From Citricoccus sp. K5 (GTDB lineage: Bacteria > Actinomycetota > Actinomycetes > Actinomycetales > Micrococcaceae), in assembly GCF_902506195.1 (NCBI RefSeq), contig NZ_LR732817.1, positions 327,147 to 391,146 of the forward strand: 64,000 bases of DNA, in the 5' to 3' direction. Below, one piece after another: positions 1 through 64,000 of this stretch. Under the pieces are notes generated by a model, which worked only from the letters and a program-made list of their open reading frames with translations, searched no databases and was not told where the DNA came from. The translations under genes and the position numbers were made by a program. Positions within the stretch are counted from its first letter, which is position 1, and every line of letters begins with the position of its first letter.

Positions 1-118
1 TTACGGCGGTCATAGCGTGGGGGAAACGCCCGGTCCCATTCCGAACCCGGAAGCTAAGACCCACTGCGCCGATGGTACTGCATCCGGGAGGATGTGGGAG
101 AGTAGGACGCCGCCGGAC
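1..118 (+). rRNA. rrf: 5S ribosomal RNA
   Basis: The sequence has the conserved 5S core (CCGAACCCGGAAGCTAAG near position 40, GGGAGAGTAGG near 96) and terminal arms that pair (ACGGCGG near the start, CCGCCG near the end). By analogy with Micrococcus 5S RNA, at most one or two bases may be missing at the 5' end, which coincides with the window edge. It is presumably the last gene of an rrn operon whose 16S and 23S lie upstream of the window. Confidence 0.95.
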
Positions 119-130
119 AACCATTGAATA

Positions 131-160
131 GAAGCCCTGGACCTCACGGTCCAGGGCTTC
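131..160 (+). terminator. rRNA operon terminator hairpin
   Basis: A perfect 13-bp stem (GAAGCCCTGGACC with its complement) closes a TCAC tetraloop and is followed by TGTGTTT. It lies 13 bases after the 5S gene, so it is a Rho-independent terminator of the rRNA operon. Confidence 0.9.
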
Positions 161-197
161 TGTGTTTAACGGGCCATGCTGAGACATGCCATGACCA

Positions 198-815
198 ATG
201 GACCAGAGCCGGCATGGTTTGATGAGGGGCATGTCTGAGAGCCTGTTCCTTGACCCGTTCGACGTTCCCTCCATTGGCGAGCATGGTCCTCCGAGCACGG
301 ACGCGGGAGCCTCAACGGGGGACGTGGTGCCCGGAACGGTGGTGAACAGTGCGCCGGCGTCGGCCGAGGCGTCGCATGCAGTGAGCGCCTCCATCCCGCT
401 GGACCTGGACCAGGCGGTCGGCGCGTTCCTGGACGACACGCATCTCTGGTGGCCTCGGGAACTCCGGGCCACCGGGGAGGCGGGGCACGTGTACTTCGGT
501 GACGGCGCGCTGTTGGAGGAGGACACGGACGGCTCGGATGGGGACCAGGATCCTCCCTACGAGTGGGCGGCCCTGGCGGATGCGTCGGAAGGCACTCTGG
601 AACTCGACTGGTGGGGCGGCCACCGCGACGCGGCGGATTCGCCCGTCCGGCTCTACGTGACCTGGTCCGTCGGTCCACGTGGGGGAGCGGAGCTGAGCGT
701 CCGAGGGAACGAGCCGACGTCGTGGTTGGAAGAGTGGACCGCGGTCCTGGGCGCGTTCACCCGCTTCACCGGGGGCAGCCTCGCCGAACCGGGGAAAGGC
801 GCCAAGAGGCCCTAG
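198..815 (+). CDS. hypothetical protein, acidic
   Basis: I do not recognise this 205-residue protein. It is rich in Asp, Glu, Gly and Trp, with no signal peptide, membrane segment or catalytic motif that I can see. The first 50 residues are low-complexity and probably disordered; the rest (from about SIPLDLDQAV) looks globular, with several conserved-looking Trp residues (LWWPREL, EWAALADA, LDWWGGH). In-frame ATGs at 222 and 231 are equally possible starts: none of the three has a well-spaced Shine-Dalgarno. It ends 4 bases inside the convergent gene 812-1453. Function unknown. Confidence 0.6.
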   Translation: MDQSRHGLMRGMSESLFLDPFDVPSIGEHGPPSTDAGASTGDVVPGTVVNSAPASAEASHAVSASIPLDLDQAVGAFLDDTHLWWPRELRATGEAGHVYFGDGALLEEDTDGSDGDQDPPYEWAALADASEGTLELDWWGGHRDAADSPVRLYVTWSVGPRGGAELSVRGNEPTSWLEEWTAVLGAFTRFTGGSLAEPGKGAKRP

Positions 816-1453
816 AGGCCGTTCTCCCGGAACATCTTGAGGTCCCCGTCCTCGAACTTCTGCTCGAGCACGCGGCCGTTGTTGCGCATCGACTCGAGGT
901 CGTGCTTCAAGACGGTGTCCCGGCTGCGGGAGACCTCGGTGGCCAACAGGTGCAATTGATGGGTCCATTCCGGGGCAGCGGCCGGCTTGGCCGAGTCCGG
1001 CAGTCGGAGGAATACGTCGAGCGTGCTCGGCAGGTACTGGTACACGAGGGACTCGATGGACAGGCGTTGCTCCGGTGCTTGCTGAACGAGTTCCCAGCGG
1101 TCGATCATCTCGCCCAGGTGCACGGTGATCATGGACAGGTCGTGCTGGGATTCAGGGGGAAGCTGAGCGCGATGGCTCCGGACCCGTTGGCGGAGCTCGG
1201 CGAGCCGTCCGTCCATCTCCTCCTCGGTGGCGCCGCGCACGGGGATGCCGGAGGAATAGGTCGGGCGGTGAGCCGGCGTCAGAATCAGACCTGCCCCGTA
1301 CCCCAGGGCCGCCGCGAGGAGGGCCGCGAGGATCGAATCGGACAGGAGGCCCACCCCGATGAACACGATGACGAAGGCCGCGAGACCGGCCAGGTTCGGG
1401 CGAGACGCCAAGAAGTCCCTGAAAGTGCCGAACCCCTCCGCCTCGGTGGCCAC
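812..1453 (-). CDS. hypothetical membrane protein, possibly XpaC-like
   Basis: A 213-residue protein with two adjacent N-terminal transmembrane helices (about residues 19-37 and 40-57) and a soluble, helical cytoplasmic C-terminal half of about 150 residues. The arrangement (helical hairpin plus a domain with YQYLPSTLDVFLRL) resembles the 5-bromo-4-chloroindolyl phosphate hydrolysis (XpaC) family that often accompanies TelA-type toxic-anion proteins, but no telA is seen here, so this is a weak assignment. Transcribed away from tRNA-Pro and convergent with 198-815. Confidence 0.6.
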   Translation of the reverse strand: MATEAEGFGTFRDFLASRPNLAGLAAFVIVFIGVGLLSDSILAALLAAALGYGAGLILTPAHRPTYSSGIPVRGATEEEMDGRLAELRQRVRSHRAQLPPESQHDLSMITVHLGEMIDRWELVQQAPEQRLSIESLVYQYLPSTLDVFLRLPDSAKPAAAPEWTHQLHLLATEVSRSRDTVLKHDLESMRNNGRVLEQKFEDGDLKMFRENGL

Positions 1454-1529
1454 GTGTCTCCGTCCCTCCTGAGCTGTTCTGCTGACGTGACCAGTCTAGT
1501 GTCCGCGCCGGTCGTCTCCACGGATCGTT

Positions 1530-1559
1530 TTGGTGAATCCGGCAACGGACGGCTAGGAT
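1530..1559 (+). promoter_or_regulatory. putative tRNA-Pro promoter
   Basis: TTGGTG at 1530-1535 and TAGGAT at 1554-1559 are separated by 18 bp, a fair match to a housekeeping-sigma promoter, 46 bases before tRNA-Pro. Prediction only. Confidence 0.35.
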
Positions 1560-1605
1560 AGACCACTGTGGTTCCCCGCCGGACTCGGCATGGAACCACT
1601 CTCCA

Positions 1606-1682
1606 CGGGGTGTGGCGCAGCTTGGTAGCGCGCGTCGTTCGGGACGACGAGGCCGCAGGTTCAAATCCTGTCACCCCGACCA
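1606..1682 (+). tRNA. tRNA-Pro(CGG)
   Basis: The acceptor arms CGGGGTG and CACCCCG pair fully, the discriminator is A1679 and CCA is encoded at 1680-1682. The anticodon loop TTCGGGA reads CGG, so the tRNA decodes the proline codon CCG. The T arm is GCAGG/TTCAAAT/CCTGT. It is followed by its own terminator. Confidence 0.96.
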
Positions 1683-1686
1683 CGAG

Positions 1687-1726
1687 AAGCCGGCCGGGAG
1701 CATCATCAGATGCTCCCGGCCGGCTT
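1687..1726 (+). terminator. terminator after tRNA-Pro
   Basis: A 15-bp GC-rich stem (GCCGGCCGGGAGCAT with its complement, extended by two A-T pairs) encloses a 6-base loop and is followed by a T-rich tail (TTTCTT). Classical intrinsic terminator. Confidence 0.88.
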
Positions 1727-1779
1727 TCTTCTTGGTGTCCTTGGCCCGGTTCTCCGTTCCGGCTTGTGTCTACCGGCGT

Positions 1780-2139
1780 CTACCGGCGCTCGAGCGCCCG
1801 CAGGTGCTCCGGGGTGGTGGCGTCCACATGCCGCTGATAGTCAGGGTGCTTCTCGATCCACCCCTTCACATACGGGCAGACCGCGACGATCCGGTATCCC
1901 TCGGCGATGGACGCGTCCAACGCTCCGCGGACCAGGGTCGAGGCGAGTCCGTGACCGCCGTACTCCTCGGCCACCTCGGTGTGCGGGAAGATCCGCTGCC
2001 GGGTCCCATCGGCCGCTGCATGCTCGGTGAAGTAGGTCTTGCCGGCCGGCTCGCCGGAGGCGTCCACGTGGATCTCGTACCGCGGCTTGCTGCCCTGGAT
2101 GACCTGCGGGTGGTCCAGGGTCGGTGTCTGCTCACTCAT
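1780..2139 (-). CDS. small GNAT-family N-acetyltransferase
   Basis: 119 residues, about the size of the one-domain Acetyltransf_CG (GCN5-related, NATD1/YidJ-like) family. The acetyl-CoA loop is visible as EEYGGHGLASTLVRGALD (about residues 58-75), and the VCPYVKGWIEKHPDY stretch near the C-terminus is typical of this subfamily. The acceptor is unknown. Its ATG overlaps the stop of the upstream pirin gene as ATGA, so the two are probably translationally coupled and form the 3' end of a three-gene operon with the AhpD-like gene. Confidence 0.85.
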   Translation of the reverse strand: MSEQTPTLDHPQVIQGSKPRYEIHVDASGEPAGKTYFTEHAAADGTRQRIFPHTEVAEEYGGHGLASTLVRGALDASIAEGYRIVAVCPYVKGWIEKHPDYQRHVDATTPEHLRALERR

Positions 2140-3299
2140 GGGATCTCAGGTCTCCTTGACGGTGGGTTGGTGCGGGGTCGCATGCGGGTGGAGGGCAGCG
2201 CCGGGGCGGGCAACGGGGCGGGGGTGTCCGCCGGGAAGTCGCCGAACTGCGGGAAAGTCCGGCCATCGCGGTAGCTGGTGCCGATCGTGGCGTCCAGCAG
2301 GGAGCCGGACACCGGGGCGCCCAGGGGAGTGCCGGCGTCCGCCAGTGGGGAATCCTCCCACGGCGCCTCGAAGCCCATCTCGGCCTGGTAGGCGGCGCGC
2401 CAGGCCACGATCTCCTCGTGGGTGCGGCCCACGAAGTTCCACCACATGATGATCTGCTCGCCCAGGGGCTCGCCGCCGATCAGCAGTGCGGTGACGGGGT
2501 CCGGCCCGGAGATGATCCTCAGGCGGGTCCGGCCGGGACCGACGAAGCCGAGGTGGTCCTCAGGGATCTCGACCCCGTCCAGGGAGAGGGCCCCGGTGAC
2601 CTGGAGCAGGCCGTGCTCGTGGCCGGCGGGGACGTCCACCTCCAGCGTGGTGCCGGGGTCCATGCGCAACTCCACGCCCGTGAGCGGGAGGTGGGTCTTC
2701 ACCGGGGAGGTGGAGCCCAGCAGGGAGCCGAGGAAGACGCGGGCGGTGTAGCCGGGCCCGGTGACCGGCTCCGGACGGTGGGCCTCGAGCGAGGGAGCGG
2801 TGGCACGGGCATGGTCCGGGAAGGCGTACCAGAGCTGGGCGCCGTGGAGGACGGTGGTGTCCGCCGTGGAGTACTCCGAATGGGTGATCCCGGAACCGGC
2901 GTTCATCAGGTTGACCTCACCGGGGCGGACGGTGGCCCAGTTGCCGGCGGAGTCGACGTGGTCCACCCGTCCGGTGAACAACCAGGAGACGGTTGCCAGC
3001 CCCGTGTGCGGGTGACGGGGGACCGCCATGCCTCCGGTGGCGGAGACATCGTCCGGCCCGTAGAAGTCCAAGAAGCACCAGGCGCCAATCAGGGATCGGG
3101 CCCGCTGCGGCAGGGTGCGTTTGACGGTCATGGCGCGGGGACCGCCGAGGGGGACCGCGCGTGGCTCGAGCAATTCAACGGTGCCCGTGCCACCGGCGTG
3201 TGGGTCCACGCCGTCTGAGAGGCCCTCGGTGAAGCGCGGTCCGGCGGCGGGCCTGTTCCGGCAGACGGTCTCCTGCGGGTCAGTCTCGGTGTTGCTCAT
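2136..3299 (-). CDS. pirin family protein (bicupin)
   Basis: The 387-residue protein has the pirin N-terminal cupin (about residues 60-190, with the PRHPHTGLATVSWLFTG metal-site region and a later H-S-E segment in GITHSEYS) and the pirin C-terminal domain (about 215-320). Pirins bind a non-haem metal; some oxidise quercetin and others act as redox-sensing regulators, and the sequence does not decide which. The first 55 residues, before PRAMTVKRTLPQRARS, are longer than in most pirins. The gene follows the AhpD-like gene by 24 bp and overlaps the GNAT gene by 4 bp. Confidence 0.9.
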   Translation of the reverse strand: MSNTETDPQETVCRNRPAAGPRFTEGLSDGVDPHAGGTGTVELLEPRAVPLGGPRAMTVKRTLPQRARSLIGAWCFLDFYGPDDVSATGGMAVPRHPHTGLATVSWLFTGRVDHVDSAGNWATVRPGEVNLMNAGSGITHSEYSTADTTVLHGAQLWYAFPDHARATAPSLEAHRPEPVTGPGYTARVFLGSLLGSTSPVKTHLPLTGVELRMDPGTTLEVDVPAGHEHGLLQVTGALSLDGVEIPEDHLGFVGPGRTRLRIISGPDPVTALLIGGEPLGEQIIMWWNFVGRTHEEIVAWRAAYQAEMGFEAPWEDSPLADAGTPLGAPVSGSLLDATIGTSYRDGRTFPQFGDFPADTPAPLPAPALPSTRMRPRTNPPSRRPEIP

Positions 3300-3323
3300 G
3301 GGGCTTGCCTCGATTCCAGCTGT

Positions 3324-3803
3324 TCAACGGCGCCTGACCGGGTGGTGGGACAGGATGGAGATGCGGTTGGTGACGTTCATGGTGATGGCCAGCCACTGGA
3401 CGGCGGAGTACTGTTCGTCCGTCAGCACGTGGTGGCTCATCAGCTGGCTGACGTGCTGGTCCTCCTGGCCGGGTAGCAGGGTGACCGTCTCGGCCAGGTC
3501 CAGGGCGGCCCGCTCCGTCTCGCTGTAGAGGGCCTCCGCCTCCCGCCAGGCGGCCAACAGGCCGAGGCGCTGGGAGTCGAGGCCGGCGTCGATCCCGTAG
3601 CGGGTGTGGACCTCAAGGCAGTAGGCGCAGCCGTTGATCTGGGAGACGCGGAGGTTCACCAGCTCCACGAGCTGATCATCCAGGCCGGCCTTCCGGGCGG
3701 CGGTCTTCGCGGCGACGGACAATCCGCCCACGGCCTTCCACGCGGCGGGGTCGGACTTGTCCAGATAGAAGGCCAGCGGATCCTGGCGTGCCTCAGAGCT
3801 CAT
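3324..3803 (-). CDS. carboxymuconolactone decarboxylase/AhpD-like protein
   Basis: 159 residues with the AhpD-fold active-site signature CAYCLEVH (CxxC plus downstream His) near residue 58, the mark of alkylhydroperoxidase-like disulfide reductases. The substrate is unknown. It is the first gene of the AhpD-like/pirin/GNAT operon, a combination that suggests an oxidative or electrophile stress role (inference). The start ATG at 3803 lies 49 bp after the DUF5129 stop, so read-through from that gene is possible. Confidence 0.88.
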   Translation of the reverse strand: MSSEARQDPLAFYLDKSDPAAWKAVGGLSVAAKTAARKAGLDDQLVELVNLRVSQINGCAYCLEVHTRYGIDAGLDSQRLGLLAAWREAEALYSETERAALDLAETVTLLPGQEDQHVSQLMSHHVLTDEQYSAVQWLAITMNVTNRISILSHHPVRRR

Positions 3804-3852
3804 ATCCGTACCAACCCCGGGCCCGTCAGCAACATTCCTCGCCGCCTTCCCC

Positions 3853-5388
3853 TCAGAAGCTGGAGGAGGAGCCGGCGCCGGAGAAGCTGCCGCCGGAGCT
3901 GCCGTATCCGGTCGAGGAGGACGAGGAGGAGGCCTCTGCCTGCTCTCGCGCCGTCACCACGTGGGACTGGCCCGAGGAGTATCCGAGGTGGAAGGCGGTC
4001 GCGGTCCAGAACCAGCCGGGCTGGTGCACCGTGTCCAGGATGGAGCCGGGACGGCGGGAGCCGCGGTGGCGTTCCCGTTCCAGTTCTCCCTGCAGAGTCT
4101 GGCGTTCGGCATCGGACGTGGCGAAGGCATCGATCTGGGCCTTCGCGTAGTCGTCCAGCAGTCCGGTCAGGCGGACCCGGAGGGCATCCAGGCCGTCGAG
4201 GGCCTCGTCCGGGGAGAGCTGGCCGGTCTCCAGGCCGGCGCCCAGCCGCTCCAGTTCCCGTTCCGCCTCGTGCCGGAAGGATCGCAACGGGGTGAGCTGA
4301 TCGGCCTTGAGCTTGGGCTGTCCCGTCACCAGCTCGTCGATCTGTCCCAGGTCCTCGCGCATCGGCGCGGTCTGGATGTCCCAGGCCTCGGGCCAGCCCG
4401 GGTACTTGTTCAGCAGCGTGTTCGTGCTGCCCACGGTGTCGTCGAGCTGGTCGAGCTCCTCCGCCTGCTTCATGTACGCCGTGATGGCCTGGCGGTGCTC
4501 CTTGCGGTGCAGCTTCTTCGCCGGGATGCCGGACAGCCGGTCGTTCTGGCGGGCGGCCTCCACATAGCGTTCGTGGAAGGTGCGGTAACGCTCGAGCACC
4601 ATGGCCCCGTACTTCGAATCCTCCGGCACGGTATGGGCGTTCAGCTCGGTGGCCTCGAGGTCCGTGCTGACGTTGGCGAAGGCCTGGTTCCCCCGGTCCA
4701 GTTCCGCCTGGGCCTTCTGCCGCTGCTTCTTCCGGCCGGCCGCGACGGCCCCACCGAAGATGCCGCCGACGACCACCACGATCGCCCCGCCGATCCACAC
4801 CCCGGGATGCTGGTACCACGGCCGGTTCATCACGGCCGCGGCGGACTCGGTGGCGTCCAGGGCGGCCTGCGTCCAGTTGGCCTCCTGCAGCGACTCGACG
4901 GCGTCCTCCCGGATGTCCTCCTGGGTCTCGAGACCGACCTTGCGGTCCTCGCCGAAGTACACCCCCTGCAGCCGGCCCTCCGGATCGATCGCGTAGATGA
5001 ACAGGCCGTCCGTCCACTTCTGCCCGTCGTCGCTGATCCACTCCGGATGGTTCTCGCGGGCATCGGCCAGGAGGCGCTCGTTGAGGTTGGACTCGGCCTC
5101 GCCGCGCTGGGTCCAGACCACCACGGTGGTCGGCTCGCGGAAGTCGATGTCCGTCAGGCCCTCGCGCAGGGTCGGCTCGTGGATGACCCCGGCACCGTCC
5201 TCGAGGATGACCTCCTCGGCCTGGTCGGCCTGGGCCGGGGAGGCGCCCAGGACGAGGGCCGCCGGCACCGCCGCCAGCAATCCGAGCGCCAGGCTGAAGG
5301 CCGCCACCCAGCCGGCAGCCGTTCTCGCCGCCCTGGTGGCGAGAACGGGATGCAGGCCGGTTCGGACATGGGCGGTGTCGGTGGGCAT
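3853..5388 (-). CDS. DUF5129-type secreted/membrane-anchored protein
   Basis: A 511-residue protein with a signal sequence (hydrophobic about residues 26-50, cleavage likely after AQA), an extracellular domain resembling the TPM/YgcG fold (about 60-185), a transmembrane helix near 196-216 and a long charged, helical cytoplasmic part. The tail is Ser/Gly-rich, ending SGAGSSSSF, as in many TPM-domain proteins. I assign it to actinobacterial DUF5129; the function is unknown. Acidic and polar residues dominate the C-terminal half (long helices, possibly coiled coil). Confidence 0.75.
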   Translation of the reverse strand: MPTDTAHVRTGLHPVLATRAARTAAGWVAAFSLALGLLAAVPAALVLGASPAQADQAEEVILEDGAGVIHEPTLREGLTDIDFREPTTVVVWTQRGEAESNLNERLLADARENHPEWISDDGQKWTDGLFIYAIDPEGRLQGVYFGEDRKVGLETQEDIREDAVESLQEANWTQAALDATESAAAVMNRPWYQHPGVWIGGAIVVVVGGIFGGAVAAGRKKQRQKAQAELDRGNQAFANVSTDLEATELNAHTVPEDSKYGAMVLERYRTFHERYVEAARQNDRLSGIPAKKLHRKEHRQAITAYMKQAEELDQLDDTVGSTNTLLNKYPGWPEAWDIQTAPMREDLGQIDELVTGQPKLKADQLTPLRSFRHEAERELERLGAGLETGQLSPDEALDGLDALRVRLTGLLDDYAKAQIDAFATSDAERQTLQGELERERHRGSRRPGSILDTVHQPGWFWTATAFHLGYSSGQSHVVTAREQAEASSSSSSTGYGSSGGSFSGAGSSSSF

Positions 5389-5460
5389 CGGGCGTCCTCT
5401 GCTCTCAGTGGCCGATATCGGGTGGGATCGGTCGGATCGGGGCGAGCCGGAGCCGTCCCC

Positions 5461-6135
5461 TCAGTCCTGCACCACAGTACCGCCGGTGAGGCGAGCCAGC
5501 TCGGGCGCGGACATCGGCCGGTTGAAGACGGGCCCATCCGGCTCCAGGGCCCGGCCGGCGGCCAGGCCGGGCAGCAGCACCGGGGTGAACCCCAGATCAC
5601 AGGCCAGTTGCCCGACGGCGGCCGCGGCCTCCTCGCTGTCCGAGGCCACTCCCAGCCCTCGCCGCACGGGGCCCGGGGAACGGCCCGCGGTGTCCAGGTC
5701 CCAGTGGCTGACGTGGTTCAGGGCCTTCACCACCGTGGCTCCGGAGAACCGGGCGGCCACAACTGAAGAACTGGACCGGCCGGCGTCGAGCCCGGACTGG
5801 AGCCAGCCCGGGAGCGGCTCCTCGGCCCAGCGGTTGGTGGCGTCCACGAGGAGGCAGCCGTCCAGCCAGTCCGGGTCCACGGAGTCGAGGTCCTCCTGGG
5901 GGACCATCAGCACCACGATCGGCTGTTCCCCACCGTCCTGCGCAATCTCCTCCGCCGCCACCGCGGTGGCCCGGGGAGCGTACTGGGCCAGGTGCAGGCG
6001 CATCGCGGTGGGCGGCCGGCTGGACGCGATCCGCACCGGGAGGCCGGCCGAGGCGGCGGCCCGGGCGAGCGAGGTTCCCGCCCGGCCGGCGCCGAGGATG
6101 TTGAGGGGGCCGGATGTGCCCGGAAGCCCACTCAC
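5461..6135 (-). CDS. NADPH-dependent F420 reductase-like oxidoreductase
   Basis: 224 residues with an N-terminal Rossmann fold: the glycine motif ILGAGRAGTSLARAA (residues 13-27) binds a dinucleotide, and the KALNHVSHWDL segment matches the family NADP oxidoreductase, coenzyme F420-dependent. Whether F420 is really used cannot be read from the sequence. Its start overlaps the stop of the RraA-family gene by 4 bp (ATGA), making it the last gene of an FAH-RraA-oxidoreductase operon, so it may reduce a product of that pathway. Confidence 0.82.
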   Translation of the reverse strand: MSGLPGTSGPLNILGAGRAGTSLARAAASAGLPVRIASSRPPTAMRLHLAQYAPRATAVAAEEIAQDGGEQPIVVLMVPQEDLDSVDPDWLDGCLLVDATNRWAEEPLPGWLQSGLDAGRSSSSVVAARFSGATVVKALNHVSHWDLDTAGRSPGPVRRGLGVASDSEEAAAAVGQLACDLGFTPVLLPGLAAGRALEPDGPVFNRPMSAPELARLTGGTVVQD

Positions 6136-6602
6136 GGCGTGACCAGGATGCCGTCCTCATCCGCCCAGAGGGTGGCACCCGGGGTGAAGGTCACACCGCC
6201 GAACTGGACGGGGACGTCCATCTCGCCGGCCCCGTCCTTGGCGGACTTGCGGGGGTTGGACCCCAGGGCCTTCACGCCCAGGTCCAGGGTGCGGACCACG
6301 GCCCGGTCTCGGATGGCCCCGTGGATGACCACTCCGGCCCAGCCGTTCCGCACGGCGGCCGCGGCGATGAGGTCGCCCATCAGGGCGGACTCCAGGGAGC
6401 CGCCGCCATCCACCACGAGGACTGCGCCGTGCCCGGGGGTGTTCAGGATCTGCTTGACCAGCGCGTTGTCCCGGTGGCAGCGGATGGTCCGCACGGGGCC
6501 GGTGAACACCGCCCGGGCGCCGAGGTCCTGGAACTGGACCGAACAGGACTGCAGCGTCTCGTCCGCGTCATAGAGGTCGCACGTGGTGAATCCGGCGGTC
6601 AT
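6132..6602 (-). CDS. RraA-family protein, probable aldolase/decarboxylase
   Basis: 156 residues, full length for the RraA family (GRAVFTGPVRTIR-like core, VVDGGGSLESALMGD, FGGVTFTPGATLWADEDGI). It has D77, R98 and D99 spaced D-X20-R-D, the signature of divalent-metal 4-hydroxy-4-methyl-2-oxoglutarate/oxaloacetate lyases. As I recall the E. coli RNase E inhibitor RraA, it lacks both Asp residues. I therefore favour a metabolic lyase over an RNase regulator. The start at 6602 is chosen because it forms an ATGA overlap with the FAH gene; an in-frame extension to 6938 would run inside that gene and has no family support. It overlaps the downstream oxidoreductase in the same way. Confidence 0.9.
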   Translation of the reverse strand: MTAGFTTCDLYDADETLQSCSVQFQDLGARAVFTGPVRTIRCHRDNALVKQILNTPGHGAVLVVDGGGSLESALMGDLIAAAAVRNGWAGVVIHGAIRDRAVVRTLDLGVKALGSNPRKSAKDGAGEMDVPVQFGGVTFTPGATLWADEDGILVTP

Positions 6603-7492
6603 CGGATCTCGTTCCGCTGCAGGCCCAGGCCCTCGATCTCCGTCTCCAGGACGTCCCCGGCCTTCAGCCAGGGGCGCCGGCCGGCGTCGTTCTTCCGGGC
6701 CAGGGCGACCCCGGCGGGGGTGCCGGTGAGGATGAGGTCCCCGGGCAGCAGGGTGACCATGTCGGAGATGTAGGAGACGAGCTTCTCGGCGCCGAACACG
6801 AGGTCCCCGGTGGAGTCCTGCTGCATGACCTCGCCGTTGACGCGGGTGGTGATCGTGGCGCCGGGTGTGTATTCGTCCGGCGTGACCAGCCATGGACCGA
6901 TCGGCGTGGTCTCCTCCCAGACCTTTCCCTGTGTCCATTCGGTGGTGCGGCCCTGGTAGCCACGGACGGAGACGTCATTGGAGATGGCGTAGCCGGCAAT
7001 GTGGGCGGCGGCCTGATCCTCGGGGATACGACGGCCGGGCTCACCGATGACGATGCACAGCTCGCCTTCCCAGTCCAGCCGGTGGTCCTCGGCCGGGACG
7101 TCGATGGCATCCGTGGCGCCGGTGAGCGTCTGGGCGAACTTGGTGAAGATCGCCGGGTGCTCCGGCAGCTCCAGCCCGGTCTCCAGGATGTGGTTGCGAT
7201 AGTTCAGCCCGATGCAGAACACCTTGGTGGGGAACGGGATGAGCGTGGCCGGCTCCAGTGCCGAGGCATCCAGCACCCGGGAGGGGTCCTCCGCGGCCGC
7301 GGCCAGGGCGGCCTCCACCAGCTCGGTGCGGTTCGGTTCCGGCAGGGACAGGAAGTCCCCGACGTCGATCACGCCTTCCAGCTCGACGGCCGCCGTGGCG
7401 CGGGGACCGTCGGTCTCCGTGACGAGTGCGGCGAACGTGGCGCCCGGGGTGTCTGGGTCCGAGTCGGGCAGTCGATAGGTAGAGAGCTTCAT
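6599..7492 (-). CDS. fumarylacetoacetate hydrolase (FAH) family protein
   Basis: 297 residues with the FAH catalytic domain from about residue 95: FCIGLNYRNHILE, the metal-binding acidic residues in DWEGELCIVIG and SNDVSVR, and the C-terminal LPGDLILTGTPAGV. Members hydrolyse or decarboxylate 2-oxo acids such as acylpyruvates, 2-oxo-hept-3-enedioate or oxaloacetate. The ATG at 7492 begins MKLSTYRL; a longer in-frame start at 7594 lacks family similarity. It is first in a three-gene operon with the RraA-family lyase and an NADP oxidoreductase, which suggests breakdown of an aromatic or dicarboxylic acid intermediate (inference). Confidence 0.9.
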   Translation of the reverse strand: MKLSTYRLPDSDPDTPGATFAALVTETDGPRATAAVELEGVIDVGDFLSLPEPNRTELVEAALAAAAEDPSRVLDASALEPATLIPFPTKVFCIGLNYRNHILETGLELPEHPAIFTKFAQTLTGATDAIDVPAEDHRLDWEGELCIVIGEPGRRIPEDQAAAHIAGYAISNDVSVRGYQGRTTEWTQGKVWEETTPIGPWLVTPDEYTPGATITTRVNGEVMQQDSTGDLVFGAEKLVSYISDMVTLLPGDLILTGTPAGVALARKNDAGRRPWLKAGDVLETEIEGLGLQRNEIR

Positions 7493-7656
7493 GGGGATAT
7501 CCCACCACACCGCCCGCCCGGTCCGCTCGGCCGATGGGCCGTTGTCAACACCGTCACCCCGTGGAGACCTGGTTCGGTTATCGTGCTCGCGCACTGGCCC
7601 TGGCCGCCGTGCAGGACAAGAGCGCGGGGCCGGACGCCGCCCGCGGCCGTGCCGAT

Positions 7657-7788
7657 GCGGTCTACACCCATGTCACCTGGATGGCCTGCGGGAATCTGTC
7701 CGAGGGCTACGCGGACGGCGTCTTCCATCCCGGCCGAGCGGTGCAGCGTGGGGAGACCGCCAAGTCGGATGTCTCCCGCCTGGATAAG
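7657..7788 (+). pseudogene. decayed S-layer homology (SLH) repeat fragment
   Basis: The 387-base gap 7493-7879 contains no intact gene, but one plus-strand frame encodes an SLH-like repeat: VTWMACGNLSEGYADG, then VFHPGRAVQRGETAK. Aligned by eye to the second SLH repeat of the protein at 18394-20298 it shares 16 of 31 residues, including the W-M, GYADG, F-P and RGE-AK positions. No signal peptide, plausible start or further repeats surround it, so it looks like the relic of an SLH-domain gene. Confidence 0.6.
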
Positions 7789-7879
7789 CGCTACCTCCCG
7801 GCGCGGACGCGAACCTGGCCCAGACCCGCGAGTTCCGCACCGGCGCCCGCACGGCGCCCGTCCGGGGGACAATGGAGGC

Positions 7880-8341
7880 ATGTACGCACCGCTCGACCTC
7901 CAGACCCCGCTCGTCGCCCAGTGGATCGGCATCCTGTTGGCGGTCGCGGGCCTGGCCGTCGTCGCCCATGGCCTGTGGCGGCGCAAACGCTACCGCGCCC
8001 ACCTTGACGATGAGGACGCCCGCTACGCAGGGCCGGACCGGCTCAGGGATGCCGTCCGCGAGACCGTCGCCGGCGCCGGGGTGCTGGTGATCGGCGTGGC
8101 CGCCATCGTCTACTCGGTCTTCGGCAACCAGGCCTGGCAGGACGCCGTCCAGGACAACGTGGCCGCCAAGTACGGGGTCGAATCCGTGCAGGGCAAGGAA
8201 TGGCGGGGCAACGCGCTCAACGCGGACGTCACCATGCCAGACGGCACGGTCCACCGGGATGTGCTCATCACCTTCGAGGACTCGGGCGAGCCGCAGATCA
8301 CCCGGGACCTGACCCAGCCGCCCGAGCAGCCTGAACAGTAG
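7880..8341 (+). CDS. small membrane protein, unknown function
   Basis: 153 residues with two transmembrane helices (about 13-33 and 63-82) and a soluble C-terminal domain of about 70 residues (YGVESVQGKEWRGNALNADV onward) ending in a Pro/Gln/Glu-rich tail. The ATG at 7880 is preceded by GGGGGA at 7864-7869, spaced 10 bases; a longer frame upstream runs through the SLH relic region and is not supported. It ends 17 bp before treY, so it could be co-transcribed with the trehalose genes, but I see no functional link. Confidence 0.7.
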   Translation: MYAPLDLQTPLVAQWIGILLAVAGLAVVAHGLWRRKRYRAHLDDEDARYAGPDRLRDAVRETVAGAGVLVIGVAAIVYSVFGNQAWQDAVQDNVAAKYGVESVQGKEWRGNALNADVTMPDGTVHRDVLITFEDSGEPQITRDLTQPPEQPEQ

Positions 8342-8358
8342 GTCCGGGGTTTGCTACC

Positions 8359-10908
8359 GTGCACCACGTGACCAGCCCGCAGAACGCCCCCGCATCCACC
8401 TACCGCCTGCAGCTCACCGCGGACTTCACGCTCGACAGCGCCCGCGAGATCCTGCCCTACCTGCGGGACCTGGGAGTCGACTGGCTCTACCTCTCCCCGA
8501 TGCTCGGTGCAGAGGAGGGCTCCACCCACGGCTACGACGTGGTGGACACCACCCAGGTGGACGACGCCCGCGGTGGGGAGACCGGGTTGCGTGAGCTGGC
8601 TGAGGCCGTGCACGCGGCCGGCGGCGGAATTCTCGCCGACATCGTGCCGAACCACGTGGGCGTGGCCACCCCCAAGGACAACGCCTGGTGGTGGGACCTG
8701 CTCAAGCACGGCCGAGCCTCCAAGTACGCGATGGCCTTCGACATCGACTGGGCCGCCGGGGACTCCCGCATCTGGCTGCCCGTCCTGGGGGACGGCACCG
8801 ACGAGGACCCGGAGGCCGAGCTCGCGAGGCTGCGCGTGGTGGACGGGGAGCTGCACTACTACGAGAACGTCTTCCCCCTGGCGCCGGGCACCGAGGAGGC
8901 GGCGCACGCCGCCGTCGGGAACACGGTTGGGGACACAGCCGGGTGCGAGGCCGGGGAGGAAGCTGTAGCCCGCGCCGCACACGATCTGCAGAACTACCGG
9001 CTGATGCCGTGGCGCGAGGCGGACGAGAACCTCAACTACCGCCGCTTCTTCGCGGTCAACTCCCTGGCCGGGGTCCGGGTGGAGATCCCGCGGGTCTTCG
9101 CCGAGACCCACCGCGAGATCCTGTCCTGGGTCCGCGACGGACTCGTGGACGGGCTCCGCGTGGACCACCCAGACGGGCTGGCGGATCCGGGCGGATACTT
9201 CGAGAACCTGCGGCAGGCCACCGGGGGGATCTACCTGCTCGGGGAGAAGATCTTGGAGTCCGGCGAACGACTGCCCGCCGCCTGGCCCATGGACGGCACC
9301 ACCGGCTACGACGCCCTTGGCGAGGTGGACCGCATCCTGACGGACCCGGCCGGTGCCCCTGAGCTCGATGAGGTGGCCGGACGGCTCGGTGGGTGGGGCC
9401 GCACCGAGGATCCCGCCGGAGAGACGGCGGCCGCCGCCGAGGTGGTGTGGGCGGAGATGATCCACGGGACCAAGCGTGCCGTGGCGGATGGCATGCTCCG
9501 CTCCGAGGTCGAACGCCTGGCGCGCCTCGTCCCCGGACTGGTCCCGGACGACGAGGGGACCGGCGAGGACCTCGTCCAGGACGCCCTGGCGGAACTGCTC
9601 GCCTGCTTTCCCGTCTACCGTTCCTACCTGCCGACCGGACGCCATCACCTGGACGACGCCGCCGCTGAGGCCGTGCGCCGCCGTCCCGAGCTGGCGGAGG
9701 CGGTCGAGGCACTCCTGCCGCTGCTGGCCGATCCGGACCACCCCGTGGGTGAACGCTTCCAGCAGACCTCTGGGATGGTCATGGCCAAGGGTGTAGAGGA
9801 CACCGCCTTCTACCGGTACACGCGGTTGGCGTCGCTGAACGAGGTCGGCGGGGACCCGTCGTCGTTCGCGCTGGAGTTGAAGCGGTTCCACGAGCTGCAG
9901 GGGGATCGGCAGGCGCGCATGCCCCGCACCATGACCACGCTCTCCACGCATGACACCAAACGCAGTGAGGACGTCCGTGCCCGGATCGACGTGCTGTCCG
10001 AGATCCCGGGGGAATGGGTCCGCACCCTGGACCGTCTCAGGGAGCTGGCCCCGCTGGGGGACGGCCCGTTCGAGAAGCTGTTGTGGGAGACCATCGTGGG
10101 CGCCTGGCCGGTGGACGGCTCCCCACTTCAGACCCAGCGGCTGGCCGACTACGCGCTCAAGGCCGCCCGCGAGGCCGCGACCCGCACCACCTGGACCGAA
10201 CAGGACGAGGAGTTCGAGGCCGCGCTCGCGGACCTCGCCGAGCGGGCCACCGGGACGGGCGAGCTGCGGGACGAGATCCAGCGCATCGCTGACCGGATCG
10301 CCGTTCCCGGCATGACCAATCAGGTGGCCATGAAGCTCATCCAGCTCACCATGCCCGGCATCCCGGACGTCTACCAGGGCACTGAGGTTCCGTTCCCCAC
10401 CCTCGTGGACCCGGACAACCGCCGGCCCGTGGACTTCCGGGAGCGGACGGCCCTGTTGGCGCGGCTCGACGACGGGTGGGAGCCCGAGTTCCCGGCTCCG
10501 GCAGAGTCGGAGGACGGTTCGACCCGGCCCGACGGCGCCGCGCTCGCCGAGTACGCCGCCGGACTGAAGATGCTCATCACCTCCCGCGCCCTGCGCGCCC
10601 GCCGGGAGCACCCCGAGTGGTTCACCCGCTACGAGGAGCTCGACGTCCTCGGCGAGGCATCGGACCACGTGGTCGCCTTCACCCGGGGCGGGTGTATCAC
10701 CGTGGCCACCCGGTGGCCGCTGGGGCTGGAGGATGAAGGCGGATGGGGAGACGCGGCTGTGGTGCTGCCCCGCCAGACCATGGTGGACCTGCTGACCGGG
10801 CGCCGCTTCGGCGGGGCCTTCACGGACGGCGCCACGCGTCTGGCCGAGGTCTTCGAACGCCACCCGGTGGCGCTGCTGGTGCCGGAGGACGGGAACACGC
10901 TGCGATGA
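8359..10908 (+). CDS. treY: maltooligosyltrehalose synthase TreY
   Basis: An 849-residue GH13 enzyme that turns the reducing-end alpha-1,4 bond of maltodextrins into alpha,alpha-1,1. Visible family regions: [16 protein letters not shown] at the N-terminus, DIVPNHVG (region I), [13 protein letters not shown] (region II, with the nucleophile Asp), LGEKILE (region III, with the acid Glu) and [15 protein letters not shown], which is TreY-specific. GTG at 8359 is used; GTG at 8368 is an alternative and neither has a strong Shine-Dalgarno. The stop overlaps the treZ start by 4 bp, so the two enzymes are translationally coupled. Confidence 0.96.
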
Positions 10909-12791
10909 GCGCGGCGAGGATGACCCTGCCGCCCCTGTCCGTGTGGGCACCGCACGCGCGGACGGTGGAGCTGGTGTTCACCGAGCACGAGCCCGGGGCC
11001 GTTCATGACGGGGAGAACCGATGGGCGATCGTCGCGTCGGGGGCAATGGAACCCGCCGAGGACGGTTGGTGGGTCCCGGAGGTGCCGGTGGACGCGCCCT
11101 TCGGGGCCGACCACGGATACGGCTACCGGGTGGACGGCGAAGGGCCGTTCCCGGACCCGCGCTCGCGGTGCCAGCCGGACACCGTGCACGGGCCCTCACG
11201 GCTGTTCGACGCCTCGGCACAGGGCTGGAAGGACGGTGATTGGGCCGGCCGCCCGCTGCGGGGTGCGGTGATCTACGAACTCCACCTCGGCACCTTCACG
11301 GACGAGGGAACCCTGGATGCCGCCGCCCAGAAGCTGGACCACCTGGTCTCGCTCGGGGTGACCCACGTGGAACTGCTGCCCGTGAACTCCTTCGGCGGGG
11401 GGCACAACTGGGGCTACGACGGCGTCGGCTGGTACGCCGTGGACGCCTCCTACGGTGGGCCGTCGGCCTATCAACGCTTTGTGGACGCCTGCCACGGGGC
11501 CGGGCTGGCCGTGATCCAGGACGTGGTCTACAACCACCTCGGACCCTCCGGGAACTACCTCCCGCAGTTCGGCCCGTACCTGACCGAGCACTCCACCGGC
11601 TGGGGCAGCGGGCTCAACCTGGACGGCCCGGACTCGGACGAGGTACGCCGGTACATCCTGGACAACGCCCGGATGTGGTTCGAGGACTACCACGTGGACG
11701 GGCTCCGGTTGGATGCCGTCCACGCGCTGCGGGACACCCGTGCCGTGCACCTGCTCGAGGAGCTGGCCGCGGAGACGGACGCCCTGTCAGAGCGGCTGGG
11801 CCGTCCGCTGGTGCTCGTGGCCGAATCGGACCTGAACGATCCGCGGCTCATCGCGGACCGGCCCGGACCCGGGGCCGATGGTGCGGGCGGCTACGGACTG
11901 ACGGGGCAGTGGTCGGACGACTTCCACCACGCCGTCCACGTGGCCCTGACCGGGGAGACGGACGGTTACTACGCCGACTTCGCGCCCCTGTCCGCGCTGG
12001 CCAAGGTGCTCAACGGCGGGTTCTTCCACGATGGCAGCTGGTCCTCCTTCCGCCAACGCCACCACGGCCGGCCGCTGGGGGAGCACCTCCCGGCCGAGGC
12101 CCTGGTGGTCTGTATCCAGAACCACGACCAGGTCGGCAACCGGGCCGCCGGCGATCGCATGGCCGCGAGCCTCGATGAGGGTCAGCTGGTGATCGGCGCC
12201 GCCCTGCTGTTGACCGGTCCCTTCACCCCGATGCTCTTCATGGGAGAGGAGTGGGCGGCCTCCACCCCGTGGCAGTTCTTCACAGCGCACCGTGAACCGG
12301 AGCTGGCGCAGGCGGTGACGGAGGGCCGGCGCCGGGAGTTCGCCCGCATGGCCTGGAGTCACGACGCGGTGCCGGACCCGCAGTCCCCGGAGACCTTCGC
12401 CGCCTCGACGCTGCGGTGGGACGAGGCCGGGACCGGCCGGCACGCCCGGCTGCTGGAGCTCTACCGAACCTTGGCCCGGATCCGCACGGAGCGTCCCGAG
12501 CTGACCGATCCCGACCGCTCCACCACCCGCGCGGTGGTGGATGACGAGCGCCACTGGGTGCGAATGGACCGGGGCGTGGCCGCGGAAAGTGGCGCTGGCG
12601 CCGACGTCGGACCGGGTTCTGTGGTCCTGCTGGCGGCACTGGGTGCGGAGCCGATGCCGATCCCGGATGAGTTGCGCGGATACCGTCTGCTCGCCGGCCA
12701 CGGAGCCGACGGCCCGCGCACGGAGGTTCCCGGTGACGCCCGCGTACAACCCCACGGATTCCTGCTCCTCGGGCGCGGCGGTCAGTCGTAG
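10905..12791 (+). CDS. treZ: maltooligosyltrehalose trehalohydrolase TreZ
   Basis: A 628-residue GH13 enzyme that releases trehalose from the maltooligosyl-trehalose made by TreY. Domains: N-terminal beta-sandwich ([14 protein letters not shown], residues 11-24), then the catalytic barrel with [13 protein letters not shown] (region I), [10 protein letters not shown] (region II, Asp nucleophile), [13 protein letters not shown] (region III, Glu) and [10 protein letters not shown] (region IV). The ATG at 10905 overlaps the treY stop (ATGA). Its 3' end overlaps the convergent DUF4032 gene by 10 bp. Cytoplasmic; makes trehalose from glycogen or maltodextrin. Confidence 0.96.
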
Positions 12792-14059
12792 TTCTCTGAG
12801 GGGAGTTCGACGGCCTTGAGCATGGTGGTCGTCGGATGCAGCACCACGGCGTCCTCGTCCCGGCGGTGGGGCAGGACGGTCTGGAGGTAGGACTCCAGGG
12901 CCTCGTCCAGTGGCACTGACCGGGACTGGTTCTCGGAGAGATACCAGCGGTGTTCGAGCAACTGGTGCATCACCTCGGCGGGTTCGAGCTTGCCGGACAG
13001 GTTCGCCGGGATGGACTGGGCCACGGGCTCGAAGACCTCGGTCAGCCAACGGTTCGCCGCCTCGTGCTCGTCCATCTCGGGGTGGTTGACGGCCCGGTAC
13101 TCGTCGATGTCCCGCAGCAGCCGCCGGGCCTGGTTCTCCTGCACATCCAGGCCGGTCAGTCCCAACAGGCGGCGCTGGTGGTGACCCGGGTCCACGACCT
13201 TGGGCTGCAGCACCAGTTCGGAGCCGCCCCGGGTGGTGCGGATGGCGTACTCCTCCACATCGAAGCCGAGGGAGTTCAAGCGGCGGATCCGCTCCTCGAC
13301 CCGCCAGCGCTCGCCGGGCCGGAAGGACATGTCCGCGGTGAGCTCCTCCCACAGCCGGCGGTAGGCATCGATGATCAGCTGCGAGGTGGCCACGGGGTCC
13401 ACGTCCCCCTCCACCAGGCCGCCGGACATCAGGTCCATCAGCTCACCGGCCACGTTGACCCGGGCCAGCTCCAGGTCATGCTCCCGCTGGCCGCGGGACA
13501 GGGAGGGATGCAGTTCACCGGTCTCGGCATCCACCAGGTAGGCGGCGAAGGCGCCTGCGTCACGGCGGAACAGGGTGTTGGACAGGGAGACGTCCCCCCA
13601 GTAGAAGCCGGCCAGGTGCAGCTCCACGAGCAGCAGGGCGAGGGCGTCGATCAGCCGGGTCAGGGTGTCCCGGTGCAGCCGCCGGGAGAACACGGCGCGG
13701 TAGGGCAGCGAGAACCGCAGGTGCCGGGTCACGAGCACCGGCGGCAGGGGCTCGCCGTCCGGGTCGGTGCGGCCGGCGACCACGGCCACCGGCTCCACAC
13801 AGGGGACATCCAACCGTTCGAGCCGGCGCAGCAACTGGTATTCGCGGCGGGCCGAGAACTCCGTGGTCTCCTTCACCGCGACCACGGCACCCTCGAGGTG
13901 GGCGAACCGCACCACGTGCCGGGACAGCCCACGGGGGAGGGCGGCGAGGGCGGACTCGGGCCACTCGGCCAAGGGCACGTCCCAGGGCAGGGCGATCAGC
14001 GCCGCAGTGTCCACGGCAGTGCCCGAGGTGGTGATGTCCAGACCGGAACGCGGTGTCAT
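12782..14059 (-). CDS. DUF4032 protein with kinase-like domain
   Basis: 425 residues. The N-terminal 190 residues form a lipopolysaccharide-kinase/protein-kinase fold with the key positions present: K63 in AVVAVKE, E73 in RREYQLL, D156 and N161 in [13 protein letters not shown] (catalytic loop), and D177 in AYLVDAE (metal-binding Asp). The C-terminal half is the actinobacterial DUF4032 domain. The substrate is unknown. Its ATG overlaps the ABC ATPase stop by 4 bp, placing it last in an otsA-otsB-ATPase-DUF4032 operon, so a small sugar, trehalose-related molecule or partner protein is a reasonable target (inference). Confidence 0.85.
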
Positions 14060-14721
14060 GACACGGCAGTGTCCTCCCTCAGCTGGCCCGAGTCCAGCCG
14101 CAGCAGGCGGTCCGCCACGGGGGCCACCGGCCCGGGCTCGGCGGTGGCGTACAGAGTGGTGACATCCAGGGTGCGGGCCAGGCTGCGGATCAGCTCCGCC
14201 GTGTGGTCCTTCAGGGCCGGGGGCAGAGCGGTGAGAGGATCGTCCATGAGCAGCACGGCAGGCCGGCGGACCACGGCCCGCGCGAGTGCCACCTGCTGGC
14301 GTTGCGGGCCGGTCAGCCGCTCGGGTGTCCAGCCGAGCTGCTCCTCCAGGTCCAGGAGGCGAGCAGCCTCCCGGACCCGGTCCTGCCGTTCTGCCGGGGG
14401 GACGCCGGCCACCCGCAGGGCGAAGCTCATGTTCTCCTGCACGTCCATGTGCGGGTAGAGGGCATAGTTCTGGAAGACGATCACCGCGTCACGGTCGTGC
14501 GCCGGCACCTCGGTCACGTCCACGCCACCGATCAGCACGCGCCCGGTACCCGGCGGCTCCTGCCCGGCCACGACCCGCAGCAGTGTGGACTTGCCGCTGC
14601 GCAGGTCACCGGCGACCACCGTGAACCGGCCGTCCTGGGCCCAGAGGTCCAGCCCGTCCAGGGCGGGGGTCCGCGCTGAAGGGTACTGGACGGTGATGCC
14701 GCGCAGCTCTACGGACGCCAT
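14056..14721 (-). CDS. stand-alone ABC ATPase with degenerate catalytic motifs
   Basis: 221 residues that align with the nucleotide-binding half of MsmK/UgpC-type sugar importer ATPases, without the C-terminal regulatory domain. Walker A is intact (G38 to T46, GDLRSGKST) and the Q-loop is present (FQNYALYPHM). The signature is LTGPQ instead of LSGGQ, the Walker B glutamate is Asp (LLMDDP, D161), the D-loop is TALP rather than SNLD, and the switch His is Ala (YATAEP, A194). It likely binds but poorly hydrolyses ATP. No permease is nearby. It overlaps otsB by 13 bp and DUF4032 by 4 bp. Confidence 0.85.
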   Translation of the reverse strand: MASVELRGITVQYPSARTPALDGLDLWAQDGRFTVVAGDLRSGKSTLLRVVAGQEPPGTGRVLIGGVDVTEVPAHDRDAVIVFQNYALYPHMDVQENMSFALRVAGVPPAERQDRVREAARLLDLEEQLGWTPERLTGPQRQQVALARAVVRRPAVLLMDDPLTALPPALKDHTAELIRSLARTLDVTTLYATAEPGPVAPVADRLLRLDSGQLREDTAVS

Positions 14722-15494
14722 GAACGCACCGCTTCCAGCACGGAGGCCACGTCCGCCGGCCCGCCGATCCTGAACTGCGCTCCGGTCTCTCCGGGGCCGA
14801 CCTTGATGGACACGTCCCGGGCCGGGTCCAGCCGGGCGAATCCCGTCTCGTCCGTCACGTCGTCCCCGGCGAACAACACCGCTTCCGCCCCGGTGACAGA
14901 CCTCAGCAGGTCCAGCCCCTGGCCCTTGTCCGCCCGCACCACGGCGACCTCCAGCACGTCCTTGCCGTGCCCGACGAAGAAGGGTGCCAGGCCGGCCAGC
15001 CCGGCCAGCTCGCCCAACGCCTCTTCGGCCTCGGCCACGGCCCGGCGCCTCGCCTCGTCTGAACGGGCCAGTCGCACCTGCAGCACCCGGCCCGCCGGCT
15101 TGGTCTCCACCCACGAGTCCGGATACCGGGCTGCCACGGGCTCCAACACCTGCCCGACGGCGGCCAGGGCCCGAGCCTGTTCCTCGTCCAGTTCCAGCGG
15201 GGGCGCCTCCGGGCCGAGGCGGCGCTCGGCGCCGTGCGAACCGATGAGGAGCGTCGACTCCGGGGGCGAGGCGACAGCCAGCAGTGATTCCAGGGCTCGG
15301 CCGGAGACCAGCGCCGTGTGAACGCCCGGGAGTCCCGCCAGGGTGGCCAGCGCGCTGGCGTTCGCCGGCAGGGGGCGGGCGTTCTCGGCCAGGTCCACGA
15401 GCTCGGCCATGACCCCGTCGAAGTCCAGCGCCACGAGGATCGATTCCCGCGCGGCGAACTCCTGCAGGGCGGTGGCCAGCCCCGGACCGGTCAT
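14709..15494 (-). CDS. otsB: trehalose-6-phosphate phosphatase OtsB
   Basis: A 261-residue HAD phosphatase that dephosphorylates trehalose-6-phosphate. The nucleophile motif is VALDFDGVMAELV (D24, D26; Val replaces the usual Thr after DxDG), followed by LVSGRALESL, LIGSHGAERR and the C-terminal metal motif VLFAGDDVTDETGF. Length and order of motifs fit OtsB. It overlaps the otsA stop by 4 bp, and its 3' end overlaps the ABC ATPase gene by 13 bp. Second enzyme of the OtsAB pathway, cytoplasmic. Confidence 0.95.
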   Translation of the reverse strand: MTGPGLATALQEFAARESILVALDFDGVMAELVDLAENARPLPANASALATLAGLPGVHTALVSGRALESLLAVASPPESTLLIGSHGAERRLGPEAPPLELDEEQARALAAVGQVLEPVAARYPDSWVETKPAGRVLQVRLARSDEARRRAVAEAEEALGELAGLAGLAPFFVGHGKDVLEVAVVRADKGQGLDLLRSVTGAEAVLFAGDDVTDETGFARLDPARDVSIKVGPGETGAQFRIGGPADVASVLEAVRSWRP

Positions 15495-17128
15495 CGTTCG
15501 TCCTCCGGTGTGGAACCGTCAGCCGTCCCGCTCCCGTCGAAGGGTTCGTCGACCTCGTGGTCCCGGCGCTCGCGGTCGTCGTCGGTGTCCATGAAGGCCG
15601 ACTGCTGTCCGCCGTCCTCCGGTCCGGAGCGTTCCGCCGGGACCGCACCGCCGAGGCGGTCGAGGAAGTCCCGGGACCACTTGTTCACGTCATGGGTGAT
15701 GAGCTGCCGGTGCATCGACTTCATGCGCTTGGTGGCCTCACCGGCGGACATCTCGGTGGCCTCCATGATGGCCTCCTTCAGCCCGTCGATGTCATGGGGG
15801 TTGACCAGCAGGGCCTTGCGCAACTGGTCCGCGGCCCCGGCGAACTCAGAGAGCACCAGCACCCCGCCCCAGCCGCCGCGGGCCGCCACATACTCCTTGG
15901 CCACGAGGTTCATCCCGTCCCGCAGCGCCGTCACCAGCATGACGTCGGCGGCCAGGTAGAGCGCCACCATCTCCTCGACCGGATAGGAGTGGTGCAGGTA
16001 CCGGATGGCGGTGTGGCCCATGGTGTCGAAGGTGCCGTTGACGCGGCCGACGGACAGCTCGATCTCGTCCCGCAGCTCCTTGTAGGAGTCCACGCCCTCC
16101 CGGGACGGGCTGGCCACCTGCACCAGGCAGGCGTCCTCCACGCTCAGCCGGCCGTCCTCGAGCAGCTCGGAGAAGGCCTTGATGCGGTGCCGGATGCCCT
16201 TGGTGTAGTCGAGACGGTCAACGCCCAGGAGGATGGTGCTCGGGTTGCCGAGCTCCTCGCGGATCTGCCGGGCGCGGGCCTGGATGTCCGGGTCCTGGGC
16301 CAGGTCCGTGATGGTGTCCACGTCGATCGAGATGGGGAAGGCGGCCGCGCCCACGGTGCGGGCGCCGCCGTCGTGCTCCTTCACCTGGACCGTATTGGAA
16401 CGGAACGAGGAGCCCAGGATGCGCCGCACGGCGCCCTGGAAGTTCGAGACGTCCGAGCGGCGCTGGAAGCCGATCAGGTCCGCGCCGAGCAGGCCCTCGA
16501 GCACCGGGCGGCGCCACGGCAGCTGCGCGTAGATCTCGACCGGTGGGAACGGGATGTGGTGGAAGTAGCCGATCCGCAGGTCCGGGCGGAGCCGGCGCAG
16601 GATCCGGGGCACCAGCTGCAGCTGGTAATCCTGCACCCAGACCGTGGCCCCCTTGGCGGCGGTGGCGGCCGCGGCATGGGCGAAGCGCGCATTGACCCGC
16701 TGATAGGTGTCCCACCACTGCCGGTGGAATTCCGGGCGGGCGATGACGTCGTGATAGAGCGGCCAGAGGGTGGAATTGGAGAACCCCTCGTAGTACTCGA
16801 CCAGCTCCCGCTCGGTCAGGGCCACGGGGACCAGGTGCATGCCCTCATAGGTGAAGGGCTCCAGCGGCTCGTCCAGCTCCTCCTCCGGGGAACCGCCCCA
16901 TCCGACCCATGCGCCCTCCTGCCGGGTCATGATGGGCGCCAGCGCGGTGACCAGGCCTCCGGGCGATCGGCGCCACGAGCTGGTGCCGTCCTCCTCGAGC
17001 ACGCGGTCCACTGCCAGGCGGTTGGCCACGACCACCAGGTCGGAGTGGCCGGGCGCCGGTGGATCCCCGGCCAGCTTCTCGACGAACGGTACGGTGCCGG
17101 TGGGGATGTCGACGGTGGTGTTGTTCAC
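15491..17128 (-). CDS. otsA: trehalose-6-phosphate synthase OtsA
   Basis: A 545-residue GT20 glycosyltransferase joining UDP- or GDP-glucose to glucose-6-phosphate. Landmarks: LVVVANRLAVDR at the N-terminus, WVQDYQLQLVPRILRRL, GYFHHIPFP, LLGVDRLDYTKGI and ALRDGMNLVAKEYVAA. A 27-residue extension precedes the core and an acidic tail of about 50 residues follows it (rich in Asp/Glu). AGGAGGT (minus strand) lies upstream of the ATG at 17128. It heads the otsA-otsB-ATPase-DUF4032 operon, which converges on treYZ: two trehalose routes in one locus. Confidence 0.96.
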   Translation of the reverse strand: MNNTTVDIPTGTVPFVEKLAGDPPAPGHSDLVVVANRLAVDRVLEEDGTSSWRRSPGGLVTALAPIMTRQEGAWVGWGGSPEEELDEPLEPFTYEGMHLVPVALTERELVEYYEGFSNSTLWPLYHDVIARPEFHRQWWDTYQRVNARFAHAAAATAAKGATVWVQDYQLQLVPRILRRLRPDLRIGYFHHIPFPPVEIYAQLPWRRPVLEGLLGADLIGFQRRSDVSNFQGAVRRILGSSFRSNTVQVKEHDGGARTVGAAAFPISIDVDTITDLAQDPDIQARARQIREELGNPSTILLGVDRLDYTKGIRHRIKAFSELLEDGRLSVEDACLVQVASPSREGVDSYKELRDEIELSVGRVNGTFDTMGHTAIRYLHHSYPVEEMVALYLAADVMLVTALRDGMNLVAKEYVAARGGWGGVLVLSEFAGAADQLRKALLVNPHDIDGLKEAIMEATEMSAGEATKRMKSMHRQLITHDVNKWSRDFLDRLGGAVPAERSGPEDGGQQSAFMDTDDDRERRDHEVDEPFDGSGTADGSTPEDER

Positions 17129-17321
17129 TGCGGACCTCCTTGTCCTCGTCCGTTCCCGAGCCTATCGCCAGGGACCGCCCTGACGGGTTGCCACAGTGTG
17201 AACAGGTTTCTCAGGTTGGCCCGGTAGTCTGGCCCACGGCCCGCCGATGGATGGTATGGGGGATACCGGCCGGCTACACGACACCGCAGCGACCCCGAGA
17301 GTCAGGACGACAGGCAGGACC

Positions 17322-18200
17322 ATGGCGACTAGCAAGAATCAGACGAAGGCCGAACGGCAGCAGACCGCCCGTGAGAAGGCCCGGCAGATGCAGGAGGAGC
17401 AGCGCCGCCAGGAGAAGCGGCGTTCCCTCATGGTGCGCTGGGGCGTCGTCATCGGCGTCGTGGTGGTCATCGCCGTGGTGATCGGCGTCATCTTCATGAA
17501 CTCGTCCCGCTCCATTCCCGACGCCGGCCCCGCGCCGAGCGCGGGCAACGACCAGGGCGGTATCACCCTCACCTCCACCTCCGAACTCGCCCCGGGCGAC
17601 GAAGGCCTCGAGGAGGTCGACGCCACGACCGTCGAGATCCCGGAGGCCACCGGCGAGCAGCCCGAGACCGTCCCCGGTGCGGAGGCCCGCCCGGCCGGTG
17701 AACCGGCCCAGATCATCGTCTACGCCGACGCCAACTGCGTGCACTGTGCCAGCTTCGAGACGGAGAACGCCGAGCAGCTGAACCAGTGGCTGGACGCCGG
17801 CGAGGTCACCGTGGAGTACCGCATGCTGGACTTCCTGGACAACCCCGCCACCGGCAATTACTCCTCCCGCGCCGCCAACGCGGCGACCTGCGTGGCGGAG
17901 AACTCCCCGGAGAACTACAACTCCTTCCTCAGCGAGGTCTTCGGGTCCTACACCGGCCATGGCGGTCAGGGCCTGAGCGACGACGAGCTCAAGGACATGG
18001 CCTCCGGCCTGGGAGCCGACATCGACTCCTGCGTGGACGGCAACACCTACCGTCCCTACGTGAAGTACTCCGGCGCCCAGGCCCGTGCCGCGGGCGTGGC
18101 GGGTACCCCGTCCGTGTGGGTCCAGGGCGAGAACTGGGCCACCGCCGAGCAGGGCCAGTCCTTCACCGACTGGGCCCAGGGCATCATGGACGCGTCCTGA
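17322..18200 (+). CDS. membrane-anchored DsbA-family thioredoxin-fold protein
   Basis: 292 residues: a charged, Gln/Arg-rich helical N-terminus (1-36), one transmembrane helix (about 39-59), an acidic linker, then a DsbA-like thioredoxin domain with the active site CVHC (ANCVHCASFE) and the cis-proline loop GVAGTPSVWV. It should sit on the outer face of the membrane and handle disulfides of exported proteins. The ATG at 17322 is preferred to an upstream frame start at 17247 because the family N-terminus begins MATSKNQTKAERQQ and a purine-rich GGCAGGA precedes it. Divergent from otsA. Confidence 0.88.
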   Translation: MATSKNQTKAERQQTAREKARQMQEEQRRQEKRRSLMVRWGVVIGVVVVIAVVIGVIFMNSSRSIPDAGPAPSAGNDQGGITLTSTSELAPGDEGLEEVDATTVEIPEATGEQPETVPGAEARPAGEPAQIIVYADANCVHCASFETENAEQLNQWLDAGEVTVEYRMLDFLDNPATGNYSSRAANAATCVAENSPENYNSFLSEVFGSYTGHGGQGLSDDELKDMASGLGADIDSCVDGNTYRPYVKYSGAQARAAGVAGTPSVWVQGENWATAEQGQSFTDWAQGIMDAS

Positions 18201-18220
18201 TCGCCTGATCCGCTACTCTG

Positions 18221-18279
18221 GAAGGGCCGGTTTCCGTCCACGTCAGCAGACTTGCTGACAGGTACGGTGCCGGCCCTTC
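18221..18279 (+). terminator. nested hairpin between DsbA-like gene and tRNA-Thr
   Basis: An outer 10-bp stem (GAAGGGCCGG with CCGGCCCTTC) encloses an inner perfect 7-bp stem-loop (GTCAGCA-GACT-TGCTGAC, 18242-18259). It begins 20 bases after the DsbA-like stop and ends 2 bases before tRNA-Thr. There is no T-run, so it may be a terminator for the upstream gene, a processing signal for the tRNA, or both. Confidence 0.5.
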
Positions 18280-18281
18280 TC

Positions 18282-18358
18282 GCCTCCTTAGCTCAGCTGG
18301 CCAGAGCACCTGTCTTGTAAACAGGGGGTCACCGGTTCGAATCCGGTAGGGGGCTCCA
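18282..18358 (+). tRNA. tRNA-Thr(TGT)
   Basis: The acceptor arms GCCTCCT and AGGGGGC pair with one G-T wobble; the discriminator is T18355 and CCA is encoded at 18356-18358. The anticodon stem-loop CTGTC-TTGTAAA-CAG reads TGT, decoding ACA threonine codons. The T arm is ACCGG/TTCGAAT/CCGGT. Only 35 bases separate it from the next start codon. Confidence 0.96.
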
Positions 18359-18393
18359 TGGAGGGGCGAGAGCCCGCTTGTCCTGGAGGAACT

Positions 18394-20298
18394 ATGCCCC
18401 TTGTCATCGCAACCCCGCCGACGCATCGAGCGGAACCGGTCCGCGCTTCCCCGTACGCGTCGCCCGGAATCCTGCGCAGGACTCTTGCCGTGGTCATGGC
18501 CCTGGCCCTGACTGCCGTTCTGACCCTGTCGGCCGCTCCCGTCCTGGCCGCCAGCACTGCCACTGCCACGAACACCGCCTCCTTCTCGGACGTCCCCGAG
18601 GACTCCACGTTCTACCAGCCCGTCATGTGGATGGTGCGATCCGGGATCACCACAGGGCGGTCCGGGACGTCGACCTTCGGCGTGGCCGACCACCTCAACC
18701 GCGCCGAGGCCTCAGCCCTTCTATACCGACTGATGAAACCGAGGTTTTCTCCCCCGTCCTCCAGCGGCTTCCCGGACGTTGAGGACACCCGCAACTGGGA
18801 CTACGCCCCGATCACCTGGATGGTCTCCCGGAAGATGGTCACCGGCTACGCCGACGGGGAGTTCAAGCCGCTACGGCACATCACCCGCGGGGAGCTGGCC
18901 AAACTGCTCTACATGGTTGCAGACCCTGTCTACTCGGCCCCGTCCGGAAAGCCCTTCACGGATGTGAGGCGCGGCGACGCGTACCACCCGTACATCTCCT
19001 GGTTGAAGCACATCGGCGCCTCTCACGGTTACAGCAGCGACGGCACGTTCCGCCCGGCCCAGCCCATCACCCGGGGCGAGGCGTCCCAACTCATCCGGGC
19101 GGTGGCCGACGTCCTCGGCTTCGATACCTCCGTGGTGCCGGCCGACTTCACTGTCAAGGGGGCCGGCTGGGGACATGGTGTGGGCATGAGTCAGTACGGA
19201 GCGGCGGCCATGGCCCGCGGCGGCAGCTCGGTGGAGCAGATCCTGCACCACTACTACAGTCCGGCCCAGCGGATCTGGTCCTCATCCCGGGCGGCCCAGA
19301 ACATCCGCGTTCACCTGCTCTCCACCGAGTCCACCTCCATCGACGGATCCGGCTCCGTGCGTGTTCGCACGAGCGGGGACGCGGCCGTGCCGCAGACCGC
19401 CGGCGCCGTGCAGCTGACAGAACAGGCCGGCACCGTGGCGGTGACCATGCCGGACGGCACACGGACGCGGGGGTCCTCGGTGGTCCTCGAGTGGACCGGA
19501 ACGCGATTCTGGTCCGGCCAGCCGTCCACGGTCACCGTTCCGCGAGCCAACGGCTCCAGCAACGACCTCGTGCTGCGTCATGGCAAGCTCGTGGTCACCG
19601 TGGTCAACGGCAAGCTCAACGTCGTCACTGAGCTGCGCATGAACGACGAATACCTCTACGGCCTGGCAGAGATGCCGTCCTCCTGGCCCGCCGCGGCACT
19701 GCAGGCGCAGGCGGTGGCCGGTCGAGCCTATGCGTTGCGCAACATGGGGTCACTGAAGGCCGAGTGCGCGTGCCACGTCTGGGATGAGACCCAGTCCCAG
19801 AAGTTCACGGGATGGGCCAAGGAGGACGAGCACACGGGTAGCACCCACTGGGGTGCCCGCTGGACGGCGGCAGTGGACGCCACGCTCAGACGCGATGCCT
19901 CCCGCCGGCCGGTCACGGCCCTGAGCCTGTGGCACAACGGCTCCGTGGCCGATGCCACCTACTATTCCTCCAGTGGCGGGCACACCCGCAACTCCGGTGA
20001 TGTGTGGTCCGGCACCACCGTGCCGTACTTGACGGCCCGTCCCGATCCCTACAGTGTTTCCGCGGCGGCCAATAACCCGAACGCCTCGTGGACTCAGTCC
20101 GTCAGCCAGGCTGCCTTGGCGCGGGCCTTCGGTCTGAAGGAGATCGTGGCTGTGCGTGTCACGAGGGGCAGCGACCTGAGCGCCCAGACCGTCACCGCGT
20201 CCAACAAGGACGGCGCCACCAGGGAGTTGACCGGCACCGAGTTCCGGTCCGCGGTCGGCACCAAGTCGGCGTGGGTCTTCTCAGTGACGCCGCGCTAG
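18394..20298 (+). CDS. secreted SLH/SpoIID (LytB) domain protein
   Basis: 634 residues. A signal peptide (about 1-51, ending APVLA) precedes three S-layer homology repeats: FSDVPEDSTFY to about residue 112, FPDVEDTRNWDY to about 172, and FTDVRRGDAYHPY to about 232. A SpoIID/LytB domain follows, with GAGWGHGVGMSQYGA, the core EYLYGLAEMPSSWP and AQAVAGRAYALRN. SpoIID enzymes are lytic transglycosylases on denuded glycan; LytB relatives modulate autolysins. The ATG at 18394 has GGAGG at 18385-18389; an ATG at 18358 would overlap the tRNA CCA end and is rejected. The SLH repeats suggest noncovalent binding to the cell wall. Confidence 0.9.
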   Translation: MPLVIATPPTHRAEPVRASPYASPGILRRTLAVVMALALTAVLTLSAAPVLAASTATATNTASFSDVPEDSTFYQPVMWMVRSGITTGRSGTSTFGVADHLNRAEASALLYRLMKPRFSPPSSSGFPDVEDTRNWDYAPITWMVSRKMVTGYADGEFKPLRHITRGELAKLLYMVADPVYSAPSGKPFTDVRRGDAYHPYISWLKHIGASHGYSSDGTFRPAQPITRGEASQLIRAVADVLGFDTSVVPADFTVKGAGWGHGVGMSQYGAAAMARGGSSVEQILHHYYSPAQRIWSSSRAAQNIRVHLLSTESTSIDGSGSVRVRTSGDAAVPQTAGAVQLTEQAGTVAVTMPDGTRTRGSSVVLEWTGTRFWSGQPSTVTVPRANGSSNDLVLRHGKLVVTVVNGKLNVVTELRMNDEYLYGLAEMPSSWPAAALQAQAVAGRAYALRNMGSLKAECACHVWDETQSQKFTGWAKEDEHTGSTHWGARWTAAVDATLRRDASRRPVTALSLWHNGSVADATYYSSSGGHTRNSGDVWSGTTVPYLTARPDPYSVSAAANNPNASWTQSVSQAALARAFGLKEIVAVRVTRGSDLSAQTVTASNKDGATRELTGTEFRSAVGTKSAWVFSVTPR

Positions 20299-20312
20299 AA
20301 GACAGATGAAAC

Positions 20313-20360
20313 GGTGAAGTATCGAGGGTTTCGCCGGTCCTCGCGAGGATCTATTTCACC
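20313..20360 (+). terminator. possible bidirectional terminator hairpin
   Basis: GGTGAAGTA and TATTTCACC form a 9-bp stem (one wobble) around an inner CGAGG/CCTCG stem, between the convergent SLH/SpoIID gene and the DsbA-like lipoprotein gene. The tail is TTCCTATACC, only weakly T-rich. Confidence 0.4.
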
Positions 20361-20412
20361 TTCCTATACCGGCCGTTCCCAGCTTCCCTGCCATACGTGC
20401 GGTATGCGGCGG

Positions 20413-21165
20413 TCATCGCCCGGAGCGGTCTGTCAGCCAGGCCTTGAGGTCGCCGTGCTGCTCGGGGTTGTACAACATCGAGTCGGCCGTCGAGTAGACC
20501 GAGGGGACGCCGCGGAGCCCGAAGTCGGAGAAGTCTGACATGGCGGCGGTGATCTGTGGGGCCCCACCGTCCTCGGTGACGCACTGCTCGACCGACGCGG
20601 CACCTCCGCCGATCTCATCGGCCTGGGTCACCAGGGTGGCATCGTCCGGCTGGGCCGTGGCCTGCTCGAAGAGCCAGGACTGGAAGGCGTGCAGCTTGTT
20701 GCCGGCTGCCTCGTTCCCACTCCCGGTGCCCGCTTCCAGCGAATCCTCCAGGCAGTAGTACGCGTTGGCGGCCCGCGTGGACCAGGACTCCGGGTCGCCC
20801 CGGCCCAGGAAGTCCACGATGCGGTAGTCGGCCTCCAGTTCGCCACCGGACACCAGGCCGTGGATCAGGCCCCCGTTCTGCTCGTGGAAGGCCGCGCAAT
20901 GCGGGCAGGCGAAGTCCTCGAAGATCTGCACCCCGGACGCCTCGGTCCCGGCCGTCTGCTGCGGTGCAGAGGACGAGGAAGCGGCAGGATCGGAGGAGCC
21001 GCCGTGCTCGGCATTGCGGATGGCATCGGCGCAACCCGTCAGAGCCACCACGGTGGCCGCCGCCAGGGCAAGGGTGACACCGAGCCGCGCCGGCCGGGGG
21101 GAGGATGTGGGGCAGGACGAAGTGGTGTCAGTGCTCTCGGCCGGTTTGGTGCGCATGACTGCCAT
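20413..21165 (-). CDS. DsbA-family thioredoxin-fold lipoprotein
   Basis: 250 residues. The N-terminus carries a lipoprotein signal (hydrophobic LGVTLALAAATVVALTGC, lipobox LTGC near residue 45). A Ser/Ala-rich linker leads to a DsbA-like domain with CPHC (DFACPHCAAFHEQ), like canonical DsbA, and the cis-proline loop LRGVPSV. It is a likely lipid-anchored oxidant or carrier for disulfides outside the membrane. It is a paralogue of the CVHC protein at 17322-18200, with the SLH/SpoIID gene between them. ATG at 21156 is an alternative start. Confidence 0.9.
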   Translation of the reverse strand: MAVMRTKPAESTDTTSSCPTSSPRPARLGVTLALAAATVVALTGCADAIRNAEHGGSSDPAASSSSAPQQTAGTEASGVQIFEDFACPHCAAFHEQNGGLIHGLVSGGELEADYRIVDFLGRGDPESWSTRAANAYYCLEDSLEAGTGSGNEAAGNKLHAFQSWLFEQATAQPDDATLVTQADEIGGGAASVEQCVTEDGGAPQITAAMSDFSDFGLRGVPSVYSTADSMLYNPEQHGDLKAWLTDRSGR

Positions 21166-21273
21166 CCTAGGGGCACGTCCGGGGCGACTGCGGCGCCGTT
21201 TTCTGGTTCATCGCCTGTTCTGGTAGGCTTTCATAGCTGTTGGCCCCTCGTCAGAGTGCTGGCCTGGCATGAT

Positions 21274-21350
21274 GGATCTTTAGCTCAGTTGGTTAGAGCG
21301 TTCGCTTCACACGCGAGAGGTCGCTGGTTCGAGTCCAGTAAGATCCACCA
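21274..21350 (+). tRNA. tRNA-Val(CAC)
   Basis: Acceptor arms GGATCTT/AAGATCC pair fully; discriminator A21347, encoded CCA at 21348-21350. Anticodon stem-loop TTCGC-TTCACAC-GCGAG reads CAC, decoding GTG valine codons. T arm CTGG/TTCGAGT/CCAG. Confidence 0.96.
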
Positions 21351-21354
21351 CATC

Positions 21355-21381
21355 CTGAAGGGCCCGGAGCGGGCCCTTCAG
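21355..21381 (+). terminator. terminator after tRNA-Val
   Basis: An 11-bp stem (CTGAAGGGCCC with its complement) with a 5-base loop GGAGC, followed by TCGTTAA, four bases after the encoded CCA. Confidence 0.8.
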
Positions 21382-21476
21382 TCGTTAACAGGACGGCATC
21401 TCACAGGACAGTACAGTGTTGTCCGGCGCCCACCGGATCAGGATGTGGTGGCGGCTCGGCAGGGAAGGGAGCGGCA

Positions 21477-23441
21477 GTGGAGAAGATCCCCGAAACCCGG
21501 TCTGGTCATCGGCACGCGCAGGAACCGCCCGCCGATCTCGCCCAGATCCCCATCATCAAGCCCTCCCGGCGCTCGCCGGAGGACTACCTCGACGCCACCA
21601 CCGGCACGGGCCCCGAGGCCGATCCGGAGACCGTGCCTGCCCCGACGTTGGCCATCGACTTCGCGCTCGGCCCGGCAGCCGAGGCCGCCGGGCTCCCCGC
21701 GACGGGTGAGCATCCCACGGCGCCGACCCCCACCCAGTCAGTCGAGACCGCTGACCCGGTGCGCACGGATTCCGGCACCACCGTGGTGGGTGGACCGACC
21801 GCCCCGGGTGGGGAAGCCGGCGTCGGGCCGACCGATGCACGGCCGGCCGACGGGCCGCCGGGCGATGCGACCCTGACCGACACCCCGCTGACGGAACCGC
21901 CGGCCTCTGACCCGGTGCCACAATCCGTGCTGGCGCCCTCCGAGCCGACCACGGGGGAGACCCCGGCGACGGCCCCGATCGGCACCACCGGCACGGTTGG
22001 CGTCCCGGAGCGGGAGAAGAAGCCGTCGAAGGGCCGCCTGCGGTTCTCGGGCGGCTCCGCCTTCAAGCGGATGATGTACTCGGAGCCGCTGCCGACCCAG
22101 ACGTTGTCCATCGTGGACCGGATCGCCACCAGCCCGTATGCCAACCCGTACCTGCGCACCACCCGCAACGCGGACGCTGATGCCCGGACCACCCTGGACT
22201 TCGCGCTGAAACTCGGCGAGACCATGTTCCGCTTCGGGGCCGGCGCCCTCGAGGTGGAGACCTCGATCATCGTGGTGACCCAGGCCTTCGGTGTCCACGA
22301 GACCGAGGTGGACATCACCAACCAGTCCATCGCCCTGAATTACGCGCCCAGCGGGAAGACCCCGTACTCCCTGCACCGCGTGGTGCGGTCCTGGTCGCAG
22401 AATTATGCCGGGCTGGCCCTGCTGCACCGTCTGGTCGCCGCGGTGGCCGCCGGCGAGATGGACCGGGACGAGGCGCAGCAGACCCTGGCTGACATCCGGC
22501 ACAAGCCCAAGCCCTTCCCAGGTTGGTTGACCACCGTGGCCGCGGGTCTGTTCTCCGCCACCTTCGTGGTGTTCATCGGCGGCGGTGTGATCGGCGCCGG
22601 GGTGGCCTTCCTGTCCATGATGCTGATGATGACCGTGGTGGACCTGCTGGGCAAGGCGCGGATCCCGGAGTTCTTCTCCATCATGGCCGGCGGCTTCATC
22701 GCCACCATGATCGCGCTGGTGCTGTACACGTTGGACGTGGACCTCGCGCCGTCCCTCGTGGTGGCCGGCGGGATCATGCTGCTGTTGCCCTCGGGGCGCT
22801 TCGTCTCGGCCGTGCAGGATGCCATCAACGGCTTCCCGGTCACGGCGGCCGGCCGTTTCGTCTCGGCCTTCCTGGTCTTCGCCGCCCTGATCGCCGGGAT
22901 CGTGGCCGCCGCCGTGTTCTCCTCCATGCTCGGGGTCCGCGAGCTCGACCTGGCCCAAGAGCCCTTCGCGGACTATCCCGTGTGGCTGCTGGGCATCCTG
23001 GTGTTCGCAGCCGCCACCTGGAACTCCATCTTCGAGCAGTCCGAATGGCGACTGCTGCTGCCCACCGCCGTGGTGTCCCTGGCCGGCTTTGCCGTGTATG
23101 TGGGTGCCGAGTTCATCGGTGTCGGGTCCCGGTTGACCCCCGCCATCGCCGCCGTGGCGATCGGCGCCCTGGGCCGCTACGTGGCCCTGCGCATGGGTGC
23201 ACCTCAGCTCGTCGTCGCCGTCCCCGGCATCCTCTTCCTGCTGCCGGGTCTGACCATCTTCCGTTCCATGTACAAGATCGCCATGGACACGGGGGAGATG
23301 ATGGAGGGCGTCATCGGGCTCTTCAACGCCGCCGTCGTCATCATGGCCATCGCGGCGGGCGTGGTCCTCGGCGACACCATCGCGCGTCCGTTCACCACGG
23401 CCTTCCAGGCCAACGAACGGCGCCGCATCGGCCGTCGCTGA
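21477..23441 (+). CDS. thrE: threonine/serine exporter family protein
   Basis: A 654-residue integral membrane protein. The first 180 residues are Pro/Thr/Ala/Asp-rich and probably disordered. A cytoplasmic domain follows (LDFALKLGETMFRFGAGALEVE, then VTQAFGVHETEVDITNQS), and then about ten transmembrane helices (from about residue 345), covering the ThrE (PF06738) and ThrE_2 (PF12821) regions. The Corynebacterium ThrE exports L-threonine and L-serine using the proton motive force. GTG at 21477 has AGGGAAGGGA 7 bases before it. The extension is longer than in the roughly 490-residue C. glutamicum protein. Confidence 0.9.
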   Translation: MEKIPETRSGHRHAQEPPADLAQIPIIKPSRRSPEDYLDATTGTGPEADPETVPAPTLAIDFALGPAAEAAGLPATGEHPTAPTPTQSVETADPVRTDSGTTVVGGPTAPGGEAGVGPTDARPADGPPGDATLTDTPLTEPPASDPVPQSVLAPSEPTTGETPATAPIGTTGTVGVPEREKKPSKGRLRFSGGSAFKRMMYSEPLPTQTLSIVDRIATSPYANPYLRTTRNADADARTTLDFALKLGETMFRFGAGALEVETSIIVVTQAFGVHETEVDITNQSIALNYAPSGKTPYSLHRVVRSWSQNYAGLALLHRLVAAVAAGEMDRDEAQQTLADIRHKPKPFPGWLTTVAAGLFSATFVVFIGGGVIGAGVAFLSMMLMMTVVDLLGKARIPEFFSIMAGGFIATMIALVLYTLDVDLAPSLVVAGGIMLLLPSGRFVSAVQDAINGFPVTAAGRFVSAFLVFAALIAGIVAAAVFSSMLGVRELDLAQEPFADYPVWLLGILVFAAATWNSIFEQSEWRLLLPTAVVSLAGFAVYVGAEFIGVGSRLTPAIAAVAIGALGRYVALRMGAPQLVVAVPGILFLLPGLTIFRSMYKIAMDTGEMMEGVIGLFNAAVVIMAIAAGVVLGDTIARPFTTAFQANERRRIGRR

Positions 23442-23449
23442 CGCGTCTC

Positions 23450-24139
23450 TCAGCCGATGCGCCAGTCGATCGGGGTGGCTCCAGCCTGCTGAAGCAACTC
23501 GTTCGTCCGGCTGAAGGGCTTCGAACCGAAGAACCCGCGGCGTGCGGACAGCGGCGAGGGATGCGCGGACTCGACGATCCCCACTGGACTGTCCGGTGGC
23601 GCACACTCCTGCAATATGGGGGCCATCTTCCGCGCATCGGCGCCCCAGAGGATCGCCACGAGCGGTGTGCCGCGGGAGGCCAAGGCCTGGACGGCGGTCT
23701 GCGTGATGCCCTCCCAGCCGAGCCTGCGGTGGCTGGCCGGCTCCCCGGCGGCCACTGTCAGCACGCGGTTGAGCAGCAGGACACCTTGGTCCGCCCACAC
23801 GCTCAGGTCCCCGTGGGCGGCGGGCGGCACGCCCACATCGCTGGAGAGCTCCCGGTAGATGTTCGTCAGTGAGCGCGGCAACGGGGACACGTGCCGGTCC
23901 ACCGCGAAGCTCATCCCGATCGGGTGTCCCGGCGTCGGGTATGGGTCCTGCCCCAAAATGAGCACCTTCACCTGCTCGAAGGGCTGCCGGAAGGCGCGCA
24001 GCACGTTCTCCGGCGCGGGCAGGATCTGCTCTCCGGCCGCGCGTCGGGCCTGGATGTTCTGCCCGACGGCGGCCAGGGCCTCGCGCTGCGAGGCCAGGGC
24101 GTGTTCCCAGCCGGGATCCAAGGGGGCGATGAGGTCCAC
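23450..24139 (-). CDS. ung: uracil-DNA glycosylase, family 1
   Basis: 229 residues, normal length. All family 1 motifs are present: [17 protein letters not shown] (water-activating Asp), [11 protein letters not shown], and the minor-groove intercalation loop [19 protein letters not shown] with its catalytic His. It excises uracil from DNA to start base excision repair. It ends 8 bp from the convergent thrE stop. Divergent from the DUF3263 gene. Confidence 0.96.
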
Positions 24140-24204
24140 GTCGGCAGACTACCGGTCCGGCCGGCGTCCTGCGTCCAGGCACCGACCCTCAGCGGCCCGG
24201 GCGA

Positions 24205-24235
24205 ATGACACCGGTGTAGTTTCGGCCGGTAGACT
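24205..24235 (+). promoter_or_regulatory. putative promoter of DUF3263/LytR-C genes
   Basis: ATGACA at 24205-24210 and TAGACT at 24230-24235 are 19 bp apart. The TAGACT -10 sequence recurs at other starts in this window (41372, 46311, minus 52824). Prediction only. Confidence 0.35.
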
Positions 24236-24263
24236 GTGGAGTACCCCGTTGGAAGGACTCCTC

Positions 24264-24581
24264 ATGACTGCAGCGAACGCCGCCGAGCCGGACGGTGCAC
24301 CGACTCCGTCGGAGAGTGCCGTGGATCCCGCCGTGGACGCCTTGTCCGAGCGCGACCGGGACATCCTGGACTTCGAGGACCAGTGGTGGAAATACGGCGG
24401 GGCCAAGGACCAGGCCATTCGCGACCGGTTCTCCCTCTCGGCCACCACGTACTACCAGGTGCTCAACGGTCTGCTGGACTGTCAGGAGGCGCTGGCGCAC
24501 AAGCCCATGCTTGTCAAGAGATTGCGTAGACTACGGACCACGCGCCACCGTGCACGCAGTGCCCGGCGGCAGGAGGCCTGA
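24264..24581 (+). CDS. DUF3263 domain protein
   Basis: 105 residues. After a 27-residue acidic leader, LSERDRDILDFEDQWWKYGG starts the DUF3263 domain, common in actinobacteria and thought to be a small helix-turn-helix-like DNA-binding fold: AIRDRFSLSATTYYQVLNGL looks like its recognition part. The C-terminus is strongly basic (RRLRRLRTTRHRARSARR). The ATG at 24264 has GGAAGGA at 24251-24257. It is followed at 96 bp by the LytR-C gene and then groL, an order I recall from many Micrococcales. Confidence 0.88.
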   Translation: MTAANAAEPDGAPTPSESAVDPAVDALSERDRDILDFEDQWWKYGGAKDQAIRDRFSLSATTYYQVLNGLLDCQEALAHKPMLVKRLRRLRTTRHRARSARRQEA

Positions 24582-24677
24582 GTACCGCACCGGCGGTCGG
24601 GCCGTGTCCATCTCCATGACGTCCCCCGCTCATCCGGGAGCCACGCCGTGGAGCCGAGAATCTGGTGATGGTGGCCA

Positions 24678-25361
24678 ATGACGCAGTACCCGCATGATCA
24701 ATTCGACGATGTCCCCGCCTACCGGGACCGCAAGGGAACCCACCGGGCCGACCCCTCCCTGACGACCGGTTCCTCGGGCCTGGTGGGAATCTCCGCCGCG
24801 GCCGCCCTGGCCCTGGCCGTGGGAGCCTTCTCCTTCCTGGTCCTGCCCTCGCTGTTGCCCTCCGACCCGGCCAACGCGGGGGCCTCCGCCAGCGCCTCAG
24901 CTACGGTGGAGGCCCCCGCGGAGTCCACCGGGCCCGAGGCCAGCCCCTCCGGCGAGATGACCTCCTCACCGGAGGATCTCGAATCCTCGGAGCCCTCCGA
25001 ACCGGCCGAGACGGCAGCATCCGAGGAGACGTCCTCCGCCGAGTCTGATCCGGCTGCGTCCGATCCTGCCGAGTCCGAAGCGGCCGCCGACACCGGGGAC
25101 ACCTCCGCACCCGTCGAGGTCTACAACGCCTCCTCGATCGGTGGCCTGGCCGGCCGGGTCTCCGGCGCCCTGTCCTCCGGCGGCTTCACCGTGGCCGGCT
25201 CCGGGAACTGGCAGGGCTTCTCCGTGTCCGGCTCGGCCGTGTACTACTCGCAGAACGAGACCACCGCCCAGGCCGTGGCCGCCGAGCTGGGCCTTCCGCT
25301 GGTCTACGAGGCGCGCGTGCCCGGCGTCGCCGTGGTGCTCAGCTCCGACTACGCCGGCTGA
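24678..25361 (+). CDS. LytR C-terminal domain membrane protein
   Basis: 227 residues: a short cytoplasmic N-terminus, one transmembrane helix (about 33-56), a Ser/Glu/Pro/Ala-rich acidic linker (about 60-145) and a LytR_C domain ([20 protein letters not shown] to the end). LytR_C often accompanies LCP wall-polymer ligases; here it stands alone without a catalytic LCP domain, so a wall-binding or scaffolding role is possible. The gene lies between DUF3263 and groL. Confidence 0.88.
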
Positions 25362-25403
25362 TTCGCCCACACGCTGAAAAGCCGTCCCACAGACCGGCTG
25401 CTG

Positions 25404-25430
25404 TTTGCACTCGGAGGGTGCGAGTGCTAA
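25404..25430 (+). promoter_or_regulatory. CIRCE operator 1 (HrcA site)
   Basis: TTTGCACTC, a 9-base spacer, then GAGTGCTAA: the CIRCE consensus TTAGCACTC-N9-GAGTGCTAA with one mismatch. HrcA binds CIRCE to repress groE genes. Confidence 0.93.
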
Positions 25431-25433
25431 ATA
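25405..25433 (+). promoter_or_regulatory. groL promoter
   Basis: TTGCAC (25405-25410) and TAAATA (25428-25433) are 17 bp apart, a good housekeeping promoter. It is fully covered by the first CIRCE operator, so repressor binding would block RNA polymerase. Confidence 0.6.
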
Positions 25434-25438
25434 TGGAC

Positions 25439-25465
25439 TTAGCACTCTGAGGTTGTGACTGCCAA
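25439..25465 (+). promoter_or_regulatory. CIRCE operator 2 (HrcA site)
   Basis: TTAGCACTC (perfect left arm), a 9-base spacer, then GACTGCCAA (two mismatches). It is centred 35 bp after operator 1, and downstream of the promoter, so both sites lie on the same DNA face region. Confidence 0.8.
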
Positions 25466-25518
25466 AACCCGCAGGCATGCGGGTGGTCGTGGCCTCGGAG
25501 CAGACCTGAACGTGGTGA

Positions 25519-27246
<1,728 letters not shown>

Positions 27247-27307
27247 TCCAGTGACCCCTGAGGTTCACTGAGCGCCCAGCTCTCACGGGACCCCCGCCTT
27301 CTCGCTT

Positions 27308-27360
27308 TCAGTCGAGTTGGTGGGGGTCCCGGCGTTTAACACCCACGCCAACTCGACTGA
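27308..27360. repeat. palindromic repeat, copy A
   Basis: A long imperfect palindrome: the outer arms TCAGTCGAGTTGG and CCAACTCGACTGA are perfectly complementary and the pairing continues inward through GGGGGT/ACACCC. It lies between the convergent groL and DUF4031-HD genes. Copy B at 28324-28365 has the same arms and design. It may act as a bidirectional terminator, though no T-run follows on either strand. Confidence 0.75.
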
Positions 27361-27370
27361 CAACGAGGGG

Positions 27371-28303
27371 TCAGCGGGTCCAGTGCCGCGCGGTGGGATG
27401 CAGCTCAGCGGACAGGTTCCGCCGGGCATGGCGCTCCCAGAGCCTCGCGCCGGTGGTGGTCCGGTACAGGGGGTCCAAGGCCAGCAGGGACTGGACGACG
27501 CCGGCCCGCCCGGTGGCGAAGTCAGCGTCGGGTACGTGCGCGAAGTCCTGGCGCACGGCCGAGAGGTAGCGGGCATAGTCCCCCCGGGAGCGGCCCAGCA
27601 CCTCCAGGTCGGCGTCACTGAACACCGCCCCCGTCCGGTCGCCCGGGTCCGGATCATGGGTGGCGGTCATCCGCACGAGCCGTGCCGTCTCCTCGATCTC
27701 CGGATCCGGCAGCCCCACCTCGGACAGGGCCTGTTCGGCCAGCACGGCGGAGTCCTCCTCGTCCTGCCCCTCCGGCAGGGCCGGGTCGCCACGGTAGACG
27801 GCATCGTGAAACCAGGCGGCCAACTTCACGCTGCGCGTCCACCGGCCGCAGTCCTCGCCGTGTCTGACCAGCACATCGATGGCTCTGAGCACGGCGAGCA
27901 GGTGCGAGCGGTCGTGGTAATGCCGGTGCGGCTCGGACCACCGGGCCAACAGATCCGCCACCACCGGTTCCCGCTCCAGGGGAGAGGTCCCGGGAAACAG
28001 CCGATTGAACCGCTGGGTCAGGACCTTGTCCAGCTTGCCTGCCCGTTGGGCTGCCGGGATGCGCAGTCCGGAGGCCACGAGCCGGCGGACCAGATCCGCA
28101 CCGCTGACCTCCTCGGCGCCCCGTGCCACCAGCTCCGCATAGCGCTCCACGGGGACGTCATAGTGGTCACCGTCGAAGGCGCGCCGGGAGATGCCGGCCG
28201 CCGACGCGAAGGCGTGCAGTTCCTCGAGGGAGCGGTCCGAGACCAAGTGGGAGAACACGGTGCCGTGGGCCGGCCACCGCGCCGGATCGATCAGCACCGT
28301 CAT
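27371..28303 (-). CDS. DUF4031 plus HD-domain hydrolase-like protein
   Basis: 310 residues. The first 80 are a DUF4031 domain (MTVLIDPARWPAHGTVFSHL, HAFASAAGISRRAF, DGDHYDVP). The remainder, from about residue 110, is an HD-type metal phosphohydrolase: RHYHDRSHLLAVL, then AAWFHDAVYRGDP (the HD pair) and a distal MTATHDPDP. Similar proteins are annotated as predicted metal-dependent HD phosphohydrolases, with unknown substrate. The ATG at 28303 matches the DUF4031 N-terminus; upstream in-frame starts run through repeat B. It is bracketed by repeat copies A and B. Confidence 0.85.
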   Translation of the reverse strand: MTVLIDPARWPAHGTVFSHLVSDRSLEELHAFASAAGISRRAFDGDHYDVPVERYAELVARGAEEVSGADLVRRLVASGLRIPAAQRAGKLDKVLTQRFNRLFPGTSPLEREPVVADLLARWSEPHRHYHDRSHLLAVLRAIDVLVRHGEDCGRWTRSVKLAAWFHDAVYRGDPALPEGQDEEDSAVLAEQALSEVGLPDPEIEETARLVRMTATHDPDPGDRTGAVFSDADLEVLGRSRGDYARYLSAVRQDFAHVPDADFATGRAGVVQSLLALDPLYRTTTGARLWERHARRNLSAELHPTARHWTR

Positions 28304-28323
28304 GCAGCCCATCCTAGTTTTCC

Positions 28324-28365
28324 GTCGACTTGGTGTGGGCATCTCGACACCCGCACCAACTCGGC
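28324..28365. repeat. palindromic repeat, copy B
   Basis: GTCGACTTGGTGTGGG and CCGCACCAACTCGGC can form a 16-bp stem with one mismatch and two G-T pairs around a loop containing CATCTCGACAC. The same arms occur in copy A (27308-27360). It sits just after the stop of the WXG100 gene and 20 bp before the DUF4031-HD start, so it may separate their expression. Confidence 0.75.
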
Positions 28366-28397
28366 TGAACGCGTGGGGCGTGGGAAGGGAAGGAGGG

Positions 28398-28688
28398 TCA
28401 GCCGCGGAACATCGAGGCGTTGGCCGTCTCGGCGTCCAGGTACTGCTGGGCCGCATGGGTCATGGCGCCACGGATGGACACGAGGGACTCCTCCACCCGG
28501 GCCTGGGTGGCCCGCCATTCCGTGAGGATGGCCTGGAAGTTGTTGGCTGCCTGTCCGCGCCAGGTGTCCTGGAGCTGACGGAGGTTGGCCTCCATGGCGT
28601 TCACCTCGGTCTGGAGGCGGCCGATGGAGGACTCCACGGCCTGACTCTTGGCCATGAGGTCTTCGGTGTCGATCTGGACGAGTGCCAT
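28398..28688 (-). CDS. WXG100 (ESAT-6-like) family protein
   Basis: 96 residues, with the central W43-R-G45 turn (QDTWRGQAANNF) flanked by two amphipathic helices, the standard WXG100 hairpin. Such proteins are exported by type VII (ESX) systems as dimers. No ESX ATPase, second WXG protein or membrane component lies in the window. ATG 28688 begins MALVQIDTEDL and has GGAGAG just upstream. It is 92 bp downstream of the histidine kinase gene in the same direction. Confidence 0.93.
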   Translation of the reverse strand: MALVQIDTEDLMAKSQAVESSIGRLQTEVNAMEANLRQLQDTWRGQAANNFQAILTEWRATQARVEESLVSIRGAMTHAAQQYLDAETANASMFRG

Positions 28689-28780
28689 GTTCTCTCCTGC
28701 GGGGCTGGGGGCCAGCACGGAACGGTGTTGTCCCGGCTGATCCCACGCTAGGCAAGCGCACTCCTCGATGGGGCCGGCGG

Positions 28781-30466
28781 CTACCCGGATGTGGAGGGCG
28801 GGCCGGAACCTGGCGGCTGTGGAGGACGCGGCGGAATGGCCAGGGGACCGGTCGAGGTGTCCTCTGGGACGCCCGGGGTTTCGGACTCCGTCTCGCCATC
28901 GGGGGCCTCTCCATCCTGAGGCAGATCATCCTCGTCCGCCGCGGGGTCAACCCAGGGCATCCGCACCGACATGGTGGCCCCACCGCCGGGGGTCTGCTCC
29001 AACCGGACGGTGCCGTCGTGCTGAGCCACGATGGCCGCCACGATGGCCAGCCCCAGACCGGTGCCGCCCGTCTCGCGCTGCCGGGAGGAGTCGGCCCGGT
29101 AGAAGCGTTCGAAGACGCGGGAGGCATCCTGCTCGTCGATGCCTGGTCCGTGGTCCCGGATCTCGATCACGGAATCGCGGGATCCGTGCACCTGCCGGCC
29201 GTCGGCGTGGACGGATCCGGGGAGCACGTCCACGGTGCCCACGGCGATCTCCAGCGGAGTCCCCGCCGGGGAGTACCGCAGCGCGTTGGTGACCAGGTTG
29301 GTGACCACCTGGCGGATCTTGCCCTCGTCGCCGAGCGTGGGTGCGGAACCGGCGCGGCCGCCGTCGAGCCCCTCAAGGCTGATCTCGCGGTCCGGGGCGT
29401 TCACACGGGCGTCCAGGACGGCGTCGTGGGCCAGGAGCATGAGGTCCACCGGCCGGTGCTCGAGCGGGCGCTGCTCGTCCAGGCGGGCGAGGGTGAGGAG
29501 GTCCTCCACCAGCTGGCCCATGCGCTTGGCCTCGCCCTCGATCCGCCCCATGGCCGCACCGACGTCGTCCGGGTCGCTGATCCCGCCGTGGCGGTACAGC
29601 TCGGAGAATCCACGGATCGTCACCAGCGGGGTGCGCAACTCATGCGAGGCATCCTGGATGAAACGGCGCATGCGCTCCTCGGACTGCTCCTTGGACCGGA
29701 AGGCCGTCTCGATGTGGGCGAGCATGGCGTTGAGGGAGCGGGACAGGCGGCCGACCTCGGTGTCCGGGGCACCCATCTCCACACGGCGGGACAGGTCCCC
29801 GGCAGCGATCTGGGCGGCGGTCCGCTCCACCCGCAGCAGGGGCTTGAAGGCGCGCGTGGTCACGGCGTAGGCGATGACGGAGGCGCCGGCGGTGGCCAGC
29901 AGGCCGATGGTGACCACGAGGGAGGTCACCCGGTCCACGGAGTCGTGGACGGGCTCCAGCGGCAGGGCGATGGCCAGCGAGCCCTCACCGGAGGCCAGCC
30001 GGTACATCGTCACCCGCCAGCCGCGGGAGGTCTCCGTGGTCCCGGGGACGTCGAAGGCCTCGTTGTTGCGTTCCAGAACCTCGTCGGCGGTCAGCGAGGG
30101 GACCACCGGGCGGTCCTCGTTGGCCCCGGTGAAGGAGGAGTTGGTGGTGGTGTTGCCCGCGTTGTCCTGCAGCTCACCGTAGAAGCGCAGGATGGACTGC
30201 GGCGAGGAGAAGTACCCCGTGTCCGTCCCCAGGCTCGTCAGGTAGACCGAGACGTTGTTGCGGTTGGCATGGAGGTCGTCGTCGATCTGGCGGACGAGCT
30301 CCTGCCGGAACAGGGAGGCGGTCAGGGCGGCGGTGACGATCACGGCCAGGAGCATCAGGCCGGTGGTCATGACCACCAGTTGCGTCCGCAGGGAGGAGGT
30401 CTTCCAGAGCCGGGCGAGCTCGTGGAACGGCCGGAAGCGCCCGGCGCGGTTCACGGTTGCAGGCAT
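28781..30466 (-). CDS. sensor histidine kinase (TrcS/MprB-like)
   Basis: 561 residues: transmembrane helix 1 about 28-54, an extracellular sensor domain of about 125 residues, transmembrane helix 2 about 181-203, HAMP to about 255, the dimerisation/phosphoacceptor motif DASHELRTPLVTIRGF with H275, and the ATPase domain with N-box QVVTNLVTNALRYS, the G1 motif DHGPGIDE and FYRADSSRQRETGGTGLGLAIV. A Pro/Glu-rich tail of about 60 residues follows. It is encoded 61 bp after its response regulator. The signal is unknown. Confidence 0.94.
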   Translation of the reverse strand: MPATVNRAGRFRPFHELARLWKTSSLRTQLVVMTTGLMLLAVIVTAALTASLFRQELVRQIDDDLHANRNNVSVYLTSLGTDTGYFSSPQSILRFYGELQDNAGNTTTNSSFTGANEDRPVVPSLTADEVLERNNEAFDVPGTTETSRGWRVTMYRLASGEGSLAIALPLEPVHDSVDRVTSLVVTIGLLATAGASVIAYAVTTRAFKPLLRVERTAAQIAAGDLSRRVEMGAPDTEVGRLSRSLNAMLAHIETAFRSKEQSEERMRRFIQDASHELRTPLVTIRGFSELYRHGGISDPDDVGAAMGRIEGEAKRMGQLVEDLLTLARLDEQRPLEHRPVDLMLLAHDAVLDARVNAPDREISLEGLDGGRAGSAPTLGDEGKIRQVVTNLVTNALRYSPAGTPLEIAVGTVDVLPGSVHADGRQVHGSRDSVIEIRDHGPGIDEQDASRVFERFYRADSSRQRETGGTGLGLAIVAAIVAQHDGTVRLEQTPGGGATMSVRMPWVDPAADEDDLPQDGEAPDGETESETPGVPEDTSTGPLAIPPRPPQPPGSGPPSTSG

Positions 30467-30527
30467 GCGTTCAAGGATACGGATCCCCGGGGCCGGTCAC
30501 CCCGGCCGCCAGAGGGGACCGGCCGGA

Positions 30528-31235
30528 TCAGCGCTTGTCCGCGGAGCGCAGCAGGTAGCCGACGCCGCGCTTGGTCTGGATCATGTCCGGCAGGTCGGCG
30601 CGGTCGATCTTGCGGCGCAGGTAGGAGATGTAGGACTCCACGATGGAGGCGTCGCCGTTGAAGTCGTACTCCCAGACGTGGTCCAGGATCTGCGACTTGG
30701 ACAGCACCCGGTTGGGGTTCATCATCAGGTAGCGCAGGAGCTTGAACTCGGTGGGGGAGAGCTCCACGACCTCGCCGGCGCGGCGAACCTCATGGGCGTC
30801 GTCATCGAGTTCCAGGTCGTCCACGCGGAGGATGGCCTCGTCTCCCTCGGCCGGGGCGGTGCGGCGCAGCACGGCGCGGATGCGGGCCACCACCTCGTCC
30901 AGGGAGAACGGCTTGGTGACGTAGTCGTCCCCGCCGACGGTCAGGCCGGTGACCTTGTCCTCCGTGTCATCACGGGCAGTGAGGAACAGCACGGGGAAGT
31001 GGCGGCCGGCGGCGCGGAGCTTGCGGGTCACGGTGAAACCGTCCATGTCCGGCAGCATGACGTCCAGCACGGCCAGGTCCGGTTGCTCCTTCTCGGCAGC
31101 GGCCAGGGCGTCACGTCCGTTGGCGGCCGCGACCACCTCGAATCCGGCGAACCGCAGGGAGGTGGAGAGGAGCTCGCGGATGTTCGGCTCGTCATCCACG
31201 ACCAGGAGCTTGGCTTCGGGTTCCTTTGACTTCAT
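30528..31235 (-). CDS. OmpR/PhoB-family response regulator (TrcR-like)
   Basis: 235 residues. Receiver domain with acidic pocket VVDDEPN, phosphoacceptor D58 (LAVLDVMLPDMDG) and the conserved Lys in YVTKPFS; C-terminal winged-helix domain (EFKLLRYLMMNPNRVLSK, ESYISYLRRKID, GVGYLLR). Start at 31235 (MKSKEPEAKLLVVDD) is chosen over a longer frame that would run through the upstream repeats. It is co-directional with its kinase and is probably autoregulated through the repeats at 31257-31287. Confidence 0.94.
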   Translation of the reverse strand: MKSKEPEAKLLVVDDEPNIRELLSTSLRFAGFEVVAAANGRDALAAAEKEQPDLAVLDVMLPDMDGFTVTRKLRAAGRHFPVLFLTARDDTEDKVTGLTVGGDDYVTKPFSLDEVVARIRAVLRRTAPAEGDEAILRVDDLELDDDAHEVRRAGEVVELSPTEFKLLRYLMMNPNRVLSKSQILDHVWEYDFNGDASIVESYISYLRRKIDRADLPDMIQTKRGVGYLLRSADKR

Positions 31236-31256
31236 GTCTCCATCGTCCACCCGTTC

Positions 31257-31287
31257 GCTGGACGTTTGCTGAATGCCTGCTGGATGC
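31257..31287 (-). promoter_or_regulatory. three 11-bp phased direct repeats, response-regulator site
   Basis: On the plus strand GCTGGACGT (31257), GCTGAATGC (31268) and GCTGGATGC (31279) are spaced exactly 11 bp apart; on the minus (transcribed) strand the order is GCATCCAGC, GCATTCAGC, ACGTCCAGC. They lie 21 to 52 bp upstream of the response regulator start. Tandem repeats with this period are the standard binding mode of OmpR/PhoB-type regulators. Confidence 0.6.
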
Positions 31288-31305
31288 ATCGGGCTGGCGT
31301 CCGGC

Positions 31306-33003
31306 TCAGCCCGGCGTCAGGTCCCCGGCATCCAGGATCGTGTACGAGTAGCCCTGCTCGGCCAGGAACCTCTGGCGCTTCTGGGCATACTCCTGATCCA
31401 GGGTGTCCCGGGACACCACGGTGTAGAAGTGCGCGGACTTGCCATCCTCCTTGGGCCGCAGCAGCCGACCCAGCCGCTGGGCCTCCTCCTGCCGGGACCC
31501 GTAGGACCCGGAGACCTGGATCGCCACGGACGCCTCCGGCAGGTCGATCGAGAAGTTCGCGACCTTGGACACCACCAGCACGCCGATCCGGCCCTCGCGG
31601 AACTCGCCGAAGAGCCGCTGGCGTTCGGCCACGGAGGTGGCCCCCGTCAATACCGGCGCCTCCAGCAGTTCGCCCAACTCGGCCAGCTGGTCCAGGTACT
31701 GCCCGATCACCAGCACCTGCTCGCCGGGGTGCCGGGCCACCAGAGACCTCACCACCGGCAGCTTGATGTCCGAGGAGGAGCACAGCCGGTACTTGTCCGC
31801 ATCCTCGGCCATCGCGTAGGCGATCCGCTCGTCCCGCGGCAGTTCCACGCGGACCTCGATGCACTCGGCGGGCGCGATGTAGCCCTGGGCCTCGATGTCC
31901 TTCCACGGGGCGTCGTACCGCTTCGGCCCGATCAGGGAGAACACCTCGGACTCCCGACCGTCCTCCCGCACCAGGGTGGCGGTCAGCCCGAGCCGGCGCC
32001 TGGCCTGCAGGTCCGCCGTCATCCGGAAGATCGGAGCGGGCAGCAGGTGCACCTCGTCATAGATGATCAGCCCCCAGTCGTGCCCGTTCACCAGTTCCAG
32101 GTGCGGGTAGAGGCCGCCGCGCTTCAGGGTCAGCACCTGGTAGGTCGCAATGGTCACGGGGCGCACCTCCTTGACGGAGCCCGAGTACTCGCCGATCTCG
32201 GCCTCTGTCAACGTGGTGCGCTTGAGCAGCTCGGCCTTCCACTGCCGCGCCGAGACGGTGTTGGTCACCAGGATCAGCGTGGTCGCGTTCGCCGTGGCCA
32301 TGGCACCCGCGCCAACCAGGGTCTTGCCGGCGCCGCACGGCAGGACCACGACGCCGGACCCGCCGGCCCAGAAGTTCTCCACCGCCAGGCGCTGGTAGGG
32401 ACGCAATCGCCACGGTTCCGCGGGCTGGGCGCCGGCCGGGCCGGCGTCGGGCACCTCCCCGGTGTCCGGCACCTCGGTGAGGCCGATGGGATAGGGGGTG
32501 CCGTCCACATAGCCGGCGAGGTCCTCGGCGGGCCAGCCGAGCTTGAGCAGCTGCTGCTTGAGCTGGCCGCGGCTGGCGGCGTGCACCACCACGGTCTCCC
32601 CGTTGATGCGCGGTCCGAACATCTCCGCGGTCTTCTTCGCGTGCAGCACCTCCTCGAGCACGGGGTAGTCGTCCGTCCGCATCACGAGGCCGTGGACCGG
32701 GTCGTTCTCCAGGCGCAGCCGGCCGTAGCGGGACATGGTGTCGTCGATGTCCAGCAGCAGGGCATGGGGGACCGGATACCGGGAGTAGGTCAGCAGCACG
32801 TCCAGCACGCGTTCGGCATCCACCCCGGCGGCCCGGGCGTTCCACAGGCCCAGGTTCGTGATCCGGTAGGTGTGTACGTGCTCCGGTGCGCGCTCCAGCT
32901 CGGCGAAGGACGCGAGGGCGTGCCTGGCCTCGGTGGCCTGGGTGTGGTCCACCTCCAAAAGCACGGTCTTGTCCGACTGGACGATCAGGGGGCCATCGGC
33001 CAC
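31306..33003 (-). CDS. XPB/ERCC3-type DNA repair helicase
   Basis: A 565-residue superfamily 2 helicase. An N-terminal damage-recognition-like region (1-190) precedes Walker A VLPCGAGKTLVG, DEAH-like box IYDEVHLLP, motif III GLTATLVREDGRE (also an XPB RED signature), and the helicase C-terminal domain with QVSGSYGSRQEEAQRLGR. The RED motif and overall layout mark bacterial XPB. A nucleotide-repair or DNA-opening role is inferred from eukaryotic and archaeal homologues. The next gene upstream (33067-35412) encodes its usual partner in actinobacteria. Confidence 0.92.
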   Translation of the reverse strand: MADGPLIVQSDKTVLLEVDHTQATEARHALASFAELERAPEHVHTYRITNLGLWNARAAGVDAERVLDVLLTYSRYPVPHALLLDIDDTMSRYGRLRLENDPVHGLVMRTDDYPVLEEVLHAKKTAEMFGPRINGETVVVHAASRGQLKQQLLKLGWPAEDLAGYVDGTPYPIGLTEVPDTGEVPDAGPAGAQPAEPWRLRPYQRLAVENFWAGGSGVVVLPCGAGKTLVGAGAMATANATTLILVTNTVSARQWKAELLKRTTLTEAEIGEYSGSVKEVRPVTIATYQVLTLKRGGLYPHLELVNGHDWGLIIYDEVHLLPAPIFRMTADLQARRRLGLTATLVREDGRESEVFSLIGPKRYDAPWKDIEAQGYIAPAECIEVRVELPRDERIAYAMAEDADKYRLCSSSDIKLPVVRSLVARHPGEQVLVIGQYLDQLAELGELLEAPVLTGATSVAERQRLFGEFREGRIGVLVVSKVANFSIDLPEASVAIQVSGSYGSRQEEAQRLGRLLRPKEDGKSAHFYTVVSRDTLDQEYAQKRQRFLAEQGYSYTILDAGDLTPG

Positions 33004-33066
33004 GGGTGCTCCTTCGGTACGGCGGGGATACTGGCGGTCAGGTGCGGCATCGACTGCGCCAGTGAA

Positions 33067-35412
33067 TCACACCGTGGTGGCCGAGACGATCCGGTGCAGC
33101 GGCACCACCGTCTCGGCCTCACGGTCCGGAACGAGGCAGCGGACGCGTCCGCCGGCGACGGCCAGGGGCACCACGCGGCGGGACTGGCGCTGGCCCCGTT
33201 GGTCCACGGTGACGAGGTCGACCTCTGTCCGCTGGCGCGCGGCCTGGTGCAGCACGGCCACTGCCTCTTCGGTCCCCGCGCCGCTCGGGGCCGGCTGAGG
33301 GGCTGACCGCAGCCGGGCGATCTGTGCGGCCAGCTCCTCCTCGGATGGCGACCAGCGCACGGCACGCACCGGTTCCGGGAAGGTGCCGCCCCCGGCGTGC
33401 GCGCGCGGTGCGGATCCGGATGGGCGGTCGTCGTGGGGCGCTCCGACCGGGGCGGACCCGGCCCGGTGCCCGGCCTCCGTCAACATCCGGTGCAGGGCCG
33501 CCGGACCGACGCCGGCCACCACCACGGTGGGTGCCAGCCGTTCCAGCCGGGCCGCGGCCAACGCCGGATCGGCGACGATGACATCCAGCAGGTCCTCGTC
33601 CTCGGAACGCAACCAGGCACCCATGGCCCCGACGGTGAGCGTGCCGTGGCGCCGGGCCACGTCCCGGATCAGGTATCGCAGCGACTGGGGGATCTCGTCC
33701 TCGGAATGGTCCTCGAGGTAGGCCTCGAGCTCATCGGCGGTCGATCCCGACTCCAGTGCCCGGTGCAGTGAGGCATCCGAGAACCGGTAGACCCGCGCGG
33801 TGCCATCACCCTCGACCTCGGCCATCGCCGCCAGCCGCCCGGCCACCTCCGGGTCCAGGTAGCCCGGGGCCACGGCAGTCAGGTCGCCCTGCAGGCGCAC
33901 CCGGGTGAGCGGGGCCGGCAGGGCGGTACCGACGGCGGCGGCGGCCTCGTCGAGCCGTCCTGCCGCCACGAGTGCCCCGGCAGCGGTGAGAGCCCCGGCG
34001 CCGACCAGACCCAGCCGTTCGGCCTCCGCCAGCAGGGGGAGGGTGAAGGCGGCGCTGCGGGCGTGCTGCCGGGGTCCGCGCCACCGCTGGCGGTCCGGCA
34101 CGGCTTCGTCCAACCGGGTGCTGGGCCGCTCATCGGAGACCTCCAGGGCTGCCTCGAGGACGGCCGCGCGGAGGCGGGGCGCGTCCGGGCGGTTGCGGTC
34201 CGGGGCCAGGGCACGCCCGGAGGCGGCGCCGCCCACCGTGGCCGAGGTGACCGGTACCGGACCGAGCATCGGTGCGCGGCCGCTGGTCAGCCAACCGGCG
34301 ACGAGGGCCTCCCACTGCACCTGGCGTTCGCTGCGCCGCCAGTCCGGGACCGTGGCGGCGGGGACCCAGATGGAGGTGTCCGGGTCCAGGATCACGAGAC
34401 CGGCGGACGCCAGTAGCTCCAGCAGCCAGGAGACGTCCTCGGGGGTGCCTCCCACGGCGTCGGCCAGCCGCTTCAGGTCCCGCACCCCCACCCCGCCGGA
34501 GCGCAGGGTCGGCAGCCCGCCGGTCATCGCCTCCAGGAGGTCGGCGGCGCCGCGCAACAGGTCGCCGACGGCTGCCAGGGCGGCGTTGCGGGACAGAGCC
34601 GGGTTGATGGCACGGCCGGGCGGAGCCGGCGGCTCAGGGTCAACGGTGCGTCCGGCGGTCCCGTGACGCCAGGCCAGCCCGGCTTCCAGCGGGTGTTCGG
34701 CCAGGGATTCCGCGGAGCCGGGCCGGTCAGCGCCCAGCGGCACCAACAGGCCGGTGCGCAGGAGCGCCTCATGGACGGGGCCCGGCGGCTCCGGGACGCG
34801 CGCGACGGGCGAGGACTGGAGTGCATCCAGTGCCGCGGTGGCACGGCTCAGGAGATCGCCCTGGACCGCCTCACGGCCAAGCAGGGCCAGCACTCCCTCA
34901 CGGTCCGCAGGCAGGACCATCTCGGAGCCGAGGGCCGCGGCAGTCCGCCCGAAGGACAACGGGTGGGGGCCCAGCGCGGCGGCGACCGGCACCGGGACAC
35001 GCCAGCCGGCGGAATGCTCCACCACCAGGGCGGCCTCGGCGAGATCGTGCACCAGCGCGCTGACCGCCGCGAGGCGAGCTTCATCGGGGGCTGTGCCGGA
35101 GAGTGACGGAGCCGTGCCGTCCGTGAGGAACGAGGCGAGCCGGGAGAGCGCGACGGTGGGGCCGGCGTCGGGCCCGGTGGATGGCGGCTTGCCCAGGACT
35201 GTCAGGACGGCCATGCCTTCGAGAACGTCCAGATGGGCGCGGTCCAGGCCGTCCAACGCTCGCAGGACGGACATCTGCGTACTGGCGCGGGCCGCGAGGG
35301 CGGCGAAGTCGGGGACGGGCGGGTGGCACAGGTCCGGACGCAGCGAGAACAGCCGCTCCAGGCGATGGTCCGGCCACCCGGAGAGGTGGTCCGTCAGCGT
35401 GGCGGCCCTCAT
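33067..35412 (-). CDS. helicase-associated domain protein, XPB partner
   Basis: A 781-residue protein with a helicase-associated (Helicase_C_3 / XPB N-terminal-like) domain around residues 480-600 (RLQGDLTAVAPGYLDPEV) and tandem winged-helix-like segments before it, rich in Ala, Gly, Arg and Pro. No NTPase motif is visible. Such genes commonly sit beside XPB helicases in actinobacteria. ATG 35412 (MRAATLTDHL) is used; GTG at 35418 is possible and no strong Shine-Dalgarno decides it. The gap to XPB is 63 bp. Confidence 0.85.
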   Translation of the reverse strand: MRAATLTDHLSGWPDHRLERLFSLRPDLCHPPVPDFAALAARASTQMSVLRALDGLDRAHLDVLEGMAVLTVLGKPPSTGPDAGPTVALSRLASFLTDGTAPSLSGTAPDEARLAAVSALVHDLAEAALVVEHSAGWRVPVPVAAALGPHPLSFGRTAAALGSEMVLPADREGVLALLGREAVQGDLLSRATAALDALQSSPVARVPEPPGPVHEALLRTGLLVPLGADRPGSAESLAEHPLEAGLAWRHGTAGRTVDPEPPAPPGRAINPALSRNAALAAVGDLLRGAADLLEAMTGGLPTLRSGGVGVRDLKRLADAVGGTPEDVSWLLELLASAGLVILDPDTSIWVPAATVPDWRRSERQVQWEALVAGWLTSGRAPMLGPVPVTSATVGGAASGRALAPDRNRPDAPRLRAAVLEAALEVSDERPSTRLDEAVPDRQRWRGPRQHARSAAFTLPLLAEAERLGLVGAGALTAAGALVAAGRLDEAAAAVGTALPAPLTRVRLQGDLTAVAPGYLDPEVAGRLAAMAEVEGDGTARVYRFSDASLHRALESGSTADELEAYLEDHSEDEIPQSLRYLIRDVARRHGTLTVGAMGAWLRSEDEDLLDVIVADPALAAARLERLAPTVVVAGVGPAALHRMLTEAGHRAGSAPVGAPHDDRPSGSAPRAHAGGGTFPEPVRAVRWSPSEEELAAQIARLRSAPQPAPSGAGTEEAVAVLHQAARQRTEVDLVTVDQRGQRQSRRVVPLAVAGGRVRCLVPDREAETVVPLHRIVSATTV

Positions 35413-35428
35413 GCGCACCGGGGCCGGG

Positions 35429-35716
35429 TCAGGCGCGGCGTCTCAGGACGGCCTTGGCCACCACATAGGTGAGCATCAGGACGAATCCGAGGGGGAGGCC
35501 GTAGAGGCCGAACCAGTAGAAGAGGGGCCAGGCCGTGACACTGAGGAAGTAGGAGACCAGCAGCAGCACCGTGGCCGCGAAGGAGACCGCGGTCAGGGTG
35601 GCGCCCACGATCAGCAGGGCCCTCAGCCAGGGTGAGGTCTCTGAGGTGGACGGGGCCGCGGTGGTGGGGGAGCCGTGGATACGGGCGTCGGGGGAGACGA
35701 TGGGGCGAGCGGACAT
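35429..35716 (-). CDS. small two-helix membrane protein
   Basis: 95 residues. A 32-residue Ser/Thr/Pro-rich N-terminus is followed by two transmembrane helices (about 33-57 and 64-88) and a basic end (LRRRA), implying both termini in the cytoplasm. ATG 35716 begins MSARPIV; longer upstream frames are not credible. It precedes the XPB-partner gene by 16 bp and may be in the same operon. Function unknown. Confidence 0.75.
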   Translation of the reverse strand: MSARPIVSPDARIHGSPTTAAPSTSETSPWLRALLIVGATLTAVSFAATVLLLVSYFLSVTAWPLFYWFGLYGLPLGFVLMLTYVVAKAVLRRRA

Positions 35717-36043
35717 GGCCGCCAGTCTACGCCGGGTGCGTGTTGGGGTCCTCGGAGGGGAAGCCACGGGGGGATCTCCGCGGGTGAGAGGGTATCCTGA
35801 GAGGGTTACAGACTTTCCCTTCCGACCGGCACGGGCCGCGGCACAGTGGAGCAGGGCCGCCCGGACCACGACGTCCGAGGACAGGACCAGCCCGCGAGCC
35901 GGCAGCGCAGCCAGGGCCCGGGGGCCCGCCGGACCACGAGGGTCCGCGGCCACCGAAGTGGCCCGGGGCGATGATCCGACCGGGCTGCGGCGGCACGCCG
36001 ACAGGGCCGGAAGGGGCACCCAGGAGAGATAAGGACATCAAGA

Positions 36044-36427
36044 ATGCCGACCGGCAAAGTAAAGTTCTACGATTCGACCAAGGGCTTCGGCTTCATCCAC
36101 ACGGATGAGGGACACGAGGTCCACCTGCCCGCCTCCGCACTGCCCGAGGGCGTGACCGAGGTCCGGGCCGGAACCCGTCTGGAGTTCGGTGTGGCCGAGG
36201 GCCGCCGCGGCCCCCAGGCCCTGAGCGCCCGCATTCTCACCGATGGTCCCTCCGTGGTCCGGGCGACCCGCCGCAAGCCGCAGGACATGGCCGTGGTGGT
36301 CGAGGACCTCATCAAGTGGATGGATATGGCGTCCAACAGCCTGCGCCAGGGTAAGTACCCGCAGAAGGCCCAGGCGGAGAAGATCGCCATGGCCCTGCGC
36401 AAGGTGGCCGATGAACTTGAAGCCTGA
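36044..36427 (+). CDS. cold-shock domain protein with C-terminal extension
   Basis: 127 residues: a cold-shock fold (about 1-67) with RNP1 KGFGFIH (13-19), and a 60-residue C-terminal helical extension (EDLIKWMDMASNSLRQGKYP). The RNP2 region is HEVHLPA in place of the usual VFVHFS-type sequence, so one aromatic RNA-stacking face is reduced. It is expected to bind single-stranded nucleic acid. Its last 17 bases overlap the start of the DUF3027 gene, so they are coupled. Confidence 0.92.
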   Translation: MPTGKVKFYDSTKGFGFIHTDEGHEVHLPASALPEGVTEVRAGTRLEFGVAEGRRGPQALSARILTDGPSVVRATRRKPQDMAVVVEDLIKWMDMASNSLRQGKYPQKAQAEKIAMALRKVADELEA

Positions 36428-37019
36428 GACCTCCGCCCCTGAGGACGCCGGGGCAGACCCAACGGATGAGTCGTCCGCAGCCGGTGCTGACGGCGCAACT
36501 GCCCCCGAGACCGTGCAGTCCGCGGGCCGCTCCGTGCGGATCCCGCCGAAGCCGACGAGGGCACCGCGCAAGCGCACCCCCAAGCTGGACGAGCTGCTGG
36601 CCGCGGCCGTGGCCGAGGCCCGGGCGGCGCTGGAGGGCCTGGCCGAGGACGGGGACATCGGTGAGCACGTGGGCACCGTGGCGGACGACGACCGCCTGGT
36701 CACCCACCGCTTTGCCGCGACCCTGTCCGGCTACGGCGGCTGGGAGTGGTTCGCCACCCTGTCCCGGGCACCCCGCAGCAAGGTCGTCACCGTGTGCGAG
36801 ACCGGGCTGCTGCCCGGGGCTACGGCGATCCTGGCCCCCGACTGGCTGCCGTGGTCCGAGCGCGTGAGCCAGGAGGAGAAGATCCGCCTGGACGCGATCG
36901 CCGCCGGGGAGGACCCCGAGAAGGCCGTGGCCCGCGCCCAGGGCGAGCTGCAGGACGAGCAGGATCAGCAGGATCAGCAGGAGGAGTCCCGGGACGAGGA
37001 CTCCGCACCGCAGGGCTGA
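36411..37019 (+). CDS. DUF3027 domain protein
   Basis: 202 residues. Acidic 45-residue leader, a basic stretch (PPKPTRAPRKRTPKLDELL), then the DUF3027 core (HVGTVADDDRLVTHRFAATL, GYGGWEWFATLSRAPR, LPGATAILAPDWLPWSER) and a Glu/Gln/Asp-rich tail. Widespread in actinobacteria; function unknown. ATG 36411 lies within the last codons of the cold-shock gene in another frame, with CGCAAGGTGG ahead of it. Translational coupling suggests a shared role. Confidence 0.9.
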   Translation: MNLKPETSAPEDAGADPTDESSAAGADGATAPETVQSAGRSVRIPPKPTRAPRKRTPKLDELLAAAVAEARAALEGLAEDGDIGEHVGTVADDDRLVTHRFAATLSGYGGWEWFATLSRAPRSKVVTVCETGLLPGATAILAPDWLPWSERVSQEEKIRLDAIAAGEDPEKAVARAQGELQDEQDQQDQQEESRDEDSAPQG

Positions 37020-37044
37020 GGGCCACAGAACCGGCCCGAAGGAC

Positions 37045-37084
37045 AACGACGGCGGCGCACCCGGGTGGGTGCGCCGCCGTCGTT
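37045..37084. terminator. bidirectional terminator, DUF3027/serC
   Basis: A perfect 18-bp inverted repeat (AACGACGGCGGCGCACCC with its complement) with a GGGT loop between the convergent DUF3027 and serC genes. The AT pairs at the stem base give a short T stretch on each strand. Confidence 0.85.
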
Positions 37085-37115
37085 CTCTGTCAGGTGTGCC
37101 TCAGGCCCAGGGCGC

Positions 37116-39184
<2,069 letters not shown>

Positions 39185-39240
39185 ACCACGGTGGCTGACG
39201 GGTCAATTGCGGGTGACCAGCGGCGTTGTGGCATGATGTG

Positions 39241-39340
39241 AGGCGGTGCAGGCCGCGCCAGGCCTCGGCCGGCGGCGAGCAATGAAGGTTCAGGTTGGTG
39301 GACCGGCGTGGCAACCACGCCGACGGGCCACCGGAACCCG
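39241..39340 (+). ncRNA. structured leader RNA candidate upstream of NlpC/P60 gene
   Basis: The 450-base gap 39185-39634 holds no gene. GGTT-GGTGG (39293-39301) pairs with CCACC-gg-AACC (39328-39338) around an inner 7-bp stem (GGCGTGG-CAA-CCACGCC, 39305-39321), and a second hairpin (CGCTTCG/CGAAGCG) lies at 39504-39529 after an AT-rich stretch (39470-39497) that may hold a promoter. NlpC/P60 genes of actinobacteria often have c-di-AMP riboswitches, but I could not find that motif's conserved blocks. Identity unresolved. Confidence 0.35.
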
Positions 39341-39634
39341 TTGAAGAAGACAAAGGCGTTACAGCTTCTGCACCGATTCGTGATCTGGCATTGACCAGAG
39401 AATCCGCGGAATCACGCGGTTTTCAGCACGATCTACCGGGTTCTCCCCATTCCCCGTGACCTCAGCGTGACATCTATAAACTTTTGATATACCTTGGATC
39501 CAGCGCTTCGGACAGTCCTGATCGAAGCGACAGACCGTTGGTTTGCCATTCCCCCCGCGATCACGGTGCACACAGCAGTCGTCAATCATGGCGGGGGCGG
39601 GCTCTGTCCGTAGGCACGTGAGAGAGGTATTTAC

Positions 39635-40522
39635 GTGTCGAAGCGCAGCTCCGCAGCACGCCACCGCGCCGTTCCGGCGAATTCCAACCCGCTGGAGGCC
39701 ATCTCCAAGGCCGTCTCGTCGAACGCCGGGACCGTCGGCCGCCAGGCCGCCGTCGTGGCCGCAGCCTCCGGGCTCGTGCTGTCGATCGGCATGCCGGCCC
39801 AGGGCGCAGCCCCGGCCGTGCGTGAGACCACCAGCATCCCGGCACCGGGCCTGGACATCGAGCGCGCCGCGGTGACCACCGTCAACGTCGCCGCTGCCAA
39901 GGACGCCAAGGTCGAGATCGACCGCGCCTCGGTCACGTCCAAGCCGGCACCCGAGCCCGAGCCCGAGCCGGCACCCGAGCCTGAGCCGGCACCGGAGCCT
40001 GAGTACACCGCCGCCTCCGAGCAGAACGAGTCCACGGAGCAGAGCGAGCAGACCGAACGGTCCACCTCCTCGGCCTCTTCTTCCTCCTCCTCTTCTTCCC
40101 AGGAGTCCGCCCAGGAATCCTCTCAGGAGCCCGCCGCGACCCAGGAAGCAGCTGCAGAGCCGGCCGCGCAGAGCTCCAGCGTCGGCGGCGTCGTGGGTGC
40201 TGCCTACGCCGGCGTGGGCGTGCCGTACGTCTACGGCGGCAAGACCACCTCCGGCTGGGACTGCTCGGGCTTCGTGTCCTGGGCCTACCGCCAGGCCGGG
40301 ATCAACATCCCCTCCTCGACGTCCGCCATCCGTGGCTCCGGGCTCTTCGTCCAGACGTCCAACCCGAAGCCGGGCGACCTGGTGTTCCAGAACGGTGGCG
40401 GCCACGTGGGCATCTACGTCGGCAACGGCCAGATGATCGGCGCCCAGAACCCCTCCGTGGGCACCTTCCAGCACTCCGTGACCCGGAACCCGCTGATGGG
40501 GTACTACACCTACGTCGGCTGA
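39635..40522 (+). CDS. secreted NlpC/P60 peptidoglycan hydrolase
   Basis: 295 residues: a Tat/Sec-like long signal region (about 1-58, hydrophobic VAAASGLVLSIGMPA), a low-complexity Pro-Glu repeat and Ser/Gln linker (about 105-180), and a C-terminal NlpC/P60 domain with catalytic C210 (WDCSGFVSW) and H257 (GGGHVGIYVG). It should cleave peptide stems of peptidoglycan (gamma-D-Glu-to-diamino acid bonds) outside the cell. The GTG at 39635 has AGAGAGG upstream. A terminator follows 49 bp after the stop. Confidence 0.93.
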   Translation: MSKRSSAARHRAVPANSNPLEAISKAVSSNAGTVGRQAAVVAAASGLVLSIGMPAQGAAPAVRETTSIPAPGLDIERAAVTTVNVAAAKDAKVEIDRASVTSKPAPEPEPEPAPEPEPAPEPEYTAASEQNESTEQSEQTERSTSSASSSSSSSSQESAQESSQEPAATQEAAAEPAAQSSSVGGVVGAAYAGVGVPYVYGGKTTSGWDCSGFVSWAYRQAGINIPSSTSAIRGSGLFVQTSNPKPGDLVFQNGGGHVGIYVGNGQMIGAQNPSVGTFQHSVTRNPLMGYYTYVG

Positions 40523-40571
40523 CCACCGACTGCATGACCCGGCCCTGAGCGCCGGTGAATGACGACTGCTA

Positions 40572-40601
40572 CGAGGGCCCCTCCGCATGGAGGGGCCCTC
40601 G
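40572..40601 (+). terminator. terminator after NlpC/P60 gene
   Basis: A 13-bp GC-rich stem (CGAGGGCCCCTCC with its complement) and a GCAT loop, followed by GTCGTTT. Confidence 0.85.
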
Positions 40602-40815
40602 GTCGTTTCCACCGTGAAGGGGATGTGAATGCCCCGTGAACACTCTCGGCGACACGCCCGGCAGCGGGGGTACGTGAGCCGCAGGGTGCCTCGGTGGCGC
40701 GTATCCTGAGTCTGATCGTCAACCCGATTCATCCCCGCAGACGCCGGATGGCCGGGTCGGTACCCGGCGGACGATCCGGCGCCCGCGGCACAGACGAAGC
40801 CGCGAGGTACGTCCC

Positions 40816-41310
40816 ATGCGCACTCTGGTCCTGAATGCCGGCTACGAGCCGCTGTCCGTCGTCAGCTACCGGCGCGCCATCCTGCTGGTGGGCACCGGCA
40901 AGGCGAGCGTGCTCGCCGATGGCGGGGATCCCGTCGTCGGGCCCTCCACCACCGTGCGCCGGCCCGCCGTCATCCTGCTCACCCGGTACGTCCGCATCCC
41001 GCACTCCGATTCGACGCCCGTGTCCCGCCGCGGTGTCCTGCGCCGCGACGGTCATCTCTGCGCCTACTGCGGGCGGACCGCCACCACGGTGGACCACGTC
41101 CATCCGCGGTCCCGCGGCGGTGAGGACTCCTGGGAGAACCTGGTGGCCTGCTGCCTGGCCTGCAACAACGCGAAGGGGGACCGCACCCTGGCCCAGATCG
41201 GCTGGGGTCTGCGCGTCACCCCGGCGCGCCCGCGCGGCGCCCAATGGCGGATCCGCGAGTTGGAGAAGCCCGCCGAGCAGTGGACGGACTTCCTCGCGGC
41301 GGTGGCCTGA
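40816..41310 (+). CDS. HNH endonuclease family protein
   Basis: 164 residues. The N-terminal 70 residues (MRTLVLNAGYEPLSVVSYRR) are the conserved region seen in a large actinobacterial HNH subgroup. The HNH site follows: CAYCG and CCLACNNAKGDRT form the zinc knuckles and DHVHPRSRGGEDSWENL supplies the catalytic His and Asn. It probably cuts DNA; its role in host or mobile DNA metabolism is unknown. No toxin partner or mobile element surrounds it. Confidence 0.92.
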   Translation: MRTLVLNAGYEPLSVVSYRRAILLVGTGKASVLADGGDPVVGPSTTVRRPAVILLTRYVRIPHSDSTPVSRRGVLRRDGHLCAYCGRTATTVDHVHPRSRGGEDSWENLVACCLACNNAKGDRTLAQIGWGLRVTPARPRGAQWRIRELEKPAEQWTDFLAAVA

Positions 41311-41383
41311 TTCGGCTGCGGCTGGAGCTTTGGTAAGGCTGTCCACACCGGATCCGCAGAGCGCCCGGACCTAGACTGGTGCG

Positions 41384-41722
41384 GTGTCCGAGACCCAGCC
41401 CGCCGGCCCCACCGCCCCTGACGATGCAGCCGTTCCGGACGTCGCGCCACAGCCAGCCACCCTGTCCTCGACCACTGGGTGGCCAGCCGATCTGATGACC
41501 GCACTCGAGCTGGACGGCGTCCACCCGGACTTCGCCCGGCTGGCGCGGCTCGCCCGGAACGCCGCGGACGCGTCGGGGAACGACGGCGACGCGGCGGCCA
41601 CCGCTTTCATCGCCGGCTACGCCGCGGGGCTGGCCGAGGGATCGGGGCAGGCCGGCTTCGACCGGGCCCACCGCGCGTCGCTCCGGGGAATCGAACGGCT
41701 GCTGGACCGGCCCACCCCGTGA
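41384..41722 (+). CDS. hypothetical protein, leaderless-type start
   Basis: 112 residues; the first 35 are Ala/Pro/Thr-rich, the rest helical (HPDFARLARLARNAADASG, FIAGYAAGLAEGSGQAGF). I do not recognise it. A TAGACT -10 box at 41372-41377 ends 6 bases before the GTG at 41384, the spacing of leaderless actinobacterial mRNAs. Its stop overlaps the GTG start of the ABC exporter (GTGA), so it may act as a translational leader for that gene. Confidence 0.65.
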   Translation: MSETQPAGPTAPDDAAVPDVAPQPATLSSTTGWPADLMTALELDGVHPDFARLARLARNAADASGNDGDAAATAFIAGYAAGLAEGSGQAGFDRAHRASLRGIERLLDRPTP

Positions 41723-43602
41723 GCATGGAACGCGCGGCCATGCAGGCCATGCGCCGGGCCAGCCACGGTGACCCCTCCGGCGGACGGCGGCTCCAACCGG
41801 GCACCATCCGGCGCTCCCTGGACTTCGTCCGCCGGTACAAGGGCAAGCTGGTCTTCTACCTGATGCTCTCCGTGGTCGGGGCGGTGTTGGGCGTGGCCTC
41901 GCCCATCCTGGCCGGTGACGTGGTGGACGCGATCGTGGGCGGCGGGAACGCCGACCGCATCGTCCAGCTGGCCCTGCTGATCGCCACCGTGGCTGTCCTG
42001 GACGCCGTCCTGGCCGTGGTGACCCGCTGGCTCTCCTCAGACCTGGGTGAGCGGATCATCTACGACCTGCGCACGGCGGTGTTCGACCACGTGCAGAAGA
42101 TGCCGATCGCGTTCTTCATGCGGACCCGGACCGGGGCGCTGGTCTCGCGGCTCAACAACGACGTGATCGGTGCCCAGACGGCGATCTCGAGGACCCTGTC
42201 CGGCGTGGTGATGAACTTCGTCTCCGTGGTGCTCACCCTGATCGTCATGCTGACCACCTCGTGGCAGATCACCCTCGTCTCGCTGGTGCTGCTGCCGCTG
42301 TTCTTCATCCCCGCGCGCGTGATGGGCGGCAAGATCGCCGAGCTCAGCCGCAGCCAGGCGCACCGCAACGCCGCGATGGGTGACCAGATGACCGAGCGCT
42401 TCTCCGCCCCCGGCGCCACGCTGGTCAAGCTCTTCGGCCAGCCGCAGCGCGAATCGGCGGAGTTCGCGTCACGGGCGGACCGGGTGCGGGCCACCGGCGT
42501 GGGGATCTCCGTGCGCCAGTCCGTGTTCATGACCGCCCTGACGCTGGTCTCGGCGCTGGCCCTGGCAGCCGTGTACGGCGTCGGCGGCCTGCAGGCCTTG
42601 GCGGGCCAGCTCAACGCCGGCGATGTGGTCACCCTCGCCCTGCTGCTGACCCGCCTGTACGGCCCGCTGACCGGCCTGGCCAGTGCGCGGGTCGAGATCA
42701 TGGGCGCCCTGGTCTCCTTCGACCGGATCTTCGAGGTCCTCGACCTGGAACCGCTCATCCGCGAGAAGCCCGAGGCGCGGGCCATCCCGGCCGGACCCAT
42801 CACGCTCGAGGTGCAGGACGTCCGCTTCGCCTACCCGAGTGCGGACCAGGTCTCCCTGGCCTCCCTCGAGGACGTCGCGGTCCTGGACCGCCGGGGCGGC
42901 TCCGAGGTCCTGCACGGCATCTCCTTCACCGTGCAGCCCGGCCAGACCTACGCCCTGGTCGGCACCTCCGGTGCGGGAAAGTCCACCATCGCGTCCCTGC
43001 TCGCCCGGCTGTACGACGTCGGCTCCGGCACCATCCGCTACAACGGCACCGACCTGAGGGAGACCACGTTCGCGTCCCTGAAGGAGACGGTCGGGATGGT
43101 CACCCAGGACGGGCACCTCTTCCACGACACGATCCGCGGGAACCTGACCCTGGCCCGGCCCGAGGTCGGCGATGCCGAGATCTGGGACGCGATCGACCGG
43201 GCCCGGCTACGCGGGGTCGTGGAGGGCCTGCCGGACGGCCTGGACACCGTGGTGGGGGAGCGCGGCTACCGGCTCTCCGGCGGCGAGCGCCAGCGCATGA
43301 CCATCGCCCGCCTGCTGCTGGCCGCACCGCGCGTCGTGCTGCTGGACGAGGCCACCGCGGCCCTGGACTCCACCTCGGAGAAGGCCGTGCAGGCCGCCCT
43401 CGCGGAGGCCCTGCAGGGGCGAACCGCCGTGGTGATCGCCCACCGGCTCTCCACCATCCGCTCCGCTGACCGCATCCTCGTGGTCGAGGACGGGCGCGTG
43501 GTGGAGGAGGGGCCGCACGAGGCCCTGCTGGCCGCCGGCGGACGCTATGCGGAGCTGTACCGGACGCAGTTCGACGATCCCTCCACGGACACACCGCGGT
43601 GA
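41719..43602 (+). CDS. ABC exporter, fused permease and ATPase
   Basis: 627 residues of the MsbA/LmrA half-transporter type. Six transmembrane helices (about 36-330) precede an ATPase domain with Walker A GTSGAGKST, Q-loop MVTQDGHLF, signature RLSGGERQR, Walker B VVLLDEAT and switch IAHRLSTI: all catalytic residues intact. It likely dimerises and exports a lipid or drug-like substrate. GTG 41719 overlaps the upstream stop (GTGA); ATG 41725 is an alternative. The loop SLASLEDVAVLDRRGGSEVL before Walker A is somewhat long for the family. Confidence 0.92.
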   Translation: MSMERAAMQAMRRASHGDPSGGRRLQPGTIRRSLDFVRRYKGKLVFYLMLSVVGAVLGVASPILAGDVVDAIVGGGNADRIVQLALLIATVAVLDAVLAVVTRWLSSDLGERIIYDLRTAVFDHVQKMPIAFFMRTRTGALVSRLNNDVIGAQTAISRTLSGVVMNFVSVVLTLIVMLTTSWQITLVSLVLLPLFFIPARVMGGKIAELSRSQAHRNAAMGDQMTERFSAPGATLVKLFGQPQRESAEFASRADRVRATGVGISVRQSVFMTALTLVSALALAAVYGVGGLQALAGQLNAGDVVTLALLLTRLYGPLTGLASARVEIMGALVSFDRIFEVLDLEPLIREKPEARAIPAGPITLEVQDVRFAYPSADQVSLASLEDVAVLDRRGGSEVLHGISFTVQPGQTYALVGTSGAGKSTIASLLARLYDVGSGTIRYNGTDLRETTFASLKETVGMVTQDGHLFHDTIRGNLTLARPEVGDAEIWDAIDRARLRGVVEGLPDGLDTVVGERGYRLSGGERQRMTIARLLLAAPRVVLLDEATAALDSTSEKAVQAALAEALQGRTAVVIAHRLSTIRSADRILVVEDGRVVEEGPHEALLAAGGRYAELYRTQFDDPSTDTPR

Positions 43603-43604
43603 TG

Positions 43605-43681
43605 TGGTGCCCCCGACTGGATTCGAACCAGCGACCTGCCCTTTAGGAGAGGGCCGCTCTATCCTGCTGAGCTACGGGGGC
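43605..43681 (-). tRNA. tRNA-Arg(CCT)
   Basis: On the minus strand, acceptor arms GCCCCCG... and CGGGGGC pair, with CCA encoded (plus-strand TGG 43605-43607). The anticodon stem-loop CCCT-CTCCTAA-AGGG reads CCT, for arginine AGG. It starts only 2 bases from the ABC exporter stop on the opposite strand. Confidence 0.95.
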
Positions 43682-43751
43682 CAGGGACCGTGGACGCCAG
43701 GCCTTCAGCCCGGAGCGCCGGTCCACCAGAACATCCTACGCAACGATCACG

Positions 43752-44468
43752 CTAGCGAGGGTTCGGCGACCCTGCCGCGATCTGCGCCTTGCGCTCGGCA
43801 ACCGAACGGCGGACCTTGCCGAGGACCATCAGCACCACCCAGAGGGCGATTGCCACCAGCAGCACCCACCGGGCCGAGGTGAAGGCCGAGGCCAGCCCGG
43901 CCCCCTCTCCACCGGCGTCCAGCGCCGACTCGATGAGCATGTTCTCCGCGATGTCCACCACGGCGAAGACGGCGCCGGCGGCGTACGAGAGCCAGCGGCC
44001 CCAGCCCCGCGGCAGGCACCAGGCCGCCACGGCGGACACACAGAGGAAGACGAACAGCGGGAAGATCACCCCGGCGGTCTTGTGCACCCAATTCAGCTGG
44101 CCGTGAGCCGCCTCGTTCATCGCCCCGTCGAGCTCCGCGAGGGCCGCCGTGTCATAGGTGAAGCGGTGGTCCGGCATCGGCAGCCCGCCGGACAGCGCGG
44201 ACATCTGCGGCAACACCATGATGTGCAGGTAGAAGAACATGAACAGCGTGGCGCCGATCAGCGCGATGACGAGCATGCCCGGGCTGCCCTGCTGCCGGCC
44301 CGAGGCCTGCAGATCCTGTTTCACCTGGCTCACGGACACCTTGGGGTGCTTGACGGGCCCGACGTCGGCCGGACCCTTGGCCTGCCCCTTCGCCTGGCGC
44401 TGGGTGCCGGTCTGGGCCCGGGCCGGATGGCCGGCGGAGCCCTTCCTCTGGTTCTTCTTCTGCGACAC
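43752..44468 (-). CDS. hypothetical four-helix membrane protein
   Basis: 238 residues. The first 60 are basic and Gln/Lys/Gly-rich (AKGQAKGPAD), then four transmembrane helices (about 64-86, 127-147, 151-170, 192-216) with an extracytoplasmic loop of about 40 residues between the first two. I recognise no family or motif. The C-terminus is basic (GKVRRSVAERK). Divergent from the cell-wall protein gene at 44663. Confidence 0.7.
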   Translation of the reverse strand: MSQKKNQRKGSAGHPARAQTGTQRQAKGQAKGPADVGPVKHPKVSVSQVKQDLQASGRQQGSPGMLVIALIGATLFMFFYLHIMVLPQMSALSGGLPMPDHRFTYDTAALAELDGAMNEAAHGQLNWVHKTAGVIFPLFVFLCVSAVAAWCLPRGWGRWLSYAAGAVFAVVDIAENMLIESALDAGGEGAGLASAFTSARWVLLVAIALWVVLMVLGKVRRSVAERKAQIAAGSPNPR

Positions 44469-44662
44469 GGTGAACCTCCAGCCTCGATTATCCCAGTTGT
44501 CCGGGACGTCCGTGGCCAGTCTCGACCGCCGTCCGGCGGCACGGTCTCCAGCCCCGCCCGGAGGCCCTTTCCCTGCTCCAGGAAAGTTTTTTCACCTCTG
44601 ACCCATCCGAACCACGTGTGACTCCGAACACCCTGTACCGGAACAACGATGAGGAGATTGTC

Positions 44663-45481
44663 ATGCGTAAGAAAATGCTCTTGGCCCCCGTGATCGCCCT
44701 GGGTGCCCTGACCCTGACGGCGTCCCCTGCCCTGGCCCACAGCGGCCATGGCGGCGAGGGGAGCACCACCGGCACCACGACCAGCACCCACGAGGGGGCC
44801 TGGTCCGGCCAGGCCACCCTGGATCCGCTGAACAACAGCGGCACCAGCGGGCAGGCCATGATCGAGCTGGACGGCAATGAAGCCACGGTCACGGTCAACG
44901 TCTCCGGGGCCGCGGAGACGTTCATGGACGGCCCGTTCCCGCACGCCCAGCACATTCACATCGCCAGCCAGGGCGTCTGCCCCACGCCGGAGGCCGACAC
45001 CGATGGGGACGGCGCGATCAGCGTCCCGGAGGGCCATCCCTTCTACGGGGAGATCGGCACCTCCCTGACCACCGAGGGTGACACCAGCGCCGATTCGGCC
45101 CTCGCGATCGAGCGGTTCCCGGGCGGTTCCGCCTACAACTACGAGCGGACCTTCGAGCTCAATGACGCCACCGCCGCTTCCCTGGCGGACGGCACCGCCG
45201 TGGTGGTGGTGCACGGCGTGGACCCGACCAAGCTGAGCGCGGAGGCGCAGGAGAAGCCGAGTGAACTCGACCCGGCCCTTCCCCTGGCAGCCACCCTGCC
45301 GGCTGCCTGCGGCACGGTGAACGTCTCGCAGATGGGCCAGATGCCGGAGGGCGGTGCCGATACCGGATCGCCGGTCCAGCAGTCCGACACCTCCGGGATC
45401 TTCCTCGGCGTCGGTGCCCTCGCCGTGGCCGCTCTGGGTGGCGGCGCGTGGGCGGTCAGCCGCCGTTCGAGCCGCGCCTGA
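44663..45481 (+). CDS. secreted, wall-anchored-type protein (CHRD-like)
   Basis: 272 residues: signal peptide (about 1-25, ending ASPALA), a His-rich start (HSGHGGEG), and a domain with AQHIHIASQGVCP resembling CHRD-type repeats. The C-terminus has the pattern of a cell-wall sorting signal: an ADTGSP motif, a hydrophobic helix (GIFLGVGALAVAALGGGAWAV) and a basic tail (SRRSSRA), but without the usual LPxTG. GAGGAG precedes ATG 44663. The next gene, 22 bp on, encodes a sortase, which makes this its probable substrate. Confidence 0.8.
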   Translation: MRKKMLLAPVIALGALTLTASPALAHSGHGGEGSTTGTTTSTHEGAWSGQATLDPLNNSGTSGQAMIELDGNEATVTVNVSGAAETFMDGPFPHAQHIHIASQGVCPTPEADTDGDGAISVPEGHPFYGEIGTSLTTEGDTSADSALAIERFPGGSAYNYERTFELNDATAASLADGTAVVVVHGVDPTKLSAEAQEKPSELDPALPLAATLPAACGTVNVSQMGQMPEGGADTGSPVQQSDTSGIFLGVGALAVAALGGGAWAVSRRSSRA

Positions 45482-45503
45482 CCGACCGGAGGCAGCCCAC
45501 ACC

Positions 45504-46241
45504 ATGAAGTTCCCTACTACCGGTCGCCGCGCAGCCCTGGTGGGCTGCGCGGCGACCGCCCTCATGCTCATCGCCTCCTGCTCGGCACCGCAGGGCCCGT
45601 CCGGTGCGGAACACGCCGGGCCGGGCGAATCCTCAGCGAGCGCTGTGGCCGGACCTTCCGCGACGGCGTCCCCGACGCAGACGCAGACGCCAACACAGTC
45701 GCCGTCGCCGACGACGTCGCCCTCGGCTGCCGCCAGCGGATCCGCGGCCAGCGCTGACTCGCCGGAGCCCGAGCCGGAGGCCCTGCCGGCCTCGGAGCCG
45801 ACCGCGATCTCCGTGCCGGGAATCAACGTCGAGTCCGAGGTGATGCAGCTCGGTCTGCAGGACAACGGGGTGATCGAGGTCCCGCCCTACAACCTGGGCT
45901 CCCCGGCCGGCTGGTTCGTCCACTCACCGACCCCCGGGGAGGTCGGGCCCTCCGTCATCCTGGGGCACCGCAACGGCATCGAAGGCGGTCCGGGGATCTT
46001 CGCCGACCTTCCGCAGACCGAGGTGGGGGACTCCATCGAGGTCACCCGGCAGGACGGCTCGGTCGCCACCTTCACCGTCTACCGCACTGAACTGTTCCGC
46101 AAGGACGAGGGCTTCCCCACCCTGGAGGTCTACGGCAACACCGAGGGGCCGGAGATCCGGCTGATCACCTGCGACGGGCTGAATCAGGAGACGGGGATGC
46201 TGGAGGACAACTTCATCGTCTACGCGACCCTGGACTCCTGA
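45504..46241 (+). CDS. class F-type sortase, lipoprotein-like
   Basis: 245 residues. The N-terminus has a lipobox (LMLIASC, residues 20-26), followed by a Ser/Thr/Pro linker (27-95) and the sortase domain. Catalytic His is H155 (VILGHRNG) and Cys is C223 (LITCDG). The position before the last strand reads LEDN (233-236) where many sortases have an Arg (R-x-N). It should be active at the outer membrane face. It is 22 bp downstream of its probable substrate gene. GGAGG lies 11 bases before ATG 45504. Confidence 0.85.
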   Translation: MKFPTTGRRAALVGCAATALMLIASCSAPQGPSGAEHAGPGESSASAVAGPSATASPTQTQTPTQSPSPTTSPSAAASGSAASADSPEPEPEALPASEPTAISVPGINVESEVMQLGLQDNGVIEVPPYNLGSPAGWFVHSPTPGEVGPSVILGHRNGIEGGPGIFADLPQTEVGDSIEVTRQDGSVATFTVYRTELFRKDEGFPTLEVYGNTEGPEIRLITCDGLNQETGMLEDNFIVYATLDS

Positions 46242-46310
46242 GGTCCGAGGGAAGGTCACCGGCGACGGCCGGAGATGTGGACGGACCCATCGGGCGTCCG
46301 GCCCGCTCGG

Positions 46311-46316
46311 TAGACT
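46311..46316 (+). promoter_or_regulatory. -10 box of pcrA/uvrD, near-leaderless
   Basis: TAGACT ends 10 bases before the ATG at 46327, so the transcript would have at most a few untranslated bases. No good Shine-Dalgarno is present. Prediction only. Confidence 0.4.
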
Positions 46317-46326
46317 GGACGCCACC

Positions 46327-48873
46327 ATGCCCCAGAACTTCCAGACCTCACTGCCCGGCCTGTTCACCTCCCGCACCACCGAGCCAGTCGGCGCGGATCC
46401 GGAGGCCTACACCCCTGCCGCCCCGGTGCACCGCGCCCCCACGGCCGACGAGCTGCTGGAGGGTCTGAACGAGCAGCAGAAGCAGGCGGTGGTCCATACC
46501 GGCGGCCCGTTGCTGATCGTCGCGGGCGCCGGCTCGGGCAAGACGCGCGTACTGACCCACCGCATCGCCTACGCCCTGGCCACCGGCCAGGCCCGGCCGC
46601 ACGAGATCCTGGCGATCACCTTCACCAACAAGGCCGCCGCGGAGATGCGCGAACGCATCTCCGCCCTGATCGGGCCGGCGGCCCAGAAGATGTGGATCTC
46701 CACGTTCCACTCCTCGAGCGTGCGCATCCTGCGCCGAGAGGCCGCCTCGGTGGGCCTGAAGTCCAACTTCTCAATCTACGATTCCGCTGACTCCCTCCGC
46801 CTGGTCACCTCGATCGTCAAAGCCCATGACCTGGATCCCAAGAAGTTCACGCCCAAGTCGCTGCTCAACAAGATCAGCGCCCTGAAGAACGAGCTCGTGG
46901 ATGCCGAGGACCACTCCTCGACCGTCTCCGAGTCGGATCCGTTCGCCCAGGCGGTGTCCACCGTGTACCTGGAGTACACCCAACGACTGCGCCAGGCCAA
47001 CGCCATGGACTTCGACGACCTCATCGGCATGACGGTCAACATCTTCGAGGCGTTCCCCGCCGTGCTGGACAACTACCGCCGCCGCTTCCGGCACGTGCTG
47101 GTGGACGAGTACCAGGACACCAACCATGCCCAGTACCGCCTCGTCCGCCTCCTGACCGGACCGGCCCACGAGCCGGACGGAGTCGAGACGACCGGCGGCG
47201 AGCTGACCGTGGTCGGCGACTCGGACCAGTCCATCTACGCGTTCCGCGGCGCGGACATCCGCAACATCGTGGAGTTCGAGCAGGACTACACCCAGGCCAC
47301 CACCATCAAGCTCGAGCAGAACTACCGCTCCTCACAGACCATCCTGGATGCCGCCAACGCGGTGATCTCCAAGAACCCGAAGCGCCGGCCCAAGAACCTG
47401 TGGACCGCGGAGGGTGCGGGGGAGAAGATCATCGGTTACGCGGCCGAGAACGAGTCCGCCGAGGCCGAATGGATCGCCACCACCATCGACCGGCTGCAGG
47501 ACGAGGACGGGATCCGACCGGCCGACGTCGCCGTGTTCTACCGGACCAACGCGCAGTCCCGATCGCTGGAGGAACGCCTCGTCACCAAGGGCATCCCTTA
47601 CCGGGTCATCGGAGGCACGCGGTTCTATGACCGCAAGGAGATCAAGGACGCGCTCGCCTACCTGCGCGTGCTGGAGAATCCCGACGACGACGTGAACCTG
47701 CGCCGCATCCTCAACGAACCCAAGCGCGGGATCGGGGATCGCGCCGAGGGCGCGGTGGCGGCACTGCAGACGCGCAACCGGTCGACCTTCTTCGAGGCCC
47801 TCCAGCAGGCGGACCAGGCGCCCGCGATGGCCAGCCGATCGGTGAAGGCGATCAACGGCTTCGTCCAGATGATGGAGGACCTGGCCCAGGTGGCCGCGAC
47901 CTCGAGTGCCGCCACCGTGCTGGAAGCGGTGCTGGAGCAGACCGGCATGCTCACCGCCCTGCGCTCTTCCGAGGACCTGCAGGACGAGTCCCGGGCGGAC
48001 AACCTCGGCGAACTGGTGGCCGTGGTCCGGGAGTTCGAGAAGAACAACCCCGGCGGGACGCTGGGAGACTTCCTCGAGCAGGTGGCACTGGTGGCCGATG
48101 CCGACCAGCTGCCGGACGCCTCGGACGCGGAGGGGGCGGAGCTGGCCGAACAGCTCGGCCAGGTCACGCTCATGACCCTGCACACGGCCAAGGGCCTGGA
48201 GTTCCCGGTGGTATTCCTGACCGGCATGGAGCACGGGGTGTTCCCGCACTCGCGGTCCATGACGGACGAGAAGGAGCTGGCCGAGGAGCGTCGGCTGGCC
48301 TACGTGGGCCTGACCCGGGCGCGTAAACGCCTGTTCGTCTCGCGTGCGGAGGCCCGGTCCCTGTGGGGGCAGCACCAGTTCAACCCGCCCAGCCAGTTCT
48401 TGGGAGAGATTCCCGAGAGCCTGCTGGACTGGGAGCGGGAGGGCTCCGCACGCCCCGCCGGATTCGCCGGGGGAGCGTCCGGCGGATGGGGTGGCGGCTC
48501 CATCGGCGGCCACGGCGGGCAATACGGTCAGTACGGTCAGTCCGGCTCTCAGTCGCGCTATCCGCAGCGGTTCTCCGGCTCCCACTGGGGGGCCGGTGGG
48601 CCGACGTCCAACCGGCCCGCCCGCGCGTCGGGCAGCTATGCGGAGGACGCGGAGCTGAAGGTTCCCCAGCGTGGGGCCGCCCGCACCCGGGTGCAGCCGC
48701 AGAAGGAGATGCTCTCGCTGAGTCCCGGGGATCACGTGGAGCACGGGACCTTCGGCCGGGGCACCGTCCTGAGCCTTGAGGGCCAGGGTGACAAGATCGT
48801 GGCCAAGGTGAGCTTCAACGGCACCGAGAAACGGCTGTTGCTGCGCTACGCCCCGCTGAGCAAGGTTCAGTGA
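46327..48873 (+). CDS. pcrA: ATP-dependent DNA helicase PcrA/UvrD
   Basis: An 848-residue superfamily 1A helicase. Motif I AGAGSGKTRVLTHR, motif Ia ITFTNKAAAEMRERI, motif II VDEYQDTNHAQ, motif III VVGDSDQSIYAFRGAD, motif IV YRSSQTIL, motif V MTLHTAKGLEFPVVF and motif VI RRLAYVGLTRARKRL are all present. The Gly/Ser/Gln-rich linker (about 700-800) and a C-terminal Tudor-like RNA polymerase-binding segment (GDHVEHGTFGRGTVLSLEG) are typical of PcrA/UvrD. It works in nucleotide-excision repair and in clearing stalled replication or transcription complexes. Confidence 0.95.
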   Translation: MPQNFQTSLPGLFTSRTTEPVGADPEAYTPAAPVHRAPTADELLEGLNEQQKQAVVHTGGPLLIVAGAGSGKTRVLTHRIAYALATGQARPHEILAITFTNKAAAEMRERISALIGPAAQKMWISTFHSSSVRILRREAASVGLKSNFSIYDSADSLRLVTSIVKAHDLDPKKFTPKSLLNKISALKNELVDAEDHSSTVSESDPFAQAVSTVYLEYTQRLRQANAMDFDDLIGMTVNIFEAFPAVLDNYRRRFRHVLVDEYQDTNHAQYRLVRLLTGPAHEPDGVETTGGELTVVGDSDQSIYAFRGADIRNIVEFEQDYTQATTIKLEQNYRSSQTILDAANAVISKNPKRRPKNLWTAEGAGEKIIGYAAENESAEAEWIATTIDRLQDEDGIRPADVAVFYRTNAQSRSLEERLVTKGIPYRVIGGTRFYDRKEIKDALAYLRVLENPDDDVNLRRILNEPKRGIGDRAEGAVAALQTRNRSTFFEALQQADQAPAMASRSVKAINGFVQMMEDLAQVAATSSAATVLEAVLEQTGMLTALRSSEDLQDESRADNLGELVAVVREFEKNNPGGTLGDFLEQVALVADADQLPDASDAEGAELAEQLGQVTLMTLHTAKGLEFPVVFLTGMEHGVFPHSRSMTDEKELAEERRLAYVGLTRARKRLFVSRAEARSLWGQHQFNPPSQFLGEIPESLLDWEREGSARPAGFAGGASGGWGGGSIGGHGGQYGQYGQSGSQSRYPQRFSGSHWGAGGPTSNRPARASGSYAEDAELKVPQRGAARTRVQPQKEMLSLSPGDHVEHGTFGRGTVLSLEGQGDKIVAKVSFNGTEKRLLLRYAPLSKVQ

Positions 48874-49088
48874 CCTCCTGGTGGAATAACCGACCGGGCT
48901 CGCCGTGGACTAAGGTATGGGATGGAACGCCCGGGGAATCCCTGGGCTTCCGGCCGGCTTCCGCCGTGCCGGACATGCTTCGGTCGATGTCAGGGGTGGA
49001 AACGCCCTTCGTCACTGCACTGTGGTGTGCCTGATGCCGCTCGCGGAAACCGACCGTCCCCGTTTTCGACGTAGAAGGACTGCAACCC

Positions 49089-50267
49089 GTGGACCTGTAT
49101 GAATACCAGGCGCGCGATCTGTTCGAGGCACACGGCGTTCCCGTGCTGGCTGGCATCGTGGCGCAGACTCCGGAAGAGGCCAAGGCGGCCGCTGAGAAGA
49201 TTGGCGGCGTGACCGTCGTCAAGGCCCAGGTGAAGGTCGGTGGCCGTGGTAAGGCCGGCGGCGTGAAGGTCGCCAAGACCGCCGATGAGGCCTTTCAGTA
49301 CGCCAAGGACATCCTGGGCATGGACATCAAGGGCCACACGGTCCACCAGGTCATGATCGCCCAGGGCGCCGACATCGCCGAGGAGTACTACTTCTCCGTG
49401 CTGCTGGACCGCTCCAACCGCACCTACCTGGCCATGTGCTCGGTCGAGGGTGGCATGGAGATCGAGCAGCTCGCCGTTGAGCGCCCCGAGGCCCTGGCCA
49501 AGGTTCCCGTCTCCGCGCTGACCGGCATCGATGCCGAGACCGCGGCCAAGATCGTGGCCGAGGCCAACTTCCCCGAGGAGCTGCGCGGCAAGGTCGCGGA
49601 CGTCCTGGTCAAGCTGTGGGATGTCTTCGAGAAGGAGGACGCCACCCTCGTGGAGGTCAACCCGCTGGTCAAGACCGGCGCCGGTGACATCGTCGCCCTC
49701 GATGGCAAGGTCACCCTGGACGAGAACGCCGAGTTCCGCCAGGAGGGTCACGCAGCGCTGGTGGACAAGCGCACCGAGGACCCGTTGGAGGCCAAGGCCA
49801 AGGCCAACGACCTCAACTACGTCAAGCTCGATGGCCAGGTCGGCATCATCGGCAACGGCGCCGGCCTCGTGATGTCCACGCTGGATGTGGTCGCCTACGC
49901 CGGTGAGAACCACGGCAACGTCAAGCCCGCCAACTTCCTGGACATCGGCGGTGGCGCCTCGGCTGAGGTCATGGCCAACGGCCTGGACGTCATCCTGAAC
50001 GATGAGCAGGTCAAGTCCGTGTTCGTGAACGTCTTCGGTGGCATCACCTCCTGTGACGCGGTCGCTCACGGCATCGTCAAGGCCCTCGAGATCCTGGGCG
50101 ACGCCGCCACCAAGCCGCTCGTGGTGCGCCTGGACGGCAACAACGTCGAGGAGGGCCGCCGGATCCTCTCCGACGCCAACCACCCGCTGGTGACCCTCGC
50201 CACCACCATGGACGAAGGCGCCGACAAGGCCGCTGAACTCGCCAACACCGCGCCGGCTGACAAGTAA
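49089..50267 (+). CDS. sucC: succinate-CoA ligase (ADP-forming), beta subunit SucC
   Basis: 392 residues, full length. ATP-grasp domain with [17 protein letters not shown] and the C-terminal CoA-binding/phosphate region with [16 protein letters not shown]. With SucD it makes succinate and ATP from succinyl-CoA in the TCA cycle. GTG 49089 ([12 protein letters not shown]) is preceded by AGAAGGA. The 215-base gap after pcrA should hold the promoter and leader; a TAAGGT -10-like box lies at 48911-48916. Confidence 0.96.
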
Positions 50268-50281
50268 GGACCCCTCAACTC

Positions 50282-51196
50282 ATGTCGATCTACCTGAACA
50301 AGGATTCCAAGGTCATCGTCCAGGGCATCACCGGCGGCGAAGGCACCAAGCACACCGCCCTGATGCTCAAGGCGGGCACCAACATCGTCGGCGGCGTGAA
50401 CGCCCGCAAGGCCGGCACCACCGTGACGCACAGCCGTGCGGACGGCTCCGAGGTCGAACTGCCCGTCTTCGGTTCCGTGGCCGAGGCCATGGAGAAGACC
50501 GGCGCCGATGTGTCCGTGGCCTTCGTGCCGCCGAAGTTCGCCAAGGATGCTGCCATCGAGGCCGTCGAGGCCAAGATGCCGCTGCTCGTGGTCATCACCG
50601 AGGGCATCCCGGTGCAGGACACCGCCGAGTTCTACGCTCTGGCCGAGTCCCGCACCGACGCCGACGGCAAGCCGACCACCACGATCATCGGCCCGAACTG
50701 CCCCGGCGTCATCACCCCCGGGGAGGCGCTGGCCGGCATCACCCCGGCCAACATCACCTCCAAGGGCCCGATCGGGCTGGTCTCCAAGTCCGGCACGCTG
50801 ACCTACCAGATGATGTACGAGCTGCGTGACCTGGGCTTCTCCACCGCCATCGGCATCGGCGGCGACCCGGTCATCGGAACCACCCACATCGATGCCCTCG
50901 CGGCGTTCGAGGCGGACCCGGAGACCAAGGCCATCGTGATGATCGGCGAGATCGGCGGCGACGCCGAGGAGCGCGCGGCCGACTTCATCAAGGCCAACGT
51001 CACCAAGCCGGTCGTCGGCTATGTGGCCGGCTTCACCGCCCCGGAGGGCAAGACCATGGGCCACGCCGGCGCCATCGTCTCCGGCTCCTCCGGCACCGCA
51101 CAGGCCAAGAAGGAAGCCCTCGAGGCCGCCGGCGTCAAGGTGGGCAAGACCCCCTCCGAGACCGCCGACCTGATGAGGCAGCTCCTGAACGGCTGA
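50282..51196 (+). CDS. sucD: succinate-CoA ligase, alpha subunit SucD
   Basis: 304 residues. CoA-binding N-terminal domain ([15 protein letters not shown]), [12 protein letters not shown], the phosphohistidine loop near GHAGAIVSG (His) and the C-terminal ligase domain. It pairs with sucC 14 bp upstream, the same operon, and a strong terminator follows at 51213. Confidence 0.97.
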
Positions 51197-51212
51197 ACCG
51201 ACACCCCATCAA

Positions 51213-51257
51213 CGACGCCGGCCCCCTCCTTCCATTGGAAGGAGGGGGCCGGCGTCG
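51213..51257 (+). terminator. sucCD terminator
   Basis: A perfect 21-bp stem with an ATT loop (51234-51236), one of the strongest hairpins in the window, ends the sucCD operon 16 bp after the stop. Only a short T stretch (GGTCTACT) follows. Confidence 0.85.
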
Positions 51258-51279
51258 GTCTACTGAATGGGCCTGACTC

Positions 51280-51363
51280 TCAGAGAGCCGAGACGATCCA
51301 GATGATCAGGGCGATCGCGACCAGGATGCCCACGATGGTCCAGACAAGGTTGCTTCCACGCAT
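51280..51363 (-). CDS. 27-residue hydrophobic membrane protein
   Basis: This small open reading frame has the sequence start MRGSNLVWTIVG, then ILVAIALIIWIV, then SAL: a single predicted membrane helix with a positively charged, short N-terminus. A strong Shine-Dalgarno (GGAGG, 7 bases before the ATG on the minus strand) argues that it is translated. It lies downstream of the VIT-family gene by 117 bp on the same strand. Function unknown. Confidence 0.65.
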   Translation of the reverse strand: MRGSNLVWTIVGILVAIALIIWIVSAL

Positions 51364-51480
51364 GTTGCTACCTCCATTTCTTGTAGATCCTTCTCATTCA
51401 TCCTTGCACGGGAAGCGCCCACGTCAAACATCGGAGCGCCAGGGCGTTCAGTGCGGCGGCGAGTGCGGCAGACCGCAGCG

Positions 51481-52617
51481 TTACGCGAGGTTGGCACCGA
51501 ACAGCAGGCCCAGCAGGTAGGTGACGGCGGCGGCGCCGAAGCCGATGAGCAGCTGGCGCAGGCCGCGCTTGAAGGGCGAGGCCCCGGAGAGCAGTCCGAC
51601 CACGCCGCCGGTGCACAGCAGGGCCAGGCCCACGAGCACCGCGGACAGGGCCACGGCGGGGAGCCCTCCCATGCCGAACAGGTAGGGGATGACCGGGATG
51701 ATGGCTCCGGAGGCGAAGAAGCAGAAGCTGGAGAAGGCGGCACTCCACGGGCTGCCGATGGCCTCGTGGTCGTCCGAGTAGTCCACCGGGCCCTGGGAGC
51801 CGTCCGGGTGGGCGGAGAAGGACGGATCGCAGTCGCAGCTGAAGTACCCGAGCCGTTCCTGGGCGCGGTGGACGGCGTCCTCCTCCTTCATGCCACGGGC
51901 CCGGTAGACGAGCACCAGCTCATTCTGGTCCAGGTCCAGGTGCTCGGCCGCCTCGAGCGTCACCTGGGTGGGGGAGGACGCCTCGAGCAGTTCACGCTGG
52001 GACCGCACGGACACGAACTCGCCGGCGGCCATGGACAGCGCCCCGGCCAGCAGGCCGGCAATACCGGTGAACAGCACCACCGAGTTCGCCACTCCGGTGG
52101 CCCCGATGCCCATCACGAGGGCAAGGTTGGACACCAGGCCGTCATTGGCGCCGAAGACAGCAGCTCGGAAGTTGCCGGCGAGCTGCTCGCGTCCCCGGGA
52201 TGCCAGCCCGCGGACGACCTCCTCGTGGATGGCCTCGTCCGCCACCATGGCGGGAGTGGCGTGCTGGTCCTTGGCATAGGGCGAATCGGATTCGGCACGC
52301 TGGGCCAGGGCGAGGATGAAGACCGAACCGAAGACCTTGGCCAGCCAGCGCAACAGGATCCGGTGCGGGGACGGGCGGGGCGGGTTCTCCGCGCGATTGC
52401 CGAGCAACAGCCGCCAGTGGTCCTCGTGGCGTTTCTCCGCCGTGGCCAGGCCCAGGAGGATCTCCCGCTCCGGGCTCTCCTTGCGCCGAGCGATGACCCG
52501 GTAGATCTCCGCCTCGGCGATCTCATCCGCCAGATAGCGGCGCCACCGCCGGATCTGGTCCCGGGTCGGCTCGGTTACCGGGGGCGTGGGAGTGGTGAAG
52601 TCGTGCGGGTGGTCCAT
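51481..52617 (-). CDS. ferritin-like/VIT1 metal transporter, MbfA-like
   Basis: 378 residues with two parts. An N-terminal rubrerythrin/ferritin-like four-helix region (about 20-115) shows the di-metal ligands in DEIAEAEIYR (E32, E35/E37) and AEKRHEDHW (E61, H64, H67). From about residue 150 a CCC1/VIT1 domain with about five transmembrane helices follows (ANDGLVSNLALVMGI, the conserved EFVSVRSQRE segment). This fusion is the MbfA class, which exports Fe(II) (or Mn(II)) in rhizobia. The start at 52617 has GAGGA upstream. It is preceded by a yybP-ykoY manganese riboswitch, which points to manganese efflux. Confidence 0.9.
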   Translation of the reverse strand: MDHPHDFTTPTPPVTEPTRDQIRRWRRYLADEIAEAEIYRVIARRKESPEREILLGLATAEKRHEDHWRLLLGNRAENPPRPSPHRILLRWLAKVFGSVFILALAQRAESDSPYAKDQHATPAMVADEAIHEEVVRGLASRGREQLAGNFRAAVFGANDGLVSNLALVMGIGATGVANSVVLFTGIAGLLAGALSMAAGEFVSVRSQRELLEASSPTQVTLEAAEHLDLDQNELVLVYRARGMKEEDAVHRAQERLGYFSCDCDPSFSAHPDGSQGPVDYSDDHEAIGSPWSAAFSSFCFFASGAIIPVIPYLFGMGGLPAVALSAVLVGLALLCTGGVVGLLSGASPFKRGLRQLLIGFGAAAVTYLLGLLFGANLA

Positions 52618-52666
52618 CGAGTTCCTCGAAGCAGGGCCCCGACCGGCGTAACCCTGACGGGCATAG

Positions 52667-52692
52667 TTCGGCCAGAGCTGTGTCTGGCCGAA
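52667..52692 (-). promoter_or_regulatory. switch hairpin of the Mn riboswitch expression platform
   Basis: TTCGGCCAGA and TCTGGCCGAA form a perfect 10-bp stem (6-base loop). Its upstream arm on the minus strand is the same sequence that closes the riboswitch P1 stem, so the two structures exclude each other. No T-run follows, so control may be over the ribosome-binding site or Rho access. Confidence 0.65.
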
Positions 52693-52821
52693 GGTCTCGC
52701 TCGCCCAGACGCCGTTGGCATCTGGGTGGGGCGCCGGGCCTCCCATCGGGGAAAGCCAGTATGTCGACGCGCCGCTGCATTCGCCCTGGGGGCGGGTGGG
52801 AACTACTCCCCTTCGACGGCC
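52686..52821 (-). ncRNA. yybP-ykoY manganese riboswitch aptamer
   Basis: Read on the minus strand, the blocks of the family occur in order: AAGGGGAGTAG at the 5' end, GTCGACATACTGG in the middle, and GCGAGACCTTCGGCC at the 3' end. P1 pairs GGCC..CGAAGG with CCTTCGGCC. The B. subtilis yybP aptamer, as I recall it, has GGGGAGUAG, UUGACAUACG and AGCAAGACCUU in these places. The motif binds Mn(II) and turns on export genes; downstream lies the MbfA-like gene. About 68 bases separate the aptamer end from the start codon. Confidence 0.92.
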
Positions 52822-52823
52822 CC

Positions 52824-52852
52824 AGTCTACTGGCCAGGGGCGCGTGCGACAA
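52824..52852 (-). promoter_or_regulatory. promoter of the Mn riboswitch/MbfA-like transcript
   Basis: On the minus strand, TTGTCG (plus 52847-52852) and TAGACT (plus 52824-52829) are 17 bp apart, and the predicted start of transcription falls a few bases before the riboswitch P1 stem. This ordering is the expected one. Confidence 0.7.
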
Positions 52853-52920
52853 AGACGGGGGCGGAGACCAGTCACCTGCCGCGGTCCGAAGTCAGGCTCG
52901 GTCACGTTTACGCTGGGTGA

Positions 52921-53319
52921 ATGACGACACCAGATCCGGAGGGCCCTCGGGCCCGCAGCCGGTTCGCCGCCACCGTCCTCGACGGCGGCCGGGAACCCGA
53001 CCCGCGGTTCACCCTGGCGAACGAGCGCACCTTCCTGGCCTGGATCCGCACGTCCCTGGCGTTGCTGGCCGGCGGTATCGCGGTGGAGGCGTTCACCGGG
53101 TCCGTCTTCGACCCTCTGACGCGCACGGTGCTCGGCACGGTGCTGCTGGGCCTGGCCGCCCTCTTGGCCCTGACGGCCGGATTCCGCTGGGTACGCGTGG
53201 AGCGCGCCATGCGGCATGGCCGGCCGCTGCCCCTGCCGCTCATCGTGCCGGTGCTGGCCACCGGGGGCGCGGCGGCCGCCGTCGTGCTGCTGGTGTTCCT
53301 GCTGATCCGGCCGGCCTGA
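52921..53319 (+). CDS. DUF202 (YidH-like) membrane protein
   Basis: 132 residues. N-terminal LANERTFLAWIRTSLALLAGG is the DUF202 signature; three transmembrane helices follow. The box TACGCT at 52909-52914 ends 6 bases before ATG 52921, which is the leaderless pattern. A second, shorter DUF202 protein follows 4 bp after the stop. Function unknown; the tandem arrangement is common. Confidence 0.85.
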   Translation: MTTPDPEGPRARSRFAATVLDGGREPDPRFTLANERTFLAWIRTSLALLAGGIAVEAFTGSVFDPLTRTVLGTVLLGLAALLALTAGFRWVRVERAMRHGRPLPLPLIVPVLATGGAAAAVVLLVFLLIRPA

Positions 53320-53322
53320 GCC

Positions 53323-53670
53323 ATGCGCCGGCCTCCCGCCCGGCCGCCTGCCGAGGCCCTGCACCGGGACCCCGGGCTGCAGCCCGAACGGACCGTGATG
53401 AGTTGGGACCGGACTCTGCTCGCCCTGTTCGTGGCGGCGGTGATGTTCCTGCGCTGGTACGCCACGGTCGGCCTCGCGGCACTGGCACCGGCCGGACTGT
53501 GCGGGCTGGCGGCGATGGCCATCCACCTCACCCAACGCCGGCGGTACGGGCTCCAGTCCCGCGGCGTGGCCCGGGAGTGGGTGGAGGCCGACGTCTTCTC
53601 CGTGCTGTGGATGATGGTCCTCGTGGTGGCCCTCGCCGTGCTCGGGGCCCTGGCCATCTGGGTGATCTGA
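53323..53670 (+). CDS. DUF202 membrane protein, second copy
   Basis: 115 residues. The PERTVMSWDRTLLALFVAAVM stretch (about 22-42) is a DUF202-type helix start; three transmembrane helices. It directly follows the YidH-like gene (4 bp) and ends 5 bp before the convergent symporter gene. The two DUF202 proteins may form a complex, by analogy with other tandem pairs. Confidence 0.82.
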   Translation: MRRPPARPPAEALHRDPGLQPERTVMSWDRTLLALFVAAVMFLRWYATVGLAALAPAGLCGLAAMAIHLTQRRRYGLQSRGVAREWVEADVFSVLWMMVLVVALAVLGALAIWVI

Positions 53671-53674
53671 TCCC

Positions 53675-55234
53675 TCAGCGGTGGTCGACCACGTGGCGGC
53701 TCCGCACGAACTCCTCGGGAGCCCCCTCCACGGTGCGGCGGCGCCAGGCCGCCAGCACGGAGGGGTGCGTGGGCGTGGTCAGCAGGCTGACCACGGTGTA
53801 CACCAGCACCGAGGCGGCCAGGCCCACGTAGATCGGCTCATTGGCGTAGACGCCCGCGAACCTTTCCTCTGCCTGGACCTCCAGGGTGATCATGGTGGCC
53901 AGGGTTCCCAGCGTGCCGGCCGCCATGGACCACGCTGCCCCCGCCCCGGTGCCGCGGGACCACACCAGACCTCCGAGGATGGCCACCAGCAGGCCACCGA
54001 CGAGGATGTCGTAGGCGATGGTCAGCGCGGCCACCACATCCGGGACCGCGATGGCCAGGGCCAGCACGAACAGGCCCAGTCCCAGTACCCACCAACGGTT
54101 GGTGTCCACGTCCTCCTCGAAGTCCTTCGCCTCGGCCGCATCGGCCTCGGCCTGCGCGTGTGCCGCAGCGGCGTCCAGACGGCGGGTCCGCCGGCGTTCG
54201 AGCAGGCCGCGGACCAGGGGCACGACGTCGGCCCGGGCCACGGTGGCGGCGGCGATGAGTGCGCCGGAGGCGGTGGACATCATGGCCGCCACGGCGGCGG
54301 CCAGGGCCATCCCGCCCAGGCCGACGGGCAGCAGTTGTGAGGCCACGGTGGCGAAGACGTCGTCGCGGACCTCGATCTGCGGGAGTGCGACCGCGGCGGC
54401 CATGCCGATGACCGCACCGGCCACGCCGTAGAGGATGCAGTAGACGCCGGCTGCGCTTCCGCCCCAGCGGGCGACCTGCGGCGAGCGGGCCGTGAACACC
54501 CGCTGCCAGATGTCCTGGCCGATCAGCAGCCCCAGGGTGTAGACGACGAAGTAGGTGAGGATCGACTGCAGGCCCATGCCGCCAAGGTCGAAGAACTCGG
54601 CATCCAGTCGCTGCCCGAGTCCACTCCAGCCACCGGCCTGCGCCAGGGACAGGGGGAGCATCAGGGCGAACAGGCCCACGGTCATGATGAGGAACTGGGC
54701 CATGTCTGCCAGCGTGATGGACCACATGCCGCCGACCACGGCGTAGACGAGGACGATGCCGCCACCCACCACGATGGACAGCCAGCGGTCCCACCCGAAG
54801 AGCACCACGAAGATGGACGCATAGGCACCGGTGGAGGTCGCCGCCAGCATCAGGGTGTAGGCCAGCATGACGATCGAGGACACCTGCGTGGCCTCGGAAC
54901 CGTACCGCAGGGTGAGCATCTGGGAGACGGTGAAGATCTTCAGGCGCTGCAGGGTCGGGGCGAACAGCAGACTGAGCAACAGGACGCCGACGCCGATGGC
55001 CGTCACCAGCCACAGCCCGGAGATTCCGTACTCGTAGCCGAGGCCGACGCCGCCGACCGTGGAGGCGCCCCCGAGGACGAGCGCGCTCATGGTCCCGGTA
55101 TACAGGAAGGGGCCCAGGCGCCGCCCGGCGACCAGGTAGTCAGAGGTGCCGCTGGTCCGGCGCCGGCCCCACCAGCCGAACAGCAGCATGCTGGCGAGGT
55201 AGACGGCGATGATCACGATGTTCAACGTCTGCAT
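53675..55234 (-). CDS. sodium:solute symporter family protein
   Basis: A 519-residue SSS-family transporter with about 13 transmembrane helices. Sodium-symporter motifs are visible: GTSDYLVAGRRLGPF near the N-terminus, and the region GGMALAAAVAAMMSTASGALIAAATV (about residues 305-330), typical of helix 8. A charged cytoplasmic loop follows (RRRTRRLDAAAAHAQAEADAAE). It is divergent from the XRE-cupin regulator and shares its operator. The neighbours suggest uptake of arginine, agmatine or a guanidino acid; this is inference. Confidence 0.88.
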   Translation of the reverse strand: MQTLNIVIIAVYLASMLLFGWWGRRRTSGTSDYLVAGRRLGPFLYTGTMSALVLGGASTVGGVGLGYEYGISGLWLVTAIGVGVLLLSLLFAPTLQRLKIFTVSQMLTLRYGSEATQVSSIVMLAYTLMLAATSTGAYASIFVVLFGWDRWLSIVVGGGIVLVYAVVGGMWSITLADMAQFLIMTVGLFALMLPLSLAQAGGWSGLGQRLDAEFFDLGGMGLQSILTYFVVYTLGLLIGQDIWQRVFTARSPQVARWGGSAAGVYCILYGVAGAVIGMAAAVALPQIEVRDDVFATVASQLLPVGLGGMALAAAVAAMMSTASGALIAAATVARADVVPLVRGLLERRRTRRLDAAAAHAQAEADAAEAKDFEEDVDTNRWWVLGLGLFVLALAIAVPDVVAALTIAYDILVGGLLVAILGGLVWSRGTGAGAAWSMAAGTLGTLATMITLEVQAEERFAGVYANEPIYVGLAASVLVYTVVSLLTTPTHPSVLAAWRRRTVEGAPEEFVRSRHVVDHR

Positions 55235-55277
55235 GACGGGCCCCGCACGTGTTGTTGGTCACATTCGTTGCGGTATA

Positions 55278-55297
55278 CGGTAAACCCATGTTTACCG
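55278..55297. promoter_or_regulatory. palindromic operator in symporter/regulator intergenic
   Basis: CGGTAAAC and GTTTACCG form a perfect 8-bp inverted repeat with a 4-bp centre (CCAT), 45 bp before the regulator start and 44 bp before the symporter start. A related half-site, CGGTATAC, lies just 5' of it at 55271-55278. It fits an operator for the divergent XRE-cupin regulator. Confidence 0.65.
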
Positions 55298-55341
55298 CCA
55301 GACAACCTCGGTGTCGTCGGCCGGCCCCGGGAGGTTGACGC

Positions 55342-55917
55342 TTGAAATCACTGCCCATCCGACCCGCCGCGGCTGATCCGGCGATCGGCCGGCGCCTGCG
55401 GGCGCTGCGCCAGCAGCGGCGGCTGACCATGGACCAGGTCGCCGAGTTCGCCGGCCTCACCAAAGGATTCCTGTCACGGGTGGAACGGGACCTGACCAGC
55501 CCGTCTGTCTCGAGCCTGGTGGACATCTGCCAGGTCCTGGGGGTGGCGCCCGGGGAAGTCCTCGATGCCCCCGAGACCGGAGTCGTCCGCCTGGCCGCCG
55601 CGCCGCACGTGAACCTGGGCGGAGACGGGATCACCGAACAGCTGCTCACCCCACCCGGACGGCGCTCGCTGCAGATCATCCGTGCGGTGATCGCCCCCGG
55701 CGGGCGCGGCGAAACGGACCTGTACACCATGGACTGCGCCGTGGAGGCGCTGCACGTGGTCACCGGGTCCTTCGTGCTGGTCACCTCGGACGGCGAGCTG
55801 CCACTGGACGCCGGAGACACCGCCACGTTCCCGGGCGCCGAGCCGCACAGCTGGATCAATCCGGGTCGCCAGGACGCCGTGGTCCTCTGGACGCTGGTCG
55901 GGCGGGAGGCGCGCTGA
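55342..55917 (+). CDS. XRE-cupin transcriptional regulator (PuuR-type)
   Basis: 191 residues: an N-terminal helix-turn-helix (RRLRALRQQRRLTMDQVAEF, then AGLTKGFLSRVERDLTSPS) and a C-terminal cupin domain (about 105-180) with the metal/ligand box near ALHVVTGSFVLVTS. This architecture is that of PuuR and similar sensors of amines or amino acids. TTG at 55342 is the start; GGGAGG at 55329-55334 is correctly spaced. It likely represses the symporter and its own ureohydrolase operon through 55278-55297. Confidence 0.9.
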   Translation: MKSLPIRPAAADPAIGRRLRALRQQRRLTMDQVAEFAGLTKGFLSRVERDLTSPSVSSLVDICQVLGVAPGEVLDAPETGVVRLAAAPHVNLGGDGITEQLLTPPGRRSLQIIRAVIAPGGRGETDLYTMDCAVEALHVVTGSFVLVTSDGELPLDAGDTATFPGAEPHSWINPGRQDAVVLWTLVGREAR

Positions 55918-55977
55918 CCCGTTGATCACCCGGGCACCGTGCCATGAAGCACAGTCATCGATACGAAAGGACCTGAC

Positions 55978-56958
55978 ATGCTCAACATTCCGCGAGTGAC
56001 GGAGAACGGCCGTCTTGGACCGGTGAACTCAGCCGTGGTGCCCCGCTACGGCGGCGCCCCGACCTTCGCCCTGCTGCCGCGACTCGATGAGGTCGAGGGA
56101 ACCGGCCGGAAGGCCGACGTCAAGGTCGTCGGGGTGCCCTTCGACTCCGGAGTCTCCTACCGGCCCGGCGCCCGGTTCGGGCCGGGGCACGTTCGGCAGT
56201 CCTCCCGCCTGCTCCGCCCCTACAATCCCGCCACCGACACCTCGCCCTTCGCGCAGGTACAGGTGGCCGACGCGGGGGACCTGGCGGTCAACCCCTTCAA
56301 TATCCACGAGGCGATCGAGGCGATCGAGGCCGACGCGCTGGAGTTGACCGAGGACGGGGCCTCGCTGATGACGCTCGGCGGAGACCACACGATCGCGCTG
56401 CCGCTCCTGCGGGCGGCCGCCGAACGCGCGGGATCCCCGGTGGCCCTGCTGCACTTCGACGCGCACCTGGACACCTGGGACACGTACTTCGGGGCCGAGT
56501 ACACCCATGGAACACCCTTCAGGCGTGCTGTGGAGGAGGGGATCCTCGATACCGACGCCATCAGCCACGTGGGCACCCGCGGCCCCCTGTACGGGAGGAA
56601 GGACCTGGAGGATGACCGGCGCTTCGGCTTCGGCATCATGACCAGCTCGGACGTCTACCGCCTCGGCGTGGACGAGATCGTCGCGCGGCTGCGTGACCGC
56701 GTGGAGGGCCGGCCCCTGTACATCTCCGTGGACATCGATGTCCTGGACCCGGCCCACGCGCCGGGCACCGGCACCCCGGAGGCCGGTGGGATGACCAGCC
56801 GGGAGTTGCTGGAGATCCTGCGCGGCCTGCGCAGCCTCGACCTGGTGGGCGCCGACGTCGTAGAGGTGTCCCCGGCCTATGACCACGCCGAGCTGACCGG
56901 GATCGCCGCCGCCCACGTGGCCTATGACCTGATCGGCCTGCTGGGGGAACGGGCATGA
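55978..56958 (+). CDS. speB: agmatinase/guanidino-acid ureohydrolase
   Basis: A 326-residue ureohydrolase with the binuclear Mn(II) ligands: [19 protein letters not shown] and [18 protein letters not shown]. It releases urea from a guanidino compound: agmatine to putrescine, or 4-guanidinobutyrate to GABA; the residues I can see do not separate the two. It overlaps the downstream TPP decarboxylase by 4 bp (ATGA). The partner gene, AruI-like, favours 4-guanidinobutyrate (inference). Confidence 0.92.
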
Positions 56959-58664
56959 CCACTCGCAACCGCACCCGCCGCAACGGCGGCGACCTCGTGA
57001 TCGAGACCCTGCAGGCACTCGGCGCCCGCACCGTCTTCGGGATCCCCGGCCAGCACGCGCTCGGACTCTTCGACGCGCTCTCCCGCTCGGAGCTGCACTA
57101 CGTCTCATCCCGGGTGGAGAACAATGCCGCCTTCGCCGCGGACGGCTACGCCCGGGCCACCGGCGAGGTTGGGGTGCTGTTCCTCTCCACCGGGCCCGGT
57201 GCCCTCACGTCCCTGTCCGGGCTGCAGGAGGTGTACGCGACCGCGGTGCCGGTCGTCGTCGTCGCCTCACAGATCCCGCTCTCCGGGCTGGGTGCCCGCC
57301 GCAAGGGCATGCTGCACCAGCTCGATGACCAGAAGGCCTCGGCCCAGAACGTGACCAAGACGCAGTTCAGCGTGCACCACCCCTCCGGGATCCCGTCCGC
57401 CATCCAGGACGCCTGGGCCGCGGCCATCACGGTTCCGCAGGGTCCCGTGTGGGTGGAGGTCCCACAGGATGTGCTGCTCGGTGAGGTCATGGTCCCGCCC
57501 GTGGAGGATGCCCTGGCCGTGCCCTACGACCATCCACCCCGGCAGGAGCTGATCGACGAGGCCGTGCGGTGGCTGGCCACCTCCCACCGGACCGCGATCG
57601 TCGCCGGGGGAGGAGTGCGCCGTTCCACCGGTGACGCCCGCCGCCAGCTGCTGCGCGTGGCCGAGCTGCTGGACGCCCCCGTGGTCTGCACCCCCGGCGG
57701 CAACTCGGCCTTTCCGCACGACCACCGGCTGTCCCTCGGCTCCTGGGTGGAGGACCGCCACGTCACAGACCTGCTCGAGGATGCCGAGGTGCTGCTCGTC
57801 GTCGGTTCCTCGCTGGGGGAGGTCACCTCCAACTACTTCACCCTCGAACCTCGCGGCCGGCTCATCCAGGTCGACGCCGAACCCCGGGTTCTCGAATCCA
57901 ACTTCCCCACACTTGGCGTGAGGGCCGACGCCGGCCAGGCCCTGGCCGCGATCGTCGCGGCGCTCTCAGGCACGCAACCCGGGGCCGAGGACTCGGTGCG
58001 CGCCGACTGGCACGGCCGCAGCGCCGCCGAGGCGGTGGCCGAGACCCACCGCAGGGTCGAGGCCCGGCTGGACGGGCAGGAGCTGTCCCGCGAGCGGAGG
58101 TTCCTGGCGGACATCCGGGCCGCCGTCCCCGCGGAGATGCAGACGTACTGGGACATGACGATCGCGGCGTACTGGGGGTGGAACTGCTGGGACGCCCAAT
58201 CGGGCGAGTTTCACTCCGCCCAGGGTGCCGGCGGCCTCGGTTATGCCTTCCCAGCCGCGATCGGCGGAGCAGTGGGGCTGGCCGACCCGGCCGACCTGGC
58301 CGACGCGGCGGAGGCCGGCGGGCCCGGGGTGCTGGCCGTCGCCGGGGACGGCTCGGCCATGTACTCGATCGCCGAGCTGGCCTCGGCGCAACAGCACGGG
58401 GCGAACGTGACCTGGCTGATCGTGGACGACGGCGGCTACGGGATCCTGCGCGATTACATGGAAGAGACCTTCGGCCAGGCCACGGCCACGGAACTGTACC
58501 GGCCGGACTTCGTGGCCCTGGCCCGGTCCTTCGGCGTCCCAGCCGAGGAAGTGCCCGTGGAGGAGGTCGGCCCGGCACTCACCCGGGCGTTCAAGCGGCC
58601 GGGCCCGGCCGTCGTCGTGGTCAGGACCCTGTTGAGGATGTGGGCGCCGAGTCACCTGGGATAG
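56955..58664 (+). CDS. TPP-dependent decarboxylase, AruI-like
   Basis: A 569-residue enzyme of the acetolactate synthase/pyruvate decarboxylase fold. The catalytic Glu is E55 ([16 protein letters not shown]). The TPP/metal motif is G464-D-G466, but its far end is D491-D492-G (IVDDGGYG) where NN is usual. No acetolactate-synthase partner subunit is encoded nearby. In Pseudomonas AruI, a member of this family, decarboxylates 2-ketoarginine to 4-guanidinobutyraldehyde. Its operon with a ureohydrolase suggests that role; other 2-oxo acids remain possible. Confidence 0.82.
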
Positions 58665-58681
58665 TTCTCCGGCGGACGCAA

Positions 58682-58717
58682 CTGATCCCCGGCGAAGCGT
58701 CAGCTGCCGGGGATCAG
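58682..58717. terminator. hairpin between TPP enzyme and PPOX-like genes
   Basis: CTGATCCCCGGC and GCCGGGGATCAG form a perfect 12-bp stem with a 12-base loop between the two convergent genes; no clear T-run. Confidence 0.65.
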
Positions 58718-58740
58718 ATGGTGCGGTGTGCGTCCTGCTG

Positions 58741-59175
58741 CTAGTCGAAGCGCTCGGGATGCTCACCGAAGATGAAGTGCCGACCGGTGACCCGGTTGAC
58801 CGTGACCTCTACAAAGAAATCCTTATACGTGGGGACCCAGGGGTCAATAGCCAGTGATTCGGCGAACTCGATCTCGTCCTCCAGTTCCAGCACGCGGGCG
58901 GTGCCGCGGGCCAGGACAGACCACGCCTGGTCCGAGAGGATGCCGTCTGCCTCGAAGATGACCTTGGGGTTGATGGTCAGCTCGGCCAGCTTGTTGCCGG
59001 GCGCCGTGCGGAAGTAGACCTTGCGGTCAGCGGCCTTGAAGTTCACCGGCACGAGGTCCAGCTCGTCATTCACCCGCAAACCCAACCGCCCGTGGCGGGT
59101 GTTCTCCAGCAGCTGCCAGCACTGGTCCTCGTCCAGGACGAGGATCGCCTCGTCATCCGGGTGTTCGAACATCAT
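58741..59175 (-). CDS. pyridoxamine 5'-phosphate oxidase (PPOX)-fold protein
   Basis: 144 residues with the split beta-barrel of the PNPOx_2/putative FMN-binding family: CWQLLENTRHGRLGLRVNDE, then YFRTAPGNKLAEL and the C-terminal VEVTVNRVTGRHF. Members bind FMN, F420 or haem; the ligand here is not evident. ATG 59175 and 59172 are alternative starts, and GGAGGA precedes them. Transcribed toward the AruI-like gene. Confidence 0.87.
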   Translation of the reverse strand: MMFEHPDDEAILVLDEDQCWQLLENTRHGRLGLRVNDELDLVPVNFKAADRKVYFRTAPGNKLAELTINPKVIFEADGILSDQAWSVLARGTARVLELEDEIEFAESLAIDPWVPTYKDFFVEVTVNRVTGRHFIFGEHPERFD

Positions 59176-59375
59176 GGCCCGTCCTCCTTCATCCCCTGCG
59201 GGGTGCCATGCCCGGGCCGGGACCGTGGGTCGGAACGTGGAGATCCCGGTCAGCGGGCACTTTCATTGTCCCGTGCCGAGAGGGTTCCTGCTAGGGGTGG
59301 CTCAGCGCCGTCACAGCACCGTCATAGGGAGCCGGGTGACAGTGGAACGGAACCGCACGCGAAAGGAACCTCGGG

Positions 59376-60365
59376 ATGAGACGACGCGAGAACAGCAAGC
59401 TATTCGAAGGCCGGATGCTGGACCGGCCGGAGGAGGACGTGGAGGACCAAGGCCTCGCGTTCGATCTGGGCACCCTGGTCTCCCGGCGGAAGGCGCTGGG
59501 GGCGTTCGGCCTGGGCGCCGGCGCCGTGCTGCTGGCTGCCTGTGCCCCGGTCTCCGAGCAGAACGGTTCGACCGCCGCCTCGGCCTCCGGATCGCCGGCG
59601 GCCAGCTCCTCGGCATCGTCAGCGCAGGCCGAACTGGTCGAGACACCGGGGGAGACCGCCGGACCCTATTCGGGCGATGGCTCCAATGGTCCGGACGTCC
59701 TGGAGGAATCGGGAGTGGAACGCAGTGACATCACCTCCTCGATAGACGGCGGTGCCACAGCCGAGGGTGTGCCACTGACCCTCACCATGAACATCATCGA
59801 CATGGCCGGTGGCAATGTCCCCATGACCGGCGCCGCCGTCTACGTATGGCACTGTGATGCCGCCGGACAGTACTCCATGTACTCGGACGCCGTGGTGGAG
59901 GAGACCTACCTGCGTGGGGTCCAGGTGGCCGGTGAGGACGGCACTGTCACCTTCACCACGATCTTTCCCGGTTGCTACACCGGCCGCTGGCCGCACATCC
60001 ACTTCGAGGTCTTCCCGGACCTGGACTCCATCACGGACGCCACCAATGCGGTGCTGACCTCCCAGATCGCCATGGCGGAGGCGAGCAGTTCAAGCGTCTT
60101 CGCCCTGGAGGCCTATGCGGGCTCGGCCGAGAACCTGGCGCAGGTCACCTTGGCCTCGGACAACGTCTTCAGCGACGATTCGGCGGCCCAACAGCTCGGA
60201 ACCACCACCGGGTCGGTGCAGCAGGGCTACACAGTCACGATCGACGTGCCGATCGACACCACCACGGAACCCTCCACTGACGGGATGCCACCCGCCGGCG
60301 GTGCAGGGAACCCCGGCGGCGCGCCTCCCAGCGGTTGTCCCGGGGGCCAGCCGCCGAGCCGGTAG
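59376..60365 (+). CDS. Tat-type lipoprotein with intradiol dioxygenase fold
   Basis: 329 residues. A twin-arginine signal (SRRKALGAFGLGAG) with lipobox (LLAAC, about residue 53) follows an unusual 35-residue acidic N-terminus. The mature part has an intradiol ring-cleavage fold with the iron ligands visible: Tyr in DAAGQYSMYS, then Tyr and two His in CYTGRWPHIHFEV. The C-terminus is a Pro/Gly-rich tail (about 295-329). Such secreted versions are common in actinobacteria and their substrate is unknown. ATG 59376 has AAAGGAA upstream. Confidence 0.88.
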   Translation: MRRRENSKLFEGRMLDRPEEDVEDQGLAFDLGTLVSRRKALGAFGLGAGAVLLAACAPVSEQNGSTAASASGSPAASSSASSAQAELVETPGETAGPYSGDGSNGPDVLEESGVERSDITSSIDGGATAEGVPLTLTMNIIDMAGGNVPMTGAAVYVWHCDAAGQYSMYSDAVVEETYLRGVQVAGEDGTVTFTTIFPGCYTGRWPHIHFEVFPDLDSITDATNAVLTSQIAMAEASSSSVFALEAYAGSAENLAQVTLASDNVFSDDSAAQQLGTTTGSVQQGYTVTIDVPIDTTTEPSTDGMPPAGGAGNPGGAPPSGCPGGQPPSR

Positions 60366-60426
60366 CCGACGAGCGTCAGGAAGCGTCAGGACGGGAACGT
60401 GTGGAGGGGAGCGGGCAGGAGCGGCA

Positions 60427-61386
60427 TCATCGCCGGTAGCCGGCGGTGCGCCGGACGGCCACGGTCTCCTCCAGCACCCGGACCGCCGTCGGCGCCACCC
60501 GCCCCGGGGCCACGGCCACGTAGCAGGGGGCCAGGTGGGCGGGGCGGCGTTCGGGGCCGTCCGTGTCATAGAACAGGGCCAGGTAGTGGCCTCCGGCCCG
60601 GCGCACCAGCAACTGGCCGACGCCCACGTCCCACGGGTTGGTGTCCACCCCGAGGGTCACGTCCGCCCACCCGATCGCCGTGAAGGCCAGCTCCAAAGCA
60701 CCGGAGACGGTCCGGCGGACGGTGGCATAGGAGTCGACCAGTCGGCCGAAGCGCTCCAGTGCCACGGGGCCGTCCAGTTCCAGGGCCTCCGCGGAGGGAT
60801 AGGAGGTCACGAGGTTCATGGCGGGCTCGGCGGGAGGATCAGCGAGATGCACGGCGTCCACAAGGTGGGCCGCATCCACGGACGCGGTCTCGGCCCCGAA
60901 GCGCACACCGTTGAGGTACGCCCCGACCTCGTCGGCGGAGAACTCGAGCCCGTTCACCGGGTCCAGCACCACGCCGGCCACCACCTCGCCGTCCACCGCC
61001 GCGGCGATGGAGATGGAGAACATCGCGAAGCCGTGGGCGAAGTTGGCGGTGCCGTCGATCGGGTCGATGATCCACTCGAGACGGTGTGCGTCGGCGGGGA
61101 GACCGGCGGCCTGGCCTGAGCCAGCAGGCCTGGGATCGTAGCCCCGGGCGCCCCCCTCCTCGCCGATGAAGCGGCTGCCCGGCACGGCCTCACCGAGCAG
61201 CCGGACCAGTTCGTCCTCAGTGGCGCGGTCATGCACCGTGACCAGGTCATGCGAGGAGCGCTTGATGGTCAGATTGAGGTCCGCGGGGGTGGAGCGGAAG
61301 GCGCGGACCAGGCGGGGGGCGCAGGCGGCCGCCGCGGTGATGGCGATGCGGCGCAGTTCGCTGGGTGCTGGAAGGGCGCTCGACAT
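60427..61386 (-). CDS. inositol monophosphatase family protein
   Basis: 319 residues with the Mg-dependent phosphatase motifs: FIGEEGG (Glu), WIIDPIDGTANFAHG (DPIDGT), and the C-terminal NPWDVGVG. They define the IMPase superfamily (inositol-1-phosphate, histidinol phosphate, or 3'-phosphoadenosine phosphatases). An insert around GYDPRPAGSGQAAGLPAD precedes the DPIDGT motif, slightly longer than usual. Transcribed divergently from the App1 gene. Confidence 0.93.
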   Translation of the reverse strand: MSSALPAPSELRRIAITAAAACAPRLVRAFRSTPADLNLTIKRSSHDLVTVHDRATEDELVRLLGEAVPGSRFIGEEGGARGYDPRPAGSGQAAGLPADAHRLEWIIDPIDGTANFAHGFAMFSISIAAAVDGEVVAGVVLDPVNGLEFSADEVGAYLNGVRFGAETASVDAAHLVDAVHLADPPAEPAMNLVTSYPSAEALELDGPVALERFGRLVDSYATVRRTVSGALELAFTAIGWADVTLGVDTNPWDVGVGQLLVRRAGGHYLALFYDTDGPERRPAHLAPCYVAVAPGRVAPTAVRVLEETVAVRRTAGYRR

Positions 61387-61495
61387 GGGGCCAGCCTATC
61401 CTCCGGGTCTGTCCGCGGGACATGCCGTGCGCCGGGAGCGGACACTGCGGGGCCCGGTGTGAGCTCCGCCCGTGACGTGGTGAATACTGGGGTGT

Positions 61496-62669
61496 ATGGC
61501 CGACCGGATTCCCGCACCGCACGCTGCTGCCGTGGACGCACCGCCGTCCCCCCTGGTGGAAGAACGGGAACCCCTCATCACCGAGCACGTGGCCACCATG
61601 CTCCAGGACCGATGGCATGCCTTCCGCCGCAAGTCAGCCATCCGGCGGGGCCTGATGCCCACCGTCATGTCCTTCACCGGCTACGGGACCACCGGCTGGA
61701 TCCGGGTCCTCTCACGCGTGGTGATGGCCCCGGACGAGGCGTTCGAGAATGGGCGCCGCCTGGCCAAGATGGTCGAGGACGGCATGCGCGGCTGGCACAA
61801 CTTCACCTCTCCTCCCGTGCCCTATGCACTCGTGCAGATCACCGCCGGCGGCCAGAGTTTCACCGTCCGCGCGGACCGCGGCGGCCTAGTGGACGCCGTC
61901 GTCGAGGCTGAGCTGGAGCCCGGCTGGCAGACCGTCACGCTGCAGTCCAACGGCAGTGAACCCGCCACGAGCGACGTGTACATCGTGGACGACCACGTGG
62001 TCACCGGCGTGGTCTCGGACGTGGATGACACCGTGGTGGTCACGTACCTGCCGCGGCCCTTCCTGGCCGCCTGGAACTCCTTCGTCCTGGATGAGCATGC
62101 CCGCACGCCCACCCCGGGAATGGCCGTGATGCTGCACCGGTTGCTGGAGACGCAGCCCGCGTCCCCGGTGATCTACCTGTCCACTGGCGCGTGGAACGTG
62201 GCGCAGACCCTGTCCCGGTTCCTCTCCCGCAACCTCTACCCCTTCGGCCCGCTGCTGCTGACCAGCTGGGGGCCCACGGAGGACCGCTGGTTCCGTTCCG
62301 GGATGGAGCACAAGGTCTCCCAGCTGGACCGGTTGGCGCGGGACTACCCCGGCGTGCGGTGGCTGCTGATCGGCGACGACGGCCAGCATGACCCGGAGAT
62401 CTATGCCGACTTCGCCCGCCGGCACCCGGACAGGGTACGGGCCATCGTGATCCGGCAGCTCACGCCCTCGCAGGCGGTCCTGGCCGGCGGCCGTGCCGAC
62501 GATCCCCGTGACACCACGCCGGGCGTGCCCTGGTGCTACGGGCCGGACGGGGCCACGCTGTCCCGCCAGCTCGAGGACCTCGGCATCCTGGACGCCGGGC
62601 GGACGGAGGCCCGGCCGCAGACCTGGCCGATGACCGCCCAATTGTCCGTCGTGGCTCCGGAAGCCGGCC

Positions 62670-62680
<11 letters not shown>
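61496..62680 (+). CDS. App1-family (DUF2183) phosphatase
   Basis: 394 residues with the App1/DUF2183 catalytic site, DVDDTVVVTYLP (DxDxT), as in the HAD-like phosphatidate phosphatase of yeast. Other blocks: VIYLSTGAWN, LLTSWGP and LLIGDDGQHDPEIY. The N-terminal 150 residues include a beta-rich domain. The substrate in bacteria is not established. AATACT at 61483-61488 ends 7 bases before the ATG, a leaderless pattern. It overlaps the thioesterase gene by 11 bp. Confidence 0.9.

Positions 62681-64000
<1,320 letters not shown>

Follow-up and report, generated by a model that had tools for sequence, protein, structure and literature searches.

A short RraA-family protein of Citricoccus sp. K5 as a probable divalent-metal-dependent lyase with FAH-family gene partners

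The 64,000-nucleotide stretch of Citricoccus sp. K5 DNA analyzed in this study (the window) contains an RraA-family gene, P0001, whose product is probably a divalent-metal-dependent carbon-carbon lyase with the RraA/HMG-CHA aldolase fold, of the oxaloacetate decarboxylase/aldolase type. In favor of this assignment we counted the alignment of the D-X20-R-D motif, the invariance of R98 and D99, the Glu102 found in Gly77 proteins, K119, the fold matches, the precedents offered by FAHD enzymes and FlDet, the tct-gene neighbors (7 of 80 loci), and the paralogs in which an RraA domain is fused to an FAH or an NAD-binding domain. Against it we counted the absence of Glu-199, the Val102 residue, the combination of motif and RNase ES inhibition in RraAS2, and the optional character of the partnership with FAH.

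The rraA gene and the co-directional run around it

The gene, whose best named match is a protein of Citricoccus zhacaiensis (94% identical), belongs to a run of seven co-directional genes in the order FAH, RraA, oxidoreductase, DUF5129, CMD, pirin, and GNAT (Table 1; gene annotation covered the first 14 kb of the window). The stop codon of the upstream FAH gene (P0002) and the start codon of P0001 share an ATGA, and the stop codon of P0001 shares a GTGA with the GTG start of the downstream P0003. The coupling to an FAH hydrolase and an NADP oxidoreductase, as claimed by the original prediction, is thus borne out, and since P0001 overlaps both genes, it is probably co-translated with them. The four genes 3' of P0003 follow with gaps of 72, 49, 24, and -4 bases. 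The nearest PDB sequences are 6j57, 8gsr, and HpaG 1gtt for P0002 and 4huj and STEAP3 2vns for P0003.

Table 1. Positions in the window of P0001, its motif codons, and the genes of the co-directional run
Feature	Position	Strand	Remarks
RraA-family gene P0001	6132..6602	-	ATG start, 156 aa; Pfam RraA-like 156.3 bits; NF006875 206.2 bits
D77 codon (first Asp of D-X20-R-D)	6372..6374	-	kept in 106/109
R98 and D99 codons	6306..6311	-	kept in 109/109
FAH-family gene P0002, 297 aa	6599..7492	-	FAA_hydrolase 207.2 bits; start codon chosen, an alternative GTG upstream is also open, to 7594
NADP-oxidoreductase-fold gene P0003, 224 aa, F420_oxidored/STEAP-like	5461..6135	-	PF03807 41.7 bits
DUF5129 protein	3853..5388	-	PF17173 385.7 bits; co-directional, 72 bp past P0003
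Carboxymuconolactone-decarboxylase-family (CMD) protein	3324..3803	-	PF02627 55.1 bits
Pirin	2136..3299	-	PF02678 and PF05726
GNAT (Acetyltransf_CG)	1780..2139	-	PF14542 82.8 bits; 4-base overlap with pirin

A promoter scan found no promoter. A terminator-like hairpin of 19 pairs lies at 1686 to 1727 of the window, in the 326-bp gap past the GNAT gene, and was called on the plus strand, that is, opposite to the direction of the run. On the other side, a divergent alpha-amylase-family gene (8359 to 10908, plus strand) is followed by a second large open reading frame (10743 to 12791, plus strand), and the two presumably resemble the trehalose synthesis genes TreY/TreZ.

The overlapping, co-directional genes agree with the earlier description of P0001 as part of an operon, and a small one at that, but its qualification as catabolic is a guess, because no ring-cleavage gene was detected by Pfam in the run (first 14 kb of the window) and the CMD family, although named after carboxymuconolactone decarboxylase, is a broad one. 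The catabolic role is also unproven because the neighborhoods of RraA vary among genomes, FAH-oxidoreductase pairs occur without RraA, and the adjacency of FAH is limited to few genera. The use of aromatic acids, which had been put forward as well, finds little support: a search for LigB-type genes (PF02900) gave no match in the genome, the same search being positive in 4 of 14 controls, and this result, together with the lack of ring-cleavage neighbors in the run, led us to rule out a protocatechuate 4,5-cleavage operon. The rejection is not exclusive, since the genome has HpaD, which we take to be VOC type, and one member of the run belongs to the CMD family.

The D-X20-R-D motif and the predicted fold

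The D-X20-R-D motif, which comprises the metal- and enolate-binding residues of the HMG/CHA-type class II pyruvate aldolases, occurs once in P0001, at D77, R98, and D99. As a string it is weak evidence, since it arises in 5% of shuffled P0001 sequences (10,044 of 200,000, preserving composition only). However, the three residues align with D102, R123, and D124 of the HMG/CHA aldolase 3noj from Pseudomonas putida, and among 109 distinct orthologous sequences, own included (tblastn over 142 selected loci, identical sequences counted once), every sequence has R98 and D99, and three have another residue instead of D77; it is the alignment with catalytic residues combined with conservation that makes the motif strong evidence. 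The original prediction was therefore right about the motif, and it was right as well that E. coli RraA lacks both aspartates, since the protein of MG1655 (b3929), 43% identical to P0001, has Ala at position 77 and Gln at position 99. In addition, K119 is kept in 105 of the 109 orthologs and corresponds to a Gly in E. coli RraA.

The three orthologs that have Gly instead of Asp at position 77 all carry Glu102, compared with an acidic residue at 102 in 9 of the 106 sequences with Asp77 (Fisher p 0.001, with rows that are not phylogenetically independent, because two of the three exceptions share one genus). These orthologs correspond to a second metal-site arrangement, G-X20-R-D-X2-E/D, reportedly described by Mazurkewich in 2014. 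P0001 itself has Val at position 102, and its alignment stops at residue 181 of 3noj, so that the metal ligand Glu-199 lies beyond the end of P0001. With neither an equivalent of Glu-199 nor an acidic residue at position 102, neither metal-site arrangement is complete in P0001, D-X20-R-D aside, and the missing Glu-199 is, as judged from the alignment, a real gap in the analogy with the aldolase. Short RraA proteins with reported activity likewise do without Glu-199.

According to passages of PMC5065237, most homologs have one of two motifs required for metal binding and catalysis, the motif-bearing homologs are likely class II pyruvate aldolases, and enzymes of this type decarboxylate oxaloacetate; in the 3noj aldolase, Arg-123 stabilizes the enolate of pyruvate, and the metal has Asp-124 and Glu-199 as ligands. 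The idea that motif-bearing RraA homologs are lyases is thus already in print, as those passages attest.

The AlphaFold2 model of P0001 (pLDDT of 96.5) matched the structures 1nxj (Z score of 29.8), 1q5x (29.4), 1j3l (29.3), 3noj (19.4, with an rmsd of 2.1 Å over 155 residues), and 5x15 (18.8), and the Pfam model PF03737 covers P0001 along its entire length (profile 1 to 152 of 152, gathering cut-off of 24.5 bits). The closest likeness is with Rv3853 of Mycobacterium tuberculosis (1nxj), which shares 51% identity in the structural alignment, the fold, and D-X20-R-D. The Pseudomonas putida protein (3noj), an HMG/CHA aldolase and oxaloacetate decarboxylase, shares fold and motif, but it has 235 resolved residues, with a C-terminal part that supplies Glu-199, and only 23% identity. 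E. coli RraA (1q5x), an RNase E inhibitor, has the common fold with the aspartates replaced as described, whereas RraAS2 of S. coelicolor (5x15), an inhibitor of RNase ES, has the RraA fold and the GD-X20-RD sequence but consists of a 270-residue chain, 30% identical to P0001, and looks like a member of a different subfamily. TtRraA (1j3l), in which, unlike in P0001, positions 77 and 102 are occupied by Gly and Glu, and yeast Yer010Cp (2c5q) also share the fold, and both are said to be active as HMG aldolases and oxaloacetate decarboxylases (Mazurkewich, 2014). The predicted fold alone cannot tell an enzyme from a regulator.

We infer the activity of P0001, its substrate, and the order of steps as follows. 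By analogy with the aligned aldolase 3noj, a 2-oxo acid would be bound via a metal held by D99 together with D77, the latter directly or through water, R98 would stabilize an enolate of the pyruvate type, and cleavage of the carbon-carbon bond would release CO2 or a carbonyl compound. The decarboxylation of oxaloacetate to pyruvate would be the most likely measurable activity, and the FAH partner P0002 may tautomerize or isomerize the same keto-enol system. Members of the FAH family are known to tautomerize, isomerize, or decarboxylate 2-oxo acids of a similar kind. In particular, the FAHD enzymes, which are homologs of P0002, are reported in passages of PMC10825186 to be oxaloacetate tautomerases in all the cases tested there (animals, plant, yeast, bacteria, and an archaeon), and FlDet, a protein with the RraA fold, is presented in part of PMC8563752 as a dehydratase/decarboxylase. 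We found no activity data in the open-licence literature for P0001 or its short actinobacterial clade.

Gene neighborhoods, paralogs, and FAH-RraA fusions

A match to P0001 at 1e-10 or better is present in 169 of the 197 family genomes, and 114 of them contain a near-full-length ortholog with at least 50% identity (one further genome, with the ortholog in two pieces, was left out of this number). A P0002-like FAH gene (E value of 1e-60 or better) lies within 1.5 kb upstream and on the same strand in 20 of these 114 genomes, namely, in the whole set of eight from the window's genus (counting its own genome) and in nine, two, and one genomes of three other genera; within 7 kb, the count is 25. 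Such a gene is missing beside RraA in the other 94 genomes and in 68 of the 80 named loci in the flank examined, being present in 12. The link between FAH and RraA is thus real but local, and since most RraA orthologs have no adjoining P0002-like FAH gene, the partnership is optional.

From the side of FAH, we compared the best 30 loci. In the eight loci of the window's genus, RraA is found between FAH and the oxidoreductase (which in one of them is cut by the contig end). Among the 22 loci of other genera, the oxidoreductase directly follows FAH with no RraA in the flanks of about 1.5 kb in 14, four of these oxidoreductases being only 38 to 43% identical, and lies within 3 kb of FAH on the same strand in 6 more; as for the remaining two, one contig ends 181 bp past FAH and the other genome has no match to P0003 at 1e-12. 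It follows that FAH and the oxidoreductase are the wider pair, of which RraA is an optional part.

The existence of one conserved partner for all RraA orthologs was rejected, since their neighborhoods differ by lineage. Genes of tct-type tricarboxylate transporters are located upstream of RraA in 7 of the 80 named loci, each showing at least two of the three clusters (TctC, TctB, and TctA, one representative per cluster checked), and a gene of the HpcH/HpaI family (CitE-like, one representative checked) is found on the opposite strand in 22 of 80. In the Arthrobacter/Paeniglutamicibacter group (7 of 80), genes for a KDPG-type aldolase and an amidohydrolase precede FAH and RraA. In four Brevibacterium loci, pirin, GNAT, and CMD-family genes are divergent from RraA (Pfam checked on one); the same three families occur downstream of RraA in the window.

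The genome contains five RraA-like regions, all of which keep the Arg-Asp pair, whereas the position of D77 is occupied twice by D, twice by E, and once by H. In one paralog the RraA domain stands behind an NAD_binding_2 domain in a single open frame of 486 codons on the minus strand. Another is a FAH-RraA fusion (NF009399, 827.9 bits against a cut-off of 444) at about 3278.3 to 3280.2 kb of contig 1, on the plus strand in its locus, which is followed by genes for HpaE (642.5 against 638.35, over the cut-off), HpaD (434 against 321.4, over), an HpaH-like protein (350.3 against 351.5, just under), and an HpaI-like protein (286.6 against 368.8, under). None of the five matches to HpaG in the genome exceeds the cut-off of the C-terminal model, which two of 14 control genomes pass (C-terminal model alone). 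A search with PF02962 (HpaF/CHMI) gave no match in the genome, nor did it in the controls, so that absence of this family is not shown. P0001 (49.3 bits) and P0002 (124 bits), being separate genes, both fall under the 444-bit cut-off of NF009399.

Among 296 class genomes, ours being one of them, 20 contain a fusion over the cut-off, and 3 of the 21 matches have a stop codon inside the matched stretch. D-X20-R-D is kept in 20 of 20 fusion loci, and a match to HpaE with at least 57% identity lies within the flank of about 1.5 kb in 16 of them, again including our own; of the other four, three have HpaE matches of 34 to 39% and one has none. The fusions, PRK12764/NF009399, resemble the P0002-P0001 pair in their two domains, arranged in identical order, and in their motif, but they differ from P0001 in being one polypeptide, in the longer RraA domain, and in the adjoining HpaE-like gene. 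NCBIfam gives the family no name beyond "fumarylacetoacetate hydrolase family protein." In the open-licence literature, no paper was found to mention both RraA and fumarylacetoacetate, and RraA and homoprotocatechuate were found together only in PMC5065237. New here is that the genome of P0001 also encodes, next to HpaE and HpaD, an FAH joined to an RraA domain with D-X20-R-D, and that it has no HpaG over the cut-off. This context suggests that the FAH and RraA domains work together, and the RraA domain of the fusion may be the decarboxylase of the homoprotocatechuate pathway.

It is possible to hypothesize, as a narrower form of the lyase reading whose probability overlaps with it, that P0001 is a dedicated decarboxylase for the product or the substrate of the neighboring FAH enzyme, that is, one half of a split FAH-RraA fusion, and not a general oxaloacetate decarboxylase. 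The FAH gene lies directly or closely upstream in all eight genomes of the genus and, wherever it occurs within 1.5 kb in the family, always comes first on the same strand; moreover, the fusion of our own genome stands beside HpaE and HpaD, recurs across the class, and is mostly accompanied by HpaE. On the other hand, FAH is followed by the oxidoreductase without RraA in most of the loci outside the genus, the majority of the named RraA loci have no such FAH, and the fused RraA domain is of a longer, distant type. Weighing these observations, we consider the dedicated decarboxylase a possibility to be kept in mind, but not the expected outcome.

We put forward more tentatively a wider proposal, which we regard as rather doubtful. 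FAH and RraA would together be a two-enzyme module of general use: a (vinylogous) beta-keto acid would first be decarboxylated on a 2-oxo acid bound to the metal, and the enol would next be isomerized. In Actinomycetes, the PRK12764 fusion would replace HpaG in 4-hydroxyphenylacetate degradation, its RraA domain acting as 5-oxopent-3-ene-1,2,5-tricarboxylate decarboxylase, and the window would hold a split form of the module with another substrate, the product of which the NADP oxidoreductase would reduce.

The database label and the regulation of RNase E

P0001 scores over the cut-off of the broad model NF006875, "ribonuclease E activity regulator RraA" (cut-off of 136), but under those of the enterobacterial equivalog TIGR02998 (127.7 against 241.25) and of NF009134, a putative HMG aldolase (171.7 against 196). 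The remark of the original prediction about the automatic label was therefore correct. The scores with the LigK/PcmE equivalogs TIGR02798 (41.6 against 304.5) and NF006731 (46.7 against 179) are also under the cut-offs, so P0001 is not a LigK ortholog. P0001 is likely a metabolic lyase under a misleading regulator name. The motif does not, however, exclude RNase E control. Indeed, a review (PMC10126417, in the passages concerned) states that RraAS1 and RraAS2 inhibit RNase ES in S. coelicolor, and RraAS2 does so although it carries GD-X20-RD. Likewise, the lack of RNase E had to be dropped as an argument for an enzyme, since an RNase E/G gene is present in the same genome (331 bits).

Since RraAS2 combines the motif with inhibition in a single protein, P0001 could bind RNase E/G besides acting as a metabolic lyase; however, no RraA-fold protein for which both activities had been measured was found in the literature passages, and we deem a double function unlikely. 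Slightly less probable still is that P0001 is a true regulator, which would bind the RNase E/G of the genome and lower its activity, the motif being a relic. Besides the label and the presence of the target gene, the 43% identity to E. coli RraA, the Z score of the model against 1q5x, and the inhibition of RNase ES by two RraA proteins in another actinomycete are in agreement with this view. Nevertheless, E. coli RraA does without both aspartates, yet the clade of P0001 keeps R98 and D99 in every sequence, as a relic would not, and metabolic-type genes overlap rraA on both sides. Furthermore, according to the same passages of PMC10126417, RraAS1 and RraAS2 exceed E. coli RraA by about 60 residues and share about 25% and 17% identity with it, respectively, which makes them look like another subfamily. 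Other sources, in the passages concerned, report that of two RraA proteins in V. vulnificus only one inhibits RNase E, a difference linked to hexamer formation (PMC5738090), and mention the mycobacterial rraA (msmeg_6439) only as a test gene that can be induced, next to a comment about E. coli RraA (PMC6606801).

A sugar-acid dehydratase/decarboxylase or aldolase, for which the FlDet precedent (PMC8563752, in part) and the KDPG-type aldolase and amidohydrolase genes preceding FAH and RraA could speak, is the least probable reading, because that arrangement was observed only in the Arthrobacter/Paeniglutamicibacter group and the seven-gene run of the window includes no such genes.

With the divalent-metal lyase as the preferred reading of P0001, the naming model points to a regulator of RNase E, and all 109 sampled actinobacterial relatives keep the catalytic Arg-Asp pair of an enzyme. 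With a more fitting name, an unsupported connection to RNA decay would disappear from many genomes. FAH and RraA may constitute a decarboxylase/isomerase module, as their fusions and neighborhoods suggest, and if the module works as such, it would provide a candidate enzyme for a step of the 4-hydroxyphenylacetate pathway in Actinomycetes without a canonical HpaG, and many orphan FAH and RraA genes would gain a class of substrates.
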